Positions 1-39,910 of a DNA stretch of 39,910 nucleotides are shown piece after piece (the first letter of the stretch is position 1; every line of letters starts with the position of its first letter). This stretch comes from Hyphomicrobiales bacterium. GTDB taxonomy: Bacteria; Pseudomonadota; Alphaproteobacteria; Rhizobiales; HXMU1428-3. The DNA is taken from positions 2,352 through 42,261 of the forward strand of contig JAEPQF010000004.1 of NCBI GenBank assembly GCA_017640685.1, written 5' to 3'. Position numbers and translations under genes: made by a program. The notes under the pieces were generated by a model. That model was not told where the DNA came from. It made no database searches and was given only the letters and a program-made list of their open reading frames with translations.

Positions 1-2
1 GA

Positions 3-62
3 AAATTATGGGTTAAAGACCTAAAAATGATTGGTGAACAGTTGGAAAAAAAACTGGCATAG
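3..62 (+). CDS. C-terminal end of an unidentified protein (partial)
   Basis: An open frame enters from the left edge and ends at TAG at 60-62. The 19 visible residues (KLWVKDLKMIGEQLEKKLA) are Lys-rich and look like the end of an amphipathic helix. The family cannot be told from so little. The other two forward frames close within the first 24 bases, so this is the only frame that could be the tail of an upstream + strand gene. It lies 82 bp before the next start codon and could be its operon partner, but that is a guess. Confidence 0.35.
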   Translation, partial: KLWVKDLKMIGEQLEKKLA

Positions 63-144
63 CTTGAGGTTAAGCCATATTATGAGGCCGTGATAGGTGG
101 TTATCTTTCGTTTATGGGCTGGAACTAGCTGGGAGTGCTGATAT

Positions 145-720
145 ATGAACCGTTTGGTTAGTAAATTTGTGATGGTTTTGAGTGTGACTTTCTTGGGAAC
201 ACTTTTGAATTCTATCTCTCATTCTCAAGCAAAGGCAGATGAAAAACAGTGTTTGTCTGAAGCGTTTTCAGCAACAGGCAAAGCTTCTTCAATAGGTGAG
301 CTTGCGCGAGCCAATGCGTTCTTTACTTGGAAAGCTGCTGTGAAAGACAAACACGGTGCTGATTATATGGCGTGGTCAGCGGCGACTGAGCGCAAATTAG
401 TTTGTATAGATCTCATGAGCGGTGAGAACAAGGGCAAGTGGGAATGCACACGAACAGCAAGGCCTTGTAAATCAGCAAAACCTGTTGTTGCGACTAAAGG
501 CAGCTGCAAGGACGAAATTACAACTGGGTGGGGCGCCAGACGCGGGTCTGCTCAAAAAGCTCGGATTGAAGCTCAATCAGGCTGGAAATTGCTTGTTGAG
601 GGTACTTTTGGTGCTGAATGGTCTAACTGGAGTTTGGCCAAAGAAACAAATATTAAGTGTGTGAGAAAAAATAAGTATCAATTTCAATGCATTGCCTCTG
701 CTAAAGCTTGTCATTCTTAA
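145..720 (+). CDS. Secreted protein with two tandem Cys-patterned repeats
   Basis: A 191-residue protein of unrecognised family. Residues 1-31 form a Sec signal peptide: Arg/Lys at the start, a hydrophobic core, and AKA before a likely cleavage at D32. The mature part is an internal duplication. Cysteines fall at 36, 87, 101, 108 and again at 121, 172, 182, 189, so the spacings are 51/14/7 and 51/10/7. Both copies share W-K residues mid-repeat, a G-A-x-x-x-x-W-S motif and a basic stretch before the last Cys. The even Cys content suggests periplasmic disulfide-bonded domains. GGGAG at 131-135, nine bases before the ATG, supports the start. Function is unknown; the pattern resembles small secreted alphaproteobacterial proteins of uncharacterised families. 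Confidence 0.75.
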   Translation: MNRLVSKFVMVLSVTFLGTLLNSISHSQAKADEKQCLSEAFSATGKASSIGELARANAFFTWKAAVKDKHGADYMAWSAATERKLVCIDLMSGENKGKWECTRTARPCKSAKPVVATKGSCKDEITTGWGARRGSAQKARIEAQSGWKLLVEGTFGAEWSNWSLAKETNIKCVRKNKYQFQCIASAKACHS

Positions 721-737
721 AAATTAGAAATTTTTAA

Positions 738-952
738 GGTTGCTTTCTCTCGCGGGCTATTCTGCCGCTGAAGCGGCTGGCCCTACGAGGTGCGGCGCAA
801 CGCGCCGGGCAGCCGTGCTGCCATGTCCCATTGCCTAAGCAGGCAATGTTCCTTCTTCGTATCGATCGTTTTTTGTCGTGTATAGGTCGCCTCCACAGTA
901 AAAGTACTATAATCGGTACTCTATTTGTGCCTTCAGGTGCCCACAAGCAACC
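738..952. other. GC-rich multi-hairpin element (structured RNA or MITE-like repeat)
   Basis: A block unlike its AT-rich surroundings. An outer 8-bp inverted repeat pairs 738-745 (GGTTGCTT) with 945-952 (AAGCAACC). Inside are consecutive perfect hairpins: 764-777 (GCCGC/GCGGC with a TGAA loop), 794-806 (GGCGC/GCGCC), 808-822 (GGCAG/CTGCC), 829-848 (CATTGCCT/AGGCAATG with an AAGC loop) and 903-920 (AGTAC/GTACT). A GGGC/GCCC pair (754-757, 780-783) extends the first hairpin. Open frames across it are low-complexity and not convincing as protein. It could be a non-coding RNA or an interspersed palindromic or mobile repeat. No second copy occurs in this window, and I do not recognise a known RNA family. 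Confidence 0.5.
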
Positions 953-1240
953 CGCTCTATAACCGATTAAGTGTGCTGATTTGTACACTTTACTCTTTCC
1001 TGTCCTTTTGAGTATTCTTTACTTTCAGAATTTATTTGTATTATTTGCATTGCCAGTTTGGGTTGTTTTGGAGGGAGCAGTTTAAACACAAGTGTGATGC
1101 AGTTATCTGATACTTCATTGATTTTGTTATTAAATACATGATTTTTGCGTTTGGTTTTTCAGTGTTTTTTACAATTAAATTCCCTTCCATTAACTATCAA
1201 ATCATTTGTAATTCTGATGCCTAAATATTGGGCGTTGGTG

Positions 1241-1249
1241 TGCTATAAT
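1241..1249 (+). promoter_or_regulatory. Extended -10 promoter element for the regulator gene
   Basis: TGCTATAAT is a perfect extended -10 (TGn plus TATAAT) 55 bp upstream of the start codon at 1305. No good -35 hexamer lies at the right distance, which is normal for extended -10 promoters. The predicted transcript start is near 1256, leaving a short leader that contains the GGAGG ribosome site. Confidence 0.45.
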
Positions 1250-1304
1250 TTTTACTTATGGATTTTGATGGTTGGATCTGAAGCTTTTTTGGAGGTGAGG
1301 CACT

Positions 1305-1955
1305 ATGGGTTTGGGGATGAAAGTTACTTATCCTGTTCGCGTGGCTGTTGTGGACAAGAACCCATTGGTTGTGCGTGGCTTGCGCTCTTTGTTTGATGAA
1401 GATGGTCGTTTTGATGTGGTCGCTTCAGCGCATGATGGGGCACGTTTGCTTGATGGGCTTGAGGTTCTCTCTGTTGATATTGTGATCACTGGGTGGATTA
1501 TGCCTTATTGCAATGGCAAGGAACTATTAGAAGCTCTCTCTGAGAGAACAGATAGCCCTAAAGTGGTTGTTTATACTGGTGACATTGGAGATGTTGTGCC
1601 GCGCGAGGCAATGGAGCTTGGGGCTTATGCTTATTTTTCAAAAGCGGAACCACCTGAGCGATTACTCTCAGTTCTAGATAGTGTTGCGCGTGGGTCTATG
1701 GTTTTTCCGTTTATGGGGAAGCAGGAAGACCAGAGTTTGTTAAGCTCTTTGACGAGCAGAGAAAGTTTAATGCTTGAAAAACTAAGTCTCGGTATGACCA
1801 ATCAGGAACTTGCTGATGTGATGGCGATTTCTCAAAATACGGTCAAGTTTCATCTTAAAAATGTTTATTCAAAATTGAACGTTCGAAACCGTTCTGAAGC
1901 GGTTGCTCTTTATTATAGTGAGGGGTTGTCTGAGCCTGCAACAAGCTTTGTATAG
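1305..1955 (+). CDS. NarL/FixJ-type response regulator with degenerate receiver
   Basis: A 216-residue two-domain regulator. The receiver spans about 11-125 and the LuxR-type helix-turn-helix about 148-205 (LTSRESLMLEKLSLGMTNQE onwards, with the NTVKFHLKNVYSKL recognition region). In the receiver the acidic residue (D17), the switch Thr (T91) and the conserved Lys (K113) are present. The phospho-acceptor position, in the segment VDIVITGWIMP, is Gly63 where the family has Asp. Normal Asp phosphorylation is therefore impossible and the protein should be read as an atypical receiver. GGAGG about nine bases upstream supports the ATG at 1305; an in-frame ATG lies at 1317. No sensor kinase is adjacent. 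It is the only DNA-binding regulator near the cbb operon, 335 bp upstream on the same strand. A role in cbb control is inference. Confidence 0.85.
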   Translation: MGLGMKVTYPVRVAVVDKNPLVVRGLRSLFDEDGRFDVVASAHDGARLLDGLEVLSVDIVITGWIMPYCNGKELLEALSERTDSPKVVVYTGDIGDVVPREAMELGAYAYFSKAEPPERLLSVLDSVARGSMVFPFMGKQEDQSLLSSLTSRESLMLEKLSLGMTNQELADVMAISQNTVKFHLKNVYSKLNVRNRSEAVALYYSEGLSEPATSFV

Positions 1956-2290
1956 GCTTTTCCCATTATTTTTATATTTATATAAAAAATTTCCCATCTA
2001 ATTTCTGAAATGGCTCTTCTCTTTTTACCTCATTGATTTCTATAATCTTTTTTGTTTTTTCTTACATCAAACCCTTGCAAGTTTTTTGTCTTTTTTCCCA
2101 AGAATTGTTAAAAAATTACTAAAACCTACCCTAATGGGTAGGCCTCCCCTACCTGGAGGCATGTTTTGCACTTTGGTCAAAGGTAATAGCTTTATTTCAA
2201 CAAGAGGCGAACAGCGCCGAGAAAAAATTACAGGGACTTTCACTCGTTTTTAAATCAACGAAAAGAGTTTGAAAGTTTGGGGAGACAGCA
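1956..2290 (+). promoter_or_regulatory. Leader/promoter region of the cbb operon
   Basis: A 335-bp gap, very T-rich in its left half (about 2035-2105). A TATAAT at 2041-2046 is a possible -10 without a clear -35, giving a leader of about 240 nt. The tandem hairpins at 2125-2160 lie inside that leader. GGGGAGA at 2279-2285 is the ribosome site for the first gene. I see no convincing LysR-type CbbR site, but a weight matrix was not run. Confidence 0.5.
2125..2160 (+). promoter_or_regulatory. Overlapping alternative hairpins / triple CCTACC half-sites
   Basis: Three CCTACC hexamers alternate in orientation: 2125-2130 (+), 2137-2142 (-) and 2148-2153 (+), with 11-12 bp between starts. As RNA, CCTACCC/GGGTAGG (2125-2131 with 2136-2142, TAAT loop) competes with GGTAGG/CCTACC (2137-2142 with 2148-2153). 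GCCTCC/GGAGGC (2142-2147 with 2155-2160) forms a further stem. No U-tract follows, so this is not a simple terminator. As DNA, the minus-strand heptamer TACCCAT (2134-2140) fits the NarL-type consensus TACYYMT. The element could be an operator, an attenuator-like switch, or both. Confidence 0.5.
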
Positions 2291-3247
2291 ATGATGACAC
2301 GCGCCGGACGCGCCAGGCCAGAACTTATTTATGGCCTGAGGAAAGTTACTGAAGATGCTGCGAAAGCTGCTTTTGACTGGATTGGTCGTGGTGACAAAGA
2401 GCGCGGTGATGGTGCAGCTGTTGATGCGATGCGCACAGCCTTACAACAGATTGAGATTGAAGGTTTGGTCGTTATTGGTGAGGGCGAAAAAGATGAAGCT
2501 CCTCAACTTTACAATGGTGAGATTGTTGGGCAACCGGGGGCTGAATTCAAAGCGGATATTGCCGTTGACCCTGTTGAAGGAACCAGCTATTTGGCGAAGG
2601 GTTTGACAAATGCTTTGGCGGTGATTGCCATTGCACCGCGCGGCTCAATGATGGACCCAGGCCCCGCATTTTACATGGAGAAATTTGCAGCGCCGGCTGA
2701 AGCCAAAGGCGAGATTGACCCGAATTGGTCAGTTGAAGAAAAAATCAAAACTTTGGCGAAATGCCTCAAAAAAGATGTTTCTGAAATTACGGTTTATGTA
2801 CTTGAAAAACCAAGACATCGTCAGATGATCCAAGAAATTCATGATGCAGGAGCCAGAGCTCTTTTGTACCCAGCAGGTGATGTTGCGGGCGCTTTGCTTG
2901 CGGCCATTCCAGATAGCGGTGTTGATTGTTTGATGGGAACAGGTGGCACGCCGGAAGGGATTATGTCTGCAGTTGCTATTAGAGCGTTGGGCGGAGAATT
3001 TATGGGCCGGATTGACCCGCAATTACAAACTGAAGCCATTGCTGTGAGAGAAGCGAATTTGGACACTACGAAATGGTACAAAATTGAAGAACTGGTTTCT
3101 TCTGATGATCTTTTCTTTTGTGCGACGGGCATCACAACAGGTTTGATGCTTGATGGTGTTGAGAAGTTTAATGGTGGGTTTCGTATGCAGACCTTGATGG
3201 TGATTGGCGAGACAAAAGAGCGCCAGGTGTTGACGACTTATACTTAA
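2291..3247 (+). CDS. glpX: Class II fructose-1,6-bisphosphatase (GlpX type)
   Basis: Hydrolyses fructose-1,6-bisphosphate to fructose-6-phosphate. GlpX enzymes in autotrophs often also cleave sedoheptulose-1,7-bisphosphate, so this one probably serves both regenerative steps of the Calvin cycle. The metal/substrate motifs are clear: GEGEKDEAP (63-71) and DPVEGT (93-98), and GGTPEG further on. Length (318) is close to the usual 320-340. The gene opens the cbb cluster in the place where a class I cbbF is usually found. Two ATGs are adjacent (2291 and 2294), both compatible with GGGGAGA at 2279-2285. Bifunctionality is inferred from context and not visible in the residues. Confidence 0.93.
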   Translation: MMTRAGRARPELIYGLRKVTEDAAKAAFDWIGRGDKERGDGAAVDAMRTALQQIEIEGLVVIGEGEKDEAPQLYNGEIVGQPGAEFKADIAVDPVEGTSYLAKGLTNALAVIAIAPRGSMMDPGPAFYMEKFAAPAEAKGEIDPNWSVEEKIKTLAKCLKKDVSEITVYVLEKPRHRQMIQEIHDAGARALLYPAGDVAGALLAAIPDSGVDCLMGTGGTPEGIMSAVAIRALGGEFMGRIDPQLQTEAIAVREANLDTTKWYKIEELVSSDDLFFCATGITTGLMLDGVEKFNGGFRMQTLMVIGETKERQVLTTYT

Positions 3248-3376
3248 GGTCTGACCGCCTAATTTTAATAATTAAGATGCGAGTTATGATTTCTAACGCA
3301 TTGTTTTTAAAATAATAAAATCAACTGGAAGCGCTGATTTTTCTAGCAAGCTTCCCGGAAACTGGGGACTGAAATT

Positions 3377-4297
3377 ATGCCAAAGATATTGGACCGTCCG
3401 ATTATATTGGGAGTTGTGGGAGATAGCGCAACTGGTAAAACGACGCTTTCTGCTGGTGTTGCTAAAATATTGGGTGAAGATCGTTGTACTGTTATTTGCA
3501 CAGATGATTATCATGCGTTTGATCGAGTTGAGAGGGCAGGTAATGGCATTTCTGCGTTAGACCCTAAGGGCAATTATATTGATATTTTAGAGCAGCATTT
3601 GCGTGCACTTCGAAAAGGTGAGGCGATATTAAAACCCATTTACAATCATGATGGTGGCACGCTTGATCGCCCTGAATATGTTAAGCCTCGTGATTATATT
3701 ATTATGGAAGGTTTGCTTGGGTACACAACACGGGCGATGCGCGATTGTTATGATGTGAAAATTTATCTCGACCCTGAAGAAGAGCTGCGTGTGAAATGGA
3801 AAGTTCACCGGGATACCACTAAACGCGGGTATACAGAAGAGCAAGTGCTGGCCTCTTTAGAAAAGAGAAAAGCTGACAGCCCTGCTTTTATTCGCCCGCA
3901 GCGCACATTTGCTGATATTGTCATTCGTTTCCAAACCCCAGAGAAGGGCGGCGATGATGCGCATTTGGATGTACGTCATATTCTGCGCCCAACATTGCCC
4001 CATCCAGATTTTTCCCCGCTTTTTGAAAGCCCCAGTAATAACGGGTTGTTGCTCGAATTAGCGCGAGATGTTGATGGCAAGCCTGTCGATGTGCTTGAGA
4101 TTGATGGGGCTATTTCAGATGAACACGCAACGAAAATACAGAATTTATTGTGGGATTTGATCCCTGAAGCGAGCCATTTGCGCGATCAATTAGGGCAAGT
4201 TGATGGGTCTTCATCAGTGAGTAACCCGCTTGCTTTGACGCAGCTTCTGGTGGCGTTCCACATGGTGAAAGCTGCGCTTGGTGTGCACGCAATTTAG
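3377..4297 (+). CDS. cbbP: Phosphoribulokinase
   Basis: Phosphorylates ribulose-5-phosphate to ribulose-1,5-bisphosphate with ATP, making the RuBisCO substrate. The P-loop GDSATGKT (15-22) and the DDYH motif (43-46) identify the PRK/uridine kinase fold. Later segments PIYNHDGGT and MEGLLGY, and the basic WKVHRDTTKRGY region, match PRK. The sequence style (VVGDSATGKTT, CTDDYHAFDR) differs from the SGAGTTT-type P-loop I recall for the canonical proteobacterial octameric enzyme. It looks closer to the cyanobacterial/actinobacterial lineage. It starts 129 bp after glpX with GGGGA upstream at about 3363. Function is near certain; the lineage comment is from memory. Confidence 0.93.
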   Translation: MPKILDRPIILGVVGDSATGKTTLSAGVAKILGEDRCTVICTDDYHAFDRVERAGNGISALDPKGNYIDILEQHLRALRKGEAILKPIYNHDGGTLDRPEYVKPRDYIIMEGLLGYTTRAMRDCYDVKIYLDPEEELRVKWKVHRDTTKRGYTEEQVLASLEKRKADSPAFIRPQRTFADIVIRFQTPEKGGDDAHLDVRHILRPTLPHPDFSPLFESPSNNGLLLELARDVDGKPVDVLEIDGAISDEHATKIQNLLWDLIPEASHLRDQLGQVDGSSSVSNPLALTQLLVAFHMVKAALGVHAI

Positions 4298-4511
4298 TAA
4301 GAACACTCCAAAACAGCTCCTTTTAGCTAAATAGTTGAGGTTAAGAGGGATTTTGGGGGGTGCATGAGGCCTCAGGGCATAGTATAGGATGCAAATTATT
4401 ATCGTGAAGACATAAAAAGGGATCTCACCCCGTTCAAACTTATAAAAATGAACATGTGATCTTTTTAAAGTTTTAAACGATGGAATTGAGTTTTTATAAG
4501 GAGGCCTTCTC

Positions 4512-6527
4512 ATGGGAGAAGCGGTTGAAATGAACAAAGAGCTAGATATGGCCTTAAAAGCCAAAATGGCCAATGCAATCCGCGCTTTATCTATGGATGC
4601 AGTTCAGAAAGCTAAATCTGGACACCCTGGCGCACCAATGGGCTTAGCTGATGTTGCGACGGTTTTATTTACTGATCATCTGAAATTTGATGCAGCCAAC
4701 CCTGATTGGCACGACCGTGATCGTTTTATTATGTCTGCTGGTCACGGGTCTATGTTGGTTTATTCTTTGCTCTATTTGGCTGGTTATCCTGGAATTGATA
4801 TTGAGACGATCAAAAACTTCCGCCAGATTGGTAGCCCTGCTGCCGGTCATCCTGAATATGGTCACTTGCCAGGCATTGAGACAACCACTGGCCCCTTAGG
4901 ACAAGGGATTACAACTGCCGTTGGTATGGCTTTGGCTGAGCGCTTACAGAATGATAAATATGGTGATTATATTATTGATCACTATACCTATGTGATTGCT
5001 GGTGATGGCTGCTTGATGGAAGGTATTTCTCAAGAAGCGATTTCAATGGCTGGCCATCTTGGTCTTTCGAAATTGATTGTTCTTTGGGACGATAACAATA
5101 TCTCCATTGATGGAACATTGGATGTTGCTTGTTCTGATGATCAGCGCAAAAGATTTGAGGCTTCTGGTTGGAATACCCTTGCTGTTGATGGGCATGATAT
5201 GGCGGCTGTTTCAGCAGCGATTGCTGAAGCGAAAACCAGCGATAAGCCAACATTGATAGCTTGTAAAACTATTATTGGTTTTGGTGCTCCCAATAAACAG
5301 GGCACAGCTGCAACACATGGTGCGCCACTTGGTGATGATGAAATTGCTGAGACAAGAAAGCAGCTTGGTTGGGATCACCCGCCTTTTGAAGTTCCACAAG
5401 ATGTTTTGGATGCTTGGCGTGCAGTTGGCCGCAAAGGCGGTGAGACGCGCAACGCCTGGCTCTCAGCGTACAATGGGTTGACGCCTGTTGGGCAAGCTGA
5501 ACTTGTGAAACCAATGAGTGATGCGGTTAAAAAGAGCCTTCAACATGCGGTTGTGAATGTAAAACAAAAATTTGTTGCTGGTGGTGAGGCCTTGGCGACA
5601 CGTGTTTCTTCAAAACAAGTTTTGGATGAAATTTTACCCGTTATTCCTGGCATGGTGGGTGGTTCGGCTGACCTTACCGGATCTAACGGTACGAAAACAG
5701 ATCAATATAAGCCGGTCAATCGAGGCCAGTTTGATGGCAATTATATACACTATGGTGTTCGCGAACATGGCATGGGCGCTGTGATGAATGGTCTCTCCTT
5801 GCATGGTGGATTCTTACCCTACTCAGGTACGTTTCTTGTTTTTTCTGACTATGCACGGGGAGCCATTCGACTTTCTGCTCTTATGGAACAGCCTGTTGGT
5901 TATGTGATGACCCATGACTCAATCGGCCTTGGTGAAGATGGACCGACCCATCAGCCTGTTGAGCACTTAGCTTCACTTCGGGCAATGCCGAACATCAATG
6001 TTTTCCGTCCGGCTGATAGTGTTGAATGTGCTGAGTGTTGGGAAGCGTTTGTGTTGCAAGATAAAACACCTGCGATCATGTCACTTACGCGTCAAGGCCT
6101 GCCACTGCTTCGTACTGATGCTACTGAAGAAAATAAATCTGCCAAAGGCGGTTATGTCTTGAAAGAAGCTGACGGTGAGCGCGATGTGACGTTGATTGGC
6201 ACGGGCTCTGAAGTTTCTATCGCAATGGAGGCTGCTAAAATTCTTGAAGCTGATGGCTTGAAAGTGGCTGTTGTTTCGCTTCCTTGTTGGGAATTGTTTG
6301 AAGCTCAATCTTCTGATTATCAATGGAATGTTCTTGGTGATGCGCCGCGTGTTGGTGTTGAAGCAGCTGTTGAGCAAGGTTGGAGCAAATGGCTTGGATC
6401 TAATGGTCAATTTATTGGTATGAGCGGATTTGGTGCTTCTGGTCCCTGGGACGCCCTTTATGAACATTTTGGAATTACAGCAGACAAAGTTGTTGATGCG
6501 GCGCGCCGTGTTACGGGCAATGCATAA
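4512..6527 (+). CDS. cbbT: Transketolase
   Basis: Thiamine-diphosphate enzyme moving two-carbon units between sugar phosphates in the regenerative phase of the Calvin cycle. At 671 residues it is full length. Visible landmarks are KSGHPGAPMG (35-44), SAGHGS (75-80), the TPP motif GDGCLMEG (164-171) ending in DDNN (193-196), and the C-terminal half with REHGMG and THDSIGLGEDGPTHQP. A strong AAGGAGG at about 4498-4504 fixes the start. A 214-bp gap separates it from cbbP and holds a GAGGCCTC palindrome near 4366 but no obvious terminator. The next gene begins 13 bp later, so the two are surely co-transcribed. Confidence 0.96.
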   Translation: MGEAVEMNKELDMALKAKMANAIRALSMDAVQKAKSGHPGAPMGLADVATVLFTDHLKFDAANPDWHDRDRFIMSAGHGSMLVYSLLYLAGYPGIDIETIKNFRQIGSPAAGHPEYGHLPGIETTTGPLGQGITTAVGMALAERLQNDKYGDYIIDHYTYVIAGDGCLMEGISQEAISMAGHLGLSKLIVLWDDNNISIDGTLDVACSDDQRKRFEASGWNTLAVDGHDMAAVSAAIAEAKTSDKPTLIACKTIIGFGAPNKQGTAATHGAPLGDDEIAETRKQLGWDHPPFEVPQDVLDAWRAVGRKGGETRNAWLSAYNGLTPVGQAELVKPMSDAVKKSLQHAVVNVKQKFVAGGEALATRVSSKQVLDEILPVIPGMVGGSADLTGSNGTKTDQYKPVNRGQFDGNYIHYGVREHGMGAVMNGLSLHGGFLPYSGTFLVFSDYARGAIRLSALMEQPVGYVMTHDSIGLGEDGPTHQPVEHLASLRAMPNINVFRPADSVECAECWEAFVLQDKTPAIMSLTRQGLPLLRTDATEENKSAKGGYVLKEADGERDVTLIGTGSEVSIAMEAAKILEADGLKVAVVSLPCWELFEAQSSDYQWNVLGDAPRVGVEAAVEQGWSKWLGSNGQFIGMSGFGASGPWDALYEHFGITADKVVDAARRVTGNA

Positions 6528-6540
6528 GGGGGGATGAGAT

Positions 6541-7755
6541 ATGACTGAAATGGCTTTAGATAAATTAAAAACCATTGATGATGCTGATGTTGTTGGAAAA
6601 CGTGTTTTGGTGCGGGCTGATTTAAACGTCCCTATGCAAAATGGTGTGATTTCTGATGCGACTAGAATTGAGCGTTTTTTGCCAACAGTGCGTGAGCTTA
6701 CAAAACGAGGTGCCCGGGTTGTTATTATGACTCACTTTGGTCGCCCGGGTGGCCAGGTTGACCCCTCCCTTTCGCTTGCGCCTGTTGCAGAAAAGGTTGC
6801 TGAATTGCTTCCTGATACAAAAGTGAGTTTTGCACCTGATTGTATTGGGGAACAGGCTGAAACTGTTGTAGCTGCTCTTTCTAACGGTGATGTTTGTGTG
6901 TTGGAGAATTTACGTTTCCATAAAGGTGAGACGGATAATGACCCTGCCTTTGTTGCTGAGTTGGTGGCGTTAGGTGATCTCTATGTGAGTGATGCGTTTT
7001 CAACATCGCACCGTGCGCATGCGTCTACTGAGGGTATTGCTCGCCATCTGCCAGCTTTTGCAGGCCCGTTGATGATGCTTGAAGTGAACGCTCTTAAAGC
7101 TGCACTTGAAGCGCCGAAACGTCCAGTGGCTGCTGTGGTTGGCGGCGCGAAAGTTTCAACCAAAATTCAATTGCTGACGAACCTCGTTAACAAAGTGGAC
7201 ATGGTTATTGTTGGTGGCGGCATGGCAAACACGTTCTTGTTTGCGCAAGGTGTTCAAGTTGGGAAATCTCTTTGTGAGCCTGATTATATCGACACCGTTG
7301 AAAACATCTTAGGTCGTGCGGCTGAAAGTGGTTGCAAAATAGTTTTGCCAACTGATGTTGTTGTGGCAAGCGAATTTGCTGAAGGAGCGGCGAACGAAGT
7401 GGTGGATGTGAATGCTGTTCCTGAAGATAAGATGATTTTAGATGCTGGTCCGCAATCTGTTGCGGGGTTGGTTGAAAAATTATCAGGTTGCAAAACGTTG
7501 GTTTGGAATGGCCCGCTTGGTGCTTTTGAAATTTCTCCATTTGGAGAAGGAACTTTTGCACTCGCCAGAGCAGCTGCCCAAGCAACCATCGAAGGGCAAT
7601 TGACAACGATTGCTGGTGGTGGAGACACGGTAGCGGCTTTGAATGCTGCTAATGTGACTTCTGATTTTACTTATGTCTCAACAGCTGGAGGAGCGTTCCT
7701 TGAGTGGTTAGAGGGTCGGGCGTTACCAGGAGTGGTAGCACTGACGAGAGACTAG
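6541..7755 (+). CDS. pgk: Phosphoglycerate kinase
   Basis: Converts 3-phosphoglycerate and ATP to 1,3-bisphosphoglycerate, the first reductive step after RuBisCO. RADLNVPMQNG (25-35) carries the substrate-binding Arg/Asp, THFGRP follows, and the ATP-side motifs NGPLGAFE and GGGDTVAAL lie near the C-terminus. Length 404 is typical. The GGGGGG run 5-13 bp upstream serves as ribosome site. Its place inside the cbb cluster (cbbK position) implies a Calvin-cycle role, though it may be the only pgk of the cell and serve glycolysis too. Confidence 0.96.
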   Translation: MTEMALDKLKTIDDADVVGKRVLVRADLNVPMQNGVISDATRIERFLPTVRELTKRGARVVIMTHFGRPGGQVDPSLSLAPVAEKVAELLPDTKVSFAPDCIGEQAETVVAALSNGDVCVLENLRFHKGETDNDPAFVAELVALGDLYVSDAFSTSHRAHASTEGIARHLPAFAGPLMMLEVNALKAALEAPKRPVAAVVGGAKVSTKIQLLTNLVNKVDMVIVGGGMANTFLFAQGVQVGKSLCEPDYIDTVENILGRAAESGCKIVLPTDVVVASEFAEGAANEVVDVNAVPEDKMILDAGPQSVAGLVEKLSGCKTLVWNGPLGAFEISPFGEGTFALARAAAQATIEGQLTTIAGGGDTVAALNAANVTSDFTYVSTAGGAFLEWLEGRALPGVVALTRD

Positions 7756-7981
7756 AAAAGAAAAGACTTAAATTATTAATAAGCGCCCATATAGGCGATA
7801 ATTTTAAACGAAAGAGAAAAAGATCACTGAAATTGATTAAAAAAGACACGAGTTTTTAGGGCATTAGGTTGCTCAACTTACATTAGAGATGTATGCAAAC
7901 TCAGTGTTTTAAACAGCATGATCTAAACGTTTAAAGTTAGAGCCACATTAAAGAAATAAAAGATTTAGGAGTTAAATTGAA

Positions 7982-9049
7982 ATGGCTAGAATTACATTAA
8001 GACAATTACTTGACTATGCCGCCGAGCAAGATTTTGGCGTGCCTGCGTTTAACATTAATAATATGGAGCAGGGTCAAGCAATTATGGATGCGGCTCAAAA
8101 GTGTGATGCGCCTGTGATTATTCAAGCAAGCCGTGGTGCGCGTGGTTATGCGCATGACATTATGCTGGCTTCTATGATTGAAGCATTGGAAAAAATCTAT
8201 CCTGATGTTCCGCTTTGTATGCACCAGGACCATGGTAACAATGCTGCGACTTGTTTGTCGGCTATTCAGCACGGGTTTACATCAGTGATGATGGATGGCT
8301 CTTTGAAAGAAGATGCGTCTACTCCAGCTGATTATGATTACAATGCTGGTGTGACGAAAACCGTTTCTGACCTTGCACACATGGTTGGTGCATCTGTTGA
8401 AGGTGAGCTTGGTTGCCTTGGCTCACTAGAGACAGGTAAAGGTGAAGCTGAAGATGGTCATGGGTTTGAAGGTGAGCTTGATAAAGATCAGCTTTTAACC
8501 GACCCTGAAGAGGCCGTCCAATTTGTAACAGAGACAAAAGTTGATGCGCTTGCTGTGGCGATTGGTACATCGCACGGTGCTTACAAATTCACACGCCCGC
8601 CTACAGGCGACATTCTCTCAATTGATACAATTGCTGAAATTCACAAACGTTTGCCGAATACGCACATCGTTATGCATGGCTCATCTTCTGTGCCACAAGA
8701 TTTGCAAGACATCATCAATGAGTTTGGTGGTGAGATGCCTCAAACATATGGTGTGCCTGTTGAAGAGATTGTTAAAGGCATCAAATTTGGTGTTCGCAAA
8801 GTGAATATTGATACAGACCTTCGTATGGCGGCAACCGGTGCGATGCGTAAAGTTGCGACAACTAAGAAGTCAGAATTTGACCCTCGTAAATTCTTATTGC
8901 CTGCGCGTGAAGCGATGCAAAAAGTTTGTGAGGATCGTTTTGAGGCATTTGGTACCTCCGGCCATGCCTCTAAAATCAAAGTGATCCCTATGGCAGATAT
9001 GGCGAAACGCTATGCCTCGGGTGATCTTGATCCGGTAACAGCATCTTAA
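7982..9049 (+). CDS. cbbA: Class II fructose-bisphosphate aldolase, Calvin-cycle type
   Basis: Zn-dependent aldolase joining dihydroxyacetone phosphate to glyceraldehyde-3-phosphate or erythrose-4-phosphate. HQDHG (81-85) contains the catalytic Asp and a Zn-binding His. EGELGCLG (134-141), the GTSHGAYKF loop, VMHGSSSVP and KVNIDTDLR mark the phosphate and metal sites. The 355-residue length and the insertion around 140-170 fit the proteobacterial cbbA/fba subtype. It starts 226 bp after pgk, in a gap with no terminator, with GGAG at about 7968 upstream. Its stop codon forms part of the large stem-loop that precedes cbbL. Confidence 0.95.
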
Positions 9050-9110
9050 ATGGTGGATTGGCCTAGCAGCATTTTAACGTGCTAGGCCCCCTTTAAGGGG
9101 TTCACCATTT
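9048..9110 (+). promoter_or_regulatory. Branched stem-loop between fba and cbbL
   Basis: An outer helix of 10 bp (9048-9057 with 9101-9110, including one G-U) begins inside the fba stop codon. It encloses a 9-bp perfect hairpin, GGCCTAGCA/TGCTAGGCC (9060-9068 with 9080-9088), and a smaller CCCC/GGGG hairpin (9088-9091 with 9097-9100). No U-tract follows. This looks like an mRNA processing or stability element that sets cbbL apart from upstream genes, not a terminator. That role is inference. Confidence 0.6.
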
Positions 9111-9171
9111 CGTAGGTGCCAAAACAAGAGATCTTAATGTCATGTTTGTCTTAGGCCTTATTTGGGAGTGA

Positions 9172-10662
<1,491 letters not shown>

Positions 10663-10690
10663 TCAATCTAGTTTTAAGGAGACTAATATT

Positions 10691-11128
10691 ATGGCTATGC
10701 CTAATCCTGCTAAACGGGTTACTCAGGGACAATTTTCATTCCTGCCAGACCTAACAGATGAGCAAATTTTAGCTCAAATTAAATATGCCCTTAAAAATGA
10801 CTGGGCTGTAAATGTCGAATATACCGATGATCCGCATCCTCGAAATACTTATTGGGAGATGTTTGGTTTGCCGATGTTTGACCTGAAAGATCCTGCCGGG
10901 ATTTTGATGGAAATTAATGAATGTCGGAAAACTTTTCCGGATATGTATATTCGGGTTACTGCGTTTGATAACACGCATGGCTGGGAAGCGCCGCGTATGT
11001 CGTACATTGTGAACCGTCCTTCATCAGAGCCTGGTTTTAGACTTCATCGTCAGAACCGTGAAGGCCGCAATATTGGGTATTCTATTGACTCATATGCTGC
11101 CGATAAACCTGAAGGGGAGCGACCATAA
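10691..11128 (+). CDS. cbbS: RuBisCO small subunit, red-type
   Basis: Forms the L8S8 holoenzyme with CbbL. The 145-residue protein has the usual core ([40 protein letters not shown]) and the long C-terminal extension ([18 protein letters not shown]) that builds the central beta-barrel in red-type enzymes. The ATG at 10691 is chosen because TTTTAAGGAGACT lies just upstream and alignment with the family starts here. A longer frame upstream would overlap the end of cbbL and begins with Gln/His-rich sequence unlike a real N-terminus. Confidence 0.97.
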
Positions 11129-11148
11129 AGGTTTGCTCAATGATAGTA

Positions 11149-11172
11149 GGTGGCAGGTGATTTCCTGCCACC
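11149..11172 (+). promoter_or_regulatory. Perfect 9-bp hairpin between cbbS and cbbX
   Basis: GGTGGCAGG (11149-11157) pairs with CCTGCCACC (11164-11172) around a 6-nt loop. The following bases (ATACCTTTCC) are not a U-tract, so full termination is unlikely. It probably protects the 3' end of a cbbLS message or weakens read-through into cbbX. Partial termination cannot be excluded. Confidence 0.55.
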
Positions 11173-11215
11173 ATACCTTTCCCCGGAATTTTAAGTTTTA
11201 GATTGTGATGATGAT

Positions 11216-12196
11216 ATGAGTGACACTGAGACGACAGAAAACGAAGTTGATATAGAAAAATTACCTGATGATGCTGCGGTTGATTTGCAAGCCGAGTTTG
11301 AAAAATCTCAGGTTCAAGAAGTTCTTGATAAGCTTGATAATGAGCTGGTTGGTCTTGTGCCGGTGAAGACGCGGATTAAAGAAATTGCAGCGCTTTTGTT
11401 GGTTGACCGTTTGCGTCGGCGGTTTAGTTTAACCTCTGAAACGCCTACCTTGCATATGAATTTTACAGGAAATCCTGGTACGGGTAAAACCACCGTTGCC
11501 TTGCGCATGGCAGAGATTTTACACCGTCTTGGATATGTTCGTGAAGGGCATCTTGTTTCTGTGACGCGTGATGATTTGGTGGGGCAATATATTGGTCATA
11601 CTGCTCCTAAAACCAAAGCGATCATAAAGAAGGCTATGGGTGGTGTCTTATTTATTGATGAAGCTTACTATCTTTATAAGCCGGAGAATGAGCGGGATTA
11701 TGGTGGTGAATCTATTGAGATTTTATTACAAGTGATGGAAAATCACCGTGATGACCTGGTTGTTATTTTGGCTGGTTATAAGGATAAAATGGATAAGTTT
11801 TTTGAAAGTAACCCGGGCATGCGCTCGAGGATTGCGCACCATCTAGACTTTCCTGATTATACAGCTGATGAGTTGGAGCAAATTGCTGACCTGATGCTTG
11901 CTGAACAAAGCTATCAACTTAGTGATTGCGCTCGCCAAGCTTTGAGTGAATATATACCTATTCGTATGCAACTTTCGCATTTTGCGAATGCGCGATCTAT
12001 CCGTAATGCTCTTGATCGGGCACGATTAAGGCAAGCGAACCGCTTGTTTGCCTCTCGTGACAAAGAGTTGAAAAAAGAAGATCTCATTACTTTAACTGAA
12101 GCGGATTTCAGAGCAAGTCGGGTTTTTCTTGACGGTAAGCTTGATGGGGATCCAGCGGATGGGATTATGAATGATATGAACTTTAATGAAAATTAA
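11216..12196 (+). CDS. cbbX: CbbX, red-type RuBisCO activase (AAA+)
   Basis: Hexameric AAA+ ATPase that threads the C-terminus of red-type CbbL and frees inhibited active sites. Walker A is GNPGTGKT (85-92), the pore loop YIGH is at 125-128, Walker B is LFIDEA (145-150), and a sensor-type segment with Arg ([11 protein letters not shown]) follows. The N-terminus (about 30 residues) is acidic. At 326 residues it is slightly longer than most CbbX. It begins 87 bp after cbbS, with only a weak purine-rich ribosome site (GTGATGAT), so expression may be lower than that of RuBisCO, as suits a catalytic chaperone. Confidence 0.96.
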
Positions 12197-12222
12197 TAAG
12201 CTTTAAAAAGAGACTATTGCCC

Positions 12223-12915
12223 ATGTCAGATAATATGTCAGATAACATGTCACACAACGATATTTTGATTGCTCCTTCTATTCTTTCTGCTGATTTTGCT
12301 CGCCTTGGTGAAGAGGTGAAAGCGATTGATGAAGCGGGGTGTGACTGGGTACATGTTGACGTGATGGATGGTCATTTTGTTCCGAACTTAACGTTTGGAC
12401 CATGTATTGTTGAAGCTATTCGCCCTTATACAAAAAAGGTGATGGATGTGCATCTAATGATTGCACCTGCTGACCCTTACTTGGAAGCCTTTGTTAAAGC
12501 AGGGTCTGATATTGTGACGGTTCATGCAGAAGCTGGACCGCACCTTGATCGATCGCTTCAATTTATTCGCTCCCTTGGTGCGAAGGCTGGTGTCTCTCTT
12601 AACCCATCGACCCCTGAGAGCGTGATTGAATATGTGCTTGATAAGGTGGACCTTATTTTGGTGATGACTGTGAACCCTGGGTTTGGTGGGCAGAGTTTTA
12701 TTGAGAGCCAATGCCAGAAAATACGCAATATTCGCAAAATGATTGGCGATCGTCCTATTCATTTGGAAGTGGATGGTGGGGTTAATCCATCGACTGTTCA
12801 TATGGTTGCAGAAGCTGGAGCAAATGCTTTGGTGGCTGGTTCTGGTGTTTTCAATGGTGGGAAATATAAAGAAAATATTGAAGCCATTCGTGCTGGAGCG
12901 CTGGCCGCTCGGTAA
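12223..12915 (+). CDS. cbbE: Ribulose-phosphate 3-epimerase
   Basis: Interconverts xylulose-5-phosphate and ribulose-5-phosphate, feeding phosphoribulokinase. TIM-barrel motifs are clear: [28 protein letters not shown] (44-55, catalytic Asp and metal His), [12 protein letters not shown] and EVDGGVN (second catalytic Asp). ATG 12223 is preferred over a TTG at 12217 because AAAAAGAGA ends about ten bases before it. The first 12 codons are a near-perfect triple repeat of MSDN ([12 protein letters not shown]), each unit starting with ATG, so initiation at 12235 or 12247 is also possible. Confidence 0.95.
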
Positions 12916-12988
12916 GGTGCCTGGTGGACCTAAGAGGGCCCAAATGGACGTTTAAGGCACCACTTTTAGTTATCAGTGAAATAATAGC

Positions 12989-13014
12989 CCGTAATAAATG
13001 ATTGCTTATTACGG
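12989..13014 (+). promoter_or_regulatory. Perfect 9-bp hairpin between cbbE and cbbZ
   Basis: CCGTAATAA (12989-12997) pairs with TTATTACGG (13006-13014) around an 8-nt loop, ending 12 bases before the cbbZ start. An outer GGTGCC/GGCACC pair (12916-12921, 12956-12961) lies upstream in the same 111-bp gap. There is no U-tract. It is the third such intercistronic structure in the operon and may hold down cbbZ translation or mark an RNA processing point. Confidence 0.45.
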
Positions 13015-13026
13015 ACGTGAGACTTC

Positions 13027-13746
13027 ATGGGGAAAATAACAAAGATGAGTGAAAGATTATCTCAAAAAGACTGGCCTAAGGCCGTTATCATGGATCTTGA
13101 TGGCACTTTAATTGATAGTGCCCCGGATATTGCGCGGGCGTTAAATTGTGCTTTTGAGGATGAGGGGTTACCTGCATTTACTCTTGATGAAGTGCGTTTC
13201 ATGATTGGTGGCGGTGTTCCTAAATTGGTTGAGCGTGCTTTTGATGCGCGGAACATGCCACATGATGACAAAGAACAGGTCATCATTGATGGGGTATTAA
13301 AGCATTACACTGAAGCACCGGTTGATAACACGGTGATATATGACGGTGTTGAGCATGTGCTTAGCACTTTGCGTGCACGTGGGATAAAGGTTGGGCTTTG
13401 CACTAACAAACCACAAGGAATTACTGAAGTGGCGCTCGATCAGTTGAATATGACCGCTTATTTTGATGCGATCGTTGGCGGGACGGCAGATACCAAACGC
13501 AAACCTGATCCGGAAACGTTGCAACTTTGTGCTGATAAACTCGGTATTGATACAGATGATTGTTTGCTCGTTGGTGATAGTGGTGCTGATCGCGGTGCTG
13601 CTGAAGCGTTGGAGATGACGGTTTTTCTTGTTGAATATGGCTATTGCAAAACACCGGTTGCTACGCTTTCACCTGATGGTGTTTTAGAGAAAATGTCTGA
13701 TTTGCTCAAAATTCTCTTTCCACTTGATGAAATTGTGAGGGGTTAA
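13027..13746 (+). CDS. cbbZ: Phosphoglycolate phosphatase
   Basis: Removes 2-phosphoglycolate made by RuBisCO oxygenation. It is a HAD hydrolase: MDLDGTLIDSAPD supplies the catalytic Asp pair D23 and D25, CTNKPQ is motif II, the Lys of the KRKPDP segment is motif III, and GDSGADRGAA is motif IV. Residues 30-100 form the alpha-helical cap. GTGAG at about 13016 precedes the ATG; an in-frame ATG at 13045 is possible. Sitting between cbbE and cbbY it matches the CbbZ of other proteobacterial cbb operons. Substrate is assigned from family and context. Confidence 0.9.
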   Translation: MGKITKMSERLSQKDWPKAVIMDLDGTLIDSAPDIARALNCAFEDEGLPAFTLDEVRFMIGGGVPKLVERAFDARNMPHDDKEQVIIDGVLKHYTEAPVDNTVIYDGVEHVLSTLRARGIKVGLCTNKPQGITEVALDQLNMTAYFDAIVGGTADTKRKPDPETLQLCADKLGIDTDDCLLVGDSGADRGAAEALEMTVFLVEYGYCKTPVATLSPDGVLEKMSDLLKILFPLDEIVRG

Positions 13747-13750
13747 CGCT

Positions 13751-14452
13751 ATGCTTGAAGCTTTGCTTTTTGATGTTGATGGAACATTGGCGGAAACTGA
13801 AGAAGTGCACAGAGCTGCATTTAATGAGGCATTTGTTCAAGCTGGCTTAGATTGGCATTGGGACCAACCGCTTTATCATGAACTTTTGAGTGTAACCGGT
13901 GGTAAAGAACGCATTTTATATCATGTGCAGCGAACCGGATTAGAGACGACTTTTTTTACTCAGAATTATATTGCAAAGCTTCATGCGCAAAAAACAGAGA
14001 ACTATGTGGCTATGATGGATGAGGGAAGAATTGAACTTCGTCCTGGAATTCAAACCTTACTAGAAGATGCTAGAAAAGCAGGCATTCGACTTGCGATAAC
14101 AACAACAACAAGCCATGTGAATGTAGAACGTTTGTTAAAAGCTACAATTGGGCCGCATGCGCTTTCTTGGTTTGAAGTTTATGCAACAGGTGATCGTGTG
14201 CCTCGTAAAAAGCCGGATCCTGCGATTTATCAGCTAGCTTTAGATGAGCTAAATTTACCCGCTTCTTCTTGTTTGGCGATTGAGGATGCTGCTCAAGGCT
14301 TGGCTTCTTCTAAAGGGGCGGGCATTGCAACCATTATCACTGAGAGTTCTTATTCTAAGGGGCAAGATTTTACCGGTGCTTTGAAAATTTATACTGAAGC
14401 TGATGCGAGACCGACCTTGGCTGATTTACAAGGCTTGTTTGAAACGGTTTAA
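13751..14452 (+). CDS. cbbY: CbbY, xylulose-1,5-bisphosphate phosphatase
   Basis: HAD-family phosphatase that destroys xylulose-1,5-bisphosphate, a misfire product and tight inhibitor of RuBisCO, so it works alongside CbbX. FDVDGTLAETEEVHR (D8, D10) is the nucleophile motif. TTTTSHVN, RKKPDPAIY and IEDAAQGLASSKGAG are the remaining HAD motifs, the last typical of the beta-phosphoglucomutase/CbbY branch. Length 233 is normal. It starts 4 bp after the cbbZ stop (GTGAGGGG ribosome site within the end of cbbZ), so the two are translationally linked. It is the last gene of the operon, followed by a terminator. Confidence 0.9.
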   Translation: MLEALLFDVDGTLAETEEVHRAAFNEAFVQAGLDWHWDQPLYHELLSVTGGKERILYHVQRTGLETTFFTQNYIAKLHAQKTENYVAMMDEGRIELRPGIQTLLEDARKAGIRLAITTTTSHVNVERLLKATIGPHALSWFEVYATGDRVPRKKPDPAIYQLALDELNLPASSCLAIEDAAQGLASSKGAGIATIITESSYSKGQDFTGALKIYTEADARPTLADLQGLFETV

Positions 14453-14755
14453 AACTTCTTGCATTAGGGTTTATTTACTTCCCATTTGATGAAATTGCAT
14501 GATTTTTTAAATGGGAAGTTTTCTTATTTTTAAATTTTTCAATGATTTAAGTATTTTACCACTCACTTTTCATCACGATAGGGAGAGAGAGGTGAATTCT
14601 GCTTGATCAGTATCTTTTGTCGTGCTTTCCTATTTATATGCGTCTTTGTGAATTTATAAATTTTTGTATTTATGGATTTAAAGATTTTATGCTGCCCATT
14701 CATTCAAAGAAATGCTAAATCTAGCTCTTTTAATGATTGATTATTTAGGTACTGG
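14453..14755 (+). other. 303-bp gap: operon terminator and soxX promoter region
   Basis: The first third holds the cbb terminator. The rest (14534-14755) is AT-rich without a reading frame and must contain the soxX promoter, but I see no consensus -35/-10 pair and no clear operator. Confidence 0.5.
14477..14533 (+). terminator. Rho-independent terminator of the cbb operon
   Basis: ACTTCCCATTT (14477-14487) pairs perfectly with AAATGGGAAGT (14509-14519), 11 bp, around a 21-nt AT-rich loop. It is followed by a T-rich run (TTTTCTTATTTTT). It lies 25 bp after the cbbY stop. Confidence 0.8.
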
Positions 14756-15355
14756 ATGACGAACTTAACTACGCACAGATTGAATCTGAATGCTCGGTTT
14801 TTAAGAGCTTGGTTTTTTGTGTCTTTTAGAATGAGTGCGTTTTTTTGGATTATTTCGTTGTTAATGGTGGTTTTGATTGGTGTGAGTGGTTTAAGAGCAG
14901 CTGAGCCAACCCCAAAAAAGCAACAAAAACAAAGTTCTAAATTAGTTGAATATGAAGTTTTTAATCTTATTCAATCCAAATCTATTCAAAAATCTTTAAC
15001 CGGAAAGGCCGGGAATCCGAAGCGTGGTGAGGCGTTAATTATTGACCGTGAGAAGGGCAATTGTCTTCAATGTCATGTGATTGATAAGTTTCATGAATTG
15101 GCAAAGAAAAATCCTGATACATATGGTGACATGGGGGAAATTGGCCCAACTTTAGATGGGGTTGCGACGCGCTATAAAGATGGTCAATTACGATTGATAT
15201 TGGTGAATGCAAAGCTGGTTTTTCCTGAAACAATTATGCCGGCTTATTACCGCATTGATGGATTTACCAGAGTTGCTGATGAGTATGTTGATCAACCGAT
15301 TATGAGTGCTCAAGATATTGAAGATATTTTGAGCTTTTTGAAGACTTTAAAATAG
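14756..15355 (+). CDS. soxX: SoxX, monohaem c-type cytochrome of thiosulfate oxidation
   Basis: Partner of SoxA in the periplasmic SoxXA complex that attaches thiosulfate to the SoxY carrier. The haem motif CLQCH is at 103-107. The distal Met ligand is probably M161 in TIMPAYYRIDG, a signature segment of SoxX, as are GEIGPTLDGVATRY and RVADEY. The N-terminus has a hydrophobic stretch at about 26-48 ending in RAA, a Sec signal or anchor. It begins later than usual; an in-frame ATG at residue 26 would give a cleaner signal peptide but has no visible ribosome site. soxA follows after 10 bp. Its position directly after the cbb operon links CO2 fixation with sulfur oxidation. Confidence 0.93.
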   Translation: MTNLTTHRLNLNARFLRAWFFVSFRMSAFFWIISLLMVVLIGVSGLRAAEPTPKKQQKQSSKLVEYEVFNLIQSKSIQKSLTGKAGNPKRGEALIIDREKGNCLQCHVIDKFHELAKKNPDTYGDMGEIGPTLDGVATRYKDGQLRLILVNAKLVFPETIMPAYYRIDGFTRVADEYVDQPIMSAQDIEDILSFLKTLK

Positions 15356-15365
15356 GGCTGTTTCA

Positions 15366-16238
15366 TTGATTTTTTCTTTTTATCATAATCAAGCTCAGCT
15401 TTTTAAAGAGCATCTCATTGTAAGCCTGCTGTTTGTGTTTGTTTATGCCGTTGCCGTTTTATTTATTTTTGAGACTGCGTTTGCTGGCAATGGCCGTGAT
15501 AAATCGATTGTTCCGGCTGTTAAGGGGCATCCTTTATCAAATCTTTGGTCTGGATATTATTATTCAAAAAAAGATATTCAGGCGCTGCAGGATAATTTAG
15601 GTGAAAACCCTGGGCTTAAATATGTTAGTGAAGGGGCAGTTTTGTGGAGGCAAAAGCCTAATAAAACAAGTAAATCTTGCTCTAAATGCCATGGGAACTC
15701 TTCTATTTCCATGAGTGAAGTGGGGGTGCGTTACCCGCAATATTATGCGCCTTTGAAACGTCTTATTAATTTAGAACAACGCATAAATATTTGCAGAAAG
15801 TCCTATCAAAAAGTTCAACCTTTTGAATATGAAAGTAAGGAGCTTTTATCACTTACGTCTTTTGTTCGCGCGCAAGCTAAAGGGCGACCTGTTCGGGTGA
15901 AGGTTGATGGGTTTGCCAAACCTTTTTATGAAAAGGGGAAGGCATTTTATTTTAAAAGACGGGGGCAACTAGATATGTCTTGTGCTCATTGTCATGAAAA
16001 TAATTACGGTAAGCAACTGCGTTCTACCCTTTTAAGCCAGGGGCAGTCTAATGGTTTTCCGGCCTATCGAGTGGCTTGGCAAAAGGTTGGTTCGTTGCAT
16101 CGCCGGTTTCGTAGTTGCAACAAACTTGTTCGAGCAAAGACTTATGCGTTTGGGGCCGACGCTTATGTGAATTTGGAACTTTATTTAAACTGGCGCGGAA
16201 ATGGGCTTGAGGTGGAAACACCAGCTGTTCGTGATTAG
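15366..16238 (+). CDS. soxA: SoxA, dihaem c-type cytochrome of thiosulfate oxidation
   Basis: Catalytic half of SoxXA, forming the cysteine-S-thiosulfonate on SoxY. Two haem sites are visible: CSKCH (105-109) with its Cys ligand C143 in RINICRKSYQ, and CAHCH (206-210) with the active-site Cys C251 in HRRFRSCNKLVRA. This is the dihaem form of SoxA with both Cys ligands and the neighbouring Arg cluster intact. A signal peptide (hydrophobic 17-36, AFA-G cleavage near 40) sends it to the periplasm. The only start that includes this signal is TTG at 15366; no ATG or GTG is available, which suggests modest translation initiation. It is 10 bp from soxX. SoxYZ and SoxB are not in the window. Confidence 0.93.
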   Translation: MIFSFYHNQAQLFKEHLIVSLLFVFVYAVAVLFIFETAFAGNGRDKSIVPAVKGHPLSNLWSGYYYSKKDIQALQDNLGENPGLKYVSEGAVLWRQKPNKTSKSCSKCHGNSSISMSEVGVRYPQYYAPLKRLINLEQRINICRKSYQKVQPFEYESKELLSLTSFVRAQAKGRPVRVKVDGFAKPFYEKGKAFYFKRRGQLDMSCAHCHENNYGKQLRSTLLSQGQSNGFPAYRVAWQKVGSLHRRFRSCNKLVRAKTYAFGADAYVNLELYLNWRGNGLEVETPAVRD

Positions 16239-16318
16239 GGGCTAAGCCCAATTATAATTATTAGAAGGTCTTTTTAAGAGACATGTCTTTTTTACGAGAG
16301 ATTTTTTTGGAGCATTAA

Positions 16319-17134
16319 ATGGCTGATATTATTTTATATTTTTCGATTGGGTTGGCAGGGTTGATTAGTTTCCTCTCTCCTTGTGTATTGCCATTGGTGC
16401 CGCCTTATCTTTGTTATTTAGGCGGTGTGACATTTGACGAGCTGGCTAATTCTGAAGAAAGTATTTCGCCTGCTATGCATGCACGGATAATTCTTTCGTC
16501 TGTTTTCTTTGTGCTTGGCTTTACGACTATTTTTGTGGCACTTGGGGCTGGCGCTTCAGCTTTTGGGCAATTGTTACATGGGCACAAAATCTTGCTCACT
16601 CAAATTGCAGGTGGTGTTATCGTCTTGTTTGGCTTGCACTTTTTGGGAATTTTTAAAATTGGCCTTTTATATCGTGATACGCGCTTTCAGACGAACTCTA
16701 CAAGTGTGAGTGTTATTGGTGCTTATGTTATGGGGCTTGCTTTTGCTTTTGGGTGGACACCTTGTATTGGTCCGATTTTATCTCCTGTTATGTCTGTTGC
16801 AGCTGATAGTGGTCAGATTGGGCGCGGTGTTTCTATGCTCCTTGCTTATTCAATTGGGCTTGGGGTTCCCTTTATGTTGGCGGCCATCGCTGTGCGTCCA
16901 TTTTTGAGATTTTTGAAGAAATTCCAGCGTCATTTGGGCACTATTGAAAAGGTTATGGGCGTTATGCTGATTTTTGTTGGTTTTCTCTTTATCAACTCAA
17001 CCCTTGATTGGTGGGGAAGCTGGATTTCATTGAATAGTTTTTCAACCTGGTTACTAGAAAATTTTGAAGGTTTGCAATCTATTGAAGGTTTGTTGGTGCC
17101 CGATGAATTACCAGAGCAAATTTTAAAGCAATAG
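16319..17134 (+). CDS. ccdA: CcdA/SoxV-type thiol-disulfide membrane transporter
   Basis: Polytopic inner-membrane protein (about six helices, 271 residues) that passes electrons from cytoplasmic thioredoxin to periplasmic partners for cytochrome c maturation. In Sox clusters the same family (SoxV) keeps the SoxYZ carrier reduced. The redox Cys pair is C22 in SPCVLPLVPPYL and C149 in GWTPCIGPIL, both in the expected helices. A GGAG ribosome site about ten bases upstream supports the ATG. It lies 80 bp after soxA and 13 bp before thiD. Being next to two c-type cytochrome genes suits either role; general CcdA is the safer name. Confidence 0.92.
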   Translation: MADIILYFSIGLAGLISFLSPCVLPLVPPYLCYLGGVTFDELANSEESISPAMHARIILSSVFFVLGFTTIFVALGAGASAFGQLLHGHKILLTQIAGGVIVLFGLHFLGIFKIGLLYRDTRFQTNSTSVSVIGAYVMGLAFAFGWTPCIGPILSPVMSVAADSGQIGRGVSMLLAYSIGLGVPFMLAAIAVRPFLRFLKKFQRHLGTIEKVMGVMLIFVGFLFINSTLDWWGSWISLNSFSTWLLENFEGLQSIEGLLVPDELPEQILKQ

Positions 17135-17147
17135 GTTCAATAAGGAT

Positions 17148-18065
17148 ATGATAGATGGGAATGCTCCTTATGCTGCATTAACGATTGCTGGTTCTGATAG
17201 TTCTGGTGGGGCTGGTATTCAGGCTGATTTGAAAGCTTTTGCGGCATTTGGAGTTCATGGGGCGTCTGTTATTACCGCTGTTACGGCGCAAAACACGGTT
17301 TCTGTTGAAGATATCCATTTATTACCTCTGTCATCTATTGAAGCGCAGCTTGATGCTGTGTTTAGTGATTTGCCAATCAGAGCGGTTAAAATTGGGATGA
17401 TTGGCTCAGCGTCTATTGCTTCTTTGGTACGCCGCTTTCTTGAGCAAGCGGATGACTTGATTGTTGTGGTTGATACACCGCTTATGTCGGGAACAGGGGC
17501 AGCTCTTGGAGGTGAGCTTGTGCGAGCTGCTTTAGTTGAACATTTATTTCCTTTGGCTGATGTAATTACGCCTAATTTGCATGAAGCTGCTTTGTTGCTG
17601 GATCAAGCACCACTAAATTATCAGCTCTATTCGTCTGATGATGAGGTAATTGAACAATTTAAAACTCAAGCCTCTCACTTATTGGGGCTTGGCTCTCGTT
17701 CTGTATTATTAAAGGGAGGGCATTTTTATGATGCTCAACTGGATAATGAAAAGAAGCCTTCTGAGTTGAAGGAGAAATTCAGGAGCAATAAAAAGGCCAT
17801 AGACGTGTTTGCTCATGCAAATGGAACAGATGTGTTTGTTTCAGATTGGGTTGATGTGGTGCACCACCATGGAACAGGTTGTGCTTTGGCATCTGCCCTT
17901 GCAGCTAATTTGATTTATGGTAAAGATGCTGGGAAATCTGAGCAATGGGCCGTTGTTAACGCACGAAACTGGCTAAATGAGCGTTTACAAGCCTCTCAGC
18001 ATATGTTGCTTGGAAAAGGGCCTGGGCCGTTAAATATTGCCAATTTACGACAAATTGATCTATAA
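17148..18065 (+). CDS. thiD: Hydroxymethylpyrimidine/phosphomethylpyrimidine kinase
   Basis: Phosphorylates HMP and HMP-phosphate in thiamine synthesis; its product ultimately yields the cofactor of transketolase. Family marks are IAGSDSSGGAGIQADLK (13-29), VTAVTAQNT, a GMIG segment, TPNLHEA, LLKGGH and the anion-hole GTGCALASALAA. Length 305 exceeds the usual 265-280 because of an insertion around 195-225 rich in Lys/Glu (NEKKPSELKEKFRSNKK). AAGGA stands very close (1-2 nt) to the ATG. It starts 13 bp after ccdA and is probably co-transcribed. No other thi genes are nearby. Confidence 0.93.
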   Translation: MIDGNAPYAALTIAGSDSSGGAGIQADLKAFAAFGVHGASVITAVTAQNTVSVEDIHLLPLSSIEAQLDAVFSDLPIRAVKIGMIGSASIASLVRRFLEQADDLIVVVDTPLMSGTGAALGGELVRAALVEHLFPLADVITPNLHEAALLLDQAPLNYQLYSSDDEVIEQFKTQASHLLGLGSRSVLLKGGHFYDAQLDNEKKPSELKEKFRSNKKAIDVFAHANGTDVFVSDWVDVVHHHGTGCALASALAANLIYGKDAGKSEQWAVVNARNWLNERLQASQHMLLGKGPGPLNIANLRQIDL

Positions 18066-18450
18066 GTGAGCCAGGTTACACAGAATTAACTTTACAGATG
18101 GTGTTGTGTAAACCATAAATCGCGCAAATTGACACAAAGTTGTATTTTCTCGTTATTACATAAAAAGTTTTAGCGAAGATAAAATATTTGGCTTGATTCC
18201 TGCTTTTTAAACGAAATTTAAAAGATTTGGTGGGATGAACGGCGGATTGTTTTTCTAAGACACTTTTTAGAATTGTTACCATATTTGAAATAAGTTCAAT
18301 TTATGAACATAGTTCAATAGTTTAGTGTTTTGAAATTTATAAAGGTTCATTCATTTGAACATGATTGTTTTGATATTGTAGAGGCTGCTTCTTAATCCTC
18401 ATTTTGAGGCAATATTGGAACCTTTTGTATAAAGAGTATTGAGTGTACGT
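18066..18450 (+). promoter_or_regulatory. 385-bp gap with an array of GTTCA/TGAAC half-sites
   Basis: AT-rich with no credible gene. Near its right end five copies of one half-site occur: GTTCA 18294-18298, TGAAC 18304-18308, GTTCA 18312-18316, GTTCA 18345-18349 and TGAAC 18356-18360. They form GTTCA-N5-TGAAC, TGAAC-N3-GTTCA and GTTCA-N6-TGAAC palindromes 90-160 bp before the transporter start. This looks like an operator for a dimeric repressor, TetR-like in style, but no such gene is in the window. Confidence 0.5.
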
Positions 18451-20772
18451 ATGAAGTCACTTGGATTTGGGTTTGAAAAAATAGGTTTATTACCGCTGCG
18501 ATCTCCTTACATTGCCCTGGTCGCGTTGATGGTCTTTTCAGCATTTTGTGCCACTGGCATTATAAAGTTGGAAACAGATGATGCACTGAGTGATTTGTTT
18601 CGCTCTAAATCTGCTGTTTTTGCTGATTATAAGGTCATGAGTGATTTGTTCCCTTCTAGTGAGCGTGACGTTTTGGTCATGATTGAGGGGAAAGATCTTT
18701 TAAGCCCTAAAGGTCTTGAATCTATTCGCAATGTTCACCAGGAACTTGAGTTTGTTGATAGTGTTGATGGCGCTATTTCCATGTTCTCAATGCGGGGACC
18801 GCCCAATAAGGATGGTTATGCACCGCCGATTATTCCTCATGATATTCCTAAAGATGGGGAAGGGTTTGACATTGTTAAGAAGGTTATCAAAGAGCATCCG
18901 CTTGTCTATGGCAAGATGATGTCCAAACCTGACCCAACAGGTACGCAAATTGCGCTTGTTGTGCTTTCTATTAAAAATGAAATTCGCTCTAGTAAAGATA
19001 TGTCTGCAGCGATGACGGATGTTCGCCAGACTGCAGAGCAAGCTCTAGAAGATTATCCAGGCTTTAGTATTGAGGTGGCTGGAATTCCTGTGATGCGGCA
19101 GGAGATTAAATCTGCGATTAAGCGCGACCGTCTGATTTTTAATACGATTGGCTTTATCGTTGGTTTTTCAATTAGTTTAGCATTTTTCCGTCGTCCTACA
19201 CTTGTATTTATTGCGTCTGTTTGTCCGGCTCTTTCTGTGCTGTGGTCACTTGGACTTCTCGGGCACATGGGCTTTCAGTTAAATACCTTTATTAATGTTA
19301 TCCCTCCGCTTGTGATGGTAATTGCGCTCTCTGATGCGATGCATATGGTTTACTCCATTCGAAGAAACATCACTAAAGGGCTAGATCGTTTTCAAGCGAC
19401 GAAAGAAGCTGTTCTGAATGTTGGGCCGGCTTGTGTACTCACATCTTTGACGACCTCTCTTGCGATGGCATCACTTGCGCTTACTGATAGTGGTCTTATT
19501 CGTCAGTTTGGTTTGGCCGCAGCGCTTGCTACTTTGATGGCGTTTGCTGCTGTTATTCTTGTTGTGCCAACTTTGACGTGTTTGCTGCTTGGCAATGAAG
19601 ACAAGTTTAGAGCCGAAGAAGAAAAGCACAATAAAGCCCTTAAATGGATGGAAGAGTTTTCTGGCAAGATTTCAAGATTTGTAAAGCCTCGCCACTTGGC
19701 AATGACTATCGTTGGTATTTCAATGGCAATTCTCTTTACGATTATGCATAGCCAGTTGCAGGCACAATACCGTCTTTCTGACCAGGTGCCAGCAGGTAAG
19801 CAATCAGTTGAGACATCTAGCCGAATTGATCAATTCCTTGAAGGGGCAACACCACTTCATATTTTAATTGAGTGGCCGGCGGATAAATCTCTTCGTGAAG
19901 ATGTTGAAGTTTTAAATGCGATTGAAGAAGCACACCGGATTATGGAGGAGCAAGCTGGGGTCGCTAATGTTTGGTCTGTTGCTGCGCTTCGAAGGTGGCT
20001 TCGGGAAAATCAGGGTGAGAAAAGTGCAGAGCCGAAATCTGTTGGTGAGTATTTAGACAAGATGCCTGTTCATTTGCTTTATCGGTTTGTGAATGAAAAA
20101 AGCAATGCTGCCATCATCACTGGACGTGTTCCTGATATTGATGCGAAAGACACTTTGCCAATTTTGAAGGGCATTGAAGATGAGCTGCATAAGAAATTAC
20201 CTGAAGGTCATAAAATGAATATACGTGTCACAGGACTTTCTTCTGTGTCTGCTATTCAAAGTTCGACGATGATTAATCAACTTAATCGTGGTTTGGCTGC
20301 AGCCGTATTGATGGTGATTATTTTAATCGGCTTTGCCTTTCGTTCAAGAGAAGTTGCACTTTTATCTATTGTACCGAATTTGCTACCGATTGCGGCGGCT
20401 GGTGCCATGCTATTTATCAGTAATCTTGGTCTTGAATATGCCAGTGTGATTGGTCTCACTGTTGCTTTTGGTCTAGCGGTGGATGATAGCATCCATTTCT
20501 TGAACCGTTTGCACTTGGAGCGCCAGCGCACTGATAGCCAGGAAAAGGCTGTTTATAATACATTGGTGCATATCGGCCCAGTTTTAATGCTTACAACCAT
20601 GGTTTTGGTTTGTGGTCTCGCAGTGACAATTTTAAGTGAATTGCCCTCAATGAGGCAATTTGGTAGTTTAGCTATGACAACGTTGATTGCAGCGGTTTTG
20701 GCAGATCTCTTTATTTTGCCGGCTATCATTCTTTCAACTTGCCGTGAAAAGCTTGCAAAACCAAAGAGCTAA
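18451..20772 (+). CDS. RND/MMPL-superfamily exporter
   Basis: Inner-membrane proton-driven transporter of about 773 residues with the two-fold RND layout. There is one N-terminal helix, a periplasmic domain, and a block of about five helices (from FNTIGFIVGFSISLAFF on). The pattern then repeats, with VGLTVAFGLAVDDSIHFLNR-type sequence carrying the Asp pair typical of proton relay. The size is nearer to the MMPL/HpnN-like lipid and hopanoid exporters than to 1000-residue drug pumps, and no membrane-fusion partner is adjacent. Substrate is unknown; a lipid is plausible. ATG 18451 is chosen; TTG 18439 with AAAGAG upstream would add four residues. The operator-like array upstream implies ligand-responsive control. 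Confidence 0.85.
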   Translation: MKSLGFGFEKIGLLPLRSPYIALVALMVFSAFCATGIIKLETDDALSDLFRSKSAVFADYKVMSDLFPSSERDVLVMIEGKDLLSPKGLESIRNVHQELEFVDSVDGAISMFSMRGPPNKDGYAPPIIPHDIPKDGEGFDIVKKVIKEHPLVYGKMMSKPDPTGTQIALVVLSIKNEIRSSKDMSAAMTDVRQTAEQALEDYPGFSIEVAGIPVMRQEIKSAIKRDRLIFNTIGFIVGFSISLAFFRRPTLVFIASVCPALSVLWSLGLLGHMGFQLNTFINVIPPLVMVIALSDAMHMVYSIRRNITKGLDRFQATKEAVLNVGPACVLTSLTTSLAMASLALTDSGLIRQFGLAAALATLMAFAAVILVVPTLTCLLLGNEDKFRAEEEKHNKALKWMEEFSGKISRFVKPRHLAMTIVGISMAILFTIMHSQLQAQYRLSDQVPAGKQSVETSSRIDQFLEGATPLHILIEWPADKSLREDVEVLNAIEEAHRIMEEQAGVANVWSVAALRRWLRENQGEKSAEPKSVGEYLDKMPVHLLYRFVNEKSNAAIITGRVPDIDAKDTLPILKGIEDELHKKLPEGHKMNIRVTGLSSVSAIQSSTMINQLNRGLAAAVLMVIILIGFAFRSREVALLSIVPNLLPIAAAGAMLFISNLGLEYASVIGLTVAFGLAVDDSIHFLNRLHLERQRTDSQEKAVYNTLVHIGPVLMLTTMVLVCGLAVTILSELPSMRQFGSLAMTTLIAAVLADLFILPAIILSTCREKLAKPKS

Positions 20773-20808
20773 TCATAAAATATGTATAGGAATTAAGGAT
20801 TTAGTTTT

Positions 20809-21321
20809 ATGAAATTTATGCAAAGAGCTGTAAATGCGAAAAAACACTCTTCATTTTTTACGGGGATTGCATCTGCATTATTACTCGTGATTGCGTTTAC
20901 ATTTACTGGCAGTGCTTCAGCAAGTGCGGCGAACCCATTTAAGAAAGTTGCAGGCAGCTGGAGAAGTGCCGGTGCTGTGGCGACAATTTCTGGTAACCGT
21001 GAACGAGTTAAATGCCGGGCGCGTTATAAAGTGCCGGGTAAGAAGGTGGCTTTTTCTTTGAAATGCTCGGGCCCTGGATATTTTATCAATGTGCGTGTTA
21101 ATGCACGTGTGAATGGTGGAAGTGTTTCAGGATCTTGGAGTGAGAGTAAATACGCAAAAAGCGGTTCTCTTAATGGGCAAGCTTCTAAATTTAGATCAAA
21201 CCTTTCTTTCTGGGGTGGTGGAATTAGTGGCAGCATGAGCATTTCTTTAAAGAGTTCTCGTCGTCACACCATGGTTATTCATGCCGCAGGGAATAAGATT
21301 GTTATTCCTTTGAGACGCTAA
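20809..21321 (+). CDS. Small secreted beta-rich protein of unknown function
   Basis: A 170-residue protein with a Sec signal peptide (basic 1-12, hydrophobic 19-33, cleavage near ASA-AN at 40). The mature part is rich in Gly/Ser/Lys with a repeated G-S-W pattern (AGSWRSAG, VSGSWSES, GGGISGSMS) and two cysteines (C69, C86). It suggests a small basic lipocalin-like barrel, but I do not recognise the family. It starts 36 bp after the RND exporter with AAGGA upstream and ends at a terminator, so the two are probably one transcription unit. A periplasmic accessory role is a guess from that pairing. Confidence 0.75.
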   Translation: MKFMQRAVNAKKHSSFFTGIASALLLVIAFTFTGSASASAANPFKKVAGSWRSAGAVATISGNRERVKCRARYKVPGKKVAFSLKCSGPGYFINVRVNARVNGGSVSGSWSESKYAKSGSLNGQASKFRSNLSFWGGGISGSMSISLKSSRRHTMVIHAAGNKIVIPLRR

Positions 21322-21335
21322 AGTTGAGGATTTTT

Positions 21336-21363
21336 ATGTCACAGCTTTCGAAATTTGTGACAT
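21336..21363 (+). other. 8-bp inverted repeat after the secreted protein
   Basis: ATGTCACA (21336-21343) pairs with TGTGACAT (21356-21363) around 12 nt, just 15 bp after the stop codon and 27 bp before the true terminator. It may be a second 3'-end hairpin or a protein site; TGTGA/TCACA halves are also CRP-like. Function is not clear. Confidence 0.35.
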
Positions 21364-21390
21364 AGCCGCAACATTTTTAGATTCAATTTT

Positions 21391-21422
21391 AAGGACTGCT
21401 TATTTAAGCGGTCCTTTTTTTT
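21391..21422 (+). terminator. Rho-independent terminator after the RND unit
   Basis: AAGGACTGCTT (21391-21401) pairs with AAGCGGTCCTT (21406-21416) with one T-G wobble and a 4-nt loop, followed by an unbroken run of T. This is a classic strong terminator. Confidence 0.9.
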
Positions 21423-21617
21423 ATGGCAATGTCTCTGGATGATGATTGTTTAAGCTGCTGTATTATTTGAGCTATTTTTCTTTAGGGACTGAAAGTTTTC
21501 ATTTTAGAATATGTTTTTCATAGGCTAATATTTTTTTCATTCAGAGGTTGTGATCAGAAATACCGACTCCTCCTGATTGCGCAACTAATTTCTCTTGGTT
21601 AGAGTTTACGTAGTCAA

Positions 21618-21646
21618 GTTTCATAAATTTGTCATAGTTGCGTCAG
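21618..21646 (+). promoter_or_regulatory. Candidate PhoB box upstream of the FadL-family gene
   Basis: Three direct repeats spaced exactly 11 bp: TTTCAT (21619-21624), TGTCAT (21630-21635) and CGTCAG (21641-21646). The first two with their AAATT linker match the E. coli Pho-box consensus (CTGTCATAAATCTGTCAC) at 14 of 18 positions by eye. The 11-bp period and the position 41-69 bp before the start codon are what a PhoB activator site needs. Confidence 0.55.
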
Positions 21647-21686
21647 TGTTGTGTAAATATAGTCGTGTTTGAGTGGGAGGGTTTGT

Positions 21687-23093
21687 ATGGTGTTCCTTCG
21701 TCAGGGTTTTGTTAGATCTTTGTGTAAAACAAGGTCAGCTTCTTTTTTGTTTTCCTGTTCTTTTTGTCTTTTTCTTTCCAGTTTTTTCTCCTTACAATTT
21801 TATAGCTCTGATGCTAAGGCCGGTGGTTTTGCCATACGTGAGCAGTCGACCTCATCATTAGGAGCAGCTTTTGCTGGTAATGCGGCGGGGTATGATTTGA
21901 GCACGATTTATTGGAATTCAGCTGGGATTGCAACTGCAGGTAAAGGTTTAACAACCGAAAGCCATGCTTCAGTTTTATTACCCTCTGCTGAAATTGATGC
22001 CGCCGACAATCAAGCATTGGCACAAAATGTTGGTGGGCTTTTTGGTGGATTACCTTCTGGCCCCAATGACATTGATAAAGTGGCATTTGTTCCCGCCAGC
22101 TATGCAGCGTGGCGAATAAATGATAAGCTTACAATTGGTTATGGTTTTAATGCTCCTTTTGGCCTCGCTTCGGAAGCTGATGAAAATGTATATGCCGGGC
22201 AGTATGACTTTAGAGAGGCGGAATTAAAGACATTTAATTTTAATCCAGTAGTTGGATATCAAGTTTCAGATACTTTGGCCATTGGTGTTGGTTTGCAAGC
22301 TCAATTTGCAGATTTAAACTTAAAACAAGCCGTTATCACCGGAGGAGCTGCGGTAAACGATCCTAGTGCCAATGTGAATGTTGAAGATTGGGGATTTGGA
22401 TTTACAGCAGGATTATTATGGCGTCCGGTTAAAGGCACATCTATTGGTGTTGGTTATCGTTCTCGCATTGAAAATACATTAGAGGGAACTTTGGATATTG
22501 ACGGGCTTCCTTCTCGTACCCAGTTTGTAAAAGCTGATTTGGATTTACCGGAAATTGTTACAGTGAGTTTGCGCCAGGATATTACTTCTAATTTGCGGGT
22601 TTTAGGTACATTCGAATGGACAAATTGGAGTATTTTTAAAACTGTTGAATTACTTGATAAGGATACAGGTGCTGCGGTTACTACGATTAATCCGGGTAAT
22701 GTAGCTGCAGGTGCTCAACCACTTACTATTGAGGGAAATTGGGATGATGGTTATTTTCTCTCTGGTGGAATTGAGTATGATTATAGCGATCAATTAACTT
22801 TACGGACTGGAATTGCTTATGAATGGTCTCCCATTCAAAAAGCAACACAACGTTTGGTAACTGTGCCTGATGCGGATCGGTTATGGCTGAGTGTTGGGGC
22901 AACTTATAAATATAATGAAAATGTAACATTTGATTTGGCTTATACTCACATTTTTGTCGACGATGGAGATATTCTTCGTCCAACAGGATTGGTGGCTGAA
23001 TCTGAAAGTTCTATTGACATAATTGGTGTTAGCGTGAAGACGAAATGGGGGGCGGATGGTCCTCTGGGGTTATTAAAGGGATTATCCAACTAA
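21687..23093 (+). CDS. FadL/TodX-family outer-membrane transport protein
   Basis: Beta-barrel channel for hydrophobic compounds. After a long signal sequence (hydrophobic about 20-38, ending SDAKA) the mature chain begins GGFAIREQSTSSLGAAFAGNA, the hallmark FadL N-terminal hatch motif, followed by TIYWNSAG. The rest is alternating aromatic/polar strands, and the C-terminal strand ends with the stretch IDIIGVSVKTKW. ATG 21687 is taken because GGGAGG sits six bases before it; an in-frame TTG at 21669 would add six residues. Long-chain fatty acid uptake is the family role, but hydrocarbon or other lipid import is equally possible. Probable PhoB control suggests a phosphate-starvation role. A strong terminator follows. 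Confidence 0.88.
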   Translation: MVFLRQGFVRSLCKTRSASFLFSCSFCLFLSSFFSLQFYSSDAKAGGFAIREQSTSSLGAAFAGNAAGYDLSTIYWNSAGIATAGKGLTTESHASVLLPSAEIDAADNQALAQNVGGLFGGLPSGPNDIDKVAFVPASYAAWRINDKLTIGYGFNAPFGLASEADENVYAGQYDFREAELKTFNFNPVVGYQVSDTLAIGVGLQAQFADLNLKQAVITGGAAVNDPSANVNVEDWGFGFTAGLLWRPVKGTSIGVGYRSRIENTLEGTLDIDGLPSRTQFVKADLDLPEIVTVSLRQDITSNLRVLGTFEWTNWSIFKTVELLDKDTGAAVTTINPGNVAAGAQPLTIEGNWDDGYFLSGGIEYDYSDQLTLRTGIAYEWSPIQKATQRLVTVPDADRLWLSVGATYKYNENVTFDLAYTHIFVDDGDILRPTGLVAESESSIDIIGVSVKTKWGADGPLGLLKGLSN

Positions 23094-23440
23094 TTTCTTC
23101 TTATTAAAATGCTAACCCAAGAAAACCAGCCTGAATGGGGACTCAGGCTGGTTTTTTTGTGTTTGTTGATAGAATTACAGGTAGAAGGCGAAAAAACTTT
23201 ATATTTAAACTCAAAAATTTAGATTATTTGCTTTTTTTGGTTCAAAACCGTGAATGAGGTGGTTAGAAGTGTGAAAAATAATGATGAGCAATGATTTATT
23301 GTCACATTAGAGGCGTAATACATATTTTTGTCATAGAACGTTTCACCTAAGGCTGGTTTCAGACTTATGAATGAAATGTTCTAGAATGAAATTTGAATTT
23401 TAGACATCTTTTGAGATGTTTTTATTGGGAGCTATCCATT
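23094..23440 (+). other. 347-bp gap: terminator and plcP promoter region
   Basis: After the terminator the sequence is AT-rich. A TTTGTCATAG (23327-23336) repeats the decamer found in the fadL Pho box (21628-21637). It is flanked by weaker halves ATACAT (23318-23323, 11 bp before) and TTTCAC (23341-23346, 12 bp after). It could be a poor Pho box for plcP. Nothing else is recognised. Confidence 0.4.
23124..23158 (+). terminator. Rho-independent terminator after the FadL-family gene
   Basis: AACCAGCCTGA (23124-23134) pairs perfectly with TCAGGCTGGTT (23143-23153) around an 8-nt loop and runs into seven T. This is a strong terminator 30 bp after the stop codon. Confidence 0.93.
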
Positions 23441-24256
23441 ATGGCTGACTGTGAAAGAAAATACAGGACCCTTTTTATATCTGACCTTCACCTTGGACTG
23501 GGGGCATGTCAGGCTGACTTATTTCTGGATTTCTTTAAAACAGTTGAGGCAGATAAAATTTATCTCGTTGGAGATATTATTGACTTTTGGCGCATTAGGC
23601 GCCGGCCTCAGTGGTATCAATCTCATAATGATGTGATCCAAAAATTATTACGCCGAGTTCGTAAAGGGACGGAAATGATTTATGTTCCTGGAAACCATGA
23701 CGAGATTCTTCGTGCTTATTGCAAGATGGAAATTGGCGGCATTAAATTAAAGCGCAATGATGTTCATGAAACAGCTGATGGGCGAAAAATACTTGTCATT
23801 CATGGAGATGAGTTTGATATTGTTGTGAAGCATGCGCGTTGGTTGGCCCTTCTTGGAGATTGGTCATATAATGTTGCTCTTTGGGCAAATACTCATTTCA
23901 ACTGGGTTCGGCGGAAAGCTGGCTTGGAGTATTGGTCACTTTCAGCTTATCTAAAGCAACGGGTTAAGAAGGCCGTTAATTTTATTGGTGAATTTGAGAA
24001 TGCCTTGGTGACTGAAGCTGAAAGTCGGGGTGTTGATGGGGTGATTTGTGGGCATATCCACCAAGTTGCTATGAAGCAAATAGGTGATGTGCTTTATCTT
24101 AATACTGGTGATTGGGTTGAAAGTTGCACGGCGATTGGTGAAACGATGGATGGTAAATTTGAAATTATCCGTTGGGTAAAAGGTGAAGCTATTATTGAAC
24201 CTGAAGATAAAAAGGTCATTGTGCCTAATCCATTGAAAATTGAAGATGCCGCTTGA
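23441..24256 (+). CDS. plcP: PlcP-like metallophosphoesterase (phospholipase C type)
   Basis: Calcineurin-like phosphoesterase of 271 residues with all metal motifs: DLHLG (15-19), GDIIDFW (44-50), GNHDE (84-88), HGDEFD (121-126) and GHIH (204-207). The family is often labelled UDP-2,3-diacylglucosamine pyrophosphatase (LpxH-like). In alphaproteobacteria a protein of this size directly before an Agt-type glycosyltransferase is PlcP. PlcP removes the phosphate head groups of membrane lipids during phosphate starvation to leave diacylglycerol. Here the glycosyltransferase ATG directly abuts its TGA. ATG 23441 with GGGAG upstream is preferred to a longer frame from 23393. Plain LpxH activity is the alternative. 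Confidence 0.78.
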   Translation: MADCERKYRTLFISDLHLGLGACQADLFLDFFKTVEADKIYLVGDIIDFWRIRRRPQWYQSHNDVIQKLLRRVRKGTEMIYVPGNHDEILRAYCKMEIGGIKLKRNDVHETADGRKILVIHGDEFDIVVKHARWLALLGDWSYNVALWANTHFNWVRRKAGLEYWSLSAYLKQRVKKAVNFIGEFENALVTEAESRGVDGVICGHIHQVAMKQIGDVLYLNTGDWVESCTAIGETMDGKFEIIRWVKGEAIIEPEDKKVIVPNPLKIEDAA

Positions 24257-25294
24257 ATGAGGATATTGATTGCTACAGATGCTTGGGTTCCACAAGTGAA
24301 TGGGGTGGTTCGAACTTATCAACGCTTGGAAGAAGAGTTGATAAAGCTTGGTCACGAGGTTTATTTTGTAACACCGTCTGATTTTTACACTGTCCCTTGC
24401 CCAACTTATCCAGAAATAAGATTGTCTTTTGCTCGGCGAAAAAACATTGCGTTTTTAATTGATAAGTTTGAACCTGATGCCATTCATATTGCGACCGAGG
24501 GGCCTATAGGGTGGGCAGCAAGAGCTTATTGTTTGAAGCATGGTCGCAGTTTTACTACAGCTTATCATACCCGCTTTCCTGAATATGTTACGGAGCGGGT
24601 GCCGGTTCCGCTTTCTTTTCTCTATAAATTTGTTCGCTCATTTCATAATGCTGGTGATGGTATTATGGTGGCGACGAAGAGTTTGGAGAATGAGTTGCGC
24701 TTGCGAGGGTTTCGCTCGCTTCGCTCTTGGACGCGTGGTGTCAATACTGAAATGTTTCACCCTCGTGATTGTCGTCTTTTTGGAGACAAAAAAGTTGCAA
24801 TATATGTTGGGAGAGTAGCTCCTGAGAAAAACCTTGAAGTTTTTTTAAAACTTGATTTGGATGTGACTAAGGTTGTTGTCGGAGATGGCCCTCATTTAAA
24901 ATACCTTAAACAAACTTATGAAGATGTTATTTTCACAGGGGCGAAGGAGGGAGAAGAGTTAGCGCAATGCTATAGCTCTGGGGATGTGTTTGTGTTTCCA
25001 AGTAAAACAGATACGTTTGGTATTGTTTTGCTTGAGGCGATGGCAAGTGGTGTTCCAGTGGCGGCTTTTCCTGTAACAGGGCCGATTGATGTTGTTGAAA
25101 ATGGCGTGACAGGTTGTTTGGATGAGGACTTAGGGCAGGCTATATTAGGGGCTCTTGAATTAGACAGGGATGTTTGCCGCGCTAAAGCCCTTGAGTTTAG
25201 TTGGCAACGGTGTGCTGAAGTGTTTATTGAAAATTTAAATTTTGTTGAAAGGGCTGCTCAACAGATTGAATTAATTGAGCCTGCTGCTGGGTAG
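24257..25294 (+). CDS. agt: Agt-like GT4 glycosyltransferase
   Basis: GT-B fold glycosyltransferase of 345 residues. The N-terminal acceptor domain starts MRILIATDAWVPQVNGVVRTY, typical of the SQD2/Agt/PimB-like branch. The C-terminal donor domain has YVGRVAPEKNLE, VGDGPHL and FPSKTDTFGIVLLEAMASG with the E-x7-E type retaining motif. The start codon follows the preceding stop without a gap, so translation is coupled. With PlcP it probably puts a sugar on diacylglycerol to replace phospholipids when phosphate is scarce. The sugar (glucose, glucuronate or other) cannot be told from sequence. It is less likely to act on other lipid or polysaccharide acceptors. Confidence 0.8.
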   Translation: MRILIATDAWVPQVNGVVRTYQRLEEELIKLGHEVYFVTPSDFYTVPCPTYPEIRLSFARRKNIAFLIDKFEPDAIHIATEGPIGWAARAYCLKHGRSFTTAYHTRFPEYVTERVPVPLSFLYKFVRSFHNAGDGIMVATKSLENELRLRGFRSLRSWTRGVNTEMFHPRDCRLFGDKKVAIYVGRVAPEKNLEVFLKLDLDVTKVVVGDGPHLKYLKQTYEDVIFTGAKEGEELAQCYSSGDVFVFPSKTDTFGIVLLEAMASGVPVAAFPVTGPIDVVENGVTGCLDEDLGQAILGALELDRDVCRAKALEFSWQRCAEVFIENLNFVERAAQQIELIEPAAG

Positions 25295-25307
25295 AGTTTA
25301 GGGTTGA

Positions 25308-25748
25308 ATGGTAGATAAAAAAATAATTTATCGCACTCACTTCAGACGCCGCCCTAGACTTTTAGCGCTTTACAGAGCTACAATTGCTTTTAGTCTCAGT
25401 TTTGTTTTCATCTACCTTTTCTTTCGTTACGGATCTTATTTTTCTCTAATTGTTGGGCTTCTCACATCATTTGTTGGTCTCTTTGTTTTGACCACGTTTT
25501 TCCCTCGGTATCCGTTTCATATTACGGAAACCCATTTCCATTTTGGCCTTGTTGGTAAATTGCCTGCGGAGATATTCTATGGTGTAGGACAACACCCGAT
25601 TAAGGATTGCCCCTGTTTGCTTTATATTGACCCGAAAACAGGAGAAAAGGGGCATTTCGTATTGCCATGGACATTTATAAGAGAGCCTCATGATCAAGTT
25701 ATAATTGATCTTGTGACTTATTTTGCTAATCAAAAGCGAGATAAATGA
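25308..25748 (+). CDS. Small membrane protein of unknown function
   Basis: 146 residues with two predicted transmembrane helices (about 24-43 and 45-66) after a very basic N-terminus (FRRRPRLLALYR), so the N-terminus is probably cytoplasmic. The soluble C-terminal 80 residues contain HITETHFHFG and a CPCLLYIDP segment with two cysteines. It lies 13 bp after the agt-like gene and is probably the third gene of that operon. I do not recognise the family. An auxiliary role in glycolipid synthesis or transport is only suggested by position. Confidence 0.7.
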   Translation: MVDKKIIYRTHFRRRPRLLALYRATIAFSLSFVFIYLFFRYGSYFSLIVGLLTSFVGLFVLTTFFPRYPFHITETHFHFGLVGKLPAEIFYGVGQHPIKDCPCLLYIDPKTGEKGHFVLPWTFIREPHDQVIIDLVTYFANQKRDK

Positions 25749-25789
25749 TTAAAGGTGGTGAGGCTGACAATTAGCGATTTTTTATAAGA

Positions 25790-27532
25790 TTATTCTGTTA
25801 CCAAAATTTGTTCTTGGAGTTCAGATAAATTTTCAATGTCCAGATCTTCGATATTATTTAGTTGATCTTGCGAAGTGATTGGCTCTTCTTTTATTTCACT
25901 CGCACTCATTTCTGGGCTTTCAAGGTCAGTAATTTCGATGTCGCCAAAATCCATGTCTGCTGGATTCATATCAGCTGATGAAGTTTCAGCAACAGTTTCT
26001 ACTTGCATATCTTCCATTACCATTGGGTTTAATGGAGGGCAATTTTCTGTTGGAGTTTCATCTGTCGTTGCTGTTAAGTTTGTTTCGAAATCAGAAACAT
26101 CTAAGTCATCAAGATCATGATTTTCTTGAAGAAGAGGGTTTGTTTCTAACTGAGCAGGCTCGAGCGAAGCTGATGGTTCTTCAAGTGCAATTTCGCCCTC
26201 TAATTGATTATCATCGAGAGGATTTATTTCTGGTGTTACTAGTTCAGTGGCCAGGATTTCTTCTGGTTCGATAGCTAAAGCATTGTCTTCAGCTGGAACT
26301 GCTAGGTCATTTTCAACATGGTTTATTGATTGCTCTAGAGAGTTAGCTTCTTCCCCTAAATCAGATTGGATTTCTTCACTTTCGAAAGAAATGTTTTCCA
26401 TGTTTTCTGCAAGGTCTTCTGAAGCGGTATCTTCTATAGGCTGCTCAACTGCAGTGAAACTTTCTGTTTCTAAATTAGTTTCTGCTGGTGTTTCAACATC
26501 AAATGCGGCTTCTTCAGTTGCAACTGAGAGGTCATCATTTGATAATTCAGGCTCAACAGACATTTCGGGTTCAGCTGCTTCTAAATCACCTATTTCGAAT
26601 TCTTCTTCGGAACTTACGTTTGTTTCGACGTCAATGGCATCGAAGCTCATAGCATCGACATCTTCTGAGGCCATGTGTTCTGTGTTTGGAACAGCTTCTG
26701 ATTGTTCGTTAATTGAATCAAATGACATTTCATCGACCATGCTTTGATCAGATGTTTCTGAAGCATTTGATGTGTCTTCAGTAAGCATTGAATCGACACA
26801 ACCTTGCTCTAGCCCGTCTCCTTTTAGAGCTGGTCCATTTAATAAATGGCTGTCTGGGCGTGTGTCATTGTTTTCTTGGATGGGGCCTTTGTTGCTTTGG
26901 TCTGTTTCACCTTGTAAGTCCCAAATATCGATCATCGCATTGACACGGTTTTCGATGTAACAAAGAGCTTGTACTACTTTGGTTGTGCGCTGGCCTGTAA
27001 TATCTTGGAAGGAGCAGGCTGTGTAAATGTCTGTGGTTTTTTCGTCGATTTTATCGCAAGGGGTGTCAGAGGCACCTTCTTCGCGCAATGACCAAGCGGC
27101 TTCTTGAATTTCTTCGGCGGCTTCTAGAATTGTGTTTGTAGCGTTTTCCGTCGCTTCAACAATTGCGCTCAGCTCTTCTGTTGCTGTGATGATTTGATTG
27201 TCTTCAGTATCATTGGGTTTTATGGAGGCTATTTCTTCGCGCGTTTTGGCGATCGCCTTTGACATCTCAATGATGCTCATGCGAATTGGGTCAATCTCTT
27301 GACTGGCAGGAGCTTCTTGTTTTTCACTTAACGTATTTTCAATGCGCTGAATGGCCGAGAGCAGTTTTTGCGTGTCTTCTGGGCGATTTCGCTGTATGTA
27401 TTCTTCTAGAAACCAGCGACCACGCGGATTTTGCATCAATGCGCCTTCAATGAGTTTGTAATCTTCCTCACTGCTGACATTCGTTTCCGTTACTTCATTT
27501 TCAGGTACAGAATTTGAGCTTACTTGGGTCAT
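25790..27532 (-). CDS. CheZ-domain protein with a very long acidic tail
   Basis: 580 residues. The N-terminal 205 residues are helical and carry the CheZ signature near 172-200: ACSFQDITGQRTTKVVQALC with the catalytic-type D177 and Q181, followed by IENRVNAMIDIW. CheZ removes phosphate from CheY-like proteins, so this is a probable response-regulator phosphatase. Residues 206-580 are a disordered Glu/Asp-rich tail with recurring short motifs (MSFDSI/MSFDAID; ETNVSSEE, also present at 16-23; repeats of the form D-I/L-x-D-L-E). No chemotaxis or flagellar genes are nearby. It is convergent with the gene on its left and divergent from the MFS gene on its right (123 bp apart). E. coli CheZ is only 214 residues; the tail is what sets this protein apart. 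Confidence 0.8.
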   Translation of the reverse strand: MTQVSSNSVPENEVTETNVSSEEDYKLIEGALMQNPRGRWFLEEYIQRNRPEDTQKLLSAIQRIENTLSEKQEAPASQEIDPIRMSIIEMSKAIAKTREEIASIKPNDTEDNQIITATEELSAIVEATENATNTILEAAEEIQEAAWSLREEGASDTPCDKIDEKTTDIYTACSFQDITGQRTTKVVQALCYIENRVNAMIDIWDLQGETDQSNKGPIQENNDTRPDSHLLNGPALKGDGLEQGCVDSMLTEDTSNASETSDQSMVDEMSFDSINEQSEAVPNTEHMASEDVDAMSFDAIDVETNVSSEEEFEIGDLEAAEPEMSVEPELSNDDLSVATEEAAFDVETPAETNLETESFTAVEQPIEDTASEDLAENMENISFESEEIQSDLGEEANSLEQSINHVENDLAVPAEDNALAIEPEEILATELVTPEINPLDDNQLEGEIALEEPSASLEPAQLETNPLLQENHDLDDLDVSDFETNLTATTDETPTENCPPLNPMVMEDMQVETVAETSSADMNPADMDFGDIEITDLESPEMSASEIKEEPITSQDQLNNIEDLDIENLSELQEQILVTE

Positions 27533-27655
27533 GTGCGCATATCATTGTTTGAGTGTTTGTTGCTACTTTAAGTGATTCGCAATTTGTTTTATTCGTCTAA
27601 TTTTTGACTTTACACCTATATCATTCACTGAAATCTCTAATAAATCGTTGAGCTC

Positions 27656-28873
27656 ATGAAAAACACTGACTCTCAGACCACTGATGGCGCCTTTCAACTT
27701 AAACTTTCACTGTTTTATGTGGTGCTCTTTTTGAGTGTGGGGTGTTATTTGCCTTATTTTTCAATTTGGTTGAAAAGTCAGGGGCTAAATGGGGACCAGA
27801 GCAGTATTATTTTGGCGGCTCCTATGATTATTCGCATCATTTTCACGCCAATTGTGAGTATTTGGGCTGATTATGAGGGGAATTATCGCAAGATTTTGAT
27901 CATTTTAGCGCTTGGTTCACTCCTTTCTCTTTGTTTTATGAGCCAAATTAATGGGTTTTGGGCCATTTTTATTATTGCTTCTATTAATGCTGTGTTTGGA
28001 AGTTCACTTATTCCTTTAACTGAAACAATGGCTGTGATTGGGGTGAAAATTAACCAATTGCGTTATGGTCGGGCACGTTCTTGGGGGTCAGCTGCTTTTA
28101 TTGCAGGGAGTTTATTAACGGGGGTATTGGTCGATATTTATGGGCCTGACATTATTTTGCCCTTCTTGATTTTTGCAGCGATTGGGATTGTTTGTGCTGC
28201 CTTTTATTTACCGCCACCGCAAGGAAAGGGCAGGCTTCGTGATGCGGTCTCGGGGGGTAAAATTTCTTGGGATGGTGTTTTTGGTTTGTTGCGTCATCCT
28301 GTGTTTTGGGTGTTTTTAATCGGCACCGGATTAGGGCAAGCTTGCCATGCTTTTTATTACGGCTTTTCCTCGCGGCTTTGGCAGGACTTTGGTTACTCAG
28401 GCTGGTTGATTGGTGTCTTGTGGACCATTGGTGTGGTTTCTGAAATTTTGTTATTTATGTATTTAGGCGATTTTCTTCGTCGTTTTAATCCGGTGTATTT
28501 GATCATTGTTGGAGCGTTTGCTGCTTGTTTGCGTTGGCTGTTTATGGGGATTGAACCTGATTTATGGGTTGTGATTTTTTTACAGATTTTGCATGCCTTT
28601 TCTTTTGGTTTGGCGCATTTGGGGGCTATGTATTTTATTGGCATGGCTGTGCCTGATCGGTTATCTGCCACAGCGCAGGGAGTTTATTCGACCATAAGCA
28701 TGGGGGTGTTCATGGGAATAGCCGTTTTGATTTCAGGGCCGCTCTATGATGCGGTTGGGTCTTCAGGGTATTTTGTGATGGCGGCTATTGCAGGGGCGAG
28801 CGTTTTGATTAGTCTTTATCTTTTAGCTGCCTGGAATGAAGGGAAAGTTGTTGAGGATAAGTTAAGCTCTTGA
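27656..28873 (+). CDS. Major facilitator superfamily transporter
   Basis: 405 residues with about 12 hydrophobic segments in two halves. The N-terminal half (YLPYFSIWLKSQGLNGDQSS, then IWADYEGNYRKI as the loop 2-3 motif, and YGRARSWGSAAFI) resembles the HcaT/LacY-like MFS_1 branch, whose best-known member is linked to phenylpropionate uptake. Substrate cannot be assigned here. It starts shortly after a TTGAG sequence in the divergent gap shared with the CheZ-like gene. It ends 18 bp before the convergent epimerase gene, without a clear terminator between them. Confidence 0.85.
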   Translation: MKNTDSQTTDGAFQLKLSLFYVVLFLSVGCYLPYFSIWLKSQGLNGDQSSIILAAPMIIRIIFTPIVSIWADYEGNYRKILIILALGSLLSLCFMSQINGFWAIFIIASINAVFGSSLIPLTETMAVIGVKINQLRYGRARSWGSAAFIAGSLLTGVLVDIYGPDIILPFLIFAAIGIVCAAFYLPPPQGKGRLRDAVSGGKISWDGVFGLLRHPVFWVFLIGTGLGQACHAFYYGFSSRLWQDFGYSGWLIGVLWTIGVVSEILLFMYLGDFLRRFNPVYLIIVGAFAACLRWLFMGIEPDLWVVIFLQILHAFSFGLAHLGAMYFIGMAVPDRLSATAQGVYSTISMGVFMGIAVLISGPLYDAVGSSGYFVMAAIAGASVLISLYLLAAWNEGKVVEDKLSS

Positions 28874-28891
28874 TACTTTTAGGTTTATCTT

Positions 28892-29884
28892 TTAACCCCA
28901 TAGTTCTCTTTCTGGCGGAGTGAGGATGCCATTATGTTCTTTCAGGCCTTTGTCTCTGTCATTTAAGAGTAAGAGTGGTCCGTCTAGATCAACCCAATCA
29001 GCTCCTTTGGTGAGGACAAAAGCGGGGGCCATGGCAAGAGATGTGCCGACCATACATCCAACCATGATTTTTAAATTGGCATTGCGGGCGGCCATGAGTG
29101 TTGCTAGCCCATGAGTGAGGCCGCCGGTTTTATCTGTTTTGATATTGATGGCTTGATATTTTTTGGCAACATCTTCGATGTCATCAATGGTGTGAAAGCT
29201 TTCATCTGCGCATAAGGGAACCGGTGATGTGATGTTATATAAAATATTATCAAGGTTAGTAGGCAGGGGTTGTTCGACAAGTTCTATTTTACACTCATAA
29301 GCAATATCTAATAGTGGAAAGAGAGTTTGTGCTGTCCAGCCTTCATTGGCATCAACAACAAGGCGATGTTGCGGGAGGGCCTTTCTGACTGCGCGCATTG
29401 TGGCTGCGTCTTTTTCATAGCCACCACCAAGTTTTAATTTTAAGAGAGGATGGTATTGGGCGCGAAGGGCGTTTTCAGCCATCTTTTCAGGGGCGTCGAG
29501 TGAGATTGTGTAACATGATAAAACTGGCGTTAGTTCGCCCATGTTTAACATGACTGATGGTGGTTGATTGTAGTATTTGGCTTCAAGATCCCAGAGGGCG
29601 GCGTCAATGGCATTACGGGCGGCGCCTGCAGGCATTGCATTTAAGAGTTGCATGCGGGTGATGCCTTCTTCAATGAGTTTGCTCACCTCTTTGATTTGTT
29701 TCATGACGGATTTACAGGTTTCGCCATAACGACCATAGGGCACCGCTTCGCCGCATCCCTTCATATCACCTTGTTTTATTTCAACATAAATAACTTCCGC
29801 ATGGAGTTTGGCGCCGCGATAGATGCGAAAACTCCCATTAATTGGCCATTTTTGACGGGTAACCGTTAAAGTGCAACGCGGCAT
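28892..29884 (-). CDS. Enolase-superfamily epimerase (DgcA / Ala-Glu epimerase type)
   Basis: 330 residues with all catalytic parts of the muconate lactonising subgroup: KLKL (149-152), metal ligands D178 in VDANEGW, E204 in VEQPLP and D227 in CADESFH, and the second Lys K252 in KTDKTGG, then GCMVGTS. The N-terminus ([30 protein letters not shown]) resembles DgcA, the N-acetyl-D-glutamate racemase of alphaproteobacteria. That group overlaps with L-Ala-D/L-Glu epimerases of murein peptide recycling. The DgcN partner usually next to DgcA is not present, which leaves the murein-dipeptide role open. Confidence 0.85.
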   Translation of the reverse strand: MPRCTLTVTRQKWPINGSFRIYRGAKLHAEVIYVEIKQGDMKGCGEAVPYGRYGETCKSVMKQIKEVSKLIEEGITRMQLLNAMPAGAARNAIDAALWDLEAKYYNQPPSVMLNMGELTPVLSCYTISLDAPEKMAENALRAQYHPLLKLKLGGGYEKDAATMRAVRKALPQHRLVVDANEGWTAQTLFPLLDIAYECKIELVEQPLPTNLDNILYNITSPVPLCADESFHTIDDIEDVAKKYQAINIKTDKTGGLTHGLATLMAARNANLKIMVGCMVGTSLAMAPAFVLTKGADWVDLDGPLLLLNDRDKGLKEHNGILTPPERELWG

Positions 29885-30233
29885 ATTTTGATCGATCGTT
29901 TATTTCTTATAAAGTTTTGTACTGAAATGATGTTTTACAACTTTTGGCTGTATTATTTCATTATCATCTAGATTAAAGTTAATTTATGAGTATTGAGTAA
30001 AACATATGTCATTACTTATAGGGGTATTTGTTTTCATATTCCTTTGGACCAATGGGTATTCATCTTATGGTCCATCGGGAATTTAATGCAAGTAATGTGC
30101 AAATTTTATGGTCATCATTATTGATTTGTCATGTTTAGAGTTTTTATCTTAACTATGATCGCACTTAAAATATGAATTTAGAGCTTTAAGAATTTTATTT
30201 GCTCAAAGCTTTAATTATTTGGAAGTTTTATTT
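29885..30233. promoter_or_regulatory. 349-bp divergent control region (epimerase / mla)
   Basis: AT-rich gap between divergent genes. The only notable feature is an inverted repeat, TGGACCA (30045-30051) with TGGTCCA (30068-30074), 23 bp between arm starts, a possible operator. GGAAG at 30221-30225 is the ribosome site for mlaE. No consensus promoter pair was found by eye. Confidence 0.4.
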
Positions 30234-31439
30234 ATGGCGTCTTATGACCAACCGGAAGATCGGCAAGGTGGATATTCTTTAATGGGCACTAAAGAGAAGG
30301 CTGCCCGGCCAGCTCTTGATTGGCGCCAGGTTAATGATGGGTATGTCTTGCGGATTTTTGGAGATTGGCAAGTTTCTCATGTGCGCCGGATTGCCAAAGA
30401 AATAAAAAAACTAAAATGCGGAACTGCTGGTGCGGGCCCTAAAGATCTCACTGTCGATATGGCGGGCTTGTCTGGATTGGATACTGCTGGTGCCATGCTT
30501 ATTCTTGATATGAATGAGCTTTTAAAATCTAAAGGATTTATGCCGCACATTATTAATGTTCGTGAAGCGGATCAGATTTTGTTTGATCTCATTTCTCGTC
30601 ACCCTCGTGAAAAAGCGGGTAATGAGGCAAAAAGCAGTATGGTTTTGAACCTTGTGCGTGATCTTGGCTCGACAGTTGTCTCTATTGGACGTGATATTAT
30701 TGAAATCACAGCTATGATTGGGCAGGTGACGCAATCTCTTTTAGGCTTGCTCATTCGCCCGTGGCGCCTTCGTTTTACATCACTTGTTCATCATATGGAG
30801 CATGCTGGTTTAAAGGCTGTTTCGATTATTTCCCTCATATGCTTCTTGATTGGTGCTGTGATTATGCAGCAAAGTGTTGAGCAATTGCGTGCCTATTCGG
30901 CTGAATATTTTTCAATTGATATGCTTGGTATTTTGGCCCTGCGTGAAGTTGGTGTTTTGCTTACCTCGATTATGATTGCAGGGCGGTCTGGCGCAGCGTT
31001 TACGGCTGAAATAGGCTCGATGAAAATGCGCGAAGAAGTTGACGCAATGAGAGCGCTTGGCATTTCTCCCGTTGAGACATTGATTGTGCCACGAGTGCTG
31101 GCGCTGGTGATAGCTTTGCCGCTTTTGACTTTTATTGGTAATATTATGTGTTTGGCTGGTGGTGCTTTGATAGCGTACCAGGTGATGAATATTGACTTAC
31201 AGTCTTTTGTTGAGCGGCTAAATGATGGGGTTGATATTCGGCATTTCTATGTTGGTTTGATTAAAACACCCTTTGTTGCCTTAATTATAGGCATAGTTGG
31301 TACTTTAGAAGGCATGCGTGTGCAAGGTAGTGCTGAGTCATTAGGTACTCATGTGCGGGCTTCTGTGGTGAAATCTATCTTTCTTGTGATTATTTTAGAC
31401 GCCGCGTTTGCTATGGCTCTGACTGCGATAGGAATTTAA
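30234..31439 (+). CDS. mlaE: MlaE-type lipid ABC transporter permease with STAS domain
   Basis: 401 residues. Residues about 25-120 form a STAS domain (DLTVDMAGLSGLDTAGAMLILD), equivalent to the separate MlaB protein of E. coli. From about 160 onward is the MlaE permease with its conserved GRSGAAFTAEIGSMKMREEVDAMR segment and about five membrane helices. With MlaF and MlaD it moves phospholipids between the membranes. ATG 30234 with GGAAG eight bases before it is preferred to a TTG at 30219. mlaF starts 1 bp after the stop. The MlaB-MlaE fusion is common outside gamma-proteobacteria. Confidence 0.92.
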   Translation: MASYDQPEDRQGGYSLMGTKEKAARPALDWRQVNDGYVLRIFGDWQVSHVRRIAKEIKKLKCGTAGAGPKDLTVDMAGLSGLDTAGAMLILDMNELLKSKGFMPHIINVREADQILFDLISRHPREKAGNEAKSSMVLNLVRDLGSTVVSIGRDIIEITAMIGQVTQSLLGLLIRPWRLRFTSLVHHMEHAGLKAVSIISLICFLIGAVIMQQSVEQLRAYSAEYFSIDMLGILALREVGVLLTSIMIAGRSGAAFTAEIGSMKMREEVDAMRALGISPVETLIVPRVLALVIALPLLTFIGNIMCLAGGALIAYQVMNIDLQSFVERLNDGVDIRHFYVGLIKTPFVALIIGIVGTLEGMRVQGSAESLGTHVRASVVKSIFLVIILDAAFAMALTAIGI

Positions 31440-31440
31440 C

Positions 31441-32238
31441 ATGGTTGCTTTAGAGACACCCAGAATGAACCCGATTATTGAAGTTCGGCATTTGCATAAG
31501 CAATTTGGAACGCAAGTTGTTTTTGAAGATCTGAATTTGGATGTTTATGAAGGGGAAGTTCTTGGTATTGTTGGGCAATCTGGTGGTGGTAAATCCGTTT
31601 TGCTTAGATGTCTCAATGGTTTGGAGCGATATTCGGCCGGTAAGATAAGTTTCTTTGGGCAAGATACGGCGCAAATGAGTGGGAAAGATCTTCGTCATGT
31701 TGAGGCTCGGTCTGGTTTGCTTTTCCAAGATGGGGCTTTGTTTTCAGCGCTGACTGTTTTGCAAAATATTCAAGTGCCGATGCGTGAGCATATTTCGCTG
31801 CCGAAAAATATTATGGATGAGTTGGCGTATTTGAAGCTAGCCCTTGTTGGTTTGCCCGCCAATGCGGCGCATAAATACCCGTCTGAGCTTTCGGGTGGTA
31901 TGCGCAAACGCGCTGGGTTAGCCAGGGCTTTGGCGCTTGACCCTAAAATTGTTTTTCTTGATGAGCCAACAGCTGGGCTTGATCCGATTGGCGCGAATGA
32001 ATTTGATATGCTCATTCGGGATTTGCAACGGACATTAGGCTTGACCGTTTTTATGGTGACCCATGACCTAGATAGTATTTTTGCTATATGTGACCGCGTT
32101 GCTGTTTTGGCTGATCGGAGAATTGTTCGCAATGGAACGCCGACTGAGTTGACCAAAGATCCTGGTCATCCGTGGATTAAGTCTTACTTTTGTGGGGAGC
32201 GGGGCCGCAAGGCGCAAGGAACGGCTCAAGGGAGTTAG
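31441..32238 (+). CDS. mlaF: MlaF-type ABC ATPase
   Basis: ATPase of the lipid transporter, 265 residues. Walker A is GQSGGGKS (45-52), the Q-loop follows in LLFQDGALFS, the ABC signature is ELSGGM (149-154), Walker B is VFLDEP (171-176), and the H-loop is in VTHDLDS. The signature followed by RKRAGLARALA is typical of the MlaF branch. Translation is coupled to mlaE (1-bp gap). An internal ATG (MNPIIEV, 31465) could also be the start. Confidence 0.95.
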   Translation: MVALETPRMNPIIEVRHLHKQFGTQVVFEDLNLDVYEGEVLGIVGQSGGGKSVLLRCLNGLERYSAGKISFFGQDTAQMSGKDLRHVEARSGLLFQDGALFSALTVLQNIQVPMREHISLPKNIMDELAYLKLALVGLPANAAHKYPSELSGGMRKRAGLARALALDPKIVFLDEPTAGLDPIGANEFDMLIRDLQRTLGLTVFMVTHDLDSIFAICDRVAVLADRRIVRNGTPTELTKDPGHPWIKSYFCGERGRKAQGTAQGS

Positions 32239-32287
32239 GTAACTAAATGCTCTTGGAAGATTGGGTTTAGGAATTTTATGATGGTTG

Positions 32288-32313
32288 ACCGTCATATTTT
32301 TAAGGCTGACGGT
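32288..32313 (+). other. Hairpin between mlaF and mlaD
   Basis: ACCGTCA (32288-32294) pairs with TGACGGT (32307-32313), 7 bp around 12 nt, in the 118-bp gap. No U-tract follows. It is likely an RNA processing or attenuation hairpin and may explain why mlaD is not tightly coupled to mlaF. Confidence 0.35.
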
Positions 32314-32356
32314 ATTTATAAAAGCTCTTGTAGCTTGAATTTGAAGGATTGAGAAA

Positions 32357-33307
32357 ATGGAAACGCGCGCTAATCATTTATTGATAGGTGGTTTTGTAAT
32401 TGCTCTTGTTATTGCTGTGATTAATTTCACCTTCTGGATGCAAAAGGGGGGAGTTGAGAACCAAACGCGTGACTATTCAATCTACTTTAATGGGGCCGTT
32501 ACAGGTCTTAGCCGGGCCAGCCAGGTATTGTTTAATGGTATTCGTATTGGCCGGGTGCACTCAATTGGCATTGATGAGAAAGATGCGCGCCGGGTTTTGG
32601 TGGTTGTTCGTTTGCAAAGAGGCATTCCTATTCGCAAAAATTCGCAAGCTCAACTTGTTTCACAAGCGCTTACTGGTGTTGCAGCCGTGCAGATTACACC
32701 TGGCACAGCTGATGAGCCGTTGCTTATCGCTTTAGCAAAAGAGGGTGAGCGACCTGAGATTAAAGCTTCTCCCGTTGTCTCTGGATCTATAACAGATGCG
32801 GTGCCAGAGATTATGGGCAATGCTAATCTACTATTAAAACGCTTAAATACTATGCTTGCTGATAATGAAGCCTCAATTAGAGCAACAGTGAAGAATGTTG
32901 AACTATTTTCCGAGACATTAGCAACTAAAAGAGAAGATGTTGCTTCGATTATTTCTGATGTGAAGGTGCTTTCTAGTTCCTTAAAAGCCACAGCTCAAAA
33001 AATTGATAAGACTGTGGACCAGGTTTCAGGCTTTTTTGGTGGGGAAGGCTCTTCTGTTTTAGATGATGCGCGCGCGGCTGCAAAGTCTATTAAGTCTATG
33101 GCGGAGAATTTGGAAAAATCGCTTGGAAATGGCCCGCAAGAGGTTATGACGGCTGCAAAACGCAGTTTAAGGGAGTTTGAGCTTTTTGCACGGGATGGTA
33201 GAAAAGCGGCGCAAAGTCTTGATCGCGTGCTTGAAAAAATGGATAGCAACCCGCAAAGTTTCATTTTTGGGGGCGGGAATGTGCCAAAATACAATCCTAG
33301 CAATTAA
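32357..33307 (+). CDS. mlaD: MlaD-type MCE-domain lipid-binding protein
   Basis: 316 residues: a short cytoplasmic start, one membrane helix (about 8-27), then the MCE domain (YSIYFNGAVTGLSRASQVLFNG, VQITPG). A helical, coiled-coil-like C-terminal half (about 150-300) follows with regularly spaced hydrophobics. MCE proteins form hexameric rings in the periplasm that carry lipids between the MlaFE complex and outer-membrane partners. The long helical tail makes it more like the Rhizobiales/actinobacterial Mce type than the 180-residue E. coli MlaD. It has a GAAGGATTGAG ribosome region just before the ATG. Confidence 0.92.
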   Translation: METRANHLLIGGFVIALVIAVINFTFWMQKGGVENQTRDYSIYFNGAVTGLSRASQVLFNGIRIGRVHSIGIDEKDARRVLVVVRLQRGIPIRKNSQAQLVSQALTGVAAVQITPGTADEPLLIALAKEGERPEIKASPVVSGSITDAVPEIMGNANLLLKRLNTMLADNEASIRATVKNVELFSETLATKREDVASIISDVKVLSSSLKATAQKIDKTVDQVSGFFGGEGSSVLDDARAAAKSIKSMAENLEKSLGNGPQEVMTAAKRSLREFELFARDGRKAAQSLDRVLEKMDSNPQSFIFGGGNVPKYNPSN

Positions 33308-33431
33308 TTCATAAATCTATTATGTTTGGTGTGTTTTTATATAAAAAATTAACCGTCGCTCTCTAGATTCAGTGGGTGATGGCTGATTTAAGTAATTAAG
33401 TACGGTCAGATATGGGGGCCGATGTATTTGT

Positions 33432-34115
33432 ATGTGTGGTAATCAATTACATAAACTTATAAAAGCACTCGGGGTGAAATCTTCACTTTTCACTGGGTTA
33501 ATGGGGATTTTGGCTCTGTTGACTTTGGGTGGTTGTTCCCTTTCAGGCGCTGTTAAAGGGGCTTTGACCGACGGTACTCCTTCTCAGACATTTGACCTTG
33601 TTTTAGAGCGCGATCTTATTAAGCGCTCTCGCCGTTTGGGCACTCAAATTGTTGTGCAGATCCCTGCGGCTGTAAAGGCACTTGCTGGTGACAATATTTT
33701 AGTAAAACCATCTCCCACACAGGTGACTTACTATGGTGATGCGGTTTGGAGTGACCGACTACCTAAATTACTACAAGCTCGTTTGGTTGAGGCTCTGCAA
33801 GTTTCCGGACGGTTTAGAGCTGTAAGCGATGGCAGTGATCGCATCAGCGGTGACATTACTCTTTCTACAACAATTGAGGCTTTTCAGGTTGATGTTGAAG
33901 GAGAACGAGCGACTGCGAACATTATGATTTTTGCAAAACTAATTCATGTGGCGAGTGGTAAAGTTTATGCCAGCCGTAGTTTTAAAGTCTCAGTACCTTC
34001 CTCTAGCCGTGTTGTTGGTGATGGGGTAGATGCCTTAAATGATGGTATGAACCAAGTGCTTCAATCTTTAACACGCTGGGTTGTACGCCGCGGGCAACTT
34101 CGTATGGGCTCTTAG
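33432..34115 (+). CDS. ABC-transport auxiliary lipoprotein (PqiC/YmbA type)
   Basis: 227 residues with a lipoprotein signal: a basic stretch, a hydrophobic run (LFTGLMGILALLTL) and the lipobox LGGC, lipidated Cys near 35. The body (FDLVLERD, VVQIPAAVKAL, DAVWSDRLPKLLQARLVEAL, TTIEAFQVD) matches the auxiliary lipoproteins found beside MCE transporters. It probably docks the MlaD ring to the outer membrane. It lies 124 bp after mlaD on the same strand. The long pre-signal (about 20 residues) suggests the true start may be slightly downstream, but no better ATG with a ribosome site exists. Confidence 0.85.
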   Translation: MCGNQLHKLIKALGVKSSLFTGLMGILALLTLGGCSLSGAVKGALTDGTPSQTFDLVLERDLIKRSRRLGTQIVVQIPAAVKALAGDNILVKPSPTQVTYYGDAVWSDRLPKLLQARLVEALQVSGRFRAVSDGSDRISGDITLSTTIEAFQVDVEGERATANIMIFAKLIHVASGKVYASRSFKVSVPSSSRVVGDGVDALNDGMNQVLQSLTRWVVRRGQLRMGS

Positions 34116-34141
34116 AAGAGCTTCTCATTACTTTATTTTAT

Positions 34142-34624
34142 ATGGAACTTCGTTTAGCGACATCATCAGACCTTAAAGAACTTTCTGAGCTTTGTTTTCG
34201 TTCAAAAGCGTCTTGGGGGTATGATGAAGCGTTTATGGCGTCTTGTCTTGATGAATTGACCTTTAAAGAACAGGATCTTAAAGAGGGGTTGGTTGCTGTT
34301 GCGATTGAAAATAATCAATTTTTAGGTGTAGCTCATATTGTTGAGATTGGAACTTCTGGCGCCGCGCTTTCATTCAAGCAGTTTGAGTTAGTTAAGTTAT
34401 TCATTGACCCTTCAGCGTTTAAAGCGGGAGCTGGCAGGGCTTTGTTTAAATGGGCTGTATCTAGTGCTCAACTTTTGAATGCCTCTGATTTATTTATTAT
34501 TTCTGACCCCTATGCGCGTCCTTTTTATGAAAAAATGGGTGCGTTTCATACTGGTCATATTTTGTCTGAAACGATGGCAAATCGTTGGTTGCCGTTTTTT
34601 ATCTATCCTTTGAAAAAGCTATAA
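34142..34624 (+). CDS. GNAT-family N-acetyltransferase
   Basis: 160 residues with the GNAT fold: N-terminal MELRLATSSDLKELSEL, a central beta-strand pair (GLVAVAIENNQFLGVAHIV), an acetyl-CoA loop region (LFIDPSAFKAGAGRALFKWA, slightly degenerate compared with the usual Q/RxxGxG/A), and a C-terminal RPFYEKMGAF motif. It probably acetylates a small molecule or an amine; the substrate is unknown. It begins 26 bp after the lipoprotein gene and may be read from the mla promoter, though functional linkage is not suggested. Confidence 0.82.
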   Translation: MELRLATSSDLKELSELCFRSKASWGYDEAFMASCLDELTFKEQDLKEGLVAVAIENNQFLGVAHIVEIGTSGAALSFKQFELVKLFIDPSAFKAGAGRALFKWAVSSAQLLNASDLFIISDPYARPFYEKMGAFHTGHILSETMANRWLPFFIYPLKKL

Positions 34625-34720
34625 ATAAAATAAATTGCATTTTGCTGTAAATGAGCCTTGTACTATGACGTTTGTGAGGCTATAAGCGCCTCAATCTAGT
34701 AAAATATAAAAGGGGTCGTT

Positions 34721-35143
34721 ATGGCTGTTGAGAGAACACTTTCTATTATTAAACCAGATGCAACTGCACGAAATATCACTGGTAAAGTGATTGCTAAGCT
34801 TGAAGAAGCAGGTTTGCGTGTTGTTGCACAAAAGCGCGTTCAATGGACAGAAGCGCAAGCACAGAAATTTTATGAAGTGCACAAAGAACGCCCTTTTTAT
34901 GGTGAATTGGTTTCTTTCATGACTTCTGGACCGATTGTTGTTCAGGTTTTAGAAGGTGAAGATGCGATTGCGAAAAACCGCGAAGTGATGGGTGCTACAA
35001 ACCCTGAAGAAGCGGCTCCTGGGACAATTCGTAAGGAATTTGCTGAGAATATTGAGCGTAATACTGCGCATGGTTCAGACAGTGCTGAAAATGCTGCGAT
35101 TGAGATTGCGTTGAACTTCACTGACGAAGAAATTGTTGGCTAA
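34721..35143 (+). CDS. ndk: Nucleoside diphosphate kinase
   Basis: Balances NTP pools by moving the gamma-phosphate through a phospho-His. Full length (140). [11 protein letters not shown] (4-14), [19 protein letters not shown] (86-104) and the active-site H117 in NTAHGSDS are all conserved. AAAAGGGG before the ATG is the ribosome site. A short TGAGGC/GCGCCTCA-type hairpin precedes it (about 34676-34694). It ends at a clear terminator. Confidence 0.97.
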
Positions 35144-35170
35144 TTAGCTACTTTCTTTAAAGAAATGAAT

Positions 35171-35203
35171 AAGAGGGCTGCAAATTTGCAGCTCTCTTTT
35201 TTT
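35171..35203 (+). terminator. Rho-independent terminator of ndk
   Basis: GAGGGCTGCAA pairs with TTGCAGCTCTC (11 bp with one wobble) around a 1-2 nt centre, followed by seven T. It is placed between convergent genes, so it may also stop transcripts from the right, though the U-tract on that side is weak. Confidence 0.88.
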
Positions 35204-35207
35204 GATC

Positions 35208-35687
35208 TCACTCTTGGCTAGCGATGCTGGTTGATGTTTTAAATGCGCTCATGCCAGCTTGTTGCCATGATTTTAGTGTGATGGGCTGAAAGCCGAGCTT
35301 TTCATAATGAATTGCATAATGCCCGTCTCCCATATGAATAACAAACTCTTTGAATTTGTTGTTTTGGGCAAGCTCATGAGCAAGAAAGCCAACATAGGTG
35401 GTTGGTTCTGATTTATATTGGAAACTGTAGACGTTGAGACCGTTTTCCAATGTTTTGAGCTTGTTGATATTATGTTTTATTCTCTCTTCAGATTCTTGGA
35501 TTTTAGAGATTTTATCATTTAACTCTATTGTTTCACTAATTCTCAGTGTGTCGTTTTTCGCCTGACTGTTGGTTTCAAAGAACCCTAAAACGCTTAATGC
35601 CAAGGCGATCATTATTATGATGAAGATTGATTTGAGAATTTGTCCTGATATGACGAAAAAGTTCATAGATGAGGAACTGCTCTGCAT
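35208..35687 (-). CDS. Membrane-anchored coiled-coil protein of unknown function
   Basis: 159 residues. A short Ser-rich start (MQSSSSS), one membrane helix (about 10-37, ILKSIFIIIMIALALSVLGF) and a charged coiled-coil (about 50-82, DKISKIQESEERIKHNINKL) are followed by a small globular domain (YVGFLAHELAQNNKFKEFVI, then GDGHYAIHYEKLGF). One-pass topology with the bulk outside the cytoplasm is likely. No family recognised. It sits alone between the P450 terminator and the ndk terminator. An internal ATG (codon 8) could be the start; neither has a strong ribosome site. Confidence 0.65.
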   Translation of the reverse strand: MQSSSSSMNFFVISGQILKSIFIIIMIALALSVLGFFETNSQAKNDTLRISETIELNDKISKIQESEERIKHNINKLKTLENGLNVYSFQYKSEPTTYVGFLAHELAQNNKFKEFVIHMGDGHYAIHYEKLGFQPITLKSWQQAGMSAFKTSTSIASQE

Positions 35688-35793
35688 ATTTTAAACTCTA
35701 TTTTACTTACTTCTGGGGATGGTTCATTTATAAAACAGTAAGTACATGAAGTTAGTGTGTCATTTATTGGGTATTTTTAAATCAAAAAAATAT

Positions 35794-35828
35794 AAAAACA
35801 CACTGTGTTAGACACAGTGTGTTTTTTT
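35794..35828 (-). terminator. 15-bp perfect terminator hairpin after the P450 gene
   Basis: AAAAACACACTGTGT (35794-35808) pairs perfectly with ACACAGTGTGTTTTT (35812-35826) with a 3-nt loop. Both arms end in A/T runs, so it can work in both directions. It lies 34 bp past the P450 stop and separates it from the next minus-strand gene. Confidence 0.9.
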
Positions 35829-35861
35829 GATGAGTTGAACTGTAGGTTTTTTGTGCTCAAC

Positions 35862-37220
35862 TTAACGCTCTGTAATTTTAAATGGTAGGCCGCCTTTTGG
35901 TGTAAGCGTTACTGTGGCGTTAAGTTGGATTGGGTCGCCTATGTATTCCGGTTTGAACCGTTTTAGAAGAATTGGGAGCGCAATAGCAATTTCTAAGAAT
36001 GAGAATTGGGAACCAATGCATGACCGTTTACCAGCCCCGAATGGTAGATAGCTAAATTTTGCCCGTTTTTTCATGCGCTCTGGCGAGAAACGATCTGGAT
36101 CAAATTTTTCTGGGTTGTTCCAGTATTTTTCGCTGTGATGAGCGGCATAGGTGCACATGACCATTTTATCACCCGCTTTGATTTCATGCCCTTCAATGAC
36201 ATCATCTTCTTTTGCAACACGAATAAGCGCCCAAATTGGTGGGAACATGCGTAATGTTTCTTGTGCCACATTTTTTGTGTATGTCAGTTTTTGGACATCT
36301 TCAAATGTTGGGTCTCTGTCACCGTAAACTTCTTCGGCTTCGGCCAATATTTTTTCACGCACTTCTTCATGTTGTGATGCGATATAGAAGGTCCATGCAA
36401 GTGTAAGTGCTGTTGTTTCTGTTCCTGCCCAAAGATATTGTTTTAGCTCATCGATGACTTGCTTTTCATCAAACTCAGGGATGTTTTCATCCTCTTTGGC
36501 TTTGGTTAGCAGCGCCATCAATGTTTTTTCTCTGTTTGTGAGAGGGTCTTCGCCTAGAACCATGTCTGGTACTGACCACCATGTTTCAACAGCTTTTGCT
36601 GGATCAACTTCTGTGATGTCTTTTAGCTCACCTGACTGGCGACCAAGACGAATTGATTTATGGCTTGAGACGTCTGTGTAGGTTTTTACAGCTTTAAAGA
36701 CAAAATGTGGGTTAAATGGCATTTTGCGATCAAAGAGAGCTCGGCACACCATGTCAGCTGCGAGGGTCCATGTTTCTTCAACCATTTCAATTGTTTCGCC
36801 AGATTTAGCGAGATCTGAGAAGCGATCACATTTGGTGTTAATGGCTTCAATAAGAAATGGGAAATATTCTTTAAAGGCTTTTGGATGGAATGCAGGCTGT
36901 TGGGGAACGCGGATATTTTGCCAGAGTTTCCCATCAACTGTGATCATCGAGTTCCCAAAGATTGGGCGGATGCCATCAAAATATTTGGTGTAATTATCTG
37001 TGTTGGTTACAAGAACACGGCGGAAATGCTCAACATCACTCATGAACCAAAGTTTTTGGTCTTTGAGGTTAATTGGTATAACCCCCCCATATTTTTCGCA
37101 CATATGCATGACCACTTGCATTGGGTTTGAGCCCTTTAACAGTGGTGTCAATTTAAACCAAATGCTTTGTTCTTCGCCTAGGTCGTGTGACTGTTGTGTT
37201 TGCACGTCAGCTACGGACAT
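35862..37220 (-). CDS. Cytochrome P450
   Basis: Soluble bacterial P450 of 452 residues. The I-helix oxygen-binding motif WAGTETTALTL, the K-helix ETLR (ExxR), the PERF-type segment FDPDRFSPER and the haem-binding loop FGAGKRSCIG with ligand Cys401 are all intact. It has no N-terminal anchor and no reductase domain, so it needs a separate ferredoxin system, which is not in the window. The sequence is of the CYP4/CYP102-like class, often acting on fatty acids or alkanes; the substrate is not deducible. AGAGG precedes the ATG. The 494-bp upstream gap holds a perfect FNR box about 380 bp before the start. Confidence 0.93.
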   Translation of the reverse strand: MSVADVQTQQSHDLGEEQSIWFKLTPLLKGSNPMQVVMHMCEKYGGVIPINLKDQKLWFMSDVEHFRRVLVTNTDNYTKYFDGIRPIFGNSMITVDGKLWQNIRVPQQPAFHPKAFKEYFPFLIEAINTKCDRFSDLAKSGETIEMVEETWTLAADMVCRALFDRKMPFNPHFVFKAVKTYTDVSSHKSIRLGRQSGELKDITEVDPAKAVETWWSVPDMVLGEDPLTNREKTLMALLTKAKEDENIPEFDEKQVIDELKQYLWAGTETTALTLAWTFYIASQHEEVREKILAEAEEVYGDRDPTFEDVQKLTYTKNVAQETLRMFPPIWALIRVAKEDDVIEGHEIKAGDKMVMCTYAAHHSEKYWNNPEKFDPDRFSPERMKKRAKFSYLPFGAGKRSCIGSQFSFLEIAIALPILLKRFKPEYIGDPIQLNATVTLTPKGGLPFKITER

Positions 37221-37714
37221 GAGTACCTCTTTACGCTTTTACAGTTCTGTTTTTGAACACATATAGATCTTTTGGATGCAGATATCTTAAATAATGCAGA
37301 TTTTAGACCAAGTGTAGGTTCAATTTTGGCTTTCTAGTGTGATTGAAAAAAGGGGATTAATGAGTGAACAGTTTCTATTGAATTGACTTGTTTTCATTAA
37401 TTTTTGTACTTTAAGGTCACAATTTTAAGTATCACAGAGTGAAAGCCTTATGTTTTGTGGCAATAAATTAGGGCATAAATAGCAGACCCTAACTATTTTC
37501 ATCACGTTTTTTTCGTCAAAATAAATTATCTCAAGGACCTAACATTACTCTGAAGGCTCTGTCTAGAGTAAAGCCTTATACATAGTTACTGAAAGAGGTT
37601 TTTGATATACATCAATTCTATAATTTTTTTATAAGAATTATGGTTAATTTGTCATTTATTTACGTGAAAAGACTTAGATTTCGCTCTTTTAAGTGCCTCT
37701 TTGCATAGTTAATT
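37221..37714 (-). promoter_or_regulatory. 494-bp gap with FNR-type promoter and no visible gene
   Basis: AT-rich gap between P450 (-) and purN (-). It contains the FNR/FixK box (37602-37615), a 10-bp direct repeat AAAGCCTTAT (37442-37451 and 37570-37579) and a TTAGGG/CCCTAA inverted repeat (37468-37473 and 37487-37492). No protein frame is convincing. It is either a long P450 leader or the home of a small RNA. Confidence 0.5.
37602..37615 (-). promoter_or_regulatory. Perfect FNR/FixK box
   Basis: TTGATATACATCAA is an exact match to TTGAT-N4-ATCAA. On the minus strand a TATAAG (37575-37580) lies with its centre 31 bp from the box centre, almost the spacing of a class II FNR-dependent promoter (box at -41.5). 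Transcription would run left, towards the P450. Spacing to possible -10 elements on the plus strand is less good. Confidence 0.65.
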
Positions 37715-38395
37715 TTACTGATCACTTTTTATTGCAGGCGCGTAAAGAGCGGGTTGTTCTTGGCAATGGGATTTATCTACCAATCGCTCTCCTACGACTT
37801 TAACAAGGCCGTTTGCTACCTTTTTTAGTGCTTCAGGGTAGATTAGGTGTTCAGCTTTTAAAACCCTAGCACCTAAGGTTTCAGCGGTATCATCTTGAAG
37901 GACTGGAACAGCGGCTTGCGCGATGATGGGGCCTTCGTCCATTTCAAAGCGAACGAAATGGACAGTGCAGCCTGCAATTTTGACATCTGTTTCTAAAGCG
38001 CGTTCGTGCGTATTTAACCCCTTAAAGGCTGGTAAAAGAGAGGGGTGAATGTTGAGTTGTTTGTTACGCCATTTTTCAACAAAATCTTTGCCGAGTAGCC
38101 TTTTAAAGCCTGCATTACAAACTAAGTCTATTTTTGCTTCTGTGAGTGCCTGGTGAAGCTTCTGATCAAATTCATCTCTGCTATCAAATGATTTGTGATT
38201 AATGATTTTTACTGGAATGTTGTTTTCTTTCGCAAATTCAATCCCCTTAGCTTTTGGGCGATTTGAAATGACAAGGGCAATTTCAGCTGGATAATCTGGG
38301 TTTTTAGCCGCTTCAATGAGGGCCTGCATATTTGACCCTCTGCCGGAAATTAAGATGCCAACACGTGTTTTTTGACCGTTCAAACTATTTGTCAT
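37715..38395 (-). CDS. purN: Phosphoribosylglycinamide formyltransferase
   Basis: Adds the formyl group from 10-formyl-THF to GAR in purine synthesis. VGILISGRGSNMQAL is the phosphate-binding start. Catalytic Asn/His/Asp are seen in NIHPSLLPAFKG (Asn and His) and HFVRFEMDEGPI (Asp). Length 226 is a little over the typical 190-220, with a short extra C-terminal tail. Its ATG overlaps the purM stop by one base (TAATG), so the two are translated together. Confidence 0.95.
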   Translation of the reverse strand: MTNSLNGQKTRVGILISGRGSNMQALIEAAKNPDYPAEIALVISNRPKAKGIEFAKENNIPVKIINHKSFDSRDEFDQKLHQALTEAKIDLVCNAGFKRLLGKDFVEKWRNKQLNIHPSLLPAFKGLNTHERALETDVKIAGCTVHFVRFEMDEGPIIAQAAVPVLQDDTAETLGARVLKAEHLIYPEALKKVANGLVKVVGERLVDKSHCQEQPALYAPAIKSDQ

Positions 38396-39501
38396 TATGA
38401 GAACACCAACTCATTTAATGTGCTGAAAGGTTCGCTTCTTTGCGTTGCTGTTTTTACTTCACCAATGAGTGTTGCTGTTTCTCCGCATTCATTTAATAGC
38501 TTGGTAATTTCTTCAGCCTTTTCAGCTTTAACGATGAGAACCATGCCAACGCCGCAATTGAAGGTACGGATCATTTCTGTTTCACTGACATTACCGGCCT
38601 GTTTTAACCAACCAAAGACAGGTGGCGGAGTGATTTTAGAAAGATCAATTTCCGCGTTTAGTCCTTTTGAGAGAATGCGCGGGATGTTTTCAATGAGGCC
38701 ACCGCCTGTGATATGGGCAAGTGCATGGATGTGGCCGACTTCTTTTAAAGCTTTTAATATCGGTTTTACATAAATTCTTGTTGGTGTGAGGAGAGCTTCT
38801 CCAATGGTTGTTCCAGGGTTGAAGGGGGCTTTGTCATCCCATTTTAGGCCGACATGCTCAATGATTTTACGAACAAGTGAAAACCCGTTTGAGTGTACGC
38901 CATTTGAGGCGAGGCCGATAATTTTATCGCCTGCGCTTAGATTTGGGTTTGGCAATAGTTCGTTGCGCTCAACGGCGCCTACAGAGAAGCCCGCAAGGTC
39001 ATACTCACCTTCTGCGTACATGCCTGGCATTTCAGCCGTTTCCCCGCCAATCAGGGCACAACCAGCTTGATTACACCCTTCTGCAATACCTTTGATTACA
39101 TTTTCAGCCACTCCATTTTCTAATTTTCCGCAAGCAAAATAATCCAGAAAAAAGAGAGGTTCTGCGCCTTGAACGATGAGATCATTTACACACATAGCAG
39201 TGAGATCAATGCCGACTGTGTCATGAATGCCTGTTTCAATTGCGAGTTTTAATTTTGTGCCAACACCATCATTTGCTGCTACAAGCAAAGGGTCTTTTAG
39301 GCCGGTTGCTTTTAAGTCAAACAAGCCGCCGAAGCCACCAATATTGCCAACAACACCAGAGCGGTGGGTGGATTTGATAAAGGGTTTGATAGCATCCACA
39401 AGTTGGTTGCCTGCATCAATGTCTACACCGGCGTCAGCGTAGGTTAGACCCGTTTGATTTTTAGGTTCAGTTGATGCAGATGTTTCTGGTTTGTCTGACA
39501 T
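38395..39501 (-). CDS. purM: Phosphoribosylaminoimidazole synthetase (AIR synthase)
   Basis: ATP-dependent ring closure of FGAM to AIR in purine synthesis. [45 protein letters not shown] and [12 protein letters not shown] are the family motifs in order. At 368 residues it is about 20 longer than usual, all at a Ser/Thr/Glu-rich N-terminus ([18 protein letters not shown]) that is probably disordered. It leads the purM-purN operon, a common alphaproteobacterial arrangement. Confidence 0.96.
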
Positions 39502-39881
39502 GTGTATTATGAGCTTTCTTTAAATCCTGTAACATTTAAGAACAGAGATGCATTAAGGCTCTGGTATTAGCGTTTTTTCATAGTGCTAATCAAGTCTTCT
39601 TATGGCTTTCCTGATGTAAAATGTATGGTAATTTAAAAATTTTAAGCCTGTTTGTGCGGTTTTCTTTTGAGAAAGGTTGCAATTTTGGGGAAGAGTGTCG
39701 AATTGATGTGATTTTCTATGGGGTATGCCACAAAAAAATGCCAAAAAAGGACAGTAATATTAAATTCTTGGCGATTGCAGCCTCTGGATAATTGTAATCG
39801 TTGGTTTGGTTCGTTTTATTTGGTTTGATTTTGGGGGTTAAATTGGTGCGGTGTCATCAAACCCAGGCAGGATAGATTTTT
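39502..39881. other. 380-bp gap upstream of purM
   Basis: AT-rich divergent gap that must hold the purM promoter (-) and that of the partial gene on the right (+). A small direct repeat, ATGCCA followed by A-runs (about 39725-39750), is the only pattern I noticed. No riboswitch-like structure was recognised. Confidence 0.4.
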
Positions 39882-39910
39882 ATGCGGCACTCATTTGCAA
39901 TGAAGTTTCA
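39882..39910 (+). CDS. Start of an unidentified gene (partial)
   Basis: ATG at 39882 preceded by CAGGATAG, then codons for MRHSFAMKF running off the right edge. The basic start could lead into a signal peptide. In many alphaproteobacteria an exported protein gene is divergent from purM, but nine residues are not enough to name this one. Confidence 0.35.

Follow-up and report, generated by a model that had tools for sequence, protein, structure and literature searches.

A multi-hairpin DNA repeat dispersed in genomes of a Hyphomicrobiales genus and its orientation relative to replication

Genes and hairpins at the locus

The window, meaning the whole 39,910-nucleotide stretch of DNA that was analysed, holds a GC-rich block downstream of a gene at 145-720 (stop codon 718-720), which has no Pfam match, and upstream of a gene at 1305-1955 encoding a LuxR-type response regulator. 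G+C content is 67% across 751-850, as against 28% at 651-750 and 33% at 951-1050, in keeping with the original prediction of a GC-rich block in AT-rich flanks. Downstream of the regulator, at 2291-4297, a glpX-type bisphosphatase gene sits beside a phosphoribulokinase/uridine kinase-family gene. No sigma-70-type promoter match was found in 600-1320. An ORF lying across the element (734-988, minus strand, 84 amino acids; the set searched comprised ORFs of at least 80 amino acids) had no Pfam match, on which ground a protein-coding origin of the element was ruled out, and the earlier statement that it contains no convincing protein holds. Nor had it been recognised as a known RNA family; in Rfam no family reached its gathering score in the window, and two sub-threshold matches had E-values of 2.4 and 4.4.

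The sequence 730-960 folds at -86.8 kcal/mol compared with -68.7 +/- 4.3 for shuffled sequences (z = -4.2), none of 200 shuffles being equally stable. Five hairpins in a row had been described, with stems, as read from the sequence, at 764-768/773-777, 794-798/802-806, 808-813/817-822, 829-836/841-848 and 903-907/916-920; all are present where they were placed, but the fifth is no feature of the family. The 8-bp inverted repeat proposed to enclose them (GGTTGCTT at 738-745, AAGCAACC at 945-952) likewise exists, but the closing helix is not in the repeated unit: when 192 flanked copies were scanned to 110 nt from the 3' end, two had a closing repeat of 8 bp, the window copy and a poly-T case. 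The right arm of the helix is part of a degraded small palindromic repeat, and chance alone would give about 0.35 inverted repeats of 8 bp in a stretch of 215 nt (a rough estimate, 215^2/2 x 4^-8).

It is practically certain that 746-874 belongs to a family of multi-hairpin DNA repeats dispersed in the genomes of a Hyphomicrobiales genus (Table 1), hereafter the big repeat, and the element is a DNA repeat, REP/RIME-like in kind, rather than an RNA gene. The unit is about 130 nt long, as judged from a 129-nt unit difference between two species and from the repeated tails in tandem copies, has four hairpins and often occurs head-to-tail; region 903-920 and the closing helix fall outside it. Aligned copies share the order TCTCTCACGG(G)CTATTC, P1, CCTMCGAGGKGCG, P2, P3, CATGTCC, P4, CTCCTTCTTCGT and a T-rich tail, and in many copies a T-run precedes the 5' end. 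P1 of the window copy has a T.T mismatch at 763/778. The middle pair of the mini hairpin is AT in 44 of 113 copies and CG in 62 of 113, next to a constant T.G pair in 106 of 113, and each of the seven pair positions of P4 has at least two Watson-Crick types.

Table 1. Repeat features and neighbouring hairpin of the window (positions of the window)
Feature	Coordinates	Strand	Sequence or structure	Evidence
Big-repeat core	746..860	+	TCTCTC..CTTCTTCGT	nhmmer, model positions 1-120, E 1.1e-23 with a profile built from 115 copies, window copy included; sole window match
Hairpin P1	754..783	+	Outer stem GGGC/GCCC (754-757/780-783), TATTC bulge, inner stem GCCGC/GCGGC	Sequence, covarying pair positions
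Mini hairpin	784..792	+	TAC-GAG-GTG	Family variants CTACGAGGTGC or CTCCGAGGGGC, coupled A-T / C-G
Hairpin P2	794..806	+	GGCGC-AAC-GCGCC	Nested palindromes in loop of other copies
Hairpin P3	808..822	+	GGCAGC-CGT-GCTGCC	Sequence, pairing analysis
Hairpin P4	829..848	+	CATTGCCT-AAGC-AGGCAATG	Scored terminator-like in consensus scan
3' tail of unit	861..874 (limit approximate)	+	ATCGATCGTTTTTT here, about CGTATNGYTRGTTTTTGTTT in family (by eye)	Tails of other copies, head-to-tail junctions
Small palindromic repeat, degraded copy	927..956	+	GYGCTTCAGGTTGCCCACnnGCAACCGCRC type (by eye)	Regex match 934-935, at most 3 mismatches
Terminator-like hairpin	969..990	+	AAGTGTGC-TGATTT-GTACACTT	Terminator scan, alignment with G004 and G003

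The gene at 145-720 and the LuxR-type regulator are adjacent in six relatives (G002-G007), whilst in G001 the best match to the flanking gene was distant and no ortholog was assigned. In all six relatives with both flanking genes the repeat was absent from the orthologous site (profile search, E up to 1). The two relatives aligned here (G004 and G003) retain the stop codon and the hairpin at 969-990 with a shorter interval between them, and the 26 bases at 970-995 are identical in both. The window repeat sits between the upstream stop codon and this hairpin, where the upstream transcript probably has its native end. Since near and distant relatives are both empty, the simpler reading of the comparison is that the repeat would have been gained at this site in the window's lineage.

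Copies, pairing and mosaic structure

In its own genome (3.5 Mb in 230 contigs) the query 700-1000 matched at least 44 places, with 40 of 139 candidates scored, and every one of the eight genus genomes, its own included, gave matches; at most 19 candidates were scored per genome, and these counts are lower bounds. Exact 5' motifs numbered 58 in G000, 98 in G002, 70 in G003 and 93 in G004, the repeat-rich assemblies, and 8 in G001, 9 in G005, 0 in G006 and 4 in G007, the repeat-poor ones. All genomes are in contigs, and the named ones, Methyloligella sp. DHS20C07 (G004), Rhodomicrobium sp. DHS20C08 (G005), OFTM213 (G003) and OFTM288 (G007) among them, are metagenome-assembled genomes (MAGs). 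Between contigs of one genome density differs about tenfold: C14 has 9 motifs in 94 kb, C3 has 4 in 397 kb. In other families of the order weak matches occurred in at least one of 33 genomes, so that the spread beyond the genus is a lower bound, and the left module was also present in MAGs named Cohaesibacter, Anderseniella and Alphaproteobacteria Dive100. In the Cohaesibacter MAG (L110, about 2690-2960) left modules form a tail-to-tail inverted pair within about 250 bp, which is REPIN-like. A blastn search of the plasmid collection with 740-880 returned nothing, and the phage collection held no match to the repeat.

The original prediction had offered two readings, namely a folded non-coding RNA of about 215 nt with a long-range helix, which one conserved locus with compensatory changes would favour, and a non-autonomous mobile or REP-like repeat, which several dispersed copies would favour. 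The second is supported, as a dispersed repeat, by the own-genome copies, the matches throughout the genus and the empty orthologous sites. For the first, compensatory changes are present but the locus is not conserved, the unit ends near 874 and the helix is unconserved; pairing and orientation, described below, also speak against it.

Pairing was analysed in a set of 195 regex matches (59 from the own genome and 136 from the named genomes), of which 130 were 105-145 nt long; 15 of these were discarded on manual inspection (false matches, damaged copies, nested or overlapping ones), 115 were kept and 113 could be parsed by anchors. Across P1-P4, 22 of 27 pair positions had at least two Watson-Crick types, each in at least three copies, one of the 22 (the third pair of the outer P1 stem) reflecting stem length and not substitution. 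About 90% of 3,016 pair cells were Watson-Crick, with the P2 register picked for maximal pairs and the inner P3 pairs just 57-73% Watson-Crick, and variable positions lay well above arms shuffled among copies. A transcript under selection is expected to favour G.U over A.C; the cells included 49 G.T and 69 A.C, and G.T shows no such excess. The constant T.G pair of the mini hairpin and small leanings in minimum-energy folds go the other way: in these folds G-U made up 7.0% of pairs on the sense strand versus 5.0% on the other strand, and fold energies were -49.9 versus -49.5, the sense strand being lower in 69 copies versus 44 (p 0.08). RNAalifold on a MAFFT alignment of the 115 copies gave no useful consensus, because swapped hairpins misalign, and the anchor-based pairing was used instead.

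The copies are highly variable in sequence, and their hairpin types mostly reassort. The types of P1, the mini hairpin, P3 and P4 were independent of one another in five of six comparisons, the exception being P1 and the mini hairpin (p 0.012). Aligned DNA of G004 and G002 is about 90% identical, and at orthologous sites of the two some copies are near-unchanged whilst others share flanks yet carry different whole hairpins; at one site half of the unit is retained and the other hairpins are exchanged. Such whole-module differences at shared sites fit ectopic gene conversion. As we read it, the covariation would arise at the DNA level, with the arms of each palindrome changing together.

The small palindromic repeat was found at 295 places of the own genome at up to two mismatches versus none for the reversed pattern. 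A third palindromic family (GCGATCAGCTTATCYGTRCTCGC..GGGCTGATC) recurs inside the P2 loop (L023, L079, L083, L085, L118, L127 and others). Among 64 long copies of the big repeat, nested small palindromes or members of the third family lay within P1, P2/P3 or P4 in 56 and were unclassifiable in 8, a classification that is partly circular since the anchors need to be intact. In copies with nested inserts the outer stem was intact in 16 of 19 cases for P4 but in just 10 of 20 for P1.

Orientation, gene context and age of the sites

All 28 profile matches in 400 kb of G004 shared one strand, and all 30 in the 391 kb of G002 that are syntenic with it shared the corresponding strand (58 of 58 jointly, although the two regions share most sites and hence are not independent). 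Genes of the G004 region numbered 152 on the plus and 172 on the minus strand. When exact 5' motifs were compared with the majority strand of their contig, 92 of 93 agreed in G004 and 78 of 80 in G002 among those listed (of 98), and on contigs with at least two matches 17 of 17 agreed in G003 and 24 of 25 in the own genome. Inverted copies are few; L038 and C151 hold examples.

Third-codon positions on the element strand have more G than C and more T than A for genes of both directions, in the window as elsewhere, with GC skews for the two gene directions of 0.209/0.274 in the own genome and 0.129/0.190 in the named genomes, a count that left out loci with both orientations (1 of 37 and 5 of 80, respectively). 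In Methyloligella sp. DHS20C07 contig orientation matched skew in 14 of 14 contigs, sampled at repeat-bearing loci, and 88 of 91 matches were on the majority strand; on a third long contig (G002 C4) four of four matches agreed with skew. The smaller families share this orientation: in three regions 158 of 167 distinct places of small palindromes, whose three patterns overlap, were on the same strand as the big repeat and 9 on the opposite one, and for the third family the figure was 11 of 12. We conclude with high confidence that repeat orientation follows replication, the leading and lagging strands being assigned from skew in contig-level assemblies. The G-rich leading-strand sequence is also that of the lagging-strand template, and the sense strand of the repeat would accordingly be the one exposed single-stranded at the fork.

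A palindrome of the TTTCCATAATATATATTATGCGAA type, which we take to resemble a dif site, occurs once per genome in all eight (e.g. G000:C169:15046); it was rejected as a terminus marker because the surrounding 300 kb of G002 C4 show no flip of skew or of repeat orientation.

Relative to genes, the two syntenic regions held 41 sites, not one of them inside an ORF longer than 450 nt. Of the 40 with both neighbours known none lay in a divergent gap, as compared with 100 of the 433 gaps in the background; where the gap was a tandem one, 16 copies ran along the gene direction and 12 against it. Elsewhere the avoidance of divergent gaps was weaker (among copies with both neighbours, 2 of 50 own and 10 of 111 named), tandem-gap copies ran with rather than against gene direction by 17 to 7 in the own and 33 to 29 in the named genomes, and regex matches overlapped an ORF of at least 100 amino acids in 8 of 55 and 19 of 139 cases, respectively, the ORF calls being crude, simple longest-frame ones. 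The 5' end of the repeat often lies no more than about 50 nt from a gene end and frequently a few bases past the stop codon. Orientation tracks replication far more than it tracks neighbouring genes.

Many sites are shared between species. Among G004 sites 14 of the 20 mapped also have a match in G002 and 6 do not, with one more unmapped, and two of those six (185541 and 245268) show repeat remnants in G002; conversely 14 of 17 mapped G002 sites have a match in G004, with four unmapped. The sole copy-number difference with near-identical flanks, at 224997-225319 of G004, could be explained by deletion between repeats. One empty site corresponds to an imperfect 14-bp direct repeat on either side of a 177-nt insert. 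A general target-site duplication was rejected: flanking direct repeats scoring at least 10 were found for 5.7% of copies versus 3.2% of mispaired flanks, and the top-scoring ones were tandem copies and small palindromes. A MITE was also rejected, with no general target-site duplication and no terminal inverted repeats, the ends (TCTCTCACGG..GTTTTTGTTT) differing by inspection.

No match to PF01797, the family of Y1 transposases and RAYTs, was found in the own genome or in seven of the eight genus genomes (own included), nor in any of six further entries that carried the left module or weak matches (completeness is stated for one of these, and one or two are possibly genus members). The matches in G004 alone are two (G004:C1:11499-15370; L180 and L181), adjoin a different repeat of the AATTACGGTGACAGTTTACTTA type, and lie in the first 109 kb of contig C1, where the big repeat has no match.

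Proposed route of spread and likeness to known systems

The best explanation, to which we give a probability of about 0.6, is a dispersed non-autonomous multi-hairpin repeat that would spread, folded, through the single-stranded lagging-strand template; the route of copying or movement through that template is put at 0.55-0.6. The unit would fold as single-stranded DNA on the lagging-strand template at the fork and would then be copied or moved, by an enzyme supplied in trans that would not be a Y1 (RAYT) transposase in today's genomes, along a route such as is known for IS200/IS605 elements and is thought to serve REPs. Ectopic conversion between copies, together with arm-to-arm copying within hairpins, could keep the palindromes near-perfect while their sequences change. 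More tentatively, a guild of distinct palindromic repeats may spread solely via the lagging-strand template by RAYT-independent machinery, the small ones inserting into the loops of larger ones.

Because most sites are old, with 14 of 20 shared, polarity could instead be maintained by selection and not made by insertion, in which case the repeats would be direction signals for replication, segregation or repair, KOPS- or AIMS-like but large and folded. KOPS are skewed relative to replication, as are the architecture-imparting sequences (AIMS). AIMS are 8-bp sequences (PMC5993296), versus the 130-nt folded mosaic units here. The very few exceptions to polarity, the old shared sites and the concerted renewal of hairpins would suit such signals, but we consider them rather unlikely: three distinct palindrome families of the same polarity are more simply explained by a common insertion route, copies vary greatly in sequence, and copy number ranges from 0 to 98 exact 5' motifs per genome with the roughly tenfold differences in density among contigs of one genome.

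Mobilisation of the unit, as an element of REP/REPIN type, by a RAYT that most genomes have since lost is improbable, as the missing PF01797 matches (7 of 8 genus genomes, 6 of 6 further entries), the position of the G004 Y1 genes beside a different repeat in 109 kb that have no big-repeat match, and a unit several times REP length all tell against this, despite the unit's palindromic, extragenic, high-copy character and its tie to the lagging-strand template, which is like that of IS200/IS605 elements (PMC6006769). GTAG-tagged REPs go with RAYTs, whilst CGTC-tagged REPs, which predominate in alphaproteobacteria, are described as being without a dedicated transposase (PMC3733652).

Mobility might also proceed through an RNA copy, the transcript being reverse-transcribed into the lagging strand. 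RmInt1 and other group II introns that lack an endonuclease behave in this way, and by analogy the same polarity is expected. The T-run before the 5' end, seen from the opposite strand as an A-run behind the element, and the one imperfect 14-bp flanking direct repeat point in the same direction, but with G.T not commoner than A.C and target-site duplication not general we regard an RNA intermediate as quite improbable. Highly improbable is a structured RNA acting in the transcript, whether an sRNA or a 3'-UTR element serving as stabiliser or terminator, for although the strong fold and covariation, the position often just past a stop codon, the terminator-like P4, the constant T.G pair, the slightly higher G-U share and slightly lower energy of sense-strand folds and the 17 to 7 excess along genes in own tandem gaps speak for it, replication sets the orientation (syntenic tandem gaps have 16 copies along the gene and 12 against it), G.T cells number 49 versus 69 A.C, the locus is empty in six of six relatives, and neither an Rfam match nor, in 600-1320, a sigma-70-type promoter was found.

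If the preferred lagging-strand route extends to a guild of repeats, chromosomes of this genus would be marked almost without exception in the direction of replication. Strand agreement of 97-99% within contigs (78 of 80 listed in G002, 92 of 93 in G004) suggests either that insertion takes place at the fork or that direction is under selection. The repeat bears on the question of how RAYT-less REP-like families, for example the alphaproteobacterial CGTC repeats, spread. RNA-type covariation without a G.T excess and with little respect for transcription may moreover serve as a filter in RNA discovery. Searches of open-licence literature turned up neither this family nor a polarity of this kind, and passages on repeat elements in a review of strand asymmetry mention no bacterial case (PMC10030826).

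With REPs, BIMEs and REPINs the big repeat shares a high copy number, a mainly extragenic position (with some overlaps of crudely called ORFs), palindromes and a mosaic make-up; it differs from these RAYT-associated palindromes in its length of about 130 nt, four hairpins, frequent head-to-tail arrangement and near-absolute replication polarity, and a Y1 match is missing in 13 of the 14 genome entries here. A REP is a palindrome of 20-40 nt with a conserved unpaired end tag, GTAG or CGTC, whereas the big repeat starts with TCTCTCACGG; the small nested palindrome is of REP-like size with no tag seen by eye. REPINs have been compared with the single-strand transposition of IS608, and their tandem arrays, described as running forward near 2 Mbp but in reverse near 4 Mbp, offer a partial precedent for polarity (PMC3116915). 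Like the big repeat, CGTC-tagged REPs are palindromic, occur across alphaproteobacterial orders and are described without a dedicated transposase, but they have a single stem of 8-9 bp, a loop of 4-5 nt and a CCA tail and mostly form head-to-head dimers (PMC3733652). A look-alike of these (CGTCATCCCGGGCCCGACCCGGGATCCA; L013, 1642-1672) occurs in the own genome, separate from the big repeat; CGTC-type repeats are too few here to serve as a control for polarity.

The RIME, AB/C and Sm repeats of rhizobia, of the same order, are intergenic elements without known function that have sequence and structure in common (PMC2573895), and Bru-RS of Brucella measures 103-118 bp (PMC2267715); the big repeat resembles them in kind, and the passages describing them mention no polarity. 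The IS200/IS605 elements IS608 and ISDra2 share with it both a reliance on hairpins and polarity relative to the lagging-strand template (PMC6006769), whereas the PF01797 searches gave no transposase for the big repeat, which has no defined ends. In the tie of its orientation to the lagging-strand template the repeat works like an IS200/IS605-type element, a likeness of behaviour and not of membership.
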